NCBI RefSeq assembly: GCF_030848505.1 | Contig: NZ_JAVDDU010000003.1 | Location: 496,001 to 560,000 of the forward strand | Direction: 5' to 3' | Source: Marinimicrobium hydrolyticum | GTDB taxonomy: Bacteria > Pseudomonadota > Gammaproteobacteria > Pseudomonadales > Cellvibrionaceae | Length of the DNA stretch: 64,000 nucleotides | Shown here: positions 1 through 64,000 of the stretch, piece after piece | Numbering within the stretch: the first letter of the stretch is position 1 | How the letters are laid out: each line of letters opens with the position of its first letter | The notes under the pieces: generated by a model | Databases searched by the model: none | Told to the model about the DNA's origin: nothing | The model's input: only the letters and a program-made list of their open reading frames with translations | Program-made: the position numbers and the translations under genes

Positions 1-1620
1 GCGTTTGCGGCAGGCTCGAAGTGCCTGCCACAGCCCCATATCCGCCTCCGGAATCTCTTCCACGGCCCGACGCGCCGCCGGCCGAGCGGTGGGGACTTTT
101 ATGTCCCGGCGCAGAAACACAGGTTGATCACCACGCAACACCGGGCGACACTGCTCGGTCAGGCGCAAGCCGCCAAAACCTTCCGGATCCACGTCCAAAT
201 ACCCAGCGGCCACCAATTGGCGCATGATAGAACGCCATTCTTCCGCGCTCAGATCGCGACCTATGCCGTAGGTGGACAGGCGGTCGTGGCCCAGGGATAG
301 AATTTTTTCGGCGCTGCTGCCGCGCAATACATCAATTAGATGATTGGCACCAAAGCGCTGGCCGGTACGGTAAACGCAGGACAGGGCTTTGCGCACCGGC
401 TCGCTGGCGTCCCAGGTTTCCGGCGGCGACAAGCAGGTATCGCAATTGCCGCAGGGTTCCTCCAAAGTATCAGCGAAATAACGCAGTAATACTTGTCGCC
501 GGCAGCTGGTCACTTCACACAGCCCCAACATGGCGGTGAGGCGCTGCTGCTCGTGCCGTTTGAACGACTCGGCACCGTCAGAGCTGCTCATCATCTGACG
601 CAATTTGACGACGTCTTCAAGTCCGTACAGCAGCAGGGCTGTGGCCGGTTCGCCATCGCGCCCGGCACGGCCGGTTTCCTGATAATAGGCTTCGATACTT
701 TTGGGCAGATCCAAATGGGCGACAAAACGCACATCGGGTTTATCGATGCCCATACCGAAGGCGATGGTGGCCACCATAATCACGGCTTCTTCACGCAGGA
801 AGCGGCTTTGATGGGTCGCCCGCAAAGGCGCGGGCAAACCGGCGTGATAGGGCAGGGCATTGAAACCCTCACGGCACAACCACTCGGCGGTTTGCTCCAC
901 CTTTTTACGCGACAAGCAATAAACGATACCGGCTTGGTTGGGATGTTCCGCGCGTAAAAATTGCAGCAGTTGTCGGCGCGGATTATCTTTTTGTTGGATG
1001 CGGTACTGGATGTTGGGCCGGTCGAAGCCGGCTACGAACTGGCGCGCCTCATCCAGCGCCAGACGGGTGACAATTTCCTCGCGGGTACGCACGTCAGCGG
1101 TAGCGGTGAGTGCAATACGCGGCACCTGGGGAAAGCGTTGATGGAGCACGTCCAGGCGTAAATAGTCAGCGCGAAAGTCGTGGCCCCATTGAGCCACACA
1201 ATGGGCTTCGTCAATGGCAAAAAGTGCCAGAGGCGCCGAGTCGAGCAAATCCAGCGTGCGCGACTGAAGCAACCGTTCCGGCGCCACGTAAAGAAGATCC
1301 AACTCGTTGTTTAGCAGTGCCTGCTCAGTCTCCCGAACCTGCTCCATGGATAGGGTGGAGTTGAGAAAACCGGCGCGCACGCCCAGCTCATTGAGGGCAT
1401 TGACCTGGTCCTGCATCAGAGCGATGAGCGGCGATATCACCACACCTACGCCAGGTCGCACCAGGGAAGGAATTTGGTAGCAAAGGGACTTCCCGCCGCC
1501 AGTGGGCATCAGCACCAAAGCATCTTCGCCCGAAACCAAGGTATCAATGATCGCTTCCTGCTCACCGCGGAAGCTTGGATAACCGAAAATGTGTTGAAGG
1601 GTGTCCAGGGGGGTCTGCAT
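1..1620 (-). CDS. recQ: ATP-dependent DNA helicase RecQ (3' end cut by window edge)
   Basis: Superfamily 2 helicase that unwinds DNA 3'-5' in recombination and stalled-fork repair. Reading in from the ATG at 1620, the protein begins [20 protein letters not shown], has a Walker A motif (PTGGGKS), the DEAH-type box IDEAHC near base 1210, and the RecQ zinc-binding segment (a C-x-x-C-R pattern followed by CGNCDTC). The winged-helix RQC region follows. Translation is open for 540 codons to base 1, so the HRDC domain and stop lie outside the window. No frameshift is visible. It is transcribed leftwards. Identification rests on clear helicase motifs and overall sequence. Confidence 0.96.
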
Positions 1621-1698
1621 CGGGGCAGTATACGGGGACGGTGAGCGCGGCGCCACAACGGCAACGCGCTTTGCAAACACGATACGCTACGGGTTGCG

Positions 1699-1956
1699 CT
1701 AGCGGACTTTTTTCCTTCTGTCCTCCCGACTTACCAAAAACTCCAAACCGGACCCAGGATCCTCTTCGCCACAGGCGGACGCGCCTGCAGGGCCACCTGC
1801 CTCGGCTTCTTCGTGGGTCAATATTAATGCGCGCCACCAAGCGGGGGTGGCCTCTGGCTCTTCACCCGAGCGCTGTTCGGAGTCATTTTCACGTTCGGCC
1901 GTCGGGTTCTGTGCCTGCGGTTTGGACCGGAACCCTGGCGACTGGGACTTGGCCAT
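1699..1956 (-). CDS. Small hydrophilic hypothetical protein (85 aa)
   Basis: I do not recognise a family. The reading frame begins MAKSQSPGFRSK, is rich in Glu, Ser, Gly and Pro, and has no membrane segment or signal peptide. The start was chosen at 1956, because GGAGA lies 6 bases upstream, rather than the in-frame ATG four codons earlier at 1968. It lies upstream of recQ on the same strand (gap about 80 bases) and could be co-transcribed with it. Low-complexity composition means it could also be a chance ORF, hence the modest confidence. Confidence 0.4.
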   Translation of the reverse strand: MAKSQSPGFRSKPQAQNPTAERENDSEQRSGEEPEATPAWWRALILTHEEAEAGGPAGASACGEEDPGSGLEFLVSREDRRKKVR

Positions 1957-2085
1957 TTCTGTCTCCACTTAGCTACTGTGACCTTCTTGGACTCGGCCAT
2001 GGTATCAGGAATTCAAACTGTTTCGCGTAGCGTTTGGCGACAGGTCCACCAGGACATTGGAATACTCAGAGCTTTTCACTGTGCC

Positions 2086-2114
2086 AAAAAAAAGGGCAGC
2101 TAATGCTGCCCTTT
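2086..2114 (-). terminator. Rho-independent terminator of the F5/8-type C protein gene
   Basis: A perfect 7-bp GC stem (GGGCAGC / GCTGCCC, extended by AAA/TTT) with a 4-base loop is followed on the minus strand by a run of eight T. It lies about 20 bases past the stop codon of the gene at 2135-4441 and isolates it from recQ. Confidence 0.9.
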
Positions 2115-2134
2115 AACTGGTGGAAAACGTACCG

Positions 2135-4441
2135 CTATTTGGTTCGAATAGTCACAAACTTGCTGTAGAGACCATCGGTATCATAGGCGGCAATTTCAAA
2201 TTGGTAATCCCCTGACAAGTCAGCAAAGGTATGACTCGTTGCCTTGGGCCCAACTTTGATTGTTTTGTAGCTGGTTGCGTTGACTAGACGATAACGGATT
2301 TCGTAACCACCAATCTCACCCAACTCCATGTACGTGCCGTTTTCCCGAGCGCTCGGCGGCGTCCATTCCAGCGTGAAACGTGGCGCTTCAACCGTGGGAG
2401 ACGTGGTGGTCAATACCAAGGTGCTGGTAAAAGGAGACCAGTTAGCCGCCGCGTCGCGCGCTCTTATCGCATAGCTGTAGGTGGTGCCCGCACGCAATCC
2501 GGAATCCGTAAAGGTCAGTGTGGTTCCGGACACAGTCGTCAGGTGCCGACCGTCGCGGTAGATAGCGTAACCCGTGACGCCAACATCATCCGATGACGCA
2601 TTCCAGCGCAACGATATTGAGTTATCAACAATGTTGCTGGAACGGAAACTGCCCGGCACCGTTGGTGCAGTTACATCACCATCTTGTGAAGGGTCCGACG
2701 GAGTAGTCGGGTCCGACGGTGCACCGTCGTTCGGGTTAGAACCGCTGTCGTAGTTATCCGGATTCAGGGGATCGTAACCGAACACTTCCATTTGCCACAG
2801 AGAGTAGCCCCACTGAGTGCCGCGCTCGAGGCCCTGCATTCTTACGTGCCGCGCGCTAGCGTTCAGACCGATGTTGTTGATACCACCGGTGCCATTGACT
2901 GTCGTGTGCACTGTGCTCCAGTTTACCCCATCGTTGGATACACGAACCTGGAAGCTTTTGCCGAATGCGGCTTCCCAGTTCAGGCGCACGCCCGTGAGGT
3001 TGTAAACCGCACCCAAGTCTACGTCCAGCCATTGGTTGTCGCTTCGTCCGCTGGCCCAACGCGTGCTCGTGTCACCATCCACTGCATGGCGAGCATGTAA
3101 TTGCTGAGATTCGGTAGAAGAGGCTCGAACAGTTTTTTCCTGAGCAAGGTTGACCATCGCCGGCTCAAACGGCTCGCCGTATACTTCAAACGCCCACAAC
3201 GAATAACCCCAAGCAGTACCACGCTTATGGCCATTCATGCGCACATAGCGGCCAGCCCCCTTGAGACTGATCTCATCCACGCCACCGGTTCCATTCACTT
3301 CACTGTGCAAGGTACTCCACGTACGTCCATCGGTAGAAACCTGAATATCGTATGCCTCGCCGTACGCTGCCTCCCAGTGGAGGGTGACACCGTTTAGGTT
3401 ATAGAGACCACCAAGATCAATGGCAATCCACTGCTCGTCAGTGCGTTCGCTGGCCCAACGGGTGGATAGATCACCGTCGGTCACAAGGGCTTCGCTTCTG
3501 CTTGCTTGTTCGCGACTTGACGCGGTAACGGCTTTACCCAAAGCAATATCTTCGCTATTCACAATTGCCGGGCTGCCCTGCACTTCAAATGCCCACAGCG
3601 AGTATCCCCAGCGGGTACCGCGTACCTGACCGTTCATGCGAACGTAGCGCCCGGTACCGTTTACATTGTGTGCATCAACGCCACCATTGCCGTTGGTTAC
3701 GGTACGGAGTGTCGTCCAGCTGTTGCCATCGTCAGAAATTTGGATTTGATAATCCCGCCCATACGCCGCTTCCCAATGTAGCGTTACTTCACTGACGTGA
3801 TAGGAATCCCCCAGATCGACTGCAACCCAGTTGTTGTCCGCGTATGAACTGCTCCAACGAGTGGAAAGGTCACCGTCAAAGGCATTAGCGGCCACATGAG
3901 CACCTTGCGAGGTGGATCCCGTGGCCGGTTTTCCCAAGGCAATATTGTCTGTGCTACTGAGTAGGGGCGTACCGCGAACTTCAAACTCCCACAGCGAGTA
4001 ACCCCACTGAGTGGCCCGCTCTATGCCGTTCATTCGAATATGGCGCGCTGTCGCGTCGAGGCTGAAAGACTCCAGGCCGCCACTACCGTTCGTCACCGTG
4101 CGTACGGTGGTCCAATCCTGGCCATCATTGGAGACTTGTATTTGATATTGACGCGCAAAGGCCGCTTCCCAGTGCAGGCTAACGCCACTCAGGGTGTACA
4201 CCTCGCCCAAGTCGATGGCAATCCAGTTGTTGTCCTGCCGTGAGCTTGACCAACGACTGGCCATATTGCCATCCACGGCATTAGCGGCATCCATGCTGGC
4301 TGTCTCTCTGGACGAACTGGTGGCTTCTTTGCCTAGAGCGAGATTGGTTGAGGCGTGGCTGGAAACAGCCATGAGGGTTAGTGATAGAAAAAATACAAGT
4401 GCAGGGAAAAATCCCCTCCCGCGAGTGTCGACAGACTTCAT
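2135..4441 (-). CDS. Secreted protein with four F5/8 type C (discoidin/CBM32-like) domains and two fibronectin III domains
   Basis: 768 aa. A Sec signal peptide (about residues 1-30, ending VSSHA) is followed by four repeats of about 125 residues (about 33-157, 166-292, 300-425, 435-558). Each carries the pattern LGK...SS...DG...RW.S...D..W..VDLG...L....L.WEAA, then VSNDG..W and a terminal RGT.WGYSLW.FEV. These are galactose-binding-like beta-sandwich domains, usually binding carbohydrate. A linker rich in Asp, Pro, Ser and Asn (about 560-593) precedes two fibronectin III domains (about 594-682 and 685-768). No catalytic domain is present, so it is probably a polysaccharide- or surface-binding protein rather than an enzyme. 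It is monocistronic, with its own terminator at 2086-2114. Confidence 0.85.
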   Translation of the reverse strand: MKSVDTRGRGFFPALVFFLSLTLMAVSSHASTNLALGKEATSSSRETASMDAANAVDGNMASRWSSSRQDNNWIAIDLGEVYTLSGVSLHWEAAFARQYQIQVSNDGQDWTTVRTVTNGSGGLESFSLDATARHIRMNGIERATQWGYSLWEFEVRGTPLLSSTDNIALGKPATGSTSQGAHVAANAFDGDLSTRWSSSYADNNWVAVDLGDSYHVSEVTLHWEAAYGRDYQIQISDDGNSWTTLRTVTNGNGGVDAHNVNGTGRYVRMNGQVRGTRWGYSLWAFEVQGSPAIVNSEDIALGKAVTASSREQASRSEALVTDGDLSTRWASERTDEQWIAIDLGGLYNLNGVTLHWEAAYGEAYDIQVSTDGRTWSTLHSEVNGTGGVDEISLKGAGRYVRMNGHKRGTAWGYSLWAFEVYGEPFEPAMVNLAQEKTVRASSTESQQLHARHAVDGDTSTRWASGRSDNQWLDVDLGAVYNLTGVRLNWEAAFGKSFQVRVSNDGVNWSTVHTTVNGTGGINNIGLNASARHVRMQGLERGTQWGYSLWQMEVFGYDPLNPDNYDSGSNPNDGAPSDPTTPSDPSQDGDVTAPTVPGSFRSSNIVDNSISLRWNASSDDVGVTGYAIYRDGRHLTTVSGTTLTFTDSGLRAGTTYSYAIRARDAAANWSPFTSTLVLTTTSPTVEAPRFTLEWTPPSARENGTYMELGEIGGYEIRYRLVNATSYKTIKVGPKATSHTFADLSGDYQFEIAAYDTDGLYSKFVTIRTK

Positions 4442-5152
4442 TCTTATTCCCCAGAAATTATCGATTGCTCGCTAACTCCTGAAGACATGTGGCTCCATTA
4501 CGGCGCGATGGGCACAACCCCTCCGACCGTTACGGGCCACCAGAAATTAGCGGCGGTAACAAAATTAAATAGCGTCTTGTTCACTAAGCTATTCATAAAA
4601 GGGATTCCATCCGACCGTTAAATAGCACTGACGAAGAGCCCGTGGTGCCAGCGCATATTGAGCCCGGCTGGTCGCCATGGAACTTTCGTTTGCAGTAAGA
4701 GTATAGCGGCGCGATTTGCTGTCAACTGAACGCAACTGCGAACTTCAGCTCTTCTCAGAAAACAGAACCGTTGACAAAAAACGTTCTGGCTACGTGAAGA
4801 GAAAACGAAGCACGGGAGGGCAGAAAGAGAGCATGAACTCAACCAACAGAGCGCACAGAATTGAAAGAAAACTTGGGCCAATGTGACCTGTCACTCACAC
4901 CGAACGTGCTCGGGCAATCGCTTTGCGTTGAATCCATGAAAGGAAGCGAAATCATCAGAGACCCTTGACAGATAAAACTTCTTTTAGGCGCGTGATTTTT
5001 TATTCGGTTTAAGCCTAAAAAGCACAGCTTTTTTCAGTTTCCGAAATATCGATTTCGGATTAATGTGATATTTCTTATGAACCGGTGAGACATTGTGCAC
5101 AAATAGCACATTCAGATAGATCCATTATTTATATAAGGCATATTTTTCCAAG
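4442..5152. other. Gene-poor intergenic region with a dyad at 5040-5059
   Basis: About 710 bases without a convincing gene. It must hold the promoter of the secreted F5/8 protein. The right half is AT-rich and contains a perfect dyad TCCGAAAT-ATCG-ATTTCGGA at 5040-5059. The 11-mer TCCGACCGTTA occurs twice (about 4521 and 4609). An 87-codon minus-strand frame at 4618-4881 has unconvincing, Cys/Leu-rich composition and was not called. Confidence 0.5.
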
Positions 5153-5191
5153 AAAAATAATTGGACGCCATTCGAAAAATGGCGCTCAATT
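5153..5191 (-). terminator. Terminator of the ABC exporter operon
   Basis: A two-tier hairpin: AATTG pairs with CAATT, and CGCCATT with AATGGCG around a CGAAA loop (5159-5191). On the minus strand it is followed by ATTATTTTTC. It lies about 60 bases beyond the permease stop codon. Confidence 0.7.
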
Positions 5192-5252
5192 CAACTTTGT
5201 GATTGCCAGACTAAGGGCCGAAATTCGAAAGCTCCGACCCTGTCGGGACCCG

Positions 5253-6014
5253 CTACGTCTTGAGCCGGTAACCCGTTCGGAAGATAAACCACACAGCCAG
5301 CAGGCAAACCACCATGAATACCACAATCATGGCCAGACTTACGCCCACGCCTACATCCGAGACACCATACATACTCCAACGGAAACCGCTAATGAGGTAG
5401 ACCACCGGATTAAACAAGGTGATAGTTTGCCAAACCGGGGGCAACATGCTGATGGAGTAGAAGCTACCTCCCAAAAACGCCAAGGGGGTAATTATCATCA
5501 TGGGAACAATCTGCAGTTGTTCAAAGCCATCGGCGAGGACACCGATGATAAAACCGAACAAGCTGAAACTGACCGCGGTCAAAACCAGAAAGCCCAGCAT
5601 CCAGATCGGATGCGCGATGGAATAATCCACAAACAGTCGAGCGGTCAGCAAGATAATGACCCCGAGAATGATAGACTTGGTAGCCGCCGCGCCCACGTAG
5701 CCCATCACTACCTCCACCATTGAAATGGGAGCGGACAGGATTTCATAGAGAGTTCCCGTGAACTTGGGCATATAGATGCCGAACGACGCATTGGATGTAC
5801 TCTCATTGAGCACGGTCAGCATAATTAACCCCGGCACAATATAAGCGCCGTAGCTAATACCGTCGATTTCCACCATGCGCGAGCCAATGGCGGCCCCGAA
5901 CACGACAAAATACAACGAAGTGGTTAATACCGGAGAGGCGATACTTTGCATCAGAGTACGCCAAGTCCGCGCCAGCTCGAACAGGTAAATGGCTTTTATC
6001 GCGTAAAAATTCAT
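5253..6014 (-). CDS. ABC-2 type transporter permease (YadH-like)
   Basis: 253-aa integral membrane protein of the ABC-2 exporter family, close in plan to E. coli YadH. It has six hydrophobic segments and the family pattern around ...[14 protein letters not shown] and ...[16 protein letters not shown].... It pairs with the ATPase encoded immediately upstream; the start codon overlaps that gene's stop by 4 bases (ATGA-type), which implies translational coupling. The substrate is not evident. A hairpin terminator lies downstream at 5153-5191. Confidence 0.9.
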
Positions 6015-6940
6015 TCCTTATCCTCAACCAGGCTGACGAAAATTTCCTCCAGAGAGCTCTGTTTAGTGTGCAGGTCACGAAAGTCGATTCCCTGCGCCGC
6101 CAGGCGGTTCAGCAAGCTGGCCACCTCCACTTGATCGCCCTGAGTATCGTAGGTGTACACCAGCTGGCTGCCGTCACTGCTTAATTCCAGTGCGTCACCT
6201 TCATTGAGTGCTGCCGGCAACTTATCCAGCGGTTCACGCAAGTACAGCGTTAGCTGTTTTTTGCCCAGCTTGCGCATGAGCTCAACTTTTTCCTCCACCA
6301 AAATAAGTTCGCCCCGGTGAATGACGCCGATGCGGTCTGCCATATCCTCGGCTTCTTCGATGTAGTGGGTGGTGAGAATGACCGTGACCCCGCTATCGCG
6401 TAGAGCGCGAATCATTTCCCACATATCCCGGCGCAGCTCTACATCCACACCAGCCGTGGGTTCATCCAAAAACAGAATGCGCGGCTCGTAAGCCAGTGCT
6501 TTGGCGATCAGTACGCGGCGCTTCATGCCGCCGGACAGCGCCATGATCTTGGTTTTTTTTTTGTCCCAGAGAGATAAGTCACGCAATAGTTTTTCCAAAT
6601 ACTGCGCATTAGGCGGTTTGCCGAACAAACCCCGGCTGAACTTCACCGTATCCCAAACGGTTTCAAAGATATTGACGGCCAACTCCTGGGGCACCAAGCC
6701 GATTTTCTTTCGCGCGGCGCGGTAGTCGCGCACAATGTCATGGCCATCGGCGAATACCTGGCCCTGGGTGGCGTTGACTATTCCACAAATGATGTTGATC
6801 AGCGTCGTCTTGCCTGCCCCATTGGGTCCGAGCAAGGCAAAAATTTCACCCTGCTGGATGTCCAAGTTGATACCCTTAAGCGCATCAAAGCCGGAAGCAT
6901 AGGTTTTGCGCAGATTTTGAATTGAAATAATGGCTTGCAC
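6011..6940 (-). CDS. ABC exporter ATP-binding protein (YadG-like)
   Basis: Cytoplasmic ATPase partner of the ABC-2 permease. It shows Walker A (GPNGAGKTT), signature motif (LSGGMKRR), Walker B (ILFLDEP) and the H-loop (TTHYIEEAE). An extended C-terminal region typical of drug/polysaccharide exporter ATPases follows. A GTG at 6940 ([10 protein letters not shown]) was chosen as start because AAAGGA lies 6 bases upstream; a further GTG at 6958 would add six residues but lacks a clear ribosome-binding site. A possible inducible promoter lies 200 bases upstream at 7141-7171. Confidence 0.9.
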
Positions 6941-6979
6941 AGCGTTTCCTTTCGTCACGAAAAAGAGAAGAATTTCACG

Positions 6980-7072
6980 TTATTGGCGCTCTGCCAAGGG
7001 CACCCACACTTGAATGTCCCCCAACCCGGCCCGCATGTTAACACTGGGGTGGTATCGCTCAAGCACTATCGG
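6980..7072 (-). pseudogene. Possible remnant: C-terminus of a GyrI-like effector-binding domain
   Basis: In the gap between the SnoaL-like gene and the exporter, one minus-strand frame ends in PIVLERYHPSVN followed by GLGDIQVWVPLAERQ and TAA. This resembles from memory the last 30 residues of GyrI-like small-molecule-binding domains, in which a conserved ..FERY...FDP..G.G.VEIWIP ends the domain. No N-terminal part, start codon or HTH precedes it; further upstream the frame has no recognisable homology. I read it as the tail of a deleted MerR- or AraC-type regulator. Alternatively it is chance similarity. Confidence 0.4.
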
Positions 7073-7140
7073 CCGTTTCGGTCTGAGTGGCGACGGGCGT
7101 AGATTCAGTGTGAGCGCCAGGATTGCACAATCGGTGCGGC

Positions 7141-7171
7141 AGGATAAAACCTAAAGCTAGGTTTAAGTCAA
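7141..7171 (-). promoter_or_regulatory. MerR-family-type promoter (19-bp spacer filled by a dyad)
   Basis: On the minus strand TTGACT (-35, bases 7166-7171) and TATCCT (-10, bases 7141-7146) are separated by 19 bp. This overlong spacing is the hallmark of promoters activated by MerR-family regulators. The spacer contains a perfect 7-bp inverted repeat (AAACCTA / TAGGTTT around 4 bases). It reads toward the ABC exporter at 6940. No intact MerR gene is present nearby. Confidence 0.7.
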
Positions 7172-7294
7172 CAACCAGTCAGCTGTTTTTAATACACCGG
7201 CGGGGGCTGGCTCAAGCCAATGTCGTGAACTCAAAGCAAGCCCCGCGCCGCAGTTCAGCGGCACGAGGCTGACTCAGGTGGAATCAGACCGACA

Positions 7295-7651
7295 TCAGTT
7301 CACACGCAGAACATAGGACGTCATGGCGCTCACTTTGGGATCTTTGTGGCCATTGAGCTTATAAACATCACAAAACGCAAAGGTTTGCTCTCCCTCATCG
7401 GTGTTCATGCTGATCGTACCGTTCACCGATGCCTCCTTGCCGTGGGTGATGACGTGTTCAATGTTCAGCTTGGCGGGCTCCGCCCCCGCCATGGCTTCAA
7501 GGGCTTCCACAAATGCCGCTTTACCTCGAATATCCTGATCTCCGACGATGGTCCACTCGATATCATCCGTCACATGCTCCTTTAAGTAGGCAACATCGTT
7601 GTTGGCGAAGGCTTGGTTAAACTGTGTTAATACATTTTGCAATTCAGTCAT
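7295..7651 (-). CDS. SnoaL-like / NTF2-fold small protein
   Basis: 118 aa, with the alpha+beta cone pattern of the SnoaL-like family: an N-terminal helix (VLTQFNQAFANNDVAYLKE), then DDIEWTIVGD...IRGKAAFVEALEAM, then beta strands. Such proteins are small hydrolases, isomerases or ligand-binding domains; the substrate cannot be inferred. The start at 7651 is supported by GGAGAG 6 bases upstream. It follows a truncated PhnB-like frame and a DGPF protein on the same strand, a neighbourhood typical of ECF41/ECF42-linked clusters. Confidence 0.8.
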   Translation of the reverse strand: MTELQNVLTQFNQAFANNDVAYLKEHVTDDIEWTIVGDQDIRGKAAFVEALEAMAGAEPAKLNIEHVITHGKEASVNGTISMNTDEGEQTFAFCDVYKLNGHKDPKVSAMTSYVLRVN

Positions 7652-7664
7652 TTGAACTCTCCAG

Positions 7665-7772
7665 TCAGTTATTGAGGCACCCGGGCTCAGACGGCTTAGC
7701 GAACAGGTCGGCGTGTAAGTTCAGGGCCTCTTCGCCGTGGCCATCAAAATTCAGATATGCATTGATGTGCAT
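7665..7772 (-). pseudogene. Truncated PhnB-like/glyoxalase-superfamily gene (first ~25 codons only)
   Basis: A 35-codon frame starts at 7772 with a good ribosome-binding site (AAGGAGA, 5-6 bases from ATG) and reads MHINAYLNFDGHGEEALNLH. This is the characteristic N-terminus of PhnB-like vicinal-oxygen-chelate proteins, usually 130-150 aa (typically M.INPYLNFDGNCEEAF.FY). The similarity stops abruptly after ~25 residues and the frame ends 10 codons later. The remaining ~110 codons are absent, so an internal deletion removed most of the gene while leaving its start signals. Confidence 0.75.
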
Positions 7773-7798
7773 GTCGATTCTCCTTCGTTATAGCGTAA

Positions 7799-8227
7799 TT
7801 AATGCCGGTCCGTTAGTTTCTGGCGCAGTCGTTCCTCCTGATCACGCAATTCTTGGGTAAAGGTTTCCCCAAAATCTTCCGCGGTATACAAGGGGCGTAT
7901 CTCCACTTCAAAGCTGTCCCCTTCCGGGTTGGGAATACGACTGGCCCATTCCACGGCGGCATCCATGTTAGGGACCTCCCAGAGCCAGTAACCGGCAACG
8001 ATCTCTTTGGTTTCGGCGAAGGGGCCGTCGCTGGTAAGTACCCGGCCATCACCGGAAAACGCCAATCGCACGCCTTCCGAGCTGGGTTTCAAACCCTCGC
8101 CGCTCAGCAAGATGCCAGCCTGATTTAGCTGCTCATTAAAATCGCCCATGGCGGACAACACCTGCTCGCCGGGCAAGACGCCGGCTTCGCTATCGGCGTT
8201 CGCTTTCATAAAGACCATACATTTCAT
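7799..8227 (-). CDS. YCII/DGPF-domain protein
   Basis: 142-aa ferredoxin-like-fold protein with the family-defining motif SDGPFAETKE near residue 70, preceded by MKCMVFMKAN and a conserved Gly-rich stretch. DGPF proteins are known companions of ECF42 sigma factors; their biochemical role is unclear. The start at 8227 has GGAGC 8 bases upstream. A TGTCGA-N17-CGAC element lies 40-66 bases upstream, matching the ECF42 promoter style and the second DGPF gene at 8839-9183. Confidence 0.9.
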   Translation of the reverse strand: MKCMVFMKANADSEAGVLPGEQVLSAMGDFNEQLNQAGILLSGEGLKPSSEGVRLAFSGDGRVLTSDGPFAETKEIVAGYWLWEVPNMDAAVEWASRIPNPEGDSFEVEIRPLYTAEDFGETFTQELRDQEERLRQKLTDRH

Positions 8228-8266
8228 ACGCTGAGCTCCTTAGAAAAGTGTCTGTTCACCCCTTAG

Positions 8267-8293
8267 TCGAAAGCTGCCCTCTTGAATCGACAG
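8267..8293 (-). promoter_or_regulatory. Candidate ECF42-dependent promoter of the 142-aa DGPF gene
   Basis: The minus strand shows TGTCGA (8288-8293), a 17-bp spacer and CGAC (8267-8270), placed about 40 bases before the start codon at 8227. The same two hexamer/tetramer blocks with identical spacing precede the second DGPF gene (9243-9269). TGTCGA/-35 with a CG-rich -10 is the known style for ECF42 sigma factors. Confidence 0.65.
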
Positions 8294-8422
8294 AGATTTC
8301 GTAAAAAAGTGTAGAAATTTCGGTGTGCCTCCGTAGCGGTGGCACAAGCTCAACCCCGACAGGTATAGTTCGGTGCAGAAACACCGAGTAAGACGTCGTT
8401 TTCAAACTGAGAGACAAGGTGT

Positions 8423-8842
8423 ATGCGTCCCATCTTTTTAGCTCTGGCAGTGATTCCTTCCGTATCAACGTTGGCCTCGGACGTGGATTGCAAGGATCCC
8501 ATCACAACCATTGAGGTCAACGTGTGCAAAAATCGAGAAGTTGAGCGGGCGGAAGCGACGCTGGCCAAATACCTGCAGGCCAGCCTTGATCGGCATGAGG
8601 GTGAAACGGAGGTCGGGGCTCGGATTGAAGAGTCCCAAGAACGTTGGTTGGAATACCGCGCCGCTCATTGCGGCGCAATCTATGAGATGTGGATTCAGGG
8701 GACCATTCGGGGAGTTATGTACGGCCAGTGCCAGCTTGAGCTGACCCAAGTGCGCACCCACGAACTCTGGCGCGCCTATTTAACGTACATGGATTCAACC
8801 CCGCCCATTCTGCCCGAACCCGACGTCGCTGCATTGGATTAG
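8423..8842 (+). CDS. LprI-like (DUF1311) secreted protein
   Basis: 139 aa with an N-terminal signal peptide (cleavage near TLAS-DV) and the DUF1311/LprI arrangement: CKDPITTIEVNVCKN with paired cysteines, a helical region (AEATLAKYLQASL), ERWLEYRAAHC, and a further Cys (GQCQLELT). Family members act in the envelope and some inhibit lysozyme; that role is inference here. AAGGTG lies just upstream of the ATG. The 3' end overlaps the convergent DGPF gene by 4 bases. Confidence 0.8.
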   Translation: MRPIFLALAVIPSVSTLASDVDCKDPITTIEVNVCKNREVERAEATLAKYLQASLDRHEGETEVGARIEESQERWLEYRAAHCGAIYEMWIQGTIRGVMYGQCQLELTQVRTHELWRAYLTYMDSTPPILPEPDVAALD

Positions 8843-9183
8843 ACGTCCAGCTCCCGTATAGGCCGCACTTCGATACTGCCCACCCGTGCGGGAGGAATCC
8901 CGGCGGCGATGCGAATGGCCTCATCCAGATCGGTCGCTTCAATCATGTAGAAGCCGGCCAATTGCTCCTTGGTTTCAGCGAAAGGTCCGTCGGTAATGGA
9001 CAATTGACCCTTACGGACGCGCACCGTGGTAGCGGTGGCTACCGGTGCCAAGGCCTGGCCGGCCAGCAGATGGCCGCTTTTCTCAAGAGTCTGAGCATAG
9101 GAAAAGCACTCGCTGTCCTCGGGGCTGTCGGGCAGGCTGTGCAGGTCATTTTCGTCGCTGTACACCAAGCATAGATATTTCAT
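8839..9183 (-). CDS. YCII/DGPF-domain protein (second copy)
   Basis: 114-aa protein with MKYLCLVYSDEND at the start and the DGPF motif (SITDGPFAETKEQLAGFY) near residue 65, the compact form of the family. It is a paralogue of the protein at 7799-8227 but clearly diverged. GGAGA lies 7 bases before the ATG. A TGTCGA-N17-CGAC promoter element sits about 60-86 bases upstream, suggesting control by the ECF42-type sigma factor at 13047-14279. Confidence 0.9.
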   Translation of the reverse strand: MKYLCLVYSDENDLHSLPDSPEDSECFSYAQTLEKSGHLLAGQALAPVATATTVRVRKGQLSITDGPFAETKEQLAGFYMIEATDLDEAIRIAAGIPPARVGSIEVRPIRELDV

Positions 9184-9242
9184 GGGCGATCTCCGTAAAG
9201 TGGCTTAAAAAAAGTGCGTATGTCTGCACGTCACACCTTTTG

Positions 9243-9269
9243 GTCGTTTGGAACTATACCAATTCGACA
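9243..9269 (-). promoter_or_regulatory. Candidate ECF42-dependent promoter of the 114-aa DGPF gene
   Basis: Minus strand: TGTCGA (9264-9269), 17-bp spacer, CGAC (9243-9246). Identical in blocks and spacing to the element at 8267-8293, while the spacer sequences differ. Confidence 0.65.
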
Positions 9270-9356
9270 CCTAGGCCCACTTATATCGTAAGACCGCCTC
9301 ATTTTCTATAAACCCGCAGGACAGAGCTCCCGCGCGCCTGGCACTGTCACACCGCC

Positions 9357-10208
9357 TTACCCGGCCAAGCGCAGCTTCTTCATCCAAGATTTTCGCCCAT
9401 TGTTTCGTGCACTTATCGGCTCAACCTTTTTCTGTTTCTCATACAAGAAGCGCAATACCGCACTCCGGCACTCGTTGTAATGCTGACTGTTAACCAGCTC
9501 CAACCGGTCTCTTGGCCGCTCCAGGTGTACCGGCAGGATTTCGCCAATGGTTGCCGCCGGGCCGTTGGTCATCATTACGATACGGTCAGACAGTAGCACC
9601 GCTTCGTCCACATCATGGGTGATCATGATTACGGTATTGCCGAGCGTGGACTGGATGTCCATGAGAGAGTCCTGCAAGTGTGCCCTGGTCAGTGCGTCGA
9701 GTGCGCCGAAGGGTTCATCCATCAGTAACACTTCGGGTTGCATGGCCAAAGCCCGGGCGATGCCCACTCTCTGTTTCATGCCACCCGAGAGCTCATCCGG
9801 TTTCTTGTGCAAGGCGTGAGTCATCTGCACCAGGGACAGATTATGCTCAATCCATTCGCGCATCTCGGCACGGCTTTTCTTTCCTCCGAATACCTGCCTG
9901 ACGGCCAGCTCCACGTTTTGAAAGGCACTAAGCCATGGCAGCAGTGAATGGTTCTGAAACACTACCGATCTTTCCGGGCCCGGCGCGTTCACTTCGCGGC
10001 CATTAAGCACCACACCGCCCGTGGTGGCCTGATAAAGGCCCGCGACAATGTTTAGTACGGTGGATTTGCCACAACCGGAATGACCGATCAGCGACACAAA
10101 TTCGCCTTTGGCAATTTTCAAATTCACGCCGTCCAGTGCAGAAAATGGTCCCTTCGGAGTGGGAAACTCCATTCCGACACCAGAAAGTTCAAGATGTACC
10201 TTGTTCAT
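9357..10208 (-). CDS. nrtD: Nitrate ABC transporter ATP-binding protein
   Basis: 283-aa ATPase of the nitrate/sulfonate/taurine importer family: Walker A GHSGCGKST, signature LSGGMKQR, Walker B VLLMDEPFGALDALTR and H-loop TITHDVDEA-type (MITHDVDEAVLLSD). The start was set at MNKVHLEL (10208), preceded by GGAGAAAAGT, rather than the ATG 30 codons upstream, which lies inside the permease gene. It energises uptake with the permease and binding protein upstream. NrtD/NasD is the best match; substrate assignment follows the CmpA/NrtA-type binding protein. Confidence 0.9.
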   Translation of the reverse strand: MNKVHLELSGVGMEFPTPKGPFSALDGVNLKIAKGEFVSLIGHSGCGKSTVLNIVAGLYQATTGGVVLNGREVNAPGPERSVVFQNHSLLPWLSAFQNVELAVRQVFGGKKSRAEMREWIEHNLSLVQMTHALHKKPDELSGGMKQRVGIARALAMQPEVLLMDEPFGALDALTRAHLQDSLMDIQSTLGNTVIMITHDVDEAVLLSDRIVMMTNGPAATIGEILPVHLERPRDRLELVNSQHYNECRSAVLRFLYEKQKKVEPISARNNGRKSWMKKLRLAG

Positions 10209-10261
10209 ACTTTTCTCCAGAGCCCAACATCGTGCAGGCTTATTGCTAAGATGGTGATGGA

Positions 10262-11248
10262 TCAACGAACCACCGCACTCTTGTCCCAGTTTATCCACCC
10301 TTGAATCAGCAGCATGAGTCGGTCCAGCAAAAACCCGACGAAACCAATCACTAAAACCGCCACACAGATCCGGCCCAACGAATTGGAGGAACCGTTCTGG
10401 AACTCATCCCAGACAAATTTACCCAAACCAGGATTTTGAGCGAGCATTTCGGCGGCGATGAGCACCATCCAGGCGATGCCCAGTGACAACCGTAAACCGG
10501 TAAAAATCATCGGGATCGCGGATGGCAGCACGATGGTTTTCACGTGCCTGAACCAGCCCAATCTCAACACCCTGCTGACATTCTGCAAATCTTTGCTAAC
10601 GCCCGTCACCCCGACAGCGGTGTTGATGAGCGTCGGCCAAAGTGAACAAAGCGTGACGGTAATGACCGATACCACAAACGAGCGGGAAAACGCCGGATCG
10701 CTGGTGACATAGGTGGCGCTAACCACCAATGTCACCAAGGGCAACCAGGCCAAGGGAGAAACCGGTTTAAAGATCTGGATCATGGGGTTAATCGCCCGAT
10801 ACAGGTTTTGACTCAAACCGATAAGAATCCCCAAAGGCACAGCGATGAGCGTGGCCAGACCAAAGCCCACCAGTACCGTCCACAGGCTGGTGAATACCTG
10901 ATCGATAAATGTCGGGCGACCAGTAAACTCTCTCCAGCGCACTTCGGCATTGGGATCCTGCGCCAGCCTCTCGGCATTGCGCACCTCCTGGCGTTCGTAA
11001 AAGGCCGTCGCCCGCGCTCGTTCACTTCGGTGCTCGTCCATCAGGTTGGCAGCCTGCTCCCACACCTGAACCGGGCCGGGAAAGGCACCGAGCGACGTAT
11101 CGATTCTTTGCGCTCCCACATGCCAGATCATGAGAAAGATCAACAATCCAATGACCGGTGTTAGCGCCCCGACCAGGACGTTGCGCAATTGCTCGCCACT
11201 CCATCCGAAATGGTTGAGCTTTTTCAGGTTAGTTATGGCTGTGTGCAT
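10262..11248 (-). CDS. nrtB: Nitrate ABC transporter permease
   Basis: 328-aa BPD-type permease. Several membrane segments and the EAA-loop region (around ...LPSAIPMIFTGLRLSLGIAWMVLIAAEML) match NrtB. A charged insert between the first membrane segment and the core (about residues 55-95, with repeated Arg/Glu) is typical of the longer NrtB/NasE type. GAGG lies 8 bases before the ATG. It sits between the binding protein and ATPase genes in one leftward operon. Confidence 0.9.
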   Translation of the reverse strand: MHTAITNLKKLNHFGWSGEQLRNVLVGALTPVIGLLIFLMIWHVGAQRIDTSLGAFPGPVQVWEQAANLMDEHRSERARATAFYERQEVRNAERLAQDPNAEVRWREFTGRPTFIDQVFTSLWTVLVGFGLATLIAVPLGILIGLSQNLYRAINPMIQIFKPVSPLAWLPLVTLVVSATYVTSDPAFSRSFVVSVITVTLCSLWPTLINTAVGVTGVSKDLQNVSRVLRLGWFRHVKTIVLPSAIPMIFTGLRLSLGIAWMVLIAAEMLAQNPGLGKFVWDEFQNGSSNSLGRICVAVLVIGFVGFLLDRLMLLIQGWINWDKSAVVR

Positions 11249-11290
11249 AGCTGCATCCTCTTGGGATTTGGTCCCGTGTATGAACGACCC

Positions 11291-12706
11291 TTACTGATCC
11301 GGGCTGCCCTTCAGACCAATGTCAAACTGATTGAGATACTGGTTCGGTGTACGGCCATCGAAACGAATGCCATCGATAAAAGACGTGTGATCGACAGACC
11401 TGTACCCCTGCTCACGTTCAAAATCGGGAAAGTCTTCTGGCGCCATCTTGCCGTCTTTAATCAGGGCTTCAGCGGCCTCTTGATAGACTTCCGGCAAAAA
11501 GACTTTTTTGGCCATGTCCGCGTACCAGGAATCTGGTTTGTCCTCGGGGATCTGCCCCCACCGTCGCATCTGGGTCAGATACCAGACGGCGTCAGAATAG
11601 AACGGATAAGTAGCGTGGTAGCGGAAGAATACATTGAAGTCCGGAGCCTGACGGACGTCGCCTTTTTCGAATTCAAAAATTCCCGTCATGCTGTTGGCTA
11701 TCACTTCATAATCAGCACCCACGTAGTGAGAGCGTGAAATGATGCGTGCCGCTTCCTCCCTGTTGGCGTTGTTATTTTCGTCAAGCCACTTACCCGCACG
11801 GATCAATGCCTTCACTACACGGATGTGGGTATTGGGGTTTTCCTGCGCCCATTCGTTACTGACGCCAAACACTTTCTCAGCAATGTTGTTGCGAATATCG
11901 TAGTCAGTCACCACCGGCACGCCGATATCACGGAACACCGCCTGCTGGTTCCATGGCTCACCAACGCAGTAGCCATTTATGGTTCCCGCTTCCAGCGTGG
12001 CGGGCATCTGTGGCGGCGGGGTTACGGAAATCAAAACATCGGCATCAATCTGGCCAGATGTGTCACCGCTTTGCGGTGCGTAATAGCCTGGATGAATACC
12101 ACCAGCGGCCAACCAGTAGCGCAGCTCATAGTTGTGCGTGGATACCGGAAAAACCATACCCATTCGAAATGGAGAACCACGCTCTTGAAAGCGGTTTATA
12201 ACCGGCTGAAGATGCTCCGCACCGATGGGATGAATGGGCTTTCCATTTTCCCGCGGAACGCTCCCTTTCATGTCCTCCCACACAGCGTTAGAAACGGTAC
12301 AGGCATTGCCGTTTAGGTCCATGGTAAAGGCCGTCACTACGTGCGCCTTGGTACCAAAACCAACGGTCGCACCCAGGGGCTGGCCCGCGAGCATATGCGC
12401 ACCGTCCAACTCACCGTCGATGACCCGATCCAAAAGCACTTTCCAATTAGCTTGTGCCTCTAGTCTTACGAATAGGCCTTCGTCTTCAAAGTAACCTCGC
12501 TCGTACGCGATTGCCAAAGGCGCCATATCGGTAAGTTTAATAAAACCAAAGCGCAGATCTTCTTTTTCTGGAAGACCCACTGCGAATGATTTCGCGCTAA
12601 CCGCAACAAGCGTCAATAGCATGCCGATTATCGACAACGAGATTTTCAACAATCCAGCGTTTTCTGAACTGCCGTTCAAGCGCAAACTTCTTGTAGCAGG
12701 GCGCAT
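11291..12706 (-). CDS. nrtA: Nitrate-binding protein of the ABC importer (CmpA/NrtA family)
   Basis: 471 aa. A long N-terminal signal or anchor (hydrophobic segment about residues 21-42) precedes the CmpA/NrtA-type ligand-binding domain, recognisable from [20 protein letters not shown], ...[15 protein letters not shown] and ...[12 protein letters not shown]. It binds nitrate (bicarbonate in the CmpA branch) in the periplasm. AGGAGC lies 6 bases before the ATG. First gene of nrtA-nrtB-nrtD; no assimilatory nitrate or nitrite reductase gene is adjacent, although napEDABC is 23 kb away. Confidence 0.9.
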
Positions 12707-13046
12707 AGCGTGCTCCTAAAAAATTTTTGAGCGTTAGTACCGGCTACTATCCAAAATTTGGTAGCGGTCGGTTAATTGGGTCTGCCTTTGATTCACAACC
12801 AAGGGCGTGTAGTTTTTGTGCGCACAAGAAGGGCTATTCAAACTCTATGCCAAAGGCGATCTTTGGCGGAGAAAAACGGGGTTTTTTAGTAGAACGAGGA
12901 AATTTTGATTCGTTTTGCACTTTTGTGATACGTGCACCACTTCAACGCATCATTTTGATACAGGATTAAACGGGTCGGCGGTGCTTCAACGCATCGCACA
13001 CAGAGGGATTGCTTGCGCTATTTTGATTCACTACCCAAGAGAATTG
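12707..13046. promoter_or_regulatory. Upstream region of the nitrate importer with a palindrome and a direct repeat
   Basis: 340 bases between the ECF sigma gene's 3' end and nrtA. It contains a perfect 12-bp palindrome TTGTGCGCACAA (12816-12827), about 110 bases before nrtA, and a 12-bp direct repeat CTTCAACGCATC at 12940-12951 and 12984-12995, spaced 44 bp. Both are candidate regulator sites for the operon; neither matches a consensus I can name with confidence. Confidence 0.4.
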
Positions 13047-14279
13047 CTATTCCAACTCAGACAAGCGGCGCTCAAGAAAGCGCCTTTCCGGCTCGAGTCG
13101 AGTTAGGGTAAGTGCATGTTGGTAGGCAACCCGGGCTTCGGCTTTGCGACCGAGTTGTCGATAAAAGTCAGCGCGCGCGGCGTGGGCCAAGTGATATTGT
13201 TCCAACTCCCCGCGGGCAAGCAACGCATCCAAGAGCCGTAATCCTGACTCCACATCACCGGCCTTGGAAACCGCCACGGCTCGATTTAACTCAACCACCG
13301 GAGATGGACTGATGCGCAGCAGTACGTTGTAAAGCCCGACGATCTCCGCCCAGTCAGTCTGCTCCGGCGTAGCGGGCTCCGCGTGCAGTGCGGCGATGGC
13401 CGCTTGGAGGCTATAGGGGCCGACCGCGCCAGAACTCAGCGCCTCTCGTACCAGCGCACAGCCCTCTTCAATTTGAGCACGATTCCACAGTGATCGGTCC
13501 TGCTCATCCAAGCGTACAAGATCGCCAGCCTCATCTACCCGGGCGGCACGACGCGAGTCGTGCAACAGCATTAAGGCCAGCAGCCCGAGCACCTCCGGCT
13601 CTGGTATCAGCTCTCTTAATAGTCGACCCAAGCGAATGGCTTCGTCAGCCAAGTATTTACGTGTTACCGACTCTCCCGCTGAGGCTGAATAGCCTTCATT
13701 GAAGACCAAATACACCACCCGTAAAACCGAATTTAGGCGCTCTGGCAAGTCTACAGGTGTAGGGACTTCATACGGAATGCGGGCACTGCGAATCTTGGCT
13801 TTGGCACGCACAATGCGTTGCGCCAACGTGGTAGTGGACGTTAGAAATGCGCTGGCAATTTCTTCGGTGGTGAGGTCGCACACTTCACGCAGGGTTAAGG
13901 CGACTTGCGCCTCCGGAGCCAAACTGGGATGACAGCAGGTGAAGATCAATCGAAGCCGGTCATCGCCAATGCGGTCATCGTCTTCGAAGGGTTCGTTCTG
14001 ATCGGCGTATAACCGTTGCGCTATATCGTCTTGAGAACGATCAAAACGCGCCCGGCGTCGAATATGATCGATGGCCTTAAAGCGACCCGTGGACACCAGC
14101 CAAGCACGTGGGTTGTCCGGTATGCCCTCTTTGGGCCATTGAACCAATGCAGCGGTAAATGCGTCGTGCAGCGCCTCTTCCGCCAATTCGAAATCACCCA
14201 ACAAACGAATCAACGTCGCCAGAACCCGGCGCGATTCGGTCCGGTATATCTTCTCCAGGGCGGTTTGTTGCTCGTTCAT
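13047..14279 (-). CDS. ECF sigma factor of the ECF42 type with C-terminal extension
   Basis: 410 aa. Sigma region 2 (about residues 8-80, ...LARTLIRLLGDFELAEEALHDAF and PRAWLVSTGRFKAIDHIRRRARF), region 4 (about 125-180, LREVCDLTTEEIASAFL followed by an HTH), then a long helical TPR-like extension (DUF6596 region, to about residue 400). This plan defines ECF42, which usually lacks an anti-sigma factor, is controlled through its extension, and co-occurs with DGPF proteins. Two such genes lie at 7.8-9.2 kb, with matching promoter motifs. The nitrate importer now separates them. No TGTCGA-type element precedes the sigma gene itself. Confidence 0.92.
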   Translation of the reverse strand: MNEQQTALEKIYRTESRRVLATLIRLLGDFELAEEALHDAFTAALVQWPKEGIPDNPRAWLVSTGRFKAIDHIRRRARFDRSQDDIAQRLYADQNEPFEDDDRIGDDRLRLIFTCCHPSLAPEAQVALTLREVCDLTTEEIASAFLTSTTTLAQRIVRAKAKIRSARIPYEVPTPVDLPERLNSVLRVVYLVFNEGYSASAGESVTRKYLADEAIRLGRLLRELIPEPEVLGLLALMLLHDSRRAARVDEAGDLVRLDEQDRSLWNRAQIEEGCALVREALSSGAVGPYSLQAAIAALHAEPATPEQTDWAEIVGLYNVLLRISPSPVVELNRAVAVSKAGDVESGLRLLDALLARGELEQYHLAHAARADFYRQLGRKAEARVAYQHALTLTRLEPERRFLERRLSELE

Positions 14280-14305
14280 ACGAGTATCCGAAGGCGCCTC
14301 GAACT

Positions 14306-14325
14306 AGCGTCTCGAACGAGACGCT
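14306..14325. terminator. Perfect hairpin between the barrel protein and sigma factor genes
   Basis: A 9-bp perfect dyad (AGCGTCTCG-AA-CGAGACGCT) lies 10 bases past the barrel protein stop and 26 bases before the sigma factor start. There is no T-run, so it may be a weak terminator, an mRNA-stabilising hairpin or an operator. Confidence 0.4.
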
Positions 14326-14334
14326 CAGCAGGAG

Positions 14335-14928
14335 TCAGAAGCGATAATCCAGATTCACCCCAAACGTTCCAAAGTTATGGCCGTCGCTGTGTACCAGGCT
14401 ACGGTATTCGAAGTTGACACTCAGGTGTTCGTCCATAAAAAACCCGACGCCAAGACCGTAGGAAGGACCGGAGAAAGTTTGGCTCCGCACCAAGAGTGTT
14501 TCCTGGGGCTCCGAGCCGCTGAGTACGGTTACGCGAGTACCCATCTGGGCATAGCCCAGGAGCGCGTAGAGCCTGGCGGTTTCATTCACTAATTCCGGAC
14601 GGTAATAGAGGGCGGAGGTGGTTCTCAGCTCCCGATCAAACTGCGCTATTTGAGGGTTTTCCGCCACAGCGGCCATTAGGCGCTCCGACTCCGCGTCAGT
14701 GTCGTCTCTCAAGCCCACGCCAGCACGTAACTCAAAGCCCAGCGCCGCGTGGTACTTGTAGCCACCAATGAGCTCCAACAAGGGCAAGCTGGCATCTTCA
14801 AACACCGTGCCGCCATCGCCTGACACCACCGAGCCGCCGATACCGGCATAAAATCCACGTTCAAAGTCCGCCCACACCGGAGCGGCCAAGAGTACGCTCA
14901 TCAACAGAGCGGGTACAAACTTCTTCAT
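14335..14928 (-). CDS. Small outer-membrane beta-barrel protein
   Basis: 197 aa: signal peptide (MKKFVPALLMSVLLAAPVWA) followed by an alternating-hydrophobicity beta barrel beginning DFERGFYAGIGGSVVSGDGG and ending with an aromatic residue (NLDYRF), as in 8-strand OmpA/OmpX-like porin-family proteins. Start taken at 14928 (AAAGGAA upstream). Function unknown; probably a surface-exposed structural or stress protein. Confidence 0.8.
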   Translation of the reverse strand: MKKFVPALLMSVLLAAPVWADFERGFYAGIGGSVVSGDGGTVFEDASLPLLELIGGYKYHAALGFELRAGVGLRDDTDAESERLMAAVAENPQIAQFDRELRTTSALYYRPELVNETARLYALLGYAQMGTRVTVLSGSEPQETLLVRSQTFSGPSYGLGVGFFMDEHLSVNFEYRSLVHSDGHNFGTFGVNLDYRF

Positions 14929-15000
14929 AAGCGGGTTCCTTTCGTACGGCAAGCCAAGCGTCATGCGGCAAGCACAGGCTGCTGAAAACTATTTACCGAG

Positions 15001-15041
15001 CCGCTGCGGTGTGTGGCGACACACTGCCCAGCGGTTTTTTT
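15001..15041 (+). terminator. Strong rightward terminator with no obvious gene upstream
   Basis: CCGCTG pairs with CAGCGG, and GTGTGT with ACACAC around a GGCG loop. The hairpin is followed on the plus strand by seven T (15035-15041). The flanking genes all run leftwards and the nearest upstream plus-strand CDS ends at 8842, so it may end an unannotated or antisense RNA. Confidence 0.6.
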
Positions 15042-15105
15042 CACGCCAGCCAGTATCTCACAGACCGCCGAATCGGCAAGCGCTCCAAGTGGCAATTCGC
15101 GCCCA

Positions 15106-15131
15106 TAAAAAAACCCGGCAGGGCCGGGTTT
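15106..15131 (-). terminator. Terminator of rpmB-rpmG
   Basis: Stem AAACCCGGC / GCCGGGTTT with a 3-base loop, followed on the minus strand by a T-rich run (the plus-strand A tract at 15106-15113). It lies 40 bases past the rpmG stop. Confidence 0.9.
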
Positions 15132-15171
15132 TCGAGAGCTGCCCACCTTGGAGCGGTGGGCGCAAGTCAAT

Positions 15172-15327
15172 TTACTTGATCTTGCCTTCTTTATAGATCA
15201 CGTGCTTGCGAACCACGGGATCGAATTTTTTGATTTCCATTTTCTCAGGCATATTCCGCTTGTTTTTGTCGGTCGTGTAAAAGTGACCGGTGCCCGCGGT
15301 GGAGTTCAAACGAATCTTGTCGCGCAT
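15172..15327 (-). CDS. rpmG: 50S ribosomal protein L33
   Basis: 51 aa, [20 protein letters not shown] with the basic C-terminus ...[14 protein letters not shown], the compact cysteine-free L33 form. Binds 23S rRNA in the large subunit. GGAGATATTCCC precedes the ATG. It lies 15 bases downstream of rpmB in the usual rpmB-rpmG operon and ends at a strong terminator. Confidence 0.97.
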
Positions 15328-15342
15328 GGGAATATCTCCTAA

Positions 15343-15579
15343 TTAAACTTTTTCGCCGCGAGCGCGGATGTCGGCCAGCACAGACTCGATGCCGCGCTTA
15401 TCAATAACACGCATGCCCTTGGAGGATACACGCAGCTTCACAAAGCGCTTCTCGGCTTCTACCCAAAAGCGGTGGCTGTGCAGATTGGGCAAAAAACGAC
15501 GCTTGGTGTGGTTTTTTGCGTGAGAAACGTTGTTTCCGGTAATCGGGCGCTTGCCGGTTACCTGACATACCTTGGACAT
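15343..15579 (-). CDS. rpmB: 50S ribosomal protein L28
   Basis: 78 aa, [20 protein letters not shown], full length for bacterial L28, with the conserved [10 protein letters not shown] and the basic C-terminal region. Component of the large ribosomal subunit. First gene of rpmB-rpmG; it lies downstream of radC on the same strand, the gene order seen in many gammaproteobacteria. Confidence 0.97.
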
Positions 15580-15845
15580 GGTCTTGCCTCGTCAATAATT
15601 TGAGCGCGCTGCGCTGCGGGTTCAGCCTTAAAACAGGCCCCACAGCCCGGCACTTGGGGTGTATGAGCAGCCTATTCTTTCCTGTTCGCGGCCTTTTGGC
15701 AGGGCAGTCGAGGCGCTGGACGCCGACGCCGGATACAAGCCGGCCGCAGAGAGCCGCGTTTTATACCAAAACAGGCCGGCAATAGCAACGATAGGATGCG
15801 TTTTTGCCGTTTTTTGTGCGTCCGAGCCGGTATTGGCCGCCGAGA

Positions 15846-16520
15846 TCACAGCCAGCCCCGCTCCGCAAAAGACACCACCTCGCCATCCCCCACCACCATA
15901 TGATCCAGAACCCGCACCCCCACCAGATCCAGAGCCTGCTGTAACCGCTCGGTGATACGGCGGTCGGCCCCGCTGGGTTCCGCCACGCCTGAGGGGTGAT
16001 TGTGGGCCAGAATCACGGCCGCCGCGTTGCGGGACAGGGCTTCTTTGACCACCTCCCGCGGGTAGACACTGGCGCCATCGATGGTGCCGAAGAACAGCTC
16101 TTCGTAGGCCAGCAGGCGGTGTTGATTGTCCAGAAACAGGACCGCGAATACTTCCTGGCGCCGATGCCGCAGCTGGCTACTCAGGTAGCTCCGCACCAGG
16201 TCCGGACTGGTAAGCAGGTCGCCAGCGGTCATGCTGGCAGACAAATGCCGGCGCCCCATTTCCAGGACGGCCTGCAGCTGCGCGTATTTGGCGGGCCCCA
16301 AGCCCTCGCCGGAGCAAAAGGCGTCTTGGTCGGCCTCCAGTAGCGGCCGCAAGCCGTTGAAGCGGACAAGCAGGTCCCGCGCCAGATCCACGGCGGACTT
16401 GCCGGCACAGCCGGTGCGCAGAAAAATGGCGAGAAGTTCGGCATCGGAAAGGGCACTGGGGCCGCGGGTGAGCAGCTTTTCCCGGGGGCGTTCCGCCTCC
16501 GGCCATTGGGCAATGGACAT
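15846..16520 (-). CDS. radC: RadC family JAB-domain protein
   Basis: 224 aa. An N-terminal helix-hairpin-helix-like region (about 20-95: [34 protein letters not shown]) is followed by the JAB/MPN metalloprotease-like domain with the metal motif [14 protein letters not shown] near residue 175. Historically called a DNA repair protein; its true activity is uncertain. The start is the ATG at 16520, preceded by GGAGG 5 bases away. A frame extending upstream to 16754 runs through a hairpin repeat and is not coding. Divergent from coaBC. Confidence 0.95.
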
Positions 16521-16580
16521 AACAACCTCCTTGTTGGCGTGTTCTATATAGTAATAACGATCCTCGCGACAACTCAAGTG

Positions 16581-16694
16581 CTTCGTAAGCAAGTCCTCGG
16601 GCCGCACAGGGTGAGTGTTCAGCAAACGTCGTGAACCCCTCCATGGGGACTGCCTCACAAGGTCCCTCTTGCGAGGCTTGCTGAACACCCACCC
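16581..16694 (+). repeat. Double-hairpin repeat, copy 1
   Basis: Outer stem 16609-16625 with 16678-16694 (17 bp, one mismatch). The 5' arm is followed by the conserved core ACGTCGTGAACCC.TCCATGGGG and by an inner hairpin GCCTCACAAG / CTTGCGAGGC with loop GTCCCT. A left flank, CTTCGTAAGCAAG to GGCCGC.CAGGG (16581-16610), is shared with copies 5 and 6. It lies in the radC upstream region. Confidence 0.85.
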
Positions 16695-16814
16695 CGCACG
16701 CCCCCGCAGCTTCAAGTTACCGAGATCTCCCCCCCTCAACTCCACCCGCTGCATTCATTCAGCGACAGCGGGGAGTCCAGGGTAAAGAATGACTCACTGG
16801 CGGCGACGGGGGCG

Positions 16815-16910
16815 ATTCGCAGGAGGCTTTTCGAAACTCTCACAAGAGGGACCTTGTGGGAGAGCCCCCATGGATGGGTTTACGGCGTTTTCGAAAAGCC
16901 TCCTGCGAAT
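16815..16910 (-). repeat. Double-hairpin repeat, copy 2
   Basis: Outer stem perfect over 22 bp (16815-16836 with 16889-16910); inner hairpin CTCTCACAAG / CTTGTGGGAG with loop AGGGAC (GTCCCT on the minus strand). Core on the minus strand: ACGCCGTAAACCCATCC then ATGGGGGCT. Opposite orientation to copy 1, 120 bases away, upstream of coaBC. Arm sequences differ completely from copy 1 while pairing is kept. Confidence 0.85.
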
Positions 16911-17076
16911 TGCCCGGGATAACCTTACGAAGAGCATCACCTGAACCTACGTTTTTGTGCCGCTGACGGTAAAAACCGCTGCCGAATTCCCACGCCCGAT
17001 TGCAGTCCGGGTGGAGACTCTGGCGTAGAGAATGGTATCTTAGCGCTTTCCAGTCAAGCCCTTGCGGACGGCCTCC

Positions 17077-18273
17077 ATGAGCTCACTGACCAACAAGCAA
17101 ATTCTGCTGGGTATCACCGGCGGAATTGCCGCCTATAAAAGCGCCGAGCTGGTGCGTCGTCTGAAAGAGCGCGGCGCTCAGGTTCGCGTGGTGATGACCC
17201 AATCAGCCCAGGAATTCATTACCCCGCTTACGCTCCAGGCACTGTCCGGCAACCCCGTGCACACCGACTTGCTGGACACCCAGGCGGAAGCGGCCATGGG
17301 CCATATTGAACTGGCCCGCTGGGCGGATTTGATCCTGGTAGCCCCGGCCAGCGCGAATTTCATCGCCCGCCTGAGTGAAGGTCGGGGTGAGGACCTGTTA
17401 AGCACCTTGTGTCTGGCCACCACGGCGCCTGTTGCTGTGGCTCCGGCGATGAACCAGGGCATGTGGCAAAATCCCGCTACTCAGGACAATATGAGCCGCT
17501 TGCTCAGCCGCGGCGTGCGTGTGATGGGCCCCGCTCAGGGTAGCCAAGCCTGCGGCGAAACGGGGCCGGGGCGCATGTTGGAGCCCGACCAATTGGCGGA
17601 TGCATCCGCCGAACTGTTCACCACCGGCAGCCTGAGCGGTAAACGTGTGGTGATCACTGCCGGCCCAACCCGCGAAGCCATAGACCCGGTACGTTATTTG
17701 AGCAATCACAGCTCCGGCAAGATGGGCTACGCTTTAGCGGCAGCCGCCGCCGAAGCGGGGGCAGAGGTCGTGCTTATCAGTGGCCCGACCCAGTTGACGG
17801 CACCGGAGAGAGTTAACCTGGTCAATGTTGTCAGCGCTCAAGAAATGTACGATGCCAGTCTCACACACGCACAAGGCTGTGACCTCTTTATCGGCGCCGC
17901 TGCCGTGGCCGATTACCGCCCCGAAACAGTATCCAACCAGAAGTTGAAAAAAGGCGCAGACGACCAAATGACGCTGACCCTGATAAAGAACCCCGATATT
18001 GTCGCCGCCGTGGCCCAATTAACACCCAAGCCCTACACTCTGGGCTTTGCTGCTGAAAGTGAGAACCTGCTCGAGCATGCCCGCGCCAAGCTGGAGCGCA
18101 AGCAGCTGGAGGCCGTGGTGGCCAATGACATTACCGCCGAGGGCATCGGCTTCAACAGCGACAATAACGCCGTGATCCTGCTTGACCGTACCAGCCGTAT
18201 CGAGTTGGATCAGCGCAGTAAAGCGCAGCTGGCGCGCGATCTCATTGCCCTGATTGCCCAGCGCATGCCCTGA
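17077..18273 (+). CDS. coaBC: Bifunctional phosphopantothenoylcysteine decarboxylase/synthetase
   Basis: 398 aa. The N-terminal flavoprotein CoaC domain (about 1-185: ILLGITGGIAAYKS, ...PALNQ-type VAPAMNQGMW) decarboxylates 4'-phospho-N-pantothenoylcysteine. The C-terminal CoaB domain (about 190-398: VVITAGPTREAIDPVRYLSN, LKKG) ligates cysteine to phosphopantothenate with CTP. Together they make 4'-phosphopantetheine for coenzyme A. ATG at 17077 was chosen over an upstream TTG. It is followed by algC rather than the more usual dut. Confidence 0.97.
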   Translation: MSSLTNKQILLGITGGIAAYKSAELVRRLKERGAQVRVVMTQSAQEFITPLTLQALSGNPVHTDLLDTQAEAAMGHIELARWADLILVAPASANFIARLSEGRGEDLLSTLCLATTAPVAVAPAMNQGMWQNPATQDNMSRLLSRGVRVMGPAQGSQACGETGPGRMLEPDQLADASAELFTTGSLSGKRVVITAGPTREAIDPVRYLSNHSSGKMGYALAAAAAEAGAEVVLISGPTQLTAPERVNLVNVVSAQEMYDASLTHAQGCDLFIGAAAVADYRPETVSNQKLKKGADDQMTLTLIKNPDIVAAVAQLTPKPYTLGFAAESENLLEHARAKLERKQLEAVVANDITAEGIGFNSDNNAVILLDRTSRIELDQRSKAQLARDLIALIAQRMP

Positions 18274-18352
18274 GGAAAAAGAACTAAAAACAGTTATCAT
18301 AGGCCGCGCACGTGCGGCCGGAGAGGCCAACACGAACCACTTGGGGACAGGC

Positions 18353-21819
<3,467 letters not shown>

Positions 21820-21848
21820 AATTTCCTTATTGAAGCACGGCGCAGATC

Positions 21849-21904
21849 CAGATAGGATTGCCTTTGGCGCGCAATTGCGCGCCATGCGGTACTGGCCCTA
21901 TCTG
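21849..21904. promoter_or_regulatory. Nested palindrome upstream of slmA
   Basis: A perfect 18-bp palindrome GGCGCGCAATTGCGCGCC (21866-21883) is enclosed by 8-bp arms CAGATAGG (21849) and CCTATCTG (21897). It ends 18 bases before the slmA start. Could be an argB-side terminator, an operator or an mRNA structure at the slmA leader. Confidence 0.6.
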
Positions 21905-21922
21905 AACAGCTGATTGAGCACT

Positions 21923-22543
21923 ATGAGTAAACCAAGCAATAAAGTGTCCCGCCGCCAGCAGATCCTGGAATCATTGGCGCGCATGCTGGAGGCAAGCCCC
22001 GGAGCACGTATTACTACCGCAGCCCTGGCTCGGGAAGTAGGCGTTTCCGAAGCGGCTCTGTACCGTCACTTCCCCAGTAAATCCAAGATGTTTGAAGGTC
22101 TAATCGAGTTTATCGAAGAGACCATCTTCACCCGGATCTCCCTGATCCTGGCCGAGGAACCGGCGGCATTGCGCCGGTGCGAAAAAATTCTGCTCTTGTT
22201 ATTGACCTTTACTGAGCGCAACCCAGGCATCACGCGATTGCTCACCGGCGACGCACTGACCGGGGAGACCGAGCGCCTGCGTAATCGGGTCGCTCAGTTG
22301 TTCGAACGGCTGGAAACACAATTGAAACAAATTTTGCGGGAAGCGGAGTTGCGTGAGGGCTTGCGCCCCAACCTGCCTCTGTCTGCCGCCGCGAATTTGT
22401 TGATGGCCTGCGCCGAAGGGCGAATCACCCAGTTTGTGCGCAGTGAGTTCCGGCGCTCGCCCACTGAGTATTGGGCGGATCAGTGGCCGGTAGTCATTGA
22501 AGGGTTAATGCGTGAGCAGCAGTTGCAACCGGTGACTGGATAG
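21923..22543 (+). CDS. slmA: Nucleoid occlusion factor SlmA (TetR family)
   Basis: 206 aa. N-terminal TetR HTH (about residues 9-60: [50 protein letters not shown]), identical in layout to SlmA, which blocks FtsZ assembly over unsegregated DNA. The C-terminal all-helical domain matches in length. ATG at 21923 was preferred over a TTG three codons upstream. In many gammaproteobacteria slmA lies between dut/coaBC and pyrE, consistent with this location. Confidence 0.93.
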
Positions 22544-22546
22544 CCG

Positions 22547-23152
22547 CTAATTCCTCTGGCTTTGTAACTCTTTAAAGCGAGCAATATCCCGCTCAAAGCT
22601 CGCTTCGGTTTCCCGATACTCGACCTTGCGCTGTTCAATCTGATCCAGCAGCTCTTCTTCTTCGCGCGTCAAGGTGGCGAGATTTTCCAGAACGCTTTCG
22701 GAAACCTCTCTACCGCTGCGTTCCATACTGGCGGCGCGCATCTCCAACGTCCTCGTACGCGTGCGCACACCGCTCACATTGCCTTCTAATATATCAATAT
22801 TGCTCTGCAGTGTTGTTAACCGTCTGTTCTTCGCGGAACGAATATCGTCCACCGTACTGTAGCGACGGCGCAGCTCGGCGTCATACTGTTCCTGCTCTTC
22901 CGCAAGTCGCCTTTCCTCCGCCCGGCGTTCCCGCTCTTCTCTGCTGGGCGTCGGCTCCACGGTACGAACCACGGTGCCGCTAATGGTCACCACTTCGTAC
23001 CCTTTGGATACGTATTCAGGCGGAATGCGATCATTGATCACTGTGACACCGCGTTCGTTGGTGTAGCGGTAGTACACCTGATCGGAAGCCCAAGCTCCGT
23101 TAGCGGCTACCAGGGCCACGGAAAGCACCATGGCTAGGTGGAAATTATTCAT
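22547..23152 (-). CDS. DUF4124-type periplasmic protein with coiled coil
   Basis: 201 aa. Signal peptide (about 1-22, ending NGAWA), a short DUF4124-like beta domain (YYRYTNERGVTVINDRIPPEYVSKGYEVV, residues ~27-60; shown here as its two halves YYRYTNERGVTV and NDRIPPEYV), then a long Glu/Arg-rich coiled coil (about 70-200). Function unknown. It ends 3 bases from the convergent slmA stop and starts 24 bases from the pyrE stop on the same strand. Confidence 0.75.
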   Translation of the reverse strand: MNNFHLAMVLSVALVAANGAWASDQVYYRYTNERGVTVINDRIPPEYVSKGYEVVTISGTVVRTVEPTPSREERERRAEERRLAEEQEQYDAELRRRYSTVDDIRSAKNRRLTTLQSNIDILEGNVSGVRTRTRTLEMRAASMERSGREVSESVLENLATLTREEEELLDQIEQRKVEYRETEASFERDIARFKELQSQRN

Positions 23153-23175
23153 TGGCCTATTCTCTAATTATTCGT

Positions 23176-23823
23176 CTATTCGTCAACGCCGTAAGTGGAC
23201 CGGTAGGTGCCTATGGATTCCACCAAAGACTCCTGGCCGCCCTGTTGAATCAGATAGTCGACAATATGGTCAAGCTTGATAATGCTGATCACCGGAATAC
23301 CGTACGTTTGTTCGACCTCCCGGATGGCGGAAATTTCCCCTTGTCCGCGCTCCTGCCGGTTCAGGCCGATCAACACCGCCGCCGGTTGCGCACCAGCCTC
23401 GGCAATCACCCCCATCACCTCTCGTACCGCCGTACCCGCAGTGATCACGTCATCCACAATCACCACCCGGCCACGTAAAGGCGCACCGACCAGGGAGCCA
23501 CCTTCGCCGTGATCCTTGGCCTCCTTTCGATTGTAGCAGTAGGGTAAATCTCTGCCATGTCGGTCGGCGAGAGCGATGGCGGTACTGGCGGCCAGAGGGA
23601 TGCCTTTATAGGCGGGGCCGAAGATCATGTCGGCCTCCACGCCGGAGGACGCCAAGGCCTGGGCGTAGCAGCGACCCAGTTCCGCCAGTGCCCGGCCGGT
23701 CTGGAAACGGCCGGCATTGAAAAAGTAGGGACTGGTGCGCCCCGACTTCAAAATAAACTCACCAAACCCAAGCGCCTGGTGCTCTAGTGCCAATTCAATA
23801 AACTGGCGCTGGTATGTTTCCAT
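23176..23823 (-). CDS. pyrE: Orotate phosphoribosyltransferase
   Basis: 215 aa, full length. Transfers phosphoribose from PRPP to orotate, giving OMP in pyrimidine synthesis. The PRPP loop [13 protein letters not shown] (about residues 120-132) and the [14 protein letters not shown]-terminal motif are intact. Transcribed leftwards and divergently from crc, a core arrangement in pseudomonads and relatives. Confidence 0.97.
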
Positions 23824-23985
23824 GCAAACTTCCCGTGAATGAGCTAGATTAAGACATTAGTCCAGCTAAGACGTTTTTCTACTGTCTGGCGTCCAATAAG
23901 ACCGTATGAACCTGAATTTACCCGCGAGTTAACACAAAACTCGCAGGCTCGGGTATCATACACAGTCCATAATAAAGGGGCTAAC

Positions 23986-24756
23986 ATGAGAGTTATCAGT
24001 CTTAGCGTCGACGGCGTTTTTCAAGCAGCACAGCGTGGCCTGTTCGATTGGCTGGATAGCCAGGATGCCGACGTTATCTGCTTGCAGGACCTTCGCGCCC
24101 TGGAACCCGAATTGGATAACCCAGTGTTTCACCTGGACGGCTATTTTGCCTACTTTTTCGATTCAGGGACAGAACACTACAACGGCGTCGCCATTTATAC
24201 CCGCAAACAACCCAAGGCGTTGATTTACGGCCTTGGCTTTGCTTCCGGCGTGGATATGGAAGGCCGCTACCTGCAGGTGGACTATGAGCAGTTGAGCATT
24301 GGCTCCCTGCTGGCTCCGGGCGCCACCTCGGCCGCCGAATCTCAGGAAGTCAAAATCAAATTTTTTGACGATATGCAGGCCCACCTGGAAAAAATTACCC
24401 GTAAACGACGGGAATTCATCTTTTGTGGCAACTGGGCCATGGCGCACACACCGCGCGATGTCACTAACAGCGACGCCAATGAGCACGAATCTGGATTTTT
24501 ACCCCACGAGCGCCAGTGGTTAAGCCAGGTTTATAATCAGATTGGTTACGTGGATGCCTTCCGCAAAGCCAACAAAGATGCCGATGAGTACAGTTGGTGG
24601 CCAAGTGGCACGATCAATGAAGGCGATGGCTGGCGCACGGACTTTCAAGTGGTATCCAGCCCCATTGGTCATCGGGTGGAGCATGCCGCCATTTACAAAA
24701 TTCAGCAGTTTTCCAGCCACCTGCCGGTCATCATCGATTACGATCTGGAGCTGTGA
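23986..24756 (+). CDS. crc: Catabolite repression control protein Crc
   Basis: 256 aa, exonuclease III/AP endonuclease fold. Homologous to Pseudomonas Crc, which acts with Hfq as a translational repressor at A-rich sites rather than as a nuclease. Signatures: DADVICLQD near residue 32, HLDGYFAYF, SWWPSG and FSSHLPVIIDYDLEL at the C-terminus. Catalytic positions of true exonucleases are altered: LQD for the metal-binding LQE, and CGNWAMAH where active enzymes have GD.N. AAGGGG lies 5 bases before the ATG. Confidence 0.9.
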   Translation: MRVISLSVDGVFQAAQRGLFDWLDSQDADVICLQDLRALEPELDNPVFHLDGYFAYFFDSGTEHYNGVAIYTRKQPKALIYGLGFASGVDMEGRYLQVDYEQLSIGSLLAPGATSAAESQEVKIKFFDDMQAHLEKITRKRREFIFCGNWAMAHTPRDVTNSDANEHESGFLPHERQWLSQVYNQIGYVDAFRKANKDADEYSWWPSGTINEGDGWRTDFQVVSSPIGHRVEHAAIYKIQQFSSHLPVIIDYDLEL

Positions 24757-24788
24757 CGGGGGCGTGAGTTAGCTCGCCGCCGTCACAG
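24751..24788. terminator. Hairpin between convergent crc and rph
   Basis: CTGTGACGG (24751-24759) pairs with CCGTCACAG (24780-24788), with further internal pairing. It covers the crc stop and precedes the rph stop, so it can act on both strands. No T-run, so strength is uncertain. Confidence 0.5.
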
Positions 24789-24801
24789 TGTTGTCCCTCC
24801 G

Positions 24802-25521
24802 TTAACCCGCCAACGCCGCTTGCTGCAGTTGATTCAATTCCGCAATGCCTTTTTTGGCCAGCGCCATCATGGCCGCAAATTCCGTTTCCGTGAACGGCTC
24901 CACCTCGGCAGTGCCCTGAATCTCGATGATGCCGCCGTCATCACCCATGACCACATTCATGTCGGTATGGGCTTGGGAGTCTTCCGGATAATCCAGGTCT
25001 AACACCGGCTGCCCCTGATAGATACCCACAGACACAGAAGCAATCGCCCGCTTCAGAGGGCTTGCCGTAATGCGACCATTGTCCTGTAAAAACCGTACGG
25101 CGTCGGCCAACGCCACCCATGCGCCGGTAATGGATGCCGTGCGCGTGCCACCATCGGCCTGAATTACGTCGCAATCCACGTGTACGGTATTCTCACCCAG
25201 CGCACTCAAGTCCACCGCGGCGCGCAGCGAGCGGCCAATCAAACGCTGAATCTCCACAGTTCGGCCACCTTGCTTACCCCGCGCGGCTTCTCGGTTCATA
25301 CGTGAACCCGTGGACCGAGGCAGCATGCCGTACTCGGCGGTCAACCAGCCTTGTCCCTGACCGCGCAGAAATCCCGGCACACCCTCCACCACACTGGCCG
25401 TGCAAATCACTTTGGTATCCCCAAACTCAACCAGCACCGAACCTTCGGCGTGCTTAGTGTAAGCGCGGGTTAAGCGCACATCTCTCAGTTGATCGGGTTG
25501 GCGTCCACTGGGGCGTTGCAT
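24802..25521 (-). CDS. rph: Ribonuclease PH
   Basis: 239 aa. Phosphorolytic 3'-5' exoribonuclease that trims tRNA precursors. Conserved [38 protein letters not shown] and [18 protein letters not shown]. The start is the ATG at 25521 ([11 protein letters not shown]), which aligns with known enzymes and has AGGA 9 bases upstream; the in-frame ATG three codons earlier is less likely. Divergent from yicC. Confidence 0.97.
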
Positions 25522-25665
25522 AGGTGTCATCCTGTTAGCTGGAAAGCGAGTGAAAGGGTTGTGTTAATATCTGTAAAGCCCTGTTAAGGGGCACGGTTAG
25601 AGGAAGCGAACTTTACCAGCTCTCGAACTCAATCGTAACCGCTTACGGAGAAAGAGGACCACTCC

Positions 25666-26532
25666 ATGCCACGCAGTATGACCGGCTTCGCCCGCCGCGA
25701 ACAAAAGTACCCCTGGGGCACTGTTATTTGGGAGATCCGGAGCGTTAACCATCGCTATTTGGAGCCCAGCTTTCGCCTGCCCGAGGCTATGCGCGAAATC
25801 GAGCCCAAACTGCGTGAGTTGGTCCGTCGGACCTTGCAGCGCGGCAAGCTGGAGGCCAGCCTGCACTTGCAACTGGAAGAAGCGGGTGAACACAAGCTTG
25901 GACTGAATATGGAGCGGGTCCGCCAGTTGGCCATCGCCAGCCGCCGGATCAGCGCCGAACTCGATCAGGCCGCACCTGTTAATCCACTCGAACTGCTCAA
26001 CTTCCCCGGCGTGGCGCAGCAACCAGAACTGGACCGCGACGCCATGCAACAAGCGGTGCTGGAGCTGTTCGAGTCCGCCCTGGAGCAACTGGTAGAGCAC
26101 CGAACACGGGAAGGGGCTGAACTGGAACAGTTTATCGTGCAGCGCCTGGACGCCATCAGCAAACAGGTGGTGCAACTGCGTCAACGCCTACCCGACATAC
26201 TCAAAGCCCAACGGGAAAAATTGCAGAATAAAATTGCCGCCCTGCAGGTGGAGCTGGACCCGGATCGCCTGGAACAGGAAATCGCACTATTGGCTCAAAA
26301 AGCCGACGTGGACGAGGAACTGGACCGCTTGGACACCCACGTGCTGGAAGTAAAACGCAGCCTAAAAAATACCAGCTCCCTGGGCCGACGCTTGGATTTT
26401 TTGATGCAGGAGCTCAACCGCGAAGCCAATACCCTTTCGTCCAAAGCCGTGGTAGCTGAAACTACACAGGCCGCCGTGGAGCTAAAAGTCTTCATTGAGC
26501 AGATGCGGGAACAGATTCAGAATATTGAGTGA
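25666..26532 (+). CDS. yicC: YicC family endoribonuclease
   Basis: 288 aa. YicC_N region at the start (MPRSMTGFARRE, SVNHRYLEPSFRLPEAMREIEPKLRE as two consecutive blocks) and DUF1732 C-terminus (KRSLKNTSSLGRRLDFLMQE, ..REANTLSSKA). The family includes an endoribonuclease acting on small RNAs in E. coli. AGAGGA precedes the ATG. In related genomes gmk follows directly; here 32 kb intervene. Confidence 0.93.
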   Translation: MPRSMTGFARREQKYPWGTVIWEIRSVNHRYLEPSFRLPEAMREIEPKLRELVRRTLQRGKLEASLHLQLEEAGEHKLGLNMERVRQLAIASRRISAELDQAAPVNPLELLNFPGVAQQPELDRDAMQQAVLELFESALEQLVEHRTREGAELEQFIVQRLDAISKQVVQLRQRLPDILKAQREKLQNKIAALQVELDPDRLEQEIALLAQKADVDEELDRLDTHVLEVKRSLKNTSSLGRRLDFLMQELNREANTLSSKAVVAETTQAAVELKVFIEQMREQIQNIE

Positions 26533-26589
26533 GGCCCAGGCATAATTCGTTCGATGATGGAATTGATTTGTTGGAAGAAAGCTTAGGGT

Positions 26590-26610
26590 GTGCTCTTACG
26601 AAAAGAGCAC
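26590..26610 (+). terminator. Hairpin downstream of yicC
   Basis: Perfect stem GTGCTCTT / AAGAGCAC with a 5-base loop between the convergent yicC and cardiolipin synthase-like genes. There is no clear T-run. Confidence 0.4.
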
Positions 26611-26647
26611 TGACAGACATCGCTCCTAATATCCGTTAGCAGCTGGC

Positions 26648-27913
26648 TTATAGCTGCGCTTGCAACTGATACGCTAGCCAGTCTTTGGCGCCGGCGTACC
26701 AGGATCGTTTCAGCCACTGCTCCAGAGTGATTTCACGGCTGTGCTGCAAATCCTCGGCAAAAGCCTCGCGCAGATCGTTGGCCACCGTCACGTCGAGTAT
26801 GCCTACGCCCACCTCCTCGTTAAGCGCCAGCGAGCGTTCATCGAAATTCGCTGAACCTATGTGGCTCCACTGCCCGTCAATCACAATGACCTTTTGGTGT
26901 AAAAGTGTCGGCTGGTATTCGTACAGGCGCACACCGGCGCGCAGCAGGTCGGCATACAAGCGGCAGCCAGCGCGGCGTACCACCGGGCTGTCGGTGTGCT
27001 CTCCGGGCACCATTAACGTTATGCTAACGCCGCGCTCAACCACTTCGGCGAGCAAGCCGATAAATTCCCGATCGGGGACGAAGTAGGGGTTTTGGATAAT
27101 CACCTCTTTTTTCGCGCTGGCGATGGCGGCCGTGTAAAACAGCGCTACAGCCGACACCGCGTCACCTGACGCGCTGCTCACCACATGAGCCGACACCTCG
27201 CCGCAAGCTTCTAGGTTCGGAAAGAAGTCGTCTCCCAAGGGGGCATGGTTGGTTTCCTCAATCCAGTTTTCCACAAACACTGACTGCATGGCATGCGCCA
27301 CAGGCCCCTCCAAGCGCACCCCTACATCGCGAAACTGTTGGGGGTTTTCAGCATTGCCCAGCCAACGGTCAGCAATACCGTGGCCGAAGGTGTAGCCGAT
27401 TCGTCCGTCCACGATCAGCAGCTTGCGGTGAGTGCGGTGGTTCATTCGGCGTATGTTCCACCAGCGGGGTTTGCAAAACTCCTCTAACCACACACCGGCG
27501 TCGCGCAGGCGTTTAATTTGCTCCGGGCTAGCTTTCTGTCCACCCATGGCGTCAATCAGTACTCGAACCTCAACGCCACTGCGGCATTTATCGGTGAGCA
27601 CATCCACCAGCCGGCGTTCAATATCACTCGCTTCCCAGACAAAGGTTTCCAAATGGATACTGTGCTGCGCCGTTTTGAGATCTTCTTCAATGGCGTCAAA
27701 CAAACGGCCATTATGATAAACCTTGACCCGATTTCCCTCATGCACACTCGCCCAGCTCACGCCCGCTAGAGTCGCCAAGCCCTGCTCAATGGGTGGCAGG
27801 GTGTCGTAATCCAGAGTCACCCGCGAGGTGCGCCGCCGGCGGGTCAGCAAAAATGCCGCAGAGGCGGCGATAAAGCCGATTAAGGCGGCAATGGTGACAG
27901 CAATTAAACTCAT
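26648..27913 (-). CDS. Cardiolipin synthase-like phospholipase D family protein
   Basis: 421 aa. One N-terminal membrane helix (about 3-24) followed by two PLD domains, each with an HKD motif: HRKLLIVDG (about residue 185) and HQKVIVIDGQWSHIGSANFD (about residue 360). Likely condenses phosphatidyl donors at the inner membrane; ClsB-like by length and a single helix. ATG at 27913 was chosen because the longer frame upstream has no membrane-protein logic and no ribosome-binding site. Exact phospholipid specificity is not determinable. Confidence 0.88.
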   Translation of the reverse strand: MSLIAVTIAALIGFIAASAAFLLTRRRRTSRVTLDYDTLPPIEQGLATLAGVSWASVHEGNRVKVYHNGRLFDAIEEDLKTAQHSIHLETFVWEASDIERRLVDVLTDKCRSGVEVRVLIDAMGGQKASPEQIKRLRDAGVWLEEFCKPRWWNIRRMNHRTHRKLLIVDGRIGYTFGHGIADRWLGNAENPQQFRDVGVRLEGPVAHAMQSVFVENWIEETNHAPLGDDFFPNLEACGEVSAHVVSSASGDAVSAVALFYTAAIASAKKEVIIQNPYFVPDREFIGLLAEVVERGVSITLMVPGEHTDSPVVRRAGCRLYADLLRAGVRLYEYQPTLLHQKVIVIDGQWSHIGSANFDERSLALNEEVGVGILDVTVANDLREAFAEDLQHSREITLEQWLKRSWYAGAKDWLAYQLQAQL

Positions 27914-28066
27914 GAGCGCAACCAGATGACAAAAGGACACTGCCTCCAAGCATAACAGAGCGGGGGGAAGGAGTTCTTGAATCTCAGGGGTGAAAAAAAT
28001 CGCTCTTAGAAGGTCGCACGAGATTCTGAGAGGCAAAGCAAAAAACGTTGTTGGCAGGTAATGCTT

Positions 28067-28495
28067 TTAACCGATTTTCACTTCGAGTATGCGCACATCA
28101 AAAATCAGTACAGCGTTGGGGCCGATTTTGTTGCCGACGCCTCGTTTACCCCAGGCCAGCTCGGGTGGCACCACAAACTCATAGCGCCCGCCTTCGCGGC
28201 CCAACTGTAAACCTTCCTGAATACCGGGAATCGCCTCTTGCATGGAGAATTCATCCGGCTCACCCTCCTTGTAGGTATCCGCAATCACCTTGCCGTTCAC
28301 GGAGAGGATGCGTTGGTTTACCACCACTCGGTCGGTGAGCGCCGGGGCTATGCCTTCGCCCTCCTCCAGCACGCGATACAAGAGCCCGGTTGTGGTTTCC
28401 ACCACGCCGGGCTTCTGGCGGTACTTGCTCAGGTAATCTTGACTGGCTTTACGGTTTTGGCCGGACGAGCCTTTATTCAGTGTCTTTTTACTCAT
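28067..28495 (-). CDS. FKBP-type peptidyl-prolyl isomerase
   Basis: 142 aa. A basic N-terminal extension (about 1-35) precedes an FKBP domain: GLLYRVLEEGEG, DRVVVNQRILSVNGKVI, IPGIQEGLQL, GGRYEFVVPPELAWGKRGVG and VLIFDVRILEV. Catalyses proline cis-trans isomerisation. There is no signal peptide, so it is probably cytoplasmic. Some FKBP active-site aromatic positions differ (VNQRI for VHY.G), so activity may be reduced. Confidence 0.9.
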   Translation of the reverse strand: MSKKTLNKGSSGQNRKASQDYLSKYRQKPGVVETTTGLLYRVLEEGEGIAPALTDRVVVNQRILSVNGKVIADTYKEGEPDEFSMQEAIPGIQEGLQLGREGGRYEFVVPPELAWGKRGVGNKIGPNAVLIFDVRILEVKIG

Positions 28496-28672
28496 GTGCA
28501 GCGATAAACGTCATCTTTGGGTCGAATTGCGCCATTATGCCCGAAATTGGCGTCATTGTTGGTAGAACTTCGCAGAATGCCAGTTTCTGCGACTCCGGGC
28601 CAAACTGGCAAGCACAAGCCTCTGGGGCTATGCTGAGTGCTAATAATCACGCCACGTAATGAAGATCTCACC

Positions 28673-31423
28673 ATGATTCGATTCCTGTCTTTAGTTCTGC
28701 CGTTCACGTTTTTAATGACCGCTTGCAGCAATGGCGGCTCTTCGTCTACACCGACGCCGGAAGAGCCTGACGAACCCACTCCTGATGTGCCAGGCATTGG
28801 TAGTGAAAGTCGCAGTCAAATGGCGCCGTTTGTGCTGCCGTACGATGACGCCAGCGGCGGTATCACCAATATGGGCGAGCGGCTCAACCACAAGCCAGCG
28901 GGTCAGTACGACTCATTGATCGTCAATAGCGAGGGGCAGTTCAGTTTCGAAGGTGCCGACGAACGAGTACGTTTTTGGGGCGTTAACATTACTTCCCGCT
29001 CCTCCTTTCCCACTCACGAGGACGCCGAAGCCGTGGCCGGCCGTCTGGCTAAATTCGGGGTCAACTTGGTGCGCTTTCACCATATGGATCACAACTGGGG
29101 TGGCTTGGGGTTAATTGATTACAGTCAGGGTGACTCCCAACATCTGCATCCGCTAGCGCTGGATCGCTTGGATTACTTTATCGCCCAACTTAAAGCGCAG
29201 GGCATTTACACCAATATTAATTTGATCAACGCACGGGAATTTATGGCCAGTGATGGCATTCCCGAATCCGTGAGTGAGACCGAGTGGAACTCGTTGGATT
29301 GGAAAGAGCGGCAAATATTCGGGGTGTTTATGCCCGAGATACGCGCACTGGAAAAAGCGTACGCCCAAGAGTTGTTGAGCCGACACAATCAATACACTGG
29401 CCTCACCTATGCCGAGGACCCGGCCATTGCCTTTGTAGAGATCAATAACGAAAACAGCCTATTCCAAATGTATTTCGATGGCAGCATGGACCGCTGGCCA
29501 GAATCGATCCGTAGCTTTTTACAGGCGGACTGGAACCAGTGGCTTAACGAGCGTTACGAAGACACCGAAGCCATGACCACAGCTTGGGGCGCGCAAGATG
29601 AACCTTTAGGCGAGGAGATGTTAACCGCACTTGAAGACAGCCAATTTTCTGGGGGTACCAGCGGCTGGACTTTGGAAACCCATAGCGGCGCACAAGCTAG
29701 CGCAACGGTGGGAGATTATGGCCGGGAAGGTGTACAGGTCGACATAACCCAAGCGGGCAGCGCCAACTGGCACGTACAGTTTGTTCATCCGGGTTTAGAG
29801 ATTATTGACGATCAGCTCTATACGCTGAGTTTCTGGATGCGCTCCTCTGACTTCAACAATGTCTCACTCACTTTGCAGCAGCACTACGGTAGCTACGAGA
29901 TACTCGAAAGCTACAACCTGAATCCGAACGGTGAGTGGCAAGAGTTTGAATTTACTTTTTTCGGGCCGGCTGACGACGACAATTTGCGCTTCAACTTCGG
30001 CGGCATTGGTAACCGAACAGGCCAACTGTATCTGTCCGACTTAAGTTTGCGCTCCGGCGGCTCCATTGGGCAGCTGCCAGAAGACCAGAGCCTGGAGGAG
30101 GGCACTGTTGCCCTCAACCTAAATACCGGGGGTTATACCCGCGAGCGCAACCGCGACTGGATGCGTTTCCTGCGCGCCGCTGAAATCGATTATTGGTCGG
30201 ACATGCACAACTACGTGAAGCACGACTTGCAGTTCAACGGCCTGGTCACCGGTACGCAACTGATGAACAGCCCGCCCAGCACGCAAAACGAATACCCGTT
30301 TATAGACGCTCATGCCTATTGGCAACATCCGAACTTCCCCGGCCAGCCATGGGATCCGGTCAATTGGACCGTGGGTAACGAATCGATGGTCAACACGCTG
30401 AACAATACAGTCCACCAGCTGTCCGGGCAGCGGGTCGCGGACAAACCCTTTACCGTCTCCGAGTACCAACACGCCTCACCCAATACATACTCCAGTGAAG
30501 GGCCTCTTTTGATTGCCGCCTACGGGGCCTTGCAGGATTGGGACGGCATAGTGTTATTTGCCTACGATGCGCGTTACAGCCACGGCAATGACCTGGACGG
30601 TAACTGGGGCACTGGCTATTTCAATAACTTTTTTGATATGAATGCTCACCCGAGCAAGATGGCCAACACAGCGCTGGCTGCCAATCTTTTCCGTCGAGGG
30701 GATGTGGCCGCTGCGGAACAACAGGTGCTGCTGAACTTTAATGCCGACCGGGAATTGGACATTCTCGCCTCCCGCGGCAGCGCCTGGAATGTGGCCAACG
30801 CGTCGCACCTGGATCCATCACCCAGCCTCGCACACACCCACCGCTTGGCATTGGATACCAGCGACATCCCCCAAGGCGTGAACGAACCGCCGCCCATGGA
30901 CAACGGGCAACCGGTTGTTTCCGACACGGAGCAGCTAACCTGGGACCTAAGCCGATCAAGCAAAGGCGTGGTATTGGTTGACACAGACACCAGCAAAGCG
31001 GTGATCGGTTTTATCGATAATCGAACCTTCACCTTGGGTAACATCGGTATCGCTGTGGGCGACACCGAACAGGATTGGGCCACGGTTGCATTAACCGCGC
31101 AAACCGGACGGTTTAATGAGCCCGAATCGGCGACCAGTATTTTGCTGGTCACCACCGGTTACACCGACAACACCAATATGCAGTGGACCAGCAGCGGCAA
31201 TTCCGTGGGTTCTAACTGGGGCACCAGCCCAAGCCGTGTAGAGGTTATCCCAATGACTGTCAATCTGCCCTACGCCGCTGCGCGCGTTTCGGCCTGGGCT
31301 CTCGACGCAACCGGCCAGCGCGATCAAGCACTGGAGGTACACGCCTCGGATACTGGCAGCCGCTTGGAGTTGGATGGCACTACCGGCACCCTGTGGTACG
31401 AAATTCAAGTCACCGAGGAATAA
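28673..31423 (+). CDS. Lipoprotein, clan GH-A-like glycoside hydrolase with embedded carbohydrate-binding domain
   Basis: 916 aa. The lipobox LMTAC marks it as a lipoprotein, followed by a Thr/Pro/Glu-rich linker. A (beta/alpha)8-type hydrolase follows: FWGVNITSRSSFPTHEDAE, RLAKFGVNLVRFHHMDHNW, and the likely acid/base Glu in AFVEINNENSLF. A beta-sandwich insertion (about 330-475, with ...NWHVQFVHPGLEI..) resembles CBM4/9-type domains. The likely nucleophile Glu is in FTVSEYQHASPN. A C-terminal beta region follows. Substrate unknown. The downstream beta-helix lipoprotein starts 11 bases after the stop, implying an operon for polysaccharide breakdown. Confidence 0.75.
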   Translation: MIRFLSLVLPFTFLMTACSNGGSSSTPTPEEPDEPTPDVPGIGSESRSQMAPFVLPYDDASGGITNMGERLNHKPAGQYDSLIVNSEGQFSFEGADERVRFWGVNITSRSSFPTHEDAEAVAGRLAKFGVNLVRFHHMDHNWGGLGLIDYSQGDSQHLHPLALDRLDYFIAQLKAQGIYTNINLINAREFMASDGIPESVSETEWNSLDWKERQIFGVFMPEIRALEKAYAQELLSRHNQYTGLTYAEDPAIAFVEINNENSLFQMYFDGSMDRWPESIRSFLQADWNQWLNERYEDTEAMTTAWGAQDEPLGEEMLTALEDSQFSGGTSGWTLETHSGAQASATVGDYGREGVQVDITQAGSANWHVQFVHPGLEIIDDQLYTLSFWMRSSDFNNVSLTLQQHYGSYEILESYNLNPNGEWQEFEFTFFGPADDDNLRFNFGGIGNRTGQLYLSDLSLRSGGSIGQLPEDQSLEEGTVALNLNTGGYTRERNRDWMRFLRAAEIDYWSDMHNYVKHDLQFNGLVTGTQLMNSPPSTQNEYPFIDAHAYWQHPNFPGQPWDPVNWTVGNESMVNTLNNTVHQLSGQRVADKPFTVSEYQHASPNTYSSEGPLLIAAYGALQDWDGIVLFAYDARYSHGNDLDGNWGTGYFNNFFDMNAHPSKMANTALAANLFRRGDVAAAEQQVLLNFNADRELDILASRGSAWNVANASHLDPSPSLAHTHRLALDTSDIPQGVNEPPPMDNGQPVVSDTEQLTWDLSRSSKGVVLVDTDTSKAVIGFIDNRTFTLGNIGIAVGDTEQDWATVALTAQTGRFNEPESATSILLVTTGYTDNTNMQWTSSGNSVGSNWGTSPSRVEVIPMTVNLPYAAARVSAWALDATGQRDQALEVHASDTGSRLELDGTTGTLWYEIQVTEE

Positions 31424-31434
31424 AAGAGGCACCT

Positions 31435-33126
31435 ATGTTTGACCTTTGGAAACGCCTAAGCTGGCTTCCCCTTTTGTGCGCATTCGCCGCCACTGGTTGT
31501 GGCAGCAATGGCGCCGATGAGCGCGGGGATCCGCCGCCCGGTGAAGAAATAGAAGCACCCAACGCGGAAGATGAAACTGAGGGAAAACGCAGCCTTTTGT
31601 ACCCCAGCCACTGGACCCCCGGCTATCAGATTGACCATGCGGACTACGACCAGCCGTTGTTTTTGCAGGACTATTCCTACGCCGGGTACCGCAACGGTGA
31701 AGCGGATTTTCCTGAAGGCGGCCCCATAGAAACCATCAGCACCGCCACCGACGGTTCGGTGGATGCTTCCCAGGACATTCAGGACGCATTGAATCGAGCG
31801 GTGGAGCAGGGTGGCGGCGTGGTGTACCTGCCCGCCGGTTTGTATCGCATTGACAATCCACTCACTATTGACGGCTCCAACGTCATTCTGCGCGGCGCCG
31901 GTTCCGATCAAACTCGACTCTGGTTTTATGAAGGCGGCGGCACCAGTTCCAGCCGTCGAGAAAATTTGTTGGTCACCAACACGCAAGGTCTCTACGAACA
32001 ACATAACCCCGATTGGGTGATGGTGGAAGGTGCGGAGATTTTTGATACCTCCGTACGCTTATCCGATACCAACGGCCTTAGTGTCGGAGACGATATCTCC
32101 ATCGCTTGGGACATTACCGACGAGTTCCGCGCTGAGCACAACAGCAGCGATTACTGGTACCACGTGGATACCGGCACACGACGTACTTTTTTCCGCCGCA
32201 CCATTACGCAAGTGAACGGAGACCGGGTGCACTTTCGTGTGCCACTGCGTTACCCCGCCAAACAACGCGATAACCCCGTGGTGCTGAAGGCACGTGGGTA
32301 CGTTTCAGAGAACGGTATAGAGGGTTTGTCGTTTACCAATGCCGTGGGTATCGAAAACGCCTGGGAGGGCTTTGATCAACCCAGCGGAATCTTGCTGCGC
32401 TTCTGTCGGGACTGTTGGATTCGCGATGTGAAAAGTTTTGCTCAGGATGGGGCCAGTCATCACCTACGCTCCCACGGTATCACCGTGGAACGCAGCTTCC
32501 GCGTAACCATTGCCGACACTCTTCTGGAACGCCCTGAAAATTTGGGTGGCGGCGGTAATGGCTACTTGTTCCATCTCACACGCAGTAACGAAGTGCTGGT
32601 GCGCGACAGCATCGGCCGCCATGGCCGCCACAACTTCACCATAAACTGGGACTTTGGTTCGTCAGGTAATGTCTTTCAGCGTATTGAGAGTACGGGCGGA
32701 CGAGTGTGCAGCAGCATTGAAAACCAGAAGTCCGACAATTGCAGCGTGGGCCCCACGGACTTTCATCATGCCTTGGCCATCGCGAATTTGTTCGACAACG
32801 CCATCATCAACGACTCTCTGGAAGTGGGCAACCGCCAGGATTGGTCCCAAGGTGCGGGACACACCGGCACGCTCAATGTGTTTTGGAACATAACCGGTGA
32901 AGGCAACGTAAATTCTTACAACCAGGGCATGGGTTACGTGGTGGGTACCGGCTCGGCCATCAACCTGACTACGGACCTCGGGTTGGACACTTGGCCGCAC
33001 CGTTACATCTCCCTCGGCATCACCCATGAGGACTACACTGAGCTGGTGGGCGAAGCCGATGACCTGGTACCTCAATCACTTTACGATTCGCAGTTGCAGC
33101 GGCGCTTACAAAGCACCGACCGTTAA
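31435..33126 (+). CDS. Lipoprotein with right-handed beta-helix, pectate-lyase/GH28-related
   Basis: 563 aa. The lipobox FAATGC after a short hydrophobic segment is followed by an acidic linker. The beta-helix begins with the pectate-lyase-3-type signature DASQDIQDALNRAVEQGGG-VVYLPAGLYRI and IDGSNVILRGAG, and continues to about residue 500 with Asn/His-rich coils (HNFTINWDFGSSGNVF). Lyase or hydrolase activity on an acidic polysaccharide is possible; catalytic residues cannot be assigned. GAGG lies 5 bases before the ATG. The 3' end overlaps the convergent mocR-type gene by 4 bases. Confidence 0.75.
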   Translation: MFDLWKRLSWLPLLCAFAATGCGSNGADERGDPPPGEEIEAPNAEDETEGKRSLLYPSHWTPGYQIDHADYDQPLFLQDYSYAGYRNGEADFPEGGPIETISTATDGSVDASQDIQDALNRAVEQGGGVVYLPAGLYRIDNPLTIDGSNVILRGAGSDQTRLWFYEGGGTSSSRRENLLVTNTQGLYEQHNPDWVMVEGAEIFDTSVRLSDTNGLSVGDDISIAWDITDEFRAEHNSSDYWYHVDTGTRRTFFRRTITQVNGDRVHFRVPLRYPAKQRDNPVVLKARGYVSENGIEGLSFTNAVGIENAWEGFDQPSGILLRFCRDCWIRDVKSFAQDGASHHLRSHGITVERSFRVTIADTLLERPENLGGGGNGYLFHLTRSNEVLVRDSIGRHGRHNFTINWDFGSSGNVFQRIESTGGRVCSSIENQKSDNCSVGPTDFHHALAIANLFDNAIINDSLEVGNRQDWSQGAGHTGTLNVFWNITGEGNVNSYNQGMGYVVGTGSAINLTTDLGLDTWPHRYISLGITHEDYTELVGEADDLVPQSLYDSQLQRRLQSTDR

Positions 33127-34529
33127 CCGGCTTCGGCAACCAGGTCGCCCAGTTTGTGCAACGCCACTTCCAGTTCCGGCGTCCAAGGTTTTGCGCAACT
33201 GAGGCGCAGCTTGTCATCGTGCAGGGACGCGAGAGAAAACAGGTTACCGGGCGCGAACACTATGTTTTCCTGCAATGCCTTGTGGTAAAGCTCTAACGCT
33301 TGCTGGCCACACGGCAGTTGCAACCATAGGAAAAAGCCGCCAGTGGGCTGAAGCACTCGCACCTCCTGTGGAAAACGTTCGCTAACCGTCTGGTGCGCAC
33401 GCGCGGTGGACGCCTCCATGGCCCGACGCAAGCGCGACAAGTGTGCGGAAAACCCACCGCTGTAAAGGTAATCCGCCAGAGCGTACTGAGCACCCAGATT
33501 GGAGCCCAGGTTAAGCGCCATCTTGTGCTTTACCAGTTGGTCGTCCACCGCCTGCCGGGCCACCCAACCCAGTCGAAAACCCGGCGCTAAACTTTTGGAG
33601 AAGGAGCTGCAATAGTAAATGTAGCCTCCGTGGTCCTGGGCAAACACCGGGCTGGGCTCTACTCCCCCGTAGGCCAACTCCCCAAATGTATCGTCCTCGA
33701 TAAAGTGCGTTCGGTACCGGGCGGCCAACGCCGCCAATCGAATCTTTTCTGCCGCGCTCATGGAAAAACCCAACGGATTGAACGCGACGGCAGAGAAGAT
33801 TAAACACTGGAAGGCCTTGTACTCGAGAAGCTGCTCCAAGTAGTCCAGATCAGGCCCTTGGCTGTCACAGGGCACTTCCAACACACGACGCCCAGAACGC
33901 TGCACCAACGCCAATAGGCCGTTGTAACAGGGCGTGAGAACCGCCACCACATCACCAGGGCGTGTGAGCGTCTGAATACACAGGTTTACCGCCTCCAGGC
34001 AGCCATTGGTGATCAGCAGTTGTTCGGCCCGAGGCGCGCGATCCTGGCGTTTGCTCATCAGCTCACCGATGGCTTCTCGCAATTGCCACAGACCTTCCGG
34101 GTCGCCGTAACTGGTGATCGCATTCGCGTGCCGTTTGCTGACTCGTCGCACAGCGCGCTGCAGCTCCGTAATCGGCAGCAAGCTCGGGTCGAGAATCCCC
34201 GCCCCCAAATCGATCAGGCCGGGTCGGCTGGCGTTGCGGCGCAGGTTGATGAGCAAGTCGGACTTATCCTGGGCCACCAAAACGGCCTTTTGACGCTGCA
34301 ACTGGGGCGCCGCTCGGTCGCTTTTGGCGCGCACATAAAAGCCGGACTTCTGCTGGCTACTGACCAGGCCACGCGCTTCCAATTGGGTAAAAATCTTAGT
34401 GGCCGTATTCAAGCTGACAGCATGACGGCGCGCATACTGACGCAGGGAGGGCAACCGATCGCCCGGGCGCAGGTCGCCGGCCATGATCTGGGCGGACAAC
34501 TGTTCCGCCAGCTGTTGGTATTTGAACAT
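33123..34529 (-). CDS. MocR/PdxR-type regulator (GntR wHTH fused to class I aminotransferase domain)
   Basis: 468 aa. GntR winged HTH (about 1-70: QLAEQLSAQIMAGDLRPGDRLPSLRQYARRHAVS), then a PLP-fold domain (about 110-460) with ITNGCLEAVNLCIQ and FIEDDTFGELAY. The PLP lysine is in YYCSSFSKSLAPGFRLGW. MocR proteins use PLP or an aldimine as effector, not as enzymes. Divergent from a phzF-like gene, with a 12-bp direct repeat in the shared promoter, so it very likely controls that gene. Confidence 0.93.
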   Translation of the reverse strand: MFKYQQLAEQLSAQIMAGDLRPGDRLPSLRQYARRHAVSLNTATKIFTQLEARGLVSSQQKSGFYVRAKSDRAAPQLQRQKAVLVAQDKSDLLINLRRNASRPGLIDLGAGILDPSLLPITELQRAVRRVSKRHANAITSYGDPEGLWQLREAIGELMSKRQDRAPRAEQLLITNGCLEAVNLCIQTLTRPGDVVAVLTPCYNGLLALVQRSGRRVLEVPCDSQGPDLDYLEQLLEYKAFQCLIFSAVAFNPLGFSMSAAEKIRLAALAARYRTHFIEDDTFGELAYGGVEPSPVFAQDHGGYIYYCSSFSKSLAPGFRLGWVARQAVDDQLVKHKMALNLGSNLGAQYALADYLYSGGFSAHLSRLRRAMEASTARAHQTVSERFPQEVRVLQPTGGFFLWLQLPCGQQALELYHKALQENIVFAPGNLFSLASLHDDKLRLSCAKPWTPELEVALHKLGDLVAEAG

Positions 34530-34558
34530 GCATCCTCACGAAGGGCTTGGCCAGCCGC

Positions 34559-34604
34559 ATCTGTACCCTAATTTCACATTATTTTTGTATCTGTACCCTA
34601 TAGT
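34559..34604. promoter_or_regulatory. Direct-repeat operator between mocR-type gene and phzF-like gene
   Basis: Two perfect copies of ATCTGTACCCTA at 34559-34570 and 34589-34600, exactly 30 bp apart (about three helical turns), in tandem. A TATAGT -10 for the rightward gene (34599-34604) overlaps the second copy; no good -35 precedes it. Direct repeats are typical MocR/PdxR binding sites. Confidence 0.8.
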
Positions 34605-34652
34605 GCGTCGGATTTATGCTGGTGACAAGTCAAACCAACAAGAGAGATCGCT

Positions 34653-35444
34653 ATGAAATTACCCATACACGTCGTCAATGCCTTTGTCTGCGGACCCTTT
34701 ACGGGCAACCCGGCCGCCGTAATCGTCACAGACTCCGCCCTGCCGGATGACCTGATGCAACAGATCGCGGCTCAGAACAACCTTTCCGAAACCGCGTTTG
34801 TGGTCACTGGGGAACAACCCTTTCACCTGCGCTGGTTCACCCCCGTCAAAGAAATTCCCCTGTGCGGACACGCCACCTTAGCGACCGCGCATGTGCTTTA
34901 CGCGCAAGGCGTGGTCGAGGCTGGGCCAATCCGCTTCAATAGCCTTAGTGGCGAGCTTTCCGTGGAGCGCAAGGGCGAAGCTCTGCAGCTGAATTTTCCC
35001 GTCCTTCCCGTGAGATCAATAGACATCTCGTTTACCCAAGTGGCTGAGGCGTTGAATTGTTCCGTGGATTCAATTGAGCTGTGCTTGCAAGCTCGGGTGT
35101 TGGTAGTGGTATTGAATGATGAGCAAACCGTGGCTAACCTGAAACCCAACAAAGAACGTATTGCACAACTACACCCATTTGCCGTCATGGTCACCGCGCC
35201 TGGCGAGTCCGTGGATTTTGTTGCGCGGTTTTTTGCCCCCAACGCCGGCATTGATGAAGACCCGGTCACCGGCTCTGTCTACTGCACACTGGCGCCTTAC
35301 TGGGAAAAACGATTGGGAAAATCACACCTGTCAGCTCGCCAATTGTCGCGCCGAACGGGTCAGATTCACTGTGAAGTAATGGGCGACCGCGTGTTGATCA
35401 GTGGCAAAACCCAACGCTACCTAAATGGAGAAATCGTTGTTTAA
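34653..35444 (+). CDS. PhzF family epimerase/isomerase-like protein
   Basis: 263 aa, diaminopimelate-epimerase fold. Signatures: HVVNAFVCGPFTGNPAAVIV at the start, the proposed catalytic Glu in NNLSETAFV, CGHATLATAHVL, and the second-half loop GIDEDPVTGSVYCTLAPYW. Family members isomerise small acids (PhzF acts in phenazine synthesis); there are no phenazine genes here, so the substrate is unknown. Divergent from its probable regulator at 33123-34529. Confidence 0.92.
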   Translation: MKLPIHVVNAFVCGPFTGNPAAVIVTDSALPDDLMQQIAAQNNLSETAFVVTGEQPFHLRWFTPVKEIPLCGHATLATAHVLYAQGVVEAGPIRFNSLSGELSVERKGEALQLNFPVLPVRSIDISFTQVAEALNCSVDSIELCLQARVLVVVLNDEQTVANLKPNKERIAQLHPFAVMVTAPGESVDFVARFFAPNAGIDEDPVTGSVYCTLAPYWEKRLGKSHLSARQLSRRTGQIHCEVMGDRVLISGKTQRYLNGEIVV

Positions 35445-35508
35445 TGCGCCCCTATCCGTTTCTCTACCACTTTGTGGGTACTCACCATGGGGCGGTGACC
35501 CGGTATAT

Positions 35509-35549
35509 TTGATACAGATCAAGACAAAGCGCGAAAATTTGACTAGTCT
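35509..35549 (+). promoter_or_regulatory. FNR/Anr-dependent promoter of the nap operon
   Basis: TTGATACAGATCAA (35509-35522) is a perfect FNR/Anr box (TTGAT-N4-ATCAA). A -10 TAGTCT lies at 35544-35549, which puts the box centre about 41 bases before the expected start, the class II activator position. The napE start codon is 56 bases beyond the -10. Confidence 0.88.
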
Positions 35550-35604
35550 GTACCTAAATAACTATCACGACCGCACGCTCACGGTTTGCCGTATCGGAGG
35601 TGGC

Positions 35605-35775
35605 ATGAGTTCATCTGAACCGCTCACACCCAAAGAAGAAAAGCGCCGCGAATGGCGCTTGTTCCTCTTTATCATTATTTTATTGTTTCCCATTTTGTCG
35701 GTCATGATCGTCGGCGGATTTGGGTTTAGCGTCTGGATGTATCAGTTGGTCGCGGGCCCACCGACCGTGGGCTAG
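35605..35775 (+). CDS. napE: Periplasmic nitrate reductase membrane subunit NapE
   Basis: 56-aa small membrane protein with a charged N-terminus (SEPLTPKEEKRREWRLFLF) and one helix (IIILLFPILSVMIVGGFGFSV, about residues 22-43; two blocks IIILLFPILS and MIVGGFGFSV). Typical NapE, role unclear. GGAGG lies 3-4 bases from the ATG at 35605; a longer frame upstream crosses the FNR box and is not used. First gene of napEDABC. Confidence 0.9.
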   Translation: MSSSEPLTPKEEKRREWRLFLFIIILLFPILSVMIVGGFGFSVWMYQLVAGPPTVG

Positions 35776-35787
35776 GAGAGGTAAGGA

Positions 35788-36108
35788 ATGTCAAGCACCA
35801 TTAGTCGAGGCGCCTCGATTATCGCCACCGAGCCAGCAGAGCCCGAACTTCATATTGCAAGTTTGGTTGTACACACCCGGCCCGAGAAAATGGCTGAAGT
35901 AAAACAGTGGCTGTTACAACAACCAAACGTGGAAATTCACGCCGAAGATGAGCGCGGAAAATTGGTCGTGGTGACAGAACACGAACGGGCCCAACCCATA
36001 TTGGATCTGATCGATCAAGCACACGACCTTCCCGGCGTAGCCAATGCCGCACTGGTTTACCACGAAATCCTCACAGAGCTCGAATCACAAGAGGAGCTAG
36101 AAGAATGA
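35788..36108 (+). CDS. napD: NapD, chaperone for the NapA Tat signal
   Basis: 106 aa, ferredoxin-like fold of the NapD family: [55 protein letters not shown]. Binds the NapA twin-arginine peptide in the cytoplasm during cofactor insertion. GAGAGGTAAGGA precedes the ATG; the stop overlaps the napA start by 4 bases. Confidence 0.95.
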
Positions 36109-38609
36109 AGCTTACCCGCCGCCAATTTGCCAAAGCCAACGCCGCCGCTGTGGCAGCCTCCGCCGTCGGCATACAGATGCCTGCCGTGGCCAGCAACTTG
36201 GTGACCAACCACGATCTGACCCGTTTAAAATGGAGCAAGGCGCCGTGTCGTTTTTGCGGTGTTGGCTGCGGTGTTATGGTGGCCACCCACAGCGATCGTG
36301 TGGTCGCTACGCACGGTGATGTTCGGGCTGACGTTAACCGTGGGATTAACTGTGTCAAAGGTTATTTCCTTTCAAAAATTCTGTACGGTCCCGACCGGCT
36401 GCATCAACCCCTCCTGCGTATGCGCAATGGCAAATACGATAAGCAGGGTGAATTCCAGGAAGTAAGCTGGGATGTGGCTCTGGATCTACTCGCGGACAAA
36501 TTCAAAGAAGCCATTCGTGAACATGGCCCCGAAAGTGTTGCCATGTTCGGCTCCGGACAATGGACCATTTGGGAAGCCTACGCTGCGGCAAAAATTTTCA
36601 AGGGCGGCTTGCGCAGCAACAATATCGATCCCAATGCGCGACACTGTATGGCTTCGGCAGTGGCAGGTTTTATGCGCACCTTTGGTATCGACGAGCCCAT
36701 GGGTTGCTATGACGATATTGAGCACGCCGATGCGTTTGTTCTCTGGGGCGCCAACATGGCGGAGATGCACCCGGTACTGTGGAGCCGGTTAACGGATCGC
36801 CGCCTTTCGCACGACCATGTGGAAGTGGCCGTGATGTCCCCTTACGAGAATCGGAGCTTCGAGCTGGCGGACATCCCCATCATCTTTAAGCCCCACACCG
36901 ATCTTATTATTCTCAACTACATTGCCAACCACATTATTCAGTCAGACAGCGTCAACACGGAGTTTGTCAACAAATACACCCGCTTTGTAAAAGGCCAAAC
37001 CGATATCGGTTACGGGTTGCGCCCGGAAGATCCGCGTCAACAGGCCGCCACTGGGGCGCAGAACCCCGGTGCCTCCACGGATATTACCTTTGAGGAATTC
37101 GCCGAGTTCGTCCGCCCCTATACATTAGAGCGAGCGGCGAGAGAGACCGGCGTTTCCGAGCAACGCCTCAGACGCCTAGCGGAAATCTACGCTGACCCGA
37201 AAAAGAAAGTCATGTCTTGTTGGACCATGGGCTTTAACCAGCACACCCGCGGTGTCTGGGCCAACAACATGATTTATAACTTGCACCTTCTAACCGGCAA
37301 AATTTCCGAGCCGGGTAACAGTCCGTTTTCACTCACCGGCCAACCCTCCGCTTGTGGTTCGGCCCGTGAAGTGGGCACCTTTGCGCACCGACTGCCCGCC
37401 GATATGGTGGTCACCAATGATGAGCACCGTGCATTTTCCGAGGACGTCTGGAAGCTTCCTGAAGGCACCATTCCCAGTAAAGTGGGCCTGGATGCAGTAG
37501 CCCAAAGTCGGAAACTGAAAGACGGTGAGCTGCTTGTCTATTGGACGCAGGTGAACAACAACGTTCAGGCCGGCCCCAACCTGATGCAGGAAATCCTTCC
37601 CGGCTGGCGTAACCCCAAAGCGTTCGTGGTGGTGTCCGACGTTTACCCGACCGTATCCGCTCAGGCGGCCGACATGATTTTGCCCGCCGCCATGTGGGTG
37701 GAGAAAGAAGGCGCCTTTGGCAATGCCGAACGTCGCACACAGTTTTGGCAGCAGTTGGTTTCACCCCCCGGCAACGCCCGTTCCGACTTGTGGCAGTTGG
37801 TGGAGTTTTCCAAACGCATCAACACTGATGACGTCTGGCCGCAAGAGCTTCTGGACAAGGCGCCGGATTACAAAGGCAAAAGTTTGTACGAGATCCTGTT
37901 CGCCAACGGCCAGGTGGACGCCTTCCCCAACGAAGAGCGCAATCCAGACTACGCCAATATGGAAGCCGATCACTTCGGTTACTACATCCAAAAAGGCCTG
38001 TTCGAAGAATACGCACGCTTTGGTCGGGGCAAAGCCCACGACTTGGCGCCGTTCGAAACCTACCATGAAGTACGAGGCCTGCGCTGGCCAGTAGTGAATG
38101 GCCAGGAAACACTTTGGCGCTACCGCGAGGGTTACGACCCCTACGTAGAAAAAGGCGCGGGATGGCAGTTTTACGGCAAACCCGACAATCGGGCACTGAT
38201 TTACGCTCTGCCTTATGAGCCGCCAGCGGAAGTACCGGACGAAGAATATCCGTTCTGGCTCAGTACCGGCCGCGTATTGGAACACTGGCACACGGGTACC
38301 ATGACCCAACGGGTGGAAGAACTGAATCTTGCGGTGCCTCACGCGTTGGCTTACATGAACTTTGAGGATGCTCGCGCCCTCGGCTTCCGCCGCGGTAGTG
38401 AGATTCGAGTCGTGAGCCGCCGGGGCGATTTGCGTGTACGCGTGGAAACCCGTGGCCGCATCAAGCCGCCCAGAGGTCTGGTTTACATACCCTTTTTCGA
38501 CGCTAACCGCCTGGTGAACAAGCTGACCCTGGACGCTACCGATCCCATTTCCCGGCAGACCGACTACAAAAAATGTGCAGTCCGTCTGGAATTGATCAGC
38601 CTGGCCTAA
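36105..38609 (+). CDS. napA: Periplasmic nitrate reductase catalytic subunit
   Basis: 834 aa, usual NapA length. Twin-arginine signal TRRQFAKA (residues 4-11), [4Fe-4S] ligands Cys48, Cys51, Cys55 and Cys83, and the molybdenum-ligand Cys181 in [13 protein letters not shown]. Binds Mo-bis-MGD and reduces nitrate to nitrite in the periplasm, receiving electrons from NapB and NapC. Intact, with no frameshift. It is overlapped by napD upstream and followed by napB after 11 bases. Confidence 0.97.
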
Positions 38610-38620
38610 GGAGAACGAAC

Positions 38621-39121
38621 GTGAGAATTCTGCCCTTTTTACTGCTCCTTCTGCCTTTAACATTGCTCGCAGAGACGCCCCAGACCCCCATGGTGGAGGA
38701 CGAGAGCCAACGACCGTTGGACGCCCCCGCACCGGATGGCATCCGCCGCGGTGGCACGTTGAGCCAGGAATACCAAGCTCCGAACATTACCGACCCACGC
38801 ACGGAGTTAACTCGGCGAGCGCGCAACTTTCCTCAGCAGCCTCCGGTCATTCCGCACGCTATTCGAGGGCTGCAGGTGGACAAGAACGTAAACCAGTGCC
38901 TGGACTGCCATAGCCGTAGCGCTACTCACATTTCCGGTGCCCCTATGGTCAGCATCACGCACTTTACCGATCGGGATGGTCAGGACCTGGCCGCCGTGTC
39001 ACCGCGCCGTTACTTTTGCGTCAAGTGCCACGTCCCCCAGGACAACACACGGCCGGTAAAAATCAGCACTTTCCGCAGCATCGATCAAGTACTTGAGCGA
39101 GCTATACAACTCGGCGAATAG
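38621..39121 (+). CDS. napB: Diheme cytochrome c subunit of periplasmic nitrate reductase
   Basis: 166 aa with a Sec signal peptide (about 1-17, ending LLA) and two heme motifs CLDCH (Cys93-His97) and CVKCH (Cys133-His137). Passes electrons to NapA. It starts at GTG 38621 with AAGGAG 7 bases upstream. Between napA and napC, as expected. Confidence 0.95.
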   Translation: MRILPFLLLLLPLTLLAETPQTPMVEDESQRPLDAPAPDGIRRGGTLSQEYQAPNITDPRTELTRRARNFPQQPPVIPHAIRGLQVDKNVNQCLDCHSRSATHISGAPMVSITHFTDRDGQDLAAVSPRRYFCVKCHVPQDNTRPVKISTFRSIDQVLERAIQLGE

Positions 39122-39136
39122 AGGAAACGGCCCGCT

Positions 39137-39802
39137 ATGCGTATGTGGACTACCATCAAAAGTTATTGGCGCACCTTCAACCGGCCCGCCACGCACCTAA
39201 GCCTAGGCTTGTTGTCCATGGGCGGCTTTATCGCTGGCATTATCTTTTGGGGCGGCTTTAACACCGCCCTGGAATACACCAATACAGAACAGTTCTGTAT
39301 CAGTTGTCACGAAATGGAAGCCAATCCATTCCGAGAGCTGGTCCCCACTATTCACTACAGCAACCGCTCAGGGGTGCGCGCAACCTGCTCAGACTGCCAC
39401 GTGCCCCACGACTGGACCTTCAAAATCGCTCGAAAAATGGAAGCCTCCAAAGAAGTCTGGGGCTGGATTTTTGGCACCATTAACACACCTGAAAAATTTG
39501 AAGCAAAACGCCGTGAGTTGGCGCAGCGGGAATGGTCACGTTTGGAAGCCAACGATTCACTGGAGTGTCGCAACTGCCACGATTTTGATTACATGGACTT
39601 TACTCAACAGGCACCGCGCGCCGCGGCCATGCACTCAACGCTACTGGCCTCCGGCGAAAAAACCTGTATCGACTGCCATAAAGGCATTGCCCACAACCTG
39701 CCCGATATGTCCGGCGTGCCATCCGGCTTTCACGGTGACCTGCTCGAGCGGGACCCTCAATCCCGGGTCATGGATGGCTTTTTGAATCAAAGCAGCTACT
39801 AA
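39137..39802 (+). CDS. napC: Tetraheme quinol dehydrogenase NapC
   Basis: 221 aa of the NapC/NirT family. One N-terminal membrane helix (about 18-40) and four CxxCH motifs: CISCH, CSDCH, CRNCH, CIDCH. Oxidises quinol in the inner membrane and supplies NapAB. Last gene of the operon; a 17-bp hairpin follows at 39817-39864. No napF, napG or napH is present. Confidence 0.95.
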
Positions 39803-39816
39803 AGCTCACTTCTCCC

Positions 39817-39864
39817 CCGGCTGAGTTTTGACGTAAACTGGGTTAATCGTCAAAAGTCAGCCGG
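39817..39864 (+). terminator. Long hairpin after napC
   Basis: 17-bp stem with one mismatch: CCGGCTGAGTTTTGACG (39817-39833) and CGTCAAAAGTCAGCCGG (39848-39864), with a 14-base loop. No T-run follows; it probably stabilises or ends the nap transcript. Confidence 0.6.
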
Positions 39865-39950
39865 TAAACTCTCATGCCTCACTCACTGCTACTGCCCCCA
39901 CTACGGTTCCCGGCCACTAGAACCAGCGTAGAAACCCGGGAGCCTCAGCT

Positions 39951-40139
39951 GTGAACGACAATGTCATTCCCTTTAAGCGACCCAGCCCCAAAGAAAAACA
40001 CAAGGGCAAAACCCTGTGCCGCAGCGGCTTTCACAAATGGCAGGTCGTCACCGAACGCAAGTTCGACACCAAGCGCGGCAAGCTGATTACCCTCTACCGC
40101 TGCACCCGTTGTGGCGAAGAAAAAGTGCAAGCACACTGA
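39951..40139 (+). CDS. Small zinc-ribbon-like conserved protein (62 aa)
   Basis: Basic 62-aa protein: DNVIPFKRPSPKEKHKGKTL, then CRSGFHKWQVVTERKFDTK and a closing CTRCGEEKVQAH. The three cysteines plus His suggest a metal-binding or zinc-ribbon-like fold. I recall similar uncharacterised proteins in gammaproteobacteria but cannot name a family. GTG start at 39951. It stands alone between the nap operon and the B12 riboswitch. Confidence 0.7.
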   Translation: MNDNVIPFKRPSPKEKHKGKTLCRSGFHKWQVVTERKFDTKRGKLITLYRCTRCGEEKVQAH

Positions 40140-40230
40140 CACCATTGACGCGCAAACAAGAGGTAATACCCCCTTTGCGCCGCGCTTTTCCGTTGACTTT
40201 ACCCCCTACGTCCCCTAAATTGCGCCCCAG

Positions 40231-40352
40231 ATGCAAGGTGCCTACTGCCCCGTAAGGGGCTGAGTAGGGTAAACGGGAAGCTGGTAATCCAGCGCTGCCC
40301 CCGCAACGGTGATCGGAGCCCTCGGCTCCGTAAGCCCGATACCGGCCTGTGT
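40231..40352 (+). promoter_or_regulatory. Cobalamin (B12) riboswitch
   Basis: Contains the expected elements in order: AAGGTGCC near the start, GGGAAGCTGGTAATCCAGC, the conserved GCTGCCCCCGCAACGGTGA and TAAGCCCGATACCGGCCTG. Adenosylcobalamin binding should reduce expression of btuB and the genes behind it. It lies about 130 bases before the btuB start; the 40140-40230 interval shows no other feature. Confidence 0.95.
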
Positions 40353-40484
40353 CGATTCGTTGATGGAGCGGAGGGCTACCATCCAGCAATTCTTCACGTG
40401 CCCAGTGCGTTCAACGCCAAGCCGCGTCGCTTTGCTTTTCCTCCCTCGATCCCGGTTTACTTTAAAAAACCTTAGGGGTTGATC

Positions 40485-42326
40485 GTGCAAAAAACTTTTC
40501 TCTCAGCCGCCATCGCGGCCAGCTTGAGCCTGTCCGTGCAGGCGCAAACAACCGAAACACCTGAACAGACTCCAATCGCTTCCGCGCCTCAGCTGGAAAC
40601 GCTCGTGATCGTATCGTCCCGCACCGAAACGCCGTTGCGCCAGATCGGCACCTCTGTGTCAGTATTGGAAGAGGCGGACATCAAAGCCCTGGGCTTTCAG
40701 TCCTTACCCGATGTCTTGCGCACCTTACCTTCTGTATCAATAACGAACACGGGCGGCATGGGCCGAGCCAGCTCGTTACGCGTACGCGGCGAAGCGGGCT
40801 ACCGCACCCTGGTGCGGGTGGACGGTGTGGATATCTCCGACCCCACAGGCACCCAGGTCAGCAGTCAAATTCAGCACTTGTTGAGCGCCAGCGCCACCCG
40901 CGTTGAACTGCTGCGCGGCCCCCAGGGCATGATGTACGGCGCGGACGCCGGTGGTGTGCTGAACATTACCACCGATCGGCGCACCGACGATTTTGGCGGT
41001 GGCGTGAGTGCCGAAGCGGGACGTTACGATTCGCAAACCTACAACGGCCATGTCAGCGCCGGCAACGACACGGGCGATTTTTATCTCTCCGCCGCCCACG
41101 CCACCACCGATGGCTTTAACGTACACGTTGCCGACGAAAGCGGCGAACCCGACGGATACGAAAACACCACCCTGCACGGCCGTGCTGGGTTGAATATCGG
41201 GCGGAGCTTGCGGGCGGAATTGGTACTGCGCGATACCGACGCCGAAGCCGAACATGATCACTGCGGATTTCCGGCCATCCATGACTGCGTAGGCTTTTTC
41301 AATCAGCGCAATGCACGCGCCAGCGTCACTCATTCCATCGCCCAATCACAAAACACACTGGCTTTTTCCAAAACGGACGTGGAGCGCACCAACTACGACG
41401 GCGGTGAAGTTTCCTACGATACTCAGGGGGAGATTTCCCGTTGGGAATTGAATGGCTCAGGCGATCTTACCCCCTTTCATGGTTTGGCCTACGGTATGGA
41501 GTACCGCTCCGATCAGGTGATGGAGCTGGAGCGCAATCAGCGCGGCGCCTACGTGGAGTATCAGGGTGCGTTTCAGGAGCGCTTCTATGTGACTGCCGGC
41601 GTTCGTCATGACGACAACGATGATTTCGGTGGCACTACCAGCTACCGGGTCAGCGCCGCCTATTTGATTCCTGCCGCCACCGGCACGGTGAAATTCAAAA
41701 GCAGTTTGGGTACCGGCTTCCGCGCACCCAGTTTGTTCGAGATCGACTACAACCGCTCCCAAGAAACGGACATGGCCCCTCTACAACAAGAAGACAGTCG
41801 GGGCCTGGATGTGGGCGTGGAATATTTCGGTCGCAACGGCCTGCACCTGGAAGCGGTGATGTTTGACCAGCGCGTCGACAATGAAATTTATTTCGACCTA
41901 GTGGGTTTCACTGGCTACATTCAGGGTGGGCAGCGCAGTGAATCTCGCGGCCTGGAGTTGATCAGCACCATACCTCTATCCGACCGTTTCAGCATCAACG
42001 GCAACTACACCTACGTGGACACCGAAGCCAGCGACGGTTCACCGCGTTCGCGCCAACCCAAGCATTTGGCCAACCTGGGTTTCAACTACCAGCCAGTACA
42101 GCCACTGACCTTGTCCTTGAATTGGCGCGCCGCGCGCGACATAGTGGACCGCGGCACCGAACTGGACAATTACCAGGTGGTGAGCGGCAGCGCCCGCTAC
42201 CAAGTCACTCAGGGGCTGGTAGTCTACGTGCACGGCGAAAACATTTTTGACGAGGACTATCAGGAAGTACCCAACTACAACACCGCAGGTGCCGCTGGCT
42301 ACGCGGGTGTAGAACTTACTTTCTAA
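40485..42326 (+). CDS. btuB: TonB-dependent cobalamin receptor
   Basis: 613 aa. Signal peptide (ending SVQAQ), TonB box (LETLVIVSSR, about residue 35), plug domain (about 45-150: LPDVLRTLPSVSI, LRVRGEAGYRTLVRVDGVD) and a 22-strand barrel ending in VELTF with a terminal Phe. A short disulphide-type loop CGFPAIHDC is seen near residue 265. Imports corrinoids across the outer membrane. GTG 40485 (AGGGG 6 bases upstream) was preferred to a TTG two codons earlier. Controlled by the riboswitch. Confidence 0.95.
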   Translation: MQKTFLSAAIAASLSLSVQAQTTETPEQTPIASAPQLETLVIVSSRTETPLRQIGTSVSVLEEADIKALGFQSLPDVLRTLPSVSITNTGGMGRASSLRVRGEAGYRTLVRVDGVDISDPTGTQVSSQIQHLLSASATRVELLRGPQGMMYGADAGGVLNITTDRRTDDFGGGVSAEAGRYDSQTYNGHVSAGNDTGDFYLSAAHATTDGFNVHVADESGEPDGYENTTLHGRAGLNIGRSLRAELVLRDTDAEAEHDHCGFPAIHDCVGFFNQRNARASVTHSIAQSQNTLAFSKTDVERTNYDGGEVSYDTQGEISRWELNGSGDLTPFHGLAYGMEYRSDQVMELERNQRGAYVEYQGAFQERFYVTAGVRHDDNDDFGGTTSYRVSAAYLIPAATGTVKFKSSLGTGFRAPSLFEIDYNRSQETDMAPLQQEDSRGLDVGVEYFGRNGLHLEAVMFDQRVDNEIYFDLVGFTGYIQGGQRSESRGLELISTIPLSDRFSINGNYTYVDTEASDGSPRSRQPKHLANLGFNYQPVQPLTLSLNWRAARDIVDRGTELDNYQVVSGSARYQVTQGLVVYVHGENIFDEDYQEVPNYNTAGAAGYAGVELTF

Positions 42327-42354
42327 GCAACCAATAATCCCAAGGGAGCGCACC

Positions 42355-42978
42355 ATGACCGAAGAAAGCCATGAGGACGACAAAAAATCCGCACGCCACA
42401 AAGCATCCATGGAAAAACAAAAGGCCAAGGTGGATGCCCGCATCGCCGAGGCGAAAACGGAACGTGGCGTCGCTGTGCTCCTGACCGGCAAAGGCAAAGG
42501 AAAATCCAGCTCTGCCTTCGGCATGGTGATGCGCGCTTTGGGTTACGGCCAGAAAGTGGGCGTGGTGCAGTTCATTAAGGGTGAGCAGTTATCCGGCGAA
42601 GAAGTGTACCTGCGGGATCAATGCCCAGCGGTCACCTTGTACCAAATGGGCACGGGGTTTACCTGGAACACTCAGGATCGCACGGCAGACATTGAAGCCG
42701 CCGAGCGGACTTGGAAGCAGGCTGAAGCCATGCTGCAAGACCCGGCTTATCACTTGGTGGTGTTGGACGAGCTGACGTATATGTTGGCCTACAAGTACCT
42801 GGATGAAGATCGGGTACTCAATGCCATCAAGTCTCGTCCCGAGGAGCAAAGCCTAGTGGTCACCGGCCGTGGCGGCGGCAGCGCCTTGCAGGACGTTATG
42901 GATACCGTGTCGGAAGTCAAAGACATTAAGCACGCCTTCCGGGCCGGCGTAAAAGCCCGCCAAGGCGTCGACTACTAA
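42355..42978 (+). CDS. btuR: Cob(I)yrinic acid a,c-diamide adenosyltransferase
   Basis: 207 aa, CobA/CobO/BtuR type. A charged N-terminal region precedes the P-loop GKGKGKSSS (about residue 43); then [11 protein letters not shown], and [18 protein letters not shown]. Adds the adenosyl group from ATP to cob(I)alamin or its precursors. GGGAG lies 7 bases before the ATG. It follows btuB in the cluster. Confidence 0.95.
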
Positions 42979-42983
42979 ATCCC

Positions 42984-44453
42984 ATGGCCACGCTTATGGT
43001 CCAGGGCACCAGCTCCGATGCCGGCAAAAGTACGCTGGTGGCGGGGCTGTGTCGCCTGCTGGCCCGTCAGGGGCTATCAATAGCCCCTTTTAAACCCCAA
43101 AACATGGCGCTGAACAGCGACGTAACCGAAGATGGCGGCGAAATTGGCCGCTCTCAATCTCTACAAGCGCGAGCCTGTTTTCTCGCCCCCCACACAGACA
43201 TGAATCCGGTATTGCTCAAACCCAACAGCGATACCGGTGCCCAGGTGATCATTCAGGGTCACCCCCAGGCGGATATGGAAGCTGGCCGCTACCACGACTA
43301 CAAGCCGCGCGCTTTGGAAGCGGTATTGCAATCTCACGGCCGATTGAGTGAACGCTACGCGTTGATATTAACGGAGGGTGCGGGCAGTCCAGCAGAAATC
43401 AATTTGCGCACCAACGACATTGCCAACATGGGTTTTGCCGAGTCGGTGAACTGCCCGGTCATTCTGGTGGCGGATATCGACAAAGGCGGCGTGTTCGCGC
43501 AACTGGTGGGCACACTGGAGTTGTTGTCCGACTCTGAACGCGCGCGCGTACAGGGTTTTGTTATCAACCGGTTTCGAGGCGATTTAGCATTGCTGCAGCC
43601 GGGACTGGATTGGCTGGCCGAAAAGACCGGCAAACCCGTATTGGGCGTTGTGCCCTACTTACACAATTTTCACCTGGATGCGGAAGATGCCATTGTCGCG
43701 CGTCAGGCACGCGGTCATACCAAACTGCGCGTCGCGGTTCCAGTGTTCTCCCGCATCAGTAACCACACAGACTTTGATGCTCTGAGTTTGCACCCGGAAG
43801 TGGAGTTACTTTGGGTAGCGCCCGGTGAACCCCTGCCCGCTTGTGAGTTGATTATTTTGCCCGGCAGCAAAAGCGTGCGGCGGGATTTAGCACTGTTGCG
43901 CGAACACGGTTGGGATCGGGACATTCAGCGGCACCTGCGCTACGGCGGCAAGTTAATGGGCATTTGCGGTGGCTTTCAAATGCTGGGAACAACCATCGCT
44001 GATCCAGACGGACTCGAAGGGCCCGCAGGCGTCAGTGATGGACTGCAACTGCTGGAGTTTGACACCCGCCTTATGCCGCAAAAGCAGTTGCATCGAGTTA
44101 GTGGAGCTTTGTGCTTACCCAGCCAACAAGCTGCCCAGGCGAAAGGCTATGAAATTCACTGCGGCGTCTCTACCGGCCCAGCGCTGGCACAACCCGTGCT
44201 GCAATTAACGCGCGGCGTCGCAGACGGTGCCATCAGCACCGACGGAAACATTCTTGGCACTTACTTACACGGTATTTTTGATCAACCGGAAGCTCAGGTC
44301 GCTCTGCTGCAATGGGCGGGCCTAAGCAGCGATACCACGCTTTCCATCGACGAGCTGCGCGAGCAACAATTGGAGCGCCTGGCGGATACGCTCGCCGATT
44401 GCCTGGATAATCAATGGTTGAAATCTTTAGCCGAGCAAGGGGCACCGCGATGA
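42984..44453 (+). CDS. cobQ: Adenosylcobyric acid synthase (glutamine-hydrolysing)
   Basis: 489 aa. An N-terminal dethiobiotin-synthetase-like ATPase ([36 protein letters not shown]) and a C-terminal class I glutaminase with nucleophile Cys in [10 protein letters not shown] and a His in YLHGIFD. Amidates four carboxylates of adenosylcobyrinic diamide. It acts before the cobinamide stage, yet no ring-synthesis genes are present in the window. It begins 5 bases after btuR. Confidence 0.95.
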
Positions 44454-45481
44454 TGTCCTCCGCCCATCGGCGCAGCCGCCGTTTCTGTTTTGTGTTACTC
44501 ACACTCGCACTGGCGGCAAGTTTTGTTCTTGCATTGCTGCTGGGTGCCGTGACCATTCCCCCCTTGGATGTACTGCGCGCTCTGGTGGGCACGGAGCTGC
44601 CCGGCTACCGCATGGAAATTATTCAATCCATTCGCCTGCCCCGCGCTTTACTGGCCGGTTTTGTGGGCGCGATTCTGGCCATTTGCGGAGCCATTTTGCA
44701 GGGTTTGTTTCGCAATCCCCTGGCGGATCCCTCGCTCATCGGTGTGACGGCCGGCGCGTCAGTGGGCGCCAGCCTCATGATTTTTCTTGGCGCCGGGGGC
44801 GGCTTGCTCGGCGGTTTTATGGGCGCATCCTTGGTGTCTATCGGGGCGTTTAGCGGTGGATTGATTACGGTGTGGTTAGTATACCGAGTCGCCACCGGCA
44901 TCAACGGCACGTCGGTGGCGACTATGCTGCTGATGGGAATTGCCGTGTCCGCTTTATCCGCAAGCGCGACCGGTTTGTTAGATTATTTCGCCGACAATGA
45001 AATGCTGCGGCGCATGAGTTTGTGGCGCATGGGTGGTTTAGACGGGGCCAATAACACGCGCGCGGTTCTAGCGGGTTTGGTTTTGCTTACGTTGCTATTG
45101 GCCGCGCCGGCCTTTGGGCGCGCGTTAAATACCTTGCTACTGGGCGAGTCCCAGGCGCGACATTTGGGTATTGATGTGGAGCGGTTGAAAACGCGTCTGA
45201 TTATTCTGGTCGCCGCCGGAGTGGGTACAGCGGTAGCGGTGTCCGGCAGTATTGCCTTTGTGGGTCTGGTGGTGCCACACATGGTGCGCCTGTGGGTGGG
45301 GCCAGATCATCGGCTGTTGTTGCCCTTGTCGGCGCTGGGCGGTGCGGTGTTGTTGCTGCTGGCGGATACGTTGGCCCGCACGGCATTGGCGCCCACGGAG
45401 TTGCCGGTAGGCTTGGTGACGGCACTGCTGGGCGCGCCGTTCTTTATTCATTTGCTGCGCCAGCGGCGCAACTTCGGGTAG
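44450..45481 (+). CDS. btuC: Corrinoid ABC transporter permease (BtuC/FecCD family)
   Basis: 343 aa, about ten membrane helices. Signatures: [43 protein letters not shown] (given by its parts [31 protein letters not shown]) and [23 protein letters not shown] (parts [17 protein letters not shown]). Imports corrinoids across the inner membrane with the ATPase downstream and the binding protein BtuF at 52465. The ATG overlaps the cobQ stop (ATGA). Confidence 0.9.
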
Positions 45482-45487
45482 GCGTCT

Positions 45488-46264
45488 ATGGCCGTGCTGG
45501 ATGTAAAAAACCTGAGCGTGCGCATCGGCGAGAAGGATTTAGTGTCCGACGTATCCTTTTCTGTGACGCCCGGCGAGGTGCTGTCGGTTATTGGCCCCAA
45601 TGGCGCGGGCAAGACTACGCTGTTGCGCGCCATTACGGGTGATGCGCCTTCAACAGGCGAGTTGCGCCTTAACGACCGACCGCTGTCCGACTGGTCACCG
45701 AAAGAGAGGGCGCTGAGTCTCGCGGTTTTGACGCAGAGTAATCCGCTCGCGTTCGCGTTTACGGTGGAGGAGGTGGTGTCTTTAGGGCGCGGCCCGCACA
45801 GCACCGGCACGGTGATTGATCGCGAGGTGTGTCAGGAGGCGATGGCGGCGTTGGATGTGAGCCATTTGGCCAATCGACTTTATCCGTCGTTGTCGGGTGG
45901 TGAGAAGCAACGCACGCAGTTGGCGCGGGTGATGGCGCAGATTTGGCGGCCGGATGGCAACGCGGATCGTTTGTTGTTGTTGGATGAGCCAGTAACGTCT
46001 TTGGATTTGGGTCATCAACGGCAGTTGATGCAGGCGGTGCGCCGCTTTGCGGACAGCGGTGTGGCGGTGTTGATGGTGGTACACGATATCAGTTTGGCGG
46101 CCGCATACAGTGATGAGGTGTTGGCGTTGAACGATGGTCGCTTGGTTGCTTTGGGTTCGCCGGAGTCGGTGGTGACGGAGTCGTTGATCGGGGATTTGTT
46201 TGGTACAGAGGTGCGGGTGATTGCGCATCCGGTTTCGGGGAAGCCGGTGGTGTTGGCGGGGTAG
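45488..46264 (+). CDS. btuD: Corrinoid ABC transporter ATP-binding protein (HmuV/BtuD-like)
   Basis: 258 aa. Walker [10 protein letters not shown], signature LSGGEKQRTQ, Walker B LLLLDEPVTSLD, H-loop VVHDISLAAAYSD. By sequence it belongs to the HmuV-like branch often annotated for heme, but its place between a FecCD permease and cobalamin genes makes corrinoid import the likely role. From here to about 53 kb the coding strand becomes markedly G- and T-rich (TTG, GGT, GTG codons). Confidence 0.88.
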   Translation: MAVLDVKNLSVRIGEKDLVSDVSFSVTPGEVLSVIGPNGAGKTTLLRAITGDAPSTGELRLNDRPLSDWSPKERALSLAVLTQSNPLAFAFTVEEVVSLGRGPHSTGTVIDREVCQEAMAALDVSHLANRLYPSLSGGEKQRTQLARVMAQIWRPDGNADRLLLLDEPVTSLDLGHQRQLMQAVRRFADSGVAVLMVVHDISLAAAYSDEVLALNDGRLVALGSPESVVTESLIGDLFGTEVRVIAHPVSGKPVVLAG

Positions 46265-46340
46265 TGGTTGGTTTGTTATTTGAAGGGAAGGTTGGCCTTG
46301 TGCGGCGTTATGGCACAGTAGGCGCTGGACGGGCCGCTTC
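46265..46340. other. Start of a 576-base repeat-filled gap inside the cobalamin cluster
   Basis: The interval 46265-46840 between btuD and cobU has no gene. It is mostly occupied by palindromic repeats (46341-46431, 46471-46499, 46662-46784), listed separately. A 266-codon open frame from 46592 runs through them into cobU, but its first 83 codons are repeat-derived and are not counted as coding. Confidence 0.7.
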
Positions 46341-46431
46341 GGGGTATGCCCTTCCAAGACACGCCGTGAACCCTTCCCTGGGGGCTCTGCACCAACATCC
46401 TGTTGGTGAAGGTCTTGGAAGGGCATACCCC
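46341..46431 (+). repeat. Double-hairpin repeat, copy 3
   Basis: Outer stem perfect over 20 bp (46341-46360 with 46412-46431, GGGGTATGCCCTTCCAAGAC and its complement). Core ACGCCGTGAACCCTTCC then CTGGGGGCT; inner hairpin CACCAACA / TGTTGGTG with a short TCC loop. Arms differ from the other copies while core and layout agree. Confidence 0.85.
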
Positions 46432-46470
46432 AAATCGTCCCTCGTAAGGTGGTCCCCACCAACACTCTTT

Positions 46471-46499
46471 CGTCATTCCCGCGAAAAGCGGGAATCCAT
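46471..46499 (-). repeat. REP-type palindrome
   Basis: ATTCCCGC-GAAAA-GCGGGAAT within CGTCATTCCCGCG...ATCCA. This is a widespread dispersed proteobacterial repeat form; on the minus strand it reads TGGATTCCCGC..., matching the copy at 51266-51294. Confidence 0.8.
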
Positions 46500-46661
46500 A
46501 GTGGTTGGGTGCTAATCGGTTCATCTGTCTGGATTTTTGAATTAACTGCATTTAAAGAAAGTACCGATTTTGGTAACGACGTACTACCCAGGTGGACGGA
46601 AAGGTTGCCCAGGGTTTTGAGAGAGGTATGAAGCCGACGCGGAGCGTACAGGGACGATTCA

Positions 46662-46784
46662 CTGGGCACATTCGTGTGCCCAGCCTTCCGGGCAGCCTTC
46701 GGCTGTGCAATCGGCTATCCTGCCGATTAGTCACGACGTTTGCTGAACACTCACCCTGCGCGGCCCTCAGACTTGCTTACGAAG
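46662..46784 (-). repeat. Mosaic repeat, copy 6: shared flank module joined to three stem-loops
   Basis: Bases 46731-46784 match the left flank and outer arm of copies 1 and 5 (TTTGCTGAACACTCACCCTG, GCGCGGCCCT, CTTGCTTACGAAG). At the CGTGA step the usual core is replaced by three adjacent hairpins: AATCGGC/GCCGATT (46709-46728), CAGCC/GGCTG (46693-46705) and CTGGGCACA/TGTGCCCAG with a TTCG loop (46662-46683). Confidence 0.75.
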
Positions 46785-46840
46785 AAGTAACTCTAGGACA
46801 CGGTGCCAGGTATGTCCTACACAACAAGGGTCCTTTAGAA

Positions 46841-47392
46841 ATGCCACAACTTATTTTAGGTGGAGCGCGCAGCGGAAAAAGTCGCATGGCAGAGCGCCGA
46901 GCACGGGAGTGGACGGTTACTCATGGTGGTGAATTAATGTACGTCGCCACGGGCGCTGCTGGTGATGAAGAAATGACGCAACGCATTGCCATTCATCGGG
47001 AGCGGCGCGGGCCGGAGTGGGAGTTGATTGAAGAACCCGAAGATTTGGCGGGCGTGCTCGCAACGTGTCGTAACCGGCGCGTGTGTTTGGTAGTGGATTG
47101 CTTAACGCTGTGGGTAAGTAATTGTTTGCACAAGGGGTCGTGGGATCAACAGCGGGAACGTTTGCTGACCGAGCTGAAAAACTGGAATCAATCATCACCG
47201 CAAGTAATTTTTGTCAGTAACGAAGTGGGTTCCGGCATTGTACCTTTGGGCGAATTGTCTCGACAGTTTGTGGATGCCAGCGGTTGGTTGCATCAGGCAC
47301 TGGCGGAAGTGTGCGAGCGGGTAACTTTGGTGGTAGCCGGCCTGCCCATGGAGTTAAAGCACCAACATAACAATGAACAAATAAACGGATAG
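46841..47392 (+). CDS. cobU: Adenosylcobinamide kinase / cobinamide-phosphate guanylyltransferase
   Basis: 183 aa, usual CobU length. P-loop LILGGARSGKSRMAE at the start, RIAIHRERRGPEW, and the segment VVDCLTLWVSN. Phosphorylates adenosylcobinamide and then forms adenosyl-GDP-cobinamide. ATG 46841 (MPQLILGG) is the natural start with AAGGG upstream; sequence before it is repeat DNA. Confidence 0.95.
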   Translation: MPQLILGGARSGKSRMAERRAREWTVTHGGELMYVATGAAGDEEMTQRIAIHRERRGPEWELIEEPEDLAGVLATCRNRRVCLVVDCLTLWVSNCLHKGSWDQQRERLLTELKNWNQSSPQVIFVSNEVGSGIVPLGELSRQFVDASGWLHQALAEVCERVTLVVAGLPMELKHQHNNEQING

Positions 47393-47397
47393 ACAGT

Positions 47398-48450
47398 ATG
47401 CACAACCAGGTTCAATTCGAATGGCTGAAAGATCCGGTGGCGGTTCCCGATGAGAATGCGCGCGCTCAGGCGCGGGCGCGGCAAGCGCAGTTGACCAAGC
47501 CACAGGGTTCGCTCGGCTCACTGGAATCGATTGCGGAGCAGTTTGCCGCGTGGCAAGGCGTGGCGATTCCGAGTTTGAATCAGGTTCGTTTGCGGGTGTT
47601 TGCGGCGGATCACGGCGTGGCGGCACAAGGCGTGTCGGCGTTCCCGCAATCGGTGACTGTGCAAATGGTTAGTAATTTTTGTGCGGGCGGTGCGGCGGTG
47701 AGTGTGTTGAGCCGGGTGTGTGATGCTGAATTTCGGGTAGTGAATATGGGTTGTGTTTCACCTGTGGATACGAACGAATTGTTGGACGATTGTGCCATTG
47801 CACCGGGCACGGCGGATTTTACACTGGGGCCAGCCATGTCTCCCGATCAATTAGCACGAGCCTTGGACGTTGGACGAGCGCAAGTGGCGGAGGGTGAATT
47901 CGATCTGTTCATAGGCGGGGAGATGGGTATCGGCAATACCACGTCGGCGTCAGCGTTGTTGGCGGCGCTGTTGGGCTTGAGTGTAGAACGAGTCACCGGG
48001 CCCGGAACGGGTATTGATGCGGCGGGACTGGAACGCAAGCAAGCCGTCATTGCCCGAGCGTTGACGCTACACGGTCCGGAGCTGACTCGCCCATTGGAAA
48101 CCCTGCAGCGCTTGGGCGGTTTTGAAATTACCGCGTTGGCGGGCGCCTATATTGCCTGTGGCCAGCGTGGCATTCCGGTGTTGGTGGACGGTTTTATCAG
48201 CAGCGTGGCTGCTCTGGCCGCCTGCCGTATACAACCTGCGCTGCAGTCTTGGTTGATGTTCGCGCACCAATCGCGCGAGCCAGGCCACCGGCTATTGCTC
48301 AAATTTTTGCAGGCGGAGCCCCTACTGGCGTTGAACATGCGCTTGGGTGAAGCCAGTGGCGCCGCTTTGGCGGTGCCTATTTTGCAAAGTGCGCTGACGT
48401 TGCATCGGGAGATGGCCACCTTTTCGGAAGCGGGAGTGAGCCGTGCCTAA
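47398..48450 (+). CDS. cobT: Nicotinate-nucleotide-dimethylbenzimidazole phosphoribosyltransferase
   Basis: 350 aa. Makes alpha-ribazole-5'-phosphate, the lower-ligand nucleotide. Conserved RQAQLTKPQGSLGSLE near the N-terminus, VFAADHGVAAQGVSAFPQSVT, IGGEMGIGNTTSASAL, and the catalytic Glu near the C-terminus in NMRLGEASGAALAVPIL. Begins 5 bases after cobU. Confidence 0.96.
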   Translation: MHNQVQFEWLKDPVAVPDENARAQARARQAQLTKPQGSLGSLESIAEQFAAWQGVAIPSLNQVRLRVFAADHGVAAQGVSAFPQSVTVQMVSNFCAGGAAVSVLSRVCDAEFRVVNMGCVSPVDTNELLDDCAIAPGTADFTLGPAMSPDQLARALDVGRAQVAEGEFDLFIGGEMGIGNTTSASALLAALLGLSVERVTGPGTGIDAAGLERKQAVIARALTLHGPELTRPLETLQRLGGFEITALAGAYIACGQRGIPVLVDGFISSVAALAACRIQPALQSWLMFAHQSREPGHRLLLKFLQAEPLLALNMRLGEASGAALAVPILQSALTLHREMATFSEAGVSRA

Positions 48451-49048
48451 TACCCAACTGGATTTGTTGCGTCATGGACAGTGTGAGGGCGGCGAAATTT
48501 TCCGTGGCTCCCACGATGTGGCGCTCACGCCTGAGGGTTGGCAAAACATGGAGGCACAATTGAAACTGTTCGACACGCCGCCATGGCATCGGGTGATCAG
48601 CTCGCCACTGCAGCGCTGCCGAACGTTTGCTGAATCGGCGGCGGCGCGTTGGTCGCTTCCGTTGCTCATAGAACCGGGGGTGCAGGAGATGCACTTTGGT
48701 GCCTGGGAAGGTCAAGAGTATGCCCATTTGTGGGAAACGGATCCGCGCTTGCGCGCTTGGGGTGAAGACCCGGAACTCAATACTCCGCCAGACGGTGAAC
48801 CTTTGCGTGAGTTTGCGGAACGGGTCGATCGGGCTCTGAAGCGTTTGGTGCGTGATTACTCGGGCGAGCGCCTGCTGGTTATCACTCACGGCGGTGTGAT
48901 TCGACTTTTGCTTACTCAAGCACACGGTATACCGCGCAATCGCATTCGGGAGATGGAAGCACCCTATGCGCATTTTGTTAGCCTTTCCTGGAATTCTCAC
49001 CTCGGCGCACTGACTCCAACGGAGGCTGGCGATGAAGCCCAGCCATAG
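48443..49048 (+). CDS. cobC: Alpha-ribazole phosphatase, histidine phosphatase family
   Basis: 201 aa. Phosphohistidine motif LLRHGQCEGG at the start, EMHFGAWEGQEY, and the second catalytic His in LLVITHGGVIRLLL. Removes the 5'-phosphate from alpha-ribazole-P or cobalamin-P. GTG start with GGAG 6 bases upstream; it overlaps the cobT end by 8 bases and cobS by 17. Confidence 0.9.
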   Translation: MPNTQLDLLRHGQCEGGEIFRGSHDVALTPEGWQNMEAQLKLFDTPPWHRVISSPLQRCRTFAESAAARWSLPLLIEPGVQEMHFGAWEGQEYAHLWETDPRLRAWGEDPELNTPPDGEPLREFAERVDRALKRLVRDYSGERLLVITHGGVIRLLLTQAHGIPRNRIREMEAPYAHFVSLSWNSHLGALTPTEAGDEAQP

Positions 49049-49820
49049 TCAAGCGGTGTTGTTGGCGTTCGGGTTATTAACCTGGTTGCCCGTGCGCGCC
49101 AGAGCCGACAACAGTTTGACTTCGCAAGGCTTGGCGGTGGCCTATTACCCCTTAGTGGGCGTCACTCTGGGTTTATTGCTCTGGGCCGGCAGTGGGTTAG
49201 TGGACGCCGCGCCCGCCAGTGTGAGCGCCGTTATTTTATTGGTTCTATGGGTGGGGCTTACGGGCGCTTTGCATTTGGATGGTTTGGCGGATTGTGCGGA
49301 CGGTTACTTTGCCGGGCACCGATGCGCCGATGATACCGAACGTCGCCAACGAACTTTGGCGGTCATGCGAGAGCCCACCTCCGGCGCCATGGCGGTGGTT
49401 GCATTGGTGCTGGTGCTGTTGGCGAAATGGGTGTTGTTGGCGCAACTGCTGGAAGCTCAATTGCTCACCTTTGGCGTCTGGCTTGTACTTTTGACCCTGC
49501 CCCGTGCTGCTTTGCTGCCCTATATTCTATTCACCCGCTATGCCCGTGATGAAGGCTTGGCGCAAAGCTTAAAAAATCAATTGCCGACCATGCCGGTGCT
49601 AATCGCAGTGCTTTTAACGCTGGCCTTGGGCATAGGTGTTTTAACTTTGCCGTTGGCAATTCTGTCACTGGTAGCCGTCGCGGTGCTGACGTTTCTTTGG
49701 CGGGCGTTATGGCAAAAATCCATTGGCGGATTTACCGGTGACTGCCTGGGTGCGCTGGTGGAGCTGGCGGAATTAATGTTGTTGTTGGTAATCACGCTTG
49801 CGCTGGTGAGCGGCCCATGA
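49032..49820 (+). CDS. cobS: Adenosylcobinamide-GDP ribazoletransferase
   Basis: 262 aa integral membrane protein with about six helices. CobS signatures: AFGLLTWLPV near the N-terminus, ALHLDGLADCADGYFAG with metal-binding acidic residues, and GGFTGDCLGALVELAE. Joins adenosylcobinamide-GDP with alpha-ribazole(-P) in the inner membrane. Overlaps cobC and cbiB on either side. Confidence 0.95.
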   Translation: MKPSHSQAVLLAFGLLTWLPVRARADNSLTSQGLAVAYYPLVGVTLGLLLWAGSGLVDAAPASVSAVILLVLWVGLTGALHLDGLADCADGYFAGHRCADDTERRQRTLAVMREPTSGAMAVVALVLVLLAKWVLLAQLLEAQLLTFGVWLVLLTLPRAALLPYILFTRYARDEGLAQSLKNQLPTMPVLIAVLLTLALGIGVLTLPLAILSLVAVAVLTFLWRALWQKSIGGFTGDCLGALVELAELMLLLVITLALVSGP

Positions 49821-50752
49821 GTTATGGCCTGACGCTGGCCGCGCTATTGGCAGCTTGTTTGCTTGACCGCTGTTTGGGTGAATCGCGCCGCTGGCATCCG
49901 TTGGTGGGTTTCGGACAACTGGCGCAATGGGTGGAGTCCACGCTTAATCGCGACGCTTCGTGTCCGGTTGGTTTTTTCGCTACGTTGTTGCTGTTGGTGC
50001 CGCCAACGGCTTTGGCTTTTTGGCTTCAGCAAACTCTGCCGAAAGCGGACGTTTGGGGTTTGGCAGTTTACTGGCTATTGAGTTGTATCGGTTTGTATTT
50101 GGCGTTGGGTTGGCGCAGTTTGACGTTGCATGTGCGCGCGGTTTCAGATGCATTGGCAGAGAAGGATTTGCCGTTGGCGCGAGCGAAAGTGGGGCTCATT
50201 GTAAGCCGGGATTGTCGCGCGGCGAGTGAGCTGGAAGTGAGAAGGGCAGCCATGGAGTCGGCGCTGGAGAATACCAGCGATGCCATAGTTGCGCCGTTGT
50301 TTTGGTTTTTGGTGGCCGGTTTGCCGGGTGTGATTTTGTATCGGCTGAGCAATACGCTGGATGCCATGTGGGGGTATAAGAATACTCGCTTTAAAACTTT
50401 TGGTTGGGCGGCGGCTCGCTGGGATGATTTGCTCAATTGGGTTCCGGCCCGTTTGACGGCTTTGGGATTTGTGTTGTGTGGTAACGCGCGCTCGGGGTGG
50501 CGGGCGTGGCGTAAGCAGGCTGGCTTGTGCGAGAGCCCGAATGCGGGGCCGGTGATGTGTGCCGGCGCGGGCGCGCTGGGTGTTCGTTTAGGTGGGCCGG
50601 CGGTGTACGGTGGTGAAGTTAAACAAAAACCCTGGATGGGGGATGGCGCTGATCCGGTTGATGAGGATGTTGAGCGGGCGTTTAAGTTGATTGCGAAGTG
50701 TGTGGGTTTTTGGTTGTTTTTGGCGGTGTTGGGTTTGTTGCTGGTTAGATAG
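49817..50752 (+). CDS. cbiB: Adenosylcobinamide-phosphate synthase (CbiB)
   Basis: 311 aa membrane protein. CbiB signatures: LDRCLGESRRWHPLVGFG at the N-terminus, IVSRDCRAASELEVRRAAMESALENTSDAIVAPLFW (parts VSRDCRAASE, ESALENTSDA), and NTLDAMWGYKNTRFKTFGWAAARWDD (parts NTLDAMWGYKN, GWAAARWDD). Attaches the aminopropanol arm to adenosylcobyric acid. ATGA overlap with cobS. A repeat-rich gap follows. Confidence 0.95.
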   Translation: MSYGLTLAALLAACLLDRCLGESRRWHPLVGFGQLAQWVESTLNRDASCPVGFFATLLLLVPPTALAFWLQQTLPKADVWGLAVYWLLSCIGLYLALGWRSLTLHVRAVSDALAEKDLPLARAKVGLIVSRDCRAASELEVRRAAMESALENTSDAIVAPLFWFLVAGLPGVILYRLSNTLDAMWGYKNTRFKTFGWAAARWDDLLNWVPARLTALGFVLCGNARSGWRAWRKQAGLCESPNAGPVMCAGAGALGVRLGGPAVYGGEVKQKPWMGDGADPVDEDVERAFKLIAKCVGFWLFLAVLGLLLVR

Positions 50753-50768
50753 AGTGTTGGGGAGTGTA

Positions 50769-50884
50769 GCTTCGTAGTTTGACTGGGGCTTCGTAGTTGG
50801 ACCGCCCGGGAGCGGGTTTGCTGGAAGGGTGCTTCGTAGTTGGATTGGGGCTTTGTAGTTGGATTGGGGCTTCGTAGTTGGACG
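50769..50884 (+). repeat. Degenerate 19-bp tandem repeat (GCTTCGTAGTTGGA units)
   Basis: Five copies of GCTTCGTAGTTGGA or close variants begin at 50769, 50788, 50831, 50850 and 50869, mostly 19 bp apart. A 24-bp interruption after the second copy contains CGCCCGGGAGCGGG, nearly the same as the start of the next palindrome (CGCCCGGAAGCGGG at 50884). The whole gap 50753-51382 lacks genes. Confidence 0.85.
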
Positions 50885-50988
50885 CCCGGAAGCGGGGAGG
50901 CGCTTCTGGACACGCGTGAACACATCCCTGTGGCTCCCGCACGTCGTCCCTGACGTGAGGGGTCCAGAACCTCCTCCCCGCTCCCGGG
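50885..50988 (+). repeat. Double-hairpin repeat, copy 4
   Basis: Outer stem of about 27 bp with a few mismatches (50885-50911 with 50962-50988, built on CCCGGAAGCGGGGAGG and TTCTGGAC). Core ACGCGTGAACACATCC then CTGTGGCT, where CACA/TGTG replaces CCC/GGG of other copies; inner hairpin CCGCACGTC / GACGTGAGG with loop GTCCCT. Confidence 0.8.
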
Positions 50989-51076
50989 CTCAGTGCCAGC
51001 GGACATCAAGGCGACCTTCCCTCACAGCAATGAGGATTGGCGAAAAGAACTCGATAGTTTGAGGCGGCCGGGACGT

Positions 51077-51192
51077 GCAGGGTGAGTGTTCAGCAAGCCT
51101 CAAAAGAGGGACCTTTTGAGGCAGTCCCCACGGACGGGTTCACGACGTTTGCTGAACACTCACCCTGCGCGGCCCTGGGCTTGCTTACGAAG
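51077..51192 (-). repeat. Double-hairpin repeat, copy 5
   Basis: Outer stem perfect over 20 bp (51077-51096 with 51149-51168, GCAGGGTGAGTGTTCAGCAA and its complement); inner hairpin GCCTCAAAAG / CTTTTGAGGC with loop AGGGAC. The right flank GCGGCCCTGGGCTTGC then TTACGAAG (to 51192) is the reverse complement of the left flank of copy 1, so this is the closest relative of copy 1 in reverse orientation. Confidence 0.85.
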
Positions 51193-51265
51193 TCACTAAC
51201 TAGCTCATTTGTTCTGGACGGCAATGCGCGAAAGCGGGTATCCATATCCTTCGGAACCTTGGAAT

Positions 51266-51294
51266 GCTGGATCCCCGCCTACGCGGGGATGACA
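51266..51294 (+). repeat. REP-type palindrome
   Basis: ATCCCCGC-CTAC-GCGGGGAT within CTGGATCCCC...GGATGAC. Same form as the element at 46471-46499, in opposite orientation. Confidence 0.8.
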
Positions 51295-51382
51295 CGGAGA
51301 GGCGGGGAGGACAAGAAAAGTGGCAAGGACGGTCTAAGAGGACAAAAGAAGCGTGGATGATAAATTTGAGCTGTGAACGACG

Positions 51383-52468
51383 ATGACACAAGTAGACTTT
51401 CCGGCCCACGGAGGTGATTTGGAGTATGCGCGCCGTGTGTTTGGTGAGCCGGCAACGGGTTGGCAGGATTTGTCAACGGGGGTGAGTCCGTGGGTTTATC
51501 CGGTGGCGGAAGTGCCCGCCGATGTATGGCAGCGGCTTCCTGGGAATAATGATGATTTGTGTCAGGCAGCGGACGATTATTATGGGGTGGCGGCCAATGC
51601 GGTGGTGCCGGTGCCGGGTAGTCAGGTTGCCATTGCGCGGATTCCGCACTTGGTGACGCCCGGGCGGGTGGCGATTCCCACGCTGGGTTATTCCGGGCAC
51701 AGCCAAGCGTGGCGGGCTGCGGGCCATACAGTTACTACTTACTCCACCTTTGAGGAGCTGCTGCTTTTGCTGCAGCGGGAGGCCGTGGAGCATGTGGTGC
51801 TGGTCAACCCCAACAACCCGACTGGGGAACGCTTTGGTGTCGATTTTATTCGGCAGGTTTGCCAGGCGCTGGATGGGCGCGGTGTGGTGCTGCTGGACGA
51901 AGCCTTTGCGGATGCGTTTCCCGAACTGAGTGCAACGGATTTATTAGACGAATTCCCCGACCTGTGGATTTTGCGTTCCATGGGGAAGTTCTTTGGGCTG
52001 GCAGGGCTGAGGCTGGGTTTTTTGTTGGGCCAGGGTGAGTTGGCGAATCAGTTGAGTGAATCGCTGGAGCCTTGGGGCATTAGTCACCCGGCGCAGTGGT
52101 TGGGCAGCCGTGCGTTGCGCGACCGTGATTGGCAACATACCCAACGCCTAAGAATTCAGGCTGCGGAACAGGCGCTGGTGCAGCTGTGGCGGGATTACCT
52201 CAGTGGCGGTTTTTCTGTCCGCAGCGCGGGGCTGTTCGTCACCCTGCAGGGGGACGGGAAAACCTTGTTCGACCTTTATCAAGCACTGGGCCAACGCGGG
52301 CTGTTTCTGCGCTGGTGTGATTGGTCCGATGAAGCCATGGGCGAGCACACACAACCGTGGCTGCGTTGTGGGCTTCCCGACGACGGCGGAGCACGTCTAC
52401 AACAGGCATTGGCGGAGCTTGCTTGCACACAACCCGATTACACGACAACACAGGCACACACCTTATGA
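51383..52468 (+). CDS. cobD: Threonine-phosphate decarboxylase (CobD/CobC-type aminotransferase fold)
   Basis: 361 aa, fold type I PLP enzyme. Signatures: PAHGGDLEYARRVFG and DLSTGVSPWVYP at the start, VNPNNPTGE, VVLLDEAFADAF, and the PLP lysine in ILRSMGKFFGLAGLRLGF. Makes (R)-1-amino-2-propanol phosphate, the arm attached by CbiB. No ribosome-binding site is obvious. It resumes the cluster after the repeat region and overlaps btuF by 4 bases. Confidence 0.93.
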   Translation: MTQVDFPAHGGDLEYARRVFGEPATGWQDLSTGVSPWVYPVAEVPADVWQRLPGNNDDLCQAADDYYGVAANAVVPVPGSQVAIARIPHLVTPGRVAIPTLGYSGHSQAWRAAGHTVTTYSTFEELLLLLQREAVEHVVLVNPNNPTGERFGVDFIRQVCQALDGRGVVLLDEAFADAFPELSATDLLDEFPDLWILRSMGKFFGLAGLRLGFLLGQGELANQLSESLEPWGISHPAQWLGSRALRDRDWQHTQRLRIQAAEQALVQLWRDYLSGGFSVRSAGLFVTLQGDGKTLFDLYQALGQRGLFLRWCDWSDEAMGEHTQPWLRCGLPDDGGARLQQALAELACTQPDYTTTQAHTL

Positions 52469-53346
52469 CTTACTGTTTTCGCACTCTCGCTCTGGCCCTA
52501 GTGATATTTGCAGCACCTGCTTTTGCGACGGAGGTTACGGACTTTTTTGACCAGAAAGTGAGCCTGGATCAGCCGGCGCAGCGAATTGTGGCGCTGGCGC
52601 CACATATTGTGGAGAACGTCTTCAGCGCCGGTGCGGGCGATCGCCTGATAGCGGCGGTGAGCTACAGCGATTACCCACCCGCGGCCCGTGAACTGCCCCA
52701 ACTGGGGAGCTTTAAAGCCATCAGCGTGGAGAGTGTTCTGGCATTGGAGCCGGACTTGGTTTTGGCGTGGGCATCCGGCAATGGCGAGAACGTTATTCGG
52801 CAGATGCGGCGGCTTGGGCTCAACGTGTACACAGACGAGCCGCGCGATTTGGAAGACGTGGCACGGGTGATTCGGGATATCGGGGCGCTGGCGGGCACCG
52901 AGGAGGCGGCCGAGAAAGAGGCGGACCGTTTTTTGGAAACGCTGGCGGGCCTGCGCCAGCGCTATTCTGGCGCGGAGCCGGTGAGCGTGTTTTATCAGGT
53001 ATGGAATGATCCCCTGCAAACACTTAACGGCGAACACATTATCAGCGATGTGATCCGCCTATGCGGCGGCCGGAACGTGTACGCGGACGCCGCCACCATA
53101 GCCCCGGTTATTAATCGGGAGTCAATCTTGGACCGGGACCCCGAAGTCATTGTCGCCAGCGGCATGGGTGAAGAACGCCCCGAGTGGTTGGAGGAATGGC
53201 GCCGCTGGCCGGGCCTGACAGCCGTCAGCAAGAACAACCTGTTTTTTGTACCGCCGGATATCATCCAGCGTCATACCGTGCGGATTCTGGATGGCGCGCA
53301 ATTATTCTGCGATCATATCGCCCAGGCGCGCGAACATTTGCAGTAG
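52465..53346 (+). CDS. btuF: Corrinoid-binding periplasmic protein
   Basis: 293 aa. Signal peptide (ending APAFA), then the class III binding-protein fold: RIVALAPHIVENVFSAGAGDRLIAAVSYSDYP (parts RIVALAPHIVENVF, AAVSYSDYP), ESVLALEPDLVLAW, and a C-terminal lobe LNGEHIISDVIRLCGGRNVYAD. Delivers corrinoids to BtuCD. The ATG overlaps the cobD stop; upstream in-frame codons lie inside cobD and are not used. Confidence 0.92.
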   Translation: MTYCFRTLALALVIFAAPAFATEVTDFFDQKVSLDQPAQRIVALAPHIVENVFSAGAGDRLIAAVSYSDYPPAARELPQLGSFKAISVESVLALEPDLVLAWASGNGENVIRQMRRLGLNVYTDEPRDLEDVARVIRDIGALAGTEEAAEKEADRFLETLAGLRQRYSGAEPVSVFYQVWNDPLQTLNGEHIISDVIRLCGGRNVYADAATIAPVINRESILDRDPEVIVASGMGEERPEWLEEWRRWPGLTAVSKNNLFFVPPDIIQRHTVRILDGAQLFCDHIAQAREHLQ

Positions 53347-53435
53347 CCGGTAAGCTTTTGCACGGCCTGCTAAACTCACAAGACGCCGCCCGAAAATGGA
53401 AAAAACCATAATAAAACCGTAAAAAGGACCCCCGC

Positions 53436-54875
53436 GTGCTGATTGTTCCCATTGAAAACCGCCCAGACTGGAGCAAGCCTCCATTCATTACCCTGACGCT
53501 GATTCTCCTCAATGTGGCGGTATTTCTGCTCTTTCAGCGTCAGGACTGGCCCATCATCGAGCGCGCTCACAGCATCTATGAGAACCAACAACTGCTGAGC
53601 TACGAGCTAGAGCCTTACCTGGATTACCTGCTTGAGGAAGACTACGACGCCTGGTACGAGCTGACCGGCATCGAAAACGAGGCGCGTCAGGCCGAGTACA
53701 TTCGCTGGTCCATCATGTTTGACCGGGGTTTCGATAAGCACCTGCGCGAAATCTGGCCCGACCCTGCCGATGAGCGAACTCTGCGCTGGCGGCAGGCACG
53801 GGAGCAGTTCGAACAACAACGCAACAAAGTCAGTAGTTACCGGGCCGGGCTGACGCCGGGGGAAGCCAAACCCTGGACGTTTTTCACTAGCATGTTTATG
53901 CACGGCAGCTGGGATCACCTGCTGGGCAACATGATATTTCTGTTTTTGTTTGGCTTTACGCTGGAAGCCGTGCTGCGCCCTCACACATATCTACTGATGT
54001 ATTTGGCCAGCGGCCTGGCAGCCAGCGCCCTCCACATGGCCTTTAATATGGGCTCAATGGTTCCGGTGGTCGGCGCTTCAGGGGCGATTTCCGGGCTGAT
54101 GGGTATGTACCTGTCCCTGTATCGATTGCGGCGTATTCGATTTTTTTACACGGTACTGTTTTATTTTGGGGAGTTTCGAGCGCCCGCGCTGTTCATTTTG
54201 CCCTTGTGGCTTGGCAAGGAGTTGTACGGGTACTTCTTCTTTGAATCGTCCATCGCCTACTGGGCCCACATCGGCGGCCTGCTTGCCGGGGCTGGTTTGA
54301 TGCTTCTAGCGCGGAAAAGTCACCAAGAGTTTTCCGGTGAGTTAGAGAAGCAGGACGCCCACGATGAGGTTGAAAGCGAGCTCAAGAAAGTTTTATTGCT
54401 GTTGACCCACCTGGACATCGACAAAGCAAAAGCGCTCACCCGGCAAATTTGCCAGGCGCATCCGAGTGATCCGCGCCCGTGGCAACAGCTGTTTGATCTG
54501 CACAAGGCTCAGCCGAAAAACAAAGCCTTTCACCAAGTGACCTTCGAATTACTGAAGCAATTTGTCAGCAAGGACACGGATTTTGCGCGTTGGCGTGACG
54601 GCGTGGATGACGTACTGAAGGAGTATCAATCGCTTGCGCCCAATGCCCCGGCTCTGAACGGCAACATGAGCCTTGCCCTGGCGCGCACTTTCTGGCGCAA
54701 CGGTAACACGCCCAAGGCGGACGATTACTTTCAGCAGGCGCTTCAACGGGGCGGCAACGCCAGCGGACTGGCCGCACTGCTAAAAGAGATGATTCCGTAT
54801 TACCAGCAACGCCAGCAAAACAATAAGGTTGCTAAGCTGGCGTTACTACTGAAGCAAATTCAACAACCCAGCTAA
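53436..54875 (+). CDS. Rhomboid family intramembrane serine protease with C-terminal TPR-like region
   Basis: 479 aa, longer than simple rhomboids. N-terminal helix, then an insert (about 35-145) rich in Glu and Arg, then the rhomboid core: FTSMFMHGSWDHLLGNM, catalytic Ser in VVGASGAISGLMG, catalytic His in AYWAHIGGLLAG. The C-terminal third (about 300-479) is helical with TPR-like pairs. Cleaves membrane-spanning substrates; target unknown. GTG start with AAGGA 8 bases upstream. Convergent with another membrane/TPR gene at 54999-56435. Confidence 0.88.
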   Translation: MLIVPIENRPDWSKPPFITLTLILLNVAVFLLFQRQDWPIIERAHSIYENQQLLSYELEPYLDYLLEEDYDAWYELTGIENEARQAEYIRWSIMFDRGFDKHLREIWPDPADERTLRWRQAREQFEQQRNKVSSYRAGLTPGEAKPWTFFTSMFMHGSWDHLLGNMIFLFLFGFTLEAVLRPHTYLLMYLASGLAASALHMAFNMGSMVPVVGASGAISGLMGMYLSLYRLRRIRFFYTVLFYFGEFRAPALFILPLWLGKELYGYFFFESSIAYWAHIGGLLAGAGLMLLARKSHQEFSGELEKQDAHDEVESELKKVLLLLTHLDIDKAKALTRQICQAHPSDPRPWQQLFDLHKAQPKNKAFHQVTFELLKQFVSKDTDFARWRDGVDDVLKEYQSLAPNAPALNGNMSLALARTFWRNGNTPKADDYFQQALQRGGNASGLAALLKEMIPYYQQRQQNNKVAKLALLLKQIQQPS

Positions 54876-54880
54876 CTATG

Positions 54881-55000
54881 AAAAACGTTAGCGAGGCCGC
54901 CGATGCAAGGCAAAAATGACCGAAAATGCGGAGTTTACACATAGTAAATGAGCAATTTGAGGTCATTTTTAACGCAGCAGCGGCAACGCAGGTAGTTTTT
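54881..55000. repeat. Nested-hairpin dispersed repeat between convergent genes
   Basis: Three nested stems: AAAAAC near 54881 with GTAGTTTTT near 54992, AAAAATGACC (54912-54921) with GGTCATTTTT (54961-54970), and TTTAC/GTAAA at 54934-54948. I recall very similar sequence repeated in other marine gammaproteobacteria. The symmetric A/T tails let it act as a two-way terminator. Confidence 0.7.
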
Positions 55001-56435
55001 AAGCCTGCGCAGGCACCACGGGCTGGGTAATAACTTCTTTCAGCTGCAGGAATTGCTCGCGCTCTTCGCAGCGCGGGAATTTTTTTAGTATAAAGTTGAT
55101 GATCGCCAGGGCTTTGGACTCATCGTTCAAATACTCAAAAAATACCTGCGCTACGTGCAAGTAAGCGGCCGGTAACAATGGATCGCTCGGCTTGCTTTTG
55201 TGGCGGTTGTGGAACAAACGCAGTACCGCTCGATGTTGGCCTTGCATACGCAGCAGTGCGGCCAGTTCCACGGCCAGGCCGGTGTCATCCAGTTGATAGC
55301 TCGGCACGCGCTCTTGCATATCCAACAACACCGATGTGCCACTGCCAAGGCGATTATTACGCTTCAGCAAATCCAAAAAATATTCGCCGTGATTGGCCAA
55401 CGCGCTATCGTCATCCAGCAGCATGAGCAGCTTATGGTATTGCTGATGCAGCTCAATATCATCGGGCACCAAATCCAGCGCTGTGCGCAACACTTGACGC
55501 GCCTCTTGGTATTTTCCGTCGCGCACCAGCACGGTCATTTCACCCACCGCTTTGGCTTTGTCGAACTCTTTTTGATCCAGTTCGTCTTCGTCCTCATCGG
55601 CCACCGTAGCGAAGCCCAGCTCGTTTTGGTATTCGAACAAGACATAGCCCATCATGGTGTAGAGCACAAAGGTGAAGTAAACCATCAAGAAAACCAGCGC
55701 CGGGAAGATCACCGCCTCCGGCAGGACCATAAACAGCGCCGGCAGCAAATAGACGGGCCCGGCGGAAATAATTTGTGTACACAGCCACAGTAAAAGGTAG
55801 GGCCAACCGACTGCCAACATCAGGCTCATTTGAGCAAACGGGTTGAGAGCTCGGAAAACAGACTTTTCCACCGCCAAAATCATAATGGCAGCGGGCATGG
55901 CGAGTGCCATAAACACCCCTACCGCCATCGCAGCGATTTCCCCAAGCTGCGCGACGGCACCGATGATTGCCCCCATTAAAAACATGACGGCGATGAATTT
56001 TAAAAACAGGTGGTGCTCGTCCCCGGATATAACCGCAGCCACCTCGGGTGGCGTAGTGCTACCAGTGCCGCGCCGCTCAATAATGGCGAAGCTGTATTTC
56101 ATCACCACGGCCACGCCCAGCAGAACCAGAAAAATCGTTAGCAAATTGGGCCCCAGCAGAAAGGCGCCCAGGGTCACCAGCCCGAGCACTACTAGGCTGT
56201 TAACGTGCAGAGGGTAGGCAAAAAAGTGCGGCAGCTTCTGCCAAAACGGCTTAGCGCCCGTGGCACTGCCCAGGTAACGTAAGTCACCGTTGCAGCGAAT
56301 GCAGGAGGGGCTGATTTTACCCCAGTGACGGCTGTGCCCGGCGGGGATGCATTTTTCGCCGTATTGGGTGTGGCAGCTATCGCAAACCCAGGCGGCAGGC
56401 ATGTTGGGGAAAAAGTGACAGTCCAATTTTGCCAT
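54999..56435 (-). CDS. Multi-pass membrane protein with N-terminal zinc-binding motif and C-terminal TPR-like region
   Basis: 478 aa, family not recognised. The N-terminus has a B-box-like zinc motif (CDSCHTQYGEKCI ... CIRCNGD, residues ~17-57). Six to seven hydrophobic segments follow (about 80-310), then an acidic linker (DEDEDELDQKE) and a helical TPR-like region (about 330-478). Start at 56435 with AAGGAG 8 bases upstream. The plan parallels the convergent rhomboid protein (membrane core plus cytoplasmic TPR), suggesting related work; this is inference. Confidence 0.7.
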   Translation of the reverse strand: MAKLDCHFFPNMPAAWVCDSCHTQYGEKCIPAGHSRHWGKISPSCIRCNGDLRYLGSATGAKPFWQKLPHFFAYPLHVNSLVVLGLVTLGAFLLGPNLLTIFLVLLGVAVVMKYSFAIIERRGTGSTTPPEVAAVISGDEHHLFLKFIAVMFLMGAIIGAVAQLGEIAAMAVGVFMALAMPAAIMILAVEKSVFRALNPFAQMSLMLAVGWPYLLLWLCTQIISAGPVYLLPALFMVLPEAVIFPALVFLMVYFTFVLYTMMGYVLFEYQNELGFATVADEDEDELDQKEFDKAKAVGEMTVLVRDGKYQEARQVLRTALDLVPDDIELHQQYHKLLMLLDDDSALANHGEYFLDLLKRNNRLGSGTSVLLDMQERVPSYQLDDTGLAVELAALLRMQGQHRAVLRLFHNRHKSKPSDPLLPAAYLHVAQVFFEYLNDESKALAIINFILKKFPRCEEREQFLQLKEVITQPVVPAQA

Positions 56436-56517
56436 TGGGAAGCTCCTTGGGATTCGTAATTTGTTATTCGTTGGTGGCGCTAAAATACAGTATGTAACGA
56501 CGGGCGCCAACTACCAA

Positions 56518-57699
56518 TTAAGTGGTAGCGCCAGCACGGCGTAGAGGCGGCCAGCGGCGATAGGTAAAGCCGCGCCAGACCCACTCCAGAGGGCCATATT
56601 GGAACCGACTCAACCACCAGGGCGCCAGCCAGAGTAAAAAGACCCACACAGACAGGGCCACGGCGACCAATTCCAGCCGGTTCAGGCTGCCGTACAGACC
56701 CAGGCCGTGACCATAAAACACACTGGTGCAGATCACAGTCTGCAGAAGGTAGCAGCTGAAAGCCGTGCGCCCTACCGCTTCCAGGCGGCTGCGCAGCCCG
56801 AGCAGGACGCTGGTTTGGCTCCACAGCAGCACAGCGCCCGCGTACCCCAGGGCCATAAAAATGCTGCCCCAATAGTGGGCCTGAAAATAGCTGCCCAGCA
56901 GGTAATCCTGTGCAAACTCATTCCGTAAGCTGCCCACAATACCGGCGCCAGTTATCAAAGCTCCTACCAAAAAAACTCCGAGTAGAGCCGTGTTGGAAAA
57001 ACGCCTGGGTGGAAGCAGTAAGCCCGTGCGCATCAACACCATGCCCAGTAACATCAAACCAACAATGCGCCAGCCAAACAGTAAAACCTCCGCCTGGGCT
57101 TCGAACGCATAAACCGCACGCACAGGCAGTTGCGTGAGCCAGCCGCTGCGCATGGCTTCCACTTGCGCCAACACATCTTCCTGAGGGAAAAGCTCCATGT
57201 CGTACGGAATGGCGGTCAATATGGCCCAGTACGCTAGGCTAGACAGAGCGAGCATGCCAACACTCAGCAGCAGCTGCCGGCGCGGTGAGAACCGACGCAA
57301 AGGCCAGACCACCATGGCACACAGAGCATAGGTAAAGAGAATATCGCCCTCCCACAAAAGGTAGGCGTGCAGTAACCCAAACAGCAGCAACCAGCGACAG
57401 CGCCGGTAATGAATAGGCCCCGGGTCTTCCTGCAGCTCCTCATGCCGCTGGGAGAACAGCCAAATACCGGCACCGAACAAAAGCGCGAACAAGGTCAGGA
57501 ACTTCCATTCCACCAACAGCGCAATCAGCGCCCAGGCCCAGACGCCCGCGCCGGAGAAATCCAGCCAGCTACCGGGCTGAAAAAACTCCGCCAAGGGCAG
57601 GCCAAAGCTGTACATGTTGGGCAGCAGGATCGCCAGGATGGCGATGCCTCTGAGCAGATCCAGATGGGGATAACGGTTTGAGGTGTGAAATTCGCTCAT
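56518..57699 (-). CDS. DUF418 family membrane protein
   Basis: 393 aa with about ten membrane segments. YPHLDLLRGIAILAILLPNMY at the start and the DUF418 C-terminal region (FSCYLLQTVICTSVFYGHGLG and WLSRFQYGPLEWVWRGFTY). The function of the family is unknown, though related to acyltransferase-like membrane proteins. ATG 57699 was chosen as the usual family start; no strong ribosome-binding site is visible at any candidate. Confidence 0.85.
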   Translation of the reverse strand: MSEFHTSNRYPHLDLLRGIAILAILLPNMYSFGLPLAEFFQPGSWLDFSGAGVWAWALIALLVEWKFLTLFALLFGAGIWLFSQRHEELQEDPGPIHYRRCRWLLLFGLLHAYLLWEGDILFTYALCAMVVWPLRRFSPRRQLLLSVGMLALSSLAYWAILTAIPYDMELFPQEDVLAQVEAMRSGWLTQLPVRAVYAFEAQAEVLLFGWRIVGLMLLGMVLMRTGLLLPPRRFSNTALLGVFLVGALITGAGIVGSLRNEFAQDYLLGSYFQAHYWGSIFMALGYAGAVLLWSQTSVLLGLRSRLEAVGRTAFSCYLLQTVICTSVFYGHGLGLYGSLNRLELVAVALSVWVFLLWLAPWWLSRFQYGPLEWVWRGFTYRRWPPLRRAGATT

Positions 57700-57745
57700 G
57701 GGGAAAGCACGGTCCTTGTAGTTCATTATTGTTAATGATGGAGCT

Positions 57746-58585
57746 TTAAGCGCGGGGAATAGGCCAATCCAAATTCCATCCGGCACCTTGGCCCTGTGCC
57801 AGGGTGTCACTCAAATAGGGCAAGAGCCGCTTCAGCTGCTCATCCAGTTGCCAGGGGGCGTTGATTATCGCCAGGCCAGAGCCGTGCATGCCGTACTCTT
57901 CCTGCGGCGCCTGAACCCAGAGCTCCGCCACCAGCAAATTGGGCGGCTGCAATGCGCACAGCTGTTTTTTGAGCCAGTCTGAGCGGTCGCGTTGTCGCGC
58001 CAGGAGCGGATACCAAAGCACATAAACACCGGTCCGCCACCGGCGCAACGATTGGCCCAGGCAACTTATCACTTGGGCGTAATTCTCCGCAAGTTCGTAC
58101 GCCGGGTCCATCAGCACCAGCCCACGCCTCGGCGTGGGCGGCAACAGTGCGGGCAGCCCTTCAACACTGTCTCGGTGGTGAATGCTCACACGGCGGTCAC
58201 GCCCTAGGTGGTTTTTAAGCTCGGCCAGATCGGTGCTGTGCAACTCCAACAACTGCAACCGGTCTTGCTCGCGCAGCAGCTGCGCGGCTATGGCGGGTGA
58301 ACCGGGGTATTGATTCGGCGGCTGGCGGCGCACCAAATCCAGATAAGTCGCCAATTCCGGTAAGTCTGGGGCACGCTCCAGCAGACGCTCTATGCCCGTT
58401 GCCGCCTCGCCAGTTTTCAGTGCCAGGGAGCCATCCAGGGCGTAATGGCCGGCACCCGCATGAGTATCGAGGTAAACGCAGGGGGAGGGTTTGGCCAACA
58501 GTTTGGTGAGGACCAGACTCAAAACGCTGTGTTTGAGTACGTCGGCATGGTTGCCGGCGTGATAGGCGTGGCGATAACTGAGCAC
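57746..58585 (-). CDS. rlmJ: 23S rRNA (adenine-N6) methyltransferase RlmJ
   Basis: 279 aa. SAM-dependent methylation of A2030 (E. coli numbering) in 23S rRNA. Signature N-terminus LSYRHAYHAGNHADVLKH, VYLDTHAGAGHY, the catalytic motif LVLMDPAYE and GSGLAIINAPW. GTG start at 58585 with GGGAG 6 bases upstream. Transcribed together with the small HTH gene 77 bases upstream. Confidence 0.95.
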   Translation of the reverse strand: MLSYRHAYHAGNHADVLKHSVLSLVLTKLLAKPSPCVYLDTHAGAGHYALDGSLALKTGEAATGIERLLERAPDLPELATYLDLVRRQPPNQYPGSPAIAAQLLREQDRLQLLELHSTDLAELKNHLGRDRRVSIHHRDSVEGLPALLPPTPRRGLVLMDPAYELAENYAQVISCLGQSLRRWRTGVYVLWYPLLARQRDRSDWLKKQLCALQPPNLLVAELWVQAPQEEYGMHGSGLAIINAPWQLDEQLKRLLPYLSDTLAQGQGAGWNLDWPIPRA

Positions 58586-58662
58586 AGAGGACTCCCAAAA
58601 GACTGAAAGGCATCTCCGATACCCGACTGGCGCATTATAGCGGAGGCAGCGCCCGCGGCGGG

Positions 58663-58884
58663 TCAATCCAGCGGGTTTTTATCGTCGCCCGTGGCATTGA
58701 CCATAGCGGCGATGCCACCGCCGCGCAGTCGCTGCATCAGGCTACCCAATTCCGCCACCTGACCGGATTCGAGAAGATCCTCCCCATGGCTGTTAAGCCG
58801 CCCTTTGGCGACCATCTGCCGAACAAATTCCGGGCTCACCGACAAACGTCGGGCCGCCTCTTCGATGCGAATATACTCTTCCAC
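58663..58884 (-). CDS. Small HTH (MerR/excisionase-like) protein
   Basis: 73 aa: EEYIRIEEAARRLSVSPEFV then a recognition-type helix VRQMVAKGRL, the pattern of DNA-binding-excisionase-type HTH domains, followed by a short tail. Too small for a full MerR regulator. Similar small proteins are sometimes found next to rlmJ in gammaproteobacteria (from memory). Divergent from gmk. Confidence 0.6.
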   Translation of the reverse strand: MEEYIRIEEAARRLSVSPEFVRQMVAKGRLNSHGEDLLESGQVAELGSLMQRLRGGGIAAMVNATGDDKNPLD

Positions 58885-58951
58885 GAACGCTCCTGTACCA
58901 ATGGGTGCCTAGCGGTTAACGACTGTGCCATAATAAGCCCTTTCCCTCTAG

Positions 58952-59656
<705 letters not shown>

Positions 59657-59818
59657 TTCACACGACATTGGTCATTGCTGAATCCCCGGTATTCGCCTTG
59701 GCTGCTACATACCGGGGCCAAATTGTGTACAATATGACCCATTGAATGCCCCGCAGGGCACCGGAACAACCCTACGCTCCAACCGGGGCGGCAAACGTAA
59801 ACGAGAGCACAAAAGACT

Positions 59819-60070
59819 ATGGCACGGATCACTGTTGAAGATTGTTTGGACAACGTAGACAACCGGTTTGAACTGGTGATGGTAAGCAGCAAGCGCGCGC
59901 GCCAGCTCGCCGTCGGCGGCAAAGACCCGCTGGTGCCCGAAGAGAACGACAAGCCAACAGTGATCGCTCTGCGCGAAATCGAAGAAGGTTTGATCGACGC
60001 CAGCATTCTGCTGGAGCGCGACGAGCCCGTACGCCCCAAGCCGGAGCAACAGTACGAACCTGAAATGTAA
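59819..60070 (+). CDS. rpoZ: RNA polymerase omega subunit
   Basis: 83 aa: [20 protein letters not shown] and the conserved [20 protein letters not shown]. Helps assemble and stabilise RNA polymerase and contributes to the ppGpp site. Precedes spoT by 60 bases, as usual. Confidence 0.97.
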
Positions 60071-60129
60071 ATGTTTAACCGGCCGTCGCCCCCCAGGGGC
60101 GGCGGCGCCGCTTTTTCTGGAGGACGTCC

Positions 60130-62238
60130 TTGCAAACCATTGAAGCCTTAAGTCACAGGCTTTCGTCCTACCTGGAACAATCCCAAATTAATTTGGTGAA
60201 GCGGGCCTACCTATACGCTGAACAAGCCCACGACGGACAAAAGCGCCGCAGCGGCGAAGCCTACATTACTCACCCCCTGGCCGTGGCGGACATTCTCGCC
60301 AGCATGCACATGGACCATCAAAGCCTGATGGCGGCCATGCTGCACGATGTGATTGAAGACACCGGCATCAGCAAAAAAGCCATCAACAAACAGTTCGGCG
60401 GCACCGTGGCCGACTTGGTGGACGGCGTCAGCAAACTGACCCAAATCGAATTTGAATCCCACGCGGAAAAACAGGCGGAAAACTTCCAGAAAATGGCCCT
60501 GGCCATGGCCAACGACCTGCGCGTGATTCTGGTGAAGCTGGCGGACCGACTGCACAACATGCGCACCCTGGGCGCCATGCCGCCGGAGAAAAAGCGCCGC
60601 ATCGCCAAAGAAACCCTGGAGATCTACGCCCCCATCGCCCACCGCCTGGGCATGAACGACGTGCGTCTGGAATTCGAAGACCGCGGCTTCTACGCCATGT
60701 ACCCGCTGCGCGCCACGCGCCTACAAGCAGCCCTGAAAACCGCGCGCGGCAACCGCAAAGAACTGGTGGAGCAGATTCAAACCGCCATCGAAAAGCGTCT
60801 GGCCAAAGAAAACCTGACCGCGCTGGTACTGGGGCGGGAAAAACACCTGTTCAGCATCTATGAAAAGATGCGCCAGAAGAAAAAGTATTTTAAAGAAATT
60901 ATGGACGTCTACGCCTTCCGCATCATTGTGGACAGCGTGGACACCTGCTACCGGGTGCTGGGGATTATTCACAACCTGTATAAACCCGTGGCGGGCGAGT
61001 TTAAAGATTACATCGCCATCCCCAAAGCCAACGGCTACCAGTCCCTGCACACGGTGTTGGTGGGCATGCACGGCGTGCCCATTGAGGTGCAGATTCGCAC
61101 CAAAGAAATGGACGAGATGGCCAACAACGGCATAGCCGCGCACTTCCTGTACAAATCCAGCGAAGACGAAAGCAGCAGCCACACCCGCGCCCGTCAGTGG
61201 GTGCAGGGCCTGCTGGAAATGCAGCGCCGGGCCGGCGACTCCCTGGAATTTATCGAGAACGTCAAGATCGACCTGTTCCCGGACGAGGTGTACGTATTTA
61301 CCCCCAAAGGGCAGATCGTGGAATTGCCCCACGGCGCCACCGCCGTGGATTTCGCCTACGCGGTGCACACCGACGTGGGCAACAACTGCGTGGCCTGCCG
61401 CATCAACGGCCGCTTGGCGCCGCTGTCCCAGCCGCTGGAAAGTGGCCAGAAGGTCAGTATCATCACCGCCAAGGGCGCCCAGCCCAATCCCAGTTGGCTG
61501 AACTTTACCGTGTCCGGCAAGGCGCGCAGCGCCATTCGCCACTTTTTGAAAAACCAGCGTCACCACCAATCCGTGGCCCTGGGACGGCGCTTGCTGGCGC
61601 GGGCGTTTGAAGACCTGCAGTTGGACCTGGACAAGCTCACCGAAGCGCAAGAACAACAACTGCTCAAAGCCACGCAGATGAAAACCATGGAAGATCTGCT
61701 CGAAGACATTGGCCTGGGCAACCGCATCGCCCAAGGCGTGGCCAACCTTTTGCAACCGGAAGCCAACATGTCCGCCAAAGGCGGCAGCATCACCACACCG
61801 CTGACCATCGATTCCTCCGAAGGCATGCTGATTACCTTCGCCCGCTGTTGCCGCCCCATCCCCGGCGATCCAATCATCGGCCACATCAGCTCCGGCAAAG
61901 GCCTGGTGGTGCACCAGGACACCTGCCGCAACATCGCCGAGCTGCGCCACAAACCGGAAAAAATCAGCCACGTCAGTTGGGCGCCCACGGTGCAGGGGGA
62001 GTTTTTAGTAGACGTGCGTGTGGAAGTGGAATCCGACCGAGGCATCATCGCCACCCTGGCCACACGCGTATCCGAGCAGGGCGGCAGCATTGAACATATT
62101 CGCGTCAATGAGCGTGACGCCCACAACAGCGTGATTCAACTGTGCATTGGCGTACACAACCGCATCCACCTGGCCAACATCATGCGCCGCATCCGCGGCA
62201 TGAGTTTTGTGCTGCGCATTAGCCGCAGTAAAAACTAA
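60130..62238 (+). CDS. spoT: Bifunctional (p)ppGpp synthetase/hydrolase SpoT
   Basis: 702 aa. HD hydrolase domain (HPLAVADIL, LHDVIEDTG with His72-Asp73), synthetase domain (about 220-340: DVYAFRIIVDSVDTCYRVLG, GEFKDYIAIPKANGYQSLHT), TGS domain (about 385-450: FPDEVYVFTPKGQIVELPHG), and a C-terminal ACT domain (VEVESDRGIIATLATRVSEQ). Controls the stringent response. It starts with TTG at 60130; GGAGG 6 bases upstream supports this. Confidence 0.97.
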   Translation: MQTIEALSHRLSSYLEQSQINLVKRAYLYAEQAHDGQKRRSGEAYITHPLAVADILASMHMDHQSLMAAMLHDVIEDTGISKKAINKQFGGTVADLVDGVSKLTQIEFESHAEKQAENFQKMALAMANDLRVILVKLADRLHNMRTLGAMPPEKKRRIAKETLEIYAPIAHRLGMNDVRLEFEDRGFYAMYPLRATRLQAALKTARGNRKELVEQIQTAIEKRLAKENLTALVLGREKHLFSIYEKMRQKKKYFKEIMDVYAFRIIVDSVDTCYRVLGIIHNLYKPVAGEFKDYIAIPKANGYQSLHTVLVGMHGVPIEVQIRTKEMDEMANNGIAAHFLYKSSEDESSSHTRARQWVQGLLEMQRRAGDSLEFIENVKIDLFPDEVYVFTPKGQIVELPHGATAVDFAYAVHTDVGNNCVACRINGRLAPLSQPLESGQKVSIITAKGAQPNPSWLNFTVSGKARSAIRHFLKNQRHHQSVALGRRLLARAFEDLQLDLDKLTEAQEQQLLKATQMKTMEDLLEDIGLGNRIAQGVANLLQPEANMSAKGGSITTPLTIDSSEGMLITFARCCRPIPGDPIIGHISSGKGLVVHQDTCRNIAELRHKPEKISHVSWAPTVQGEFLVDVRVEVESDRGIIATLATRVSEQGGSIEHIRVNERDAHNSVIQLCIGVHNRIHLANIMRRIRGMSFVLRISRSKN

Positions 62239-62313
62239 GCCCGCTAGCCGGGCGGGCGGTATCTGCCCTATACTTAACGGTTTTCCGCAACCGCTTAGCA
62301 AGGACCTTTCCCT

Positions 62314-62697
62314 ATGCCCAATCGCGCCATTATTCACAGCGAACAGGCCCCAGAAGCCATCGGCACTTACTCACAAGCCGTGAAGGTGGACAACACCGTA
62401 TACCTGTCCGGCCAAATTCCACTGGACCCCGAGACCATGACCTTAGTGGAAGGCGGCTTTGAAGCTCAGGCCGAACAAGTGTTCAAAAACCTCGCCGCCG
62501 TGTGCGAAGCGGCCAACGGTAACCTGAACCGCATCGTCAAGCTCAACCTCTACCTGACGGACCTGGATAACTTCCCCATCGTCAACGAAGTGATGGCTCG
62601 CCATTTTAAAGAGCCCTACCCGGCCCGCGCCGCCATTGGCATAAGCCAATTGCCTAAAGGCGCGTTGGTGGAAGCGGATGGGGTGATGGTGATTTAA
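62314..62697 (+). CDS. ridA: RidA family 2-iminobutanoate/2-iminopropanoate deaminase
   Basis: 127 aa. Removes reactive enamine/imine intermediates from PLP enzymes. Signatures: [28 protein letters not shown] and the active-site Arg region [19 protein letters not shown]. Complete. Last gene of the core block; the integron integrase gene lies 57 bases beyond on the other strand. Confidence 0.95.
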
Positions 62698-62754
62698 GCC
62701 CCCAGCACTTTGGTTCAAAGAGCCGTCGTCAAACGATCATTGCTTTTGCTTCGA

Positions 62755-63798
62755 CTACCCCGCCAATTTCCAGTACGGGGGCGGCTCTTCCCGAACCTTG
62801 GTATCCAAACCTGAAACATCCAGTGGACTAACAACTCCACGCTCCTGCACGCCAACCACATGCGTATAAATTTGCGTAGTGGCCAAGTCCGAATGCCCCA
62901 TCATTTCCTGAATGTTTCTTATATCAACTCCAGCCCGTAGAAGATTCGTGGCAAAGCTGTGACGAAACGTGTGGCAACCGGCTTTCTTGTAAATTCGCGC
63001 CGCCTCAATGACTTTTTTAACCTGCCTTTGTACGGACTTCTCGCCAATATGATGACGGCGAATAGTGCCGCACATTGGGTCTTCCGAACGGTTCGAGGCG
63101 GGGAAAACATACTGCCACGGCGGACTGACTGAAGCGTTCGGGTATTTCTTCGCCAGGGCGTTGGGTAAATAGACCGAGCCAAAACCCTCATTGAGGTCTT
63201 TTTGGTGCAACGACAACGCATAGTGGATTTGGGTTTGCAATTTTTCCACCAGCGACTCCGGCAACAGTGTACGCCGCCACTTCAGCCCCTTCGACTCCCG
63301 TACGATAATACAGCCATTTGCGAAGTCCACATCCTGAATCCGCAGGCGGCAAGCCTCCGATATTCGAAGGCCCGAACCGTACATCAAGCCCGTGATCAGC
63401 TGATAGATGCCCGTTAGCCCCCCGATCACGGTCATGGCCTCCACATGAGAGAACACCGTTGGCAAGGTCCTCATTCTATTGCTGTGCGCAAAGTTTAACG
63501 TTCCAACCTCTATGCCCAAGAACTTCTGATACATAAATACCAGAGCATTCAGAGCCGTTTTCTGAGTATTCACAGAGCACCGGCGCCTCACCGCCAGATA
63601 ACTGAGGTACTCGTCGATGTGCGCGCTCCCCAACACCTCAGGCCGAGCGCGCTGGTGAAAGCGAATATAGTCGGCGACCCAGAAGCAGTACGTCTTCTCA
63701 GTTCGATAAGCCATTTGCTTGGCTCGCATAAAACTGCGAAAGCGATCAAAAAACCGTACTGGCTTGTCCGGCAGGGCACTGGGGATATCGTCCATCAT
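62755..63798 (-). CDS. intI: Integron integrase (IntI family tyrosine recombinase)
   Basis: 347 aa. SAM-like N-terminal core-binding domain (about 15-105) and a catalytic domain with Arg145 (GSGLRISEA), Lys of ESKGLKWRR, His276/Arg279 ([12 protein letters not shown]), His302 and Tyr311 (YTHV). The extra segment at about 200-255, with [14 protein letters not shown] and [12 protein letters not shown], is diagnostic of integron integrases and binds folded attC sites. ATG 63798 (GGAG 8 bases upstream) gives the normal length; a longer frame to 63993 crosses the promoter. Convergent with ridA; attI and cassettes should lie to the right. Confidence 0.93.
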
Positions 63799-63812
63799 AG
63801 CTACCACTCCAC

Positions 63813-63854
63813 CTGTTTTTTTATACAGTATATTTAGAAAATCGTTACTGTAAA
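63813..63854 (-). promoter_or_regulatory. LexA-controlled intI promoter
   Basis: A perfect LexA box CTGT-N8-ACAG (63813-63828) lies 15 bases before the intI start. On the minus strand a -35 TTTACA (63849-63854), a 16-bp spacer and a -10 TATACT (63827-63832) form a promoter whose -10 touches the box. LexA binding would block transcription, so the SOS response should induce the integrase. Confidence 0.88.
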
Positions 63855-64000
63855 GTACAAAAGCGACACGGGCACCATGAAAAACCGAGTACTTGCTTGA
63901 GATTGAAGCATTTTGTATAGAAAACAAAGGGTTATCCGACCCTTCGCGAAGAATGAGGTAAAAAGGATATATCGCATTAGGTGACTTTTGCACGATGCAC
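63855..64000. other. Right window edge: region expected to lead to attI
   Basis: No gene is seen. No GTTRRRY-type core site is found on either strand here, so attI probably lies just outside. A short TTCGCGAA palindrome is present near 63944. Confidence 0.4.

Follow-up and report, generated by a model that had tools for sequence, protein, structure and literature searches.

A probable chimera of two interspersed repeat families, joined through a shared RtT-type hairpin module, upstream of cobU in Marinimicrobium hydrolyticum

The window analyzed here is a stretch of 64,000 nucleotides from the genome of Marinimicrobium hydrolyticum. It contains a cobalamin cluster, and within this cluster an apparently chimeric repeat copy lies between the gene for an ABC-transporter ATPase (45488-46264) and cobU (ATG at 46841), which encodes a bifunctional adenosylcobinamide kinase. 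A longer cobU frame in the open reading frame list starts at 46592 and runs through the repeat; this frame is probably spurious. Approximately 200 bp upstream of the chimera is a second long palindrome of the CACGCCGTGAACCC type (46335-46437), and between the two, about 160 bp upstream of the chimera, is a CGTC-tagged palindrome (CGTCATTCCCGCGAAAAGCGGGAATCCA) at 46471-46498. Similar CGTC palindromes are visible beside some other copies. The only match in the window at the Rfam gathering level is a cobalamin riboswitch (RF00174, 56.8 bits) at 40218-40364. The parts of the repeat copy, and the arms of its neighboring palindrome, are as follows.

46335-46360 and 46412-46437: arms of the second palindrome, 26 bp, up to 2 mismatches
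46633-46659, plus strand: left half, family-2 remnant GCCGACGCGGAGCGTACAGGGACGATT, partner arm absent
46660-46731, plus strand (RtT-sense strand is minus): module M, very likely of RtT type, 72 nt, bounded TT^CA...GT^C
46662-46683, plus strand: hairpin 1 of M, 9-bp stem with TTCG loop, family-2 type
46684-46692, plus strand: hairpin 2 of M, 3 pairs in the family alignment A1 (columns 28-39), weak in the window copy
46694-46704, plus strand: hairpin 3 of M, AGCC TTC GGCT
46709-46728, plus strand: hairpin 4 of M, AATCGGC TATCCT GCCGATT
46683-46686, no strand: best-fit crossover between family 2 and host 1, inside M (cautious range 46660-46686)
46732-46785, plus strand: right half of host 1, right arm TTGCTGAACACTCACCCTGC at 46740-46759, left arm absent

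The right half belongs to an interspersed repeat that we call host 1, and the flank module at 46731-46785 matches more than 30 other places in the genome. Its near-identity to two other copies in the window, pointed out in an earlier sequence-only reading, was borne out at 94.4% (51140-51192) and 92.6% (16581-16634, minus strand); these are presumably copies 1 and 5 of that reading. In L016, a typical host-1 copy, an outer stem of 20 bp (GCAGGGTGAGTGTTCAGCAA / TTGCTGAACACTCACCCTGC) surrounds the P2 hairpin as well as a smaller one at CCCCATGGATGGG. L016 gave a z of -10.6 when folded as DNA; folding of L010, a host-1 copy that bears M, gave -9.7. We read 40 host-1 copies, which are part of the genome's total (40/103 candidates scored, with core motifs at further places), and counted their classes by hand from 74 rows in which most palindromes appear on both strands. 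Twenty-two of the 40 are plain. Insert A alone is carried by three copies, B alone by three, A with C by four and C alone by one (L021 being classed as C-like by eye), while M occurs once together with A and once together with B. Four copies, including the window copy, are without their own left arm, and one is cut by a contig end. The inserts occupy distinct positions: A and B lie in the loop of the P2 hairpin, C in the GGA^TGGG loop, and M at TT^CACGACG in all three of the host-1 copies read that carry it. Since L009 and L010 retain the usual left half of host 1, M is an insertion there and not a replacement. Moreover, the presence of all four combinations (A-plain, A-M, B-plain and B-M) requires either exchange or repeated insertion. 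The switch at TCACG/CGTGA described by the sequence-only reading is real, and its position is identical to the base in all three M-bearing copies. That reading had further proposed that the elements are modular and recombine at one defined point in the core. Modularity holds, as inserts A, B, C and M combine; however, inserts are found at several host-1 sites, so the repeats are modular at several points and not at one.

To the left of the flank, as had been reported, three stem-loops lie side by side (46662-46683, 46694-46704 and 46709-46728) and bear no relation to the usual core; the hairpin with the TTCG loop (46662-46683) is the last of them when read leftwards from the flank. A fourth hairpin (46684-46692) is absent from the best fold of 46660-46732 and its alignment columns hardly vary, so a count of three is fair. 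Folded as single-stranded DNA, 46660-46732 gave -22.7 kcal/mol as against -9.8 (sd 2.2) in shuffled sequences (z -5.75; 0/200 shuffles as good). The family alignment A1 comprises 43 modules, 11 from the window genome and its same-genus relative G001 and 32 from other bacteria, mostly Gammaproteobacteria as judged from their names. These derive from 86 stretches found, of which 80 were taken as loci and held 91 pattern matches; 57 of the 91 passed a hairpin filter, and manual removal of seven left 50, of which 48 were distinct. The rows of A1 are 32 of these 48 distinct modules and 11 of the 13 prepared from the window genome and G001. Changes on both sides of the stem were seen at 14 of the 17 pairs in hairpins 1 and 4, and double-changed cells in these two hairpins numbered 144, compared with 49.2 in shuffles (0/500 as high) and 6-23 in slid controls. 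These paired changes indicate that M is conserved as a structure. As hairpins 2 and 3 were largely fixed by the search pattern, covariation is visible only in hairpins 1 and 4.

We next consider the left half. Positions 46633-46659 closely follow the left part of L053, a copy of the second repeat family (family 2, or host 2) in G001, with a single substitution and a short indel between them. No host-1 left arm lies near the window copy, though the right arm is intact. Parents of both types that bear M exist, namely L009 and L010 for host 1 and L011, L012, L017, L018 and, in the sister genome, L053 for host 2. When L053 and L010 were taken as parents, all 24 informative sites in 46630-46683 were L053-like, and thus host-2-like, while beyond 46683 18 of 19 informative sites were host-1-like; the exception, 46697, differs only in L010. 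Hairpin 1 of the window copy is accordingly of the family-2 type, and hairpins 2-4 together with the right flank are of the host-1 type. The other family-2 parents fit the left side less cleanly, with, for example, 3/23 sites against for L012 and 6/24 for L018, both versus L010. The change point fell at 46682/46683-46686 in 12/12 parent pairs (six of seven family-2 copies by two host-1 copies, L014 being left out), with permutation p values from 5e-5 (the floor) to 0.007 in a test dominated by the unrelated flanks. The eight informative sites of hairpin 1 form four base pairs and are not independent, and since they are paired and few we give the cautious range of 46660-46686; the crossover could lie anywhere in it if the change in hairpin 1 was confined to the ancestor of L009 and L010. 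As the left flank and hairpin 1 are of family 2, the rest is of host 1 and the best fit is 46683-46686, the exchange most likely ran through the shared M and not through the CGTGA step. That step, where the sequence-only reading had placed the join, is instead the boundary of M.

Neither of the enclosing stems is intact in the window copy, where the outer stem of host 1 cannot form and family 2 is without its partner arm. Folding of 46643-46785 as a whole was only a modest improvement on shuffles (z -2.66; 2/200 as good); the copy is therefore probably an inert scar. A reciprocal product was not seen among the 67 M flanks listed. The single same-genus genome (an 86% complete draft) had no match to cobU, and M was found at cobU in none of 11 loci scanned from 13 genomes with a match, leaving the event undated.

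The distribution of M was surveyed with R1, a covariance model made from A1, whose 43 rows match by construction. The window copy is one of these rows and scored 80.4 bits (genome C23:542662-542732). In the window genome R1 found 35 copies of M (E<=0.01; 150/1999 candidates scored), many of them outside host 1, and the module is thus not unique to the window copy; uniqueness would have counted against the sequence-only reading. Thirteen of the 35 lie just downstream of a tRNA gene (Asp, Ala, Ser or Arg) on the opposite strand, three in host 1, and six in host-2-type repeats, four with the CGGCGTGTCC right flank and two with CGGAATAG. The remaining 13, ten of which were retrieved as sequence, fall in other places or in places assigned to no class. 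Beyond this genome, R1 matched 45/61 genomes of the family (E<=0.001), with up to 51 copies per genome, and 65/185 genomes sampled in the class (E<=1e-5), the window genome being included in both counts. Ten of 29 loci from other genomes (L191-L219) have an opposite-strand gene immediately upstream, which encodes a tRNA in five cases and a tmRNA in the other five. Of the settings identified for M, the commonest is a T-loop-like sequence lying downstream of a tRNA or tmRNA gene. In tRNA tails M interrupts this sequence as GGGATT [CA...GT] CGAACCC, and a boundary similar to that in host 1 is found both there and at the corresponding point of host 2. We examined the ends of 73 of 74 rows (one place seen twice was dropped and another is still double-counted): 61/73 copies finish in GT[C/G/T] and CA or GA precedes 58/73, figures that lean towards the consensus because R1 sets the ends of M. 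The sequence that follows M is GAAC or AACC in 23 of the 73, host 1 or 2 in 10, AT in 7, a tandem copy in 5 and other sequence in 28. Tandem arrays of M have a period of 71-91 bp. Two loci, L049 (genome C2:32300-33900) and L048 (C29:126000-128500), lie behind tRNA-Asp genes; one arrangement seen there is a pair of modules spaced by 186 bp in repeated tails, and the other, at a separate locus, is a row of three tandem modules of 74-75 bp.

RtT (Rfam RF00391) is released as a stable RNA, and to our knowledge the role of rtT is still unsettled. In E. coli K-12 the rttR region (tyrT-tyrV) contains four Rfam RtT matches. R1, which has no E. coli row among its 43, matched all four of these repeats on the complement strand in an unfiltered search of 2 kb, at 11.1-20.3 bits (E 1.3e-4 to 0.017). 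In the other direction, the Rfam RtT model exceeded its threshold of 45 on two M copies in Serratia L119 (48.8 and 46.7 bits) and stayed below it in two other genera (35.1 bits in L102, 30.4 bits in L110). It found no match at gathering level in the window, none at E up to 5 in 46400-46900, and none at E<=1 in nine loci scanned from the window genome, tRNA-tail copies included. Other Rfam matches, to miRNA and plastid UTR families and to most of the sRNA families, fell short of threshold and were set aside; Ysr251 in L081 was above threshold but lies far from the module. Taken with the T-loop architecture, the response of R1 to all four E. coli repeats and that of the Rfam model to the Serratia copies make it very likely that M is the RtT core, diverged beyond Rfam's model in the window genome. 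The likeness extends to the core on the complementary strand, the T-loop-like setting and repeats that contain the tRNA 3' end, and the layout of the tRNA-Asp tails in the window genome resembles the E. coli tyrT repeats. However, M in the window sits in interspersed repeats and not in a tRNA tail, there being no tRNA in L174. The text on rtT in PMC2965389 speaks only of a possible role. A literature search for rtT under other names found nothing relevant, and relevant papers may still exist.

These data are best explained, we think probably correctly, if the window copy is a chimeric remnant in which two interspersed repeat families were joined by non-reciprocal exchange inside a shared M, this M being the core of RtT-type tRNA-tail elements. 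M would have come to lie in three settings: the T-loop-like sequence of tRNA tails, perhaps the original one, host 1 at TT^CACGACG, and the matching point of host 2. A host-2 copy and a host-1 copy would then have undergone non-reciprocal exchange with the shared M as homology, leaving the host-2 left flank and hairpin 1 joined to hairpins 2-4 and the host-1 right flank; the exchange may have been homologous recombination, gene conversion or a template switch at the hairpins. It could be argued that there was no exchange, that M was inserted into a host-1 copy whose left half was then lost, and that the likeness to family 2 is due to chance. L009 and L010 do carry M at the same exact point of host 1, and three other host-1 copies read also have no left arm of their own. 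However, agreement of the left flank with L053 at every informative site up to 46683 makes this account very unlikely. A less improbable proposal, which we still regard as unlikely, is that M is itself mobile, a small DNA element that travels as single-stranded hairpins, much like IS200/IS605 or RAYT-mobilised REPs, and inserts next to TT^C in loops and without target duplication, so that the junction is an insertion site. The similar boundary in host 1, in host 2 and in the T-loop-like sites of tRNA tails, the preferred ends of the 73 copies (subject to the model having set them), the tandem arrays and the high copy numbers are all consistent with such mobility. Insertion alone, however, leaves the host-2 left flank of the window copy unexplained, and no gene for a Y1 transposase (PF01797) was found in the window genome in a search whose controls were positive in 5/14 known genomes. 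Across the 61 family genomes M and Y1 occur together in 29, M only in 16, Y1 only in 11 and neither in 5, with no association (Fisher p 1.0, Spearman 0.04).

It is also conceivable, if doubtful, that the hairpins arise and spread by fold-back copying or template switching in the course of replication. The tRNA tails would then be inverted copies of tRNA 3' ends on either side of a terminator hairpin, and the chimera would be the result of a template switch at M. By eye, the M-bearing tails of L049 and L050 do hold inverted tRNA 3'-end copies around a terminator-like hairpin. In addition, the stems of M change on both sides while G-U pairs are few, at 8/577 standard-paired cells (inner six pairs of hairpin 1 plus hairpin 4) as against 19/477 cells in the acceptor and T stems of 40 tRNAs. 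This difference is weak (Fisher p 0.010, with cells that are not independent), and we regard the depletion as suggestive only of a DNA-level process and not as proof of one. Template switching and ordinary recombination are, moreover, not separated by these data. Exchange through the shared M remains our preferred reading. Ordinary recombination of this kind explains the window copy but not the first arrival of M at T-loops and repeat loops, and it is this arrival, at one recurring boundary, that is the interesting remainder. One speculative answer, to which we give rather little credence, is that the RtT core is a self-standing mobile module of Gammaproteobacteria that places itself at TT^C in the T-loops of tRNA and tmRNA tails, in analogous repeat loops and at the start codons of accessory genes, by means of a non-RAYT enzyme or a replication process. 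In these findings rtT RNA, the repeats of tRNA tails and interspersed mosaic repeats, which are generally treated separately, are connected by a single covarying module whose boundary recurs, and R1 together with TT^CA...GT^C provides a countable unit with which the origin and spread of rtT can be tested.

A likeness of rtT to mosaic elements is already in print for Enterobacteria: the text on rtT in PMC2965389 reports that a cluster of enterobacterial BIMEs has members similar to rtT. Like BIMEs, the repeats described here are interspersed palindromic elements with modules in varying combination (four insert types among the 40 host-1 copies). In contrast to BIMEs, the modules are M, A, B and C within long inverted repeats, and no RAYT gene was found; a RAYT-driven REP/BIME origin was rejected, as no Y1 transposase was found in the genome and the family shows no correlation. 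Six sequence words of a related core motif had no match in the literature. By eye, the palindrome at 46471-46498 resembles the dRS3/CGTC-1 type among the CGTC-tagged REPs treated in PMC3733652, as far as that type is described there; it is a neighbor of the chimera and not part of it.

A further setting of M was noticed at five loci, where the module lies on the RtT-sense strand directly before a start codon and hairpin 1 ends at the ATG. These were picked by eye, among the matches listed, as cases with the full module next to an ATG, the loose pattern having returned 1029 rows that are mostly chance.

L077:2597-2642, L213:1527-1573 and L204:1527-1573, plus strand: M before a start codon
L214 and L202, minus strand: M just before open reading frames at 359-1501 and 602-1501, respectively

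Pfam assigned the five proteins to a type III restriction Res subunit, an S49 peptidase, Fic and AbiEii, with one 172-aa frame unassigned. From the sequence it is possible that M has been reused as a translation switch in accessory genes. In L077, L213 and L204 the loop of hairpin 1 is GGGAGG or GGAGG, which by eye is Shine-Dalgarno-like.
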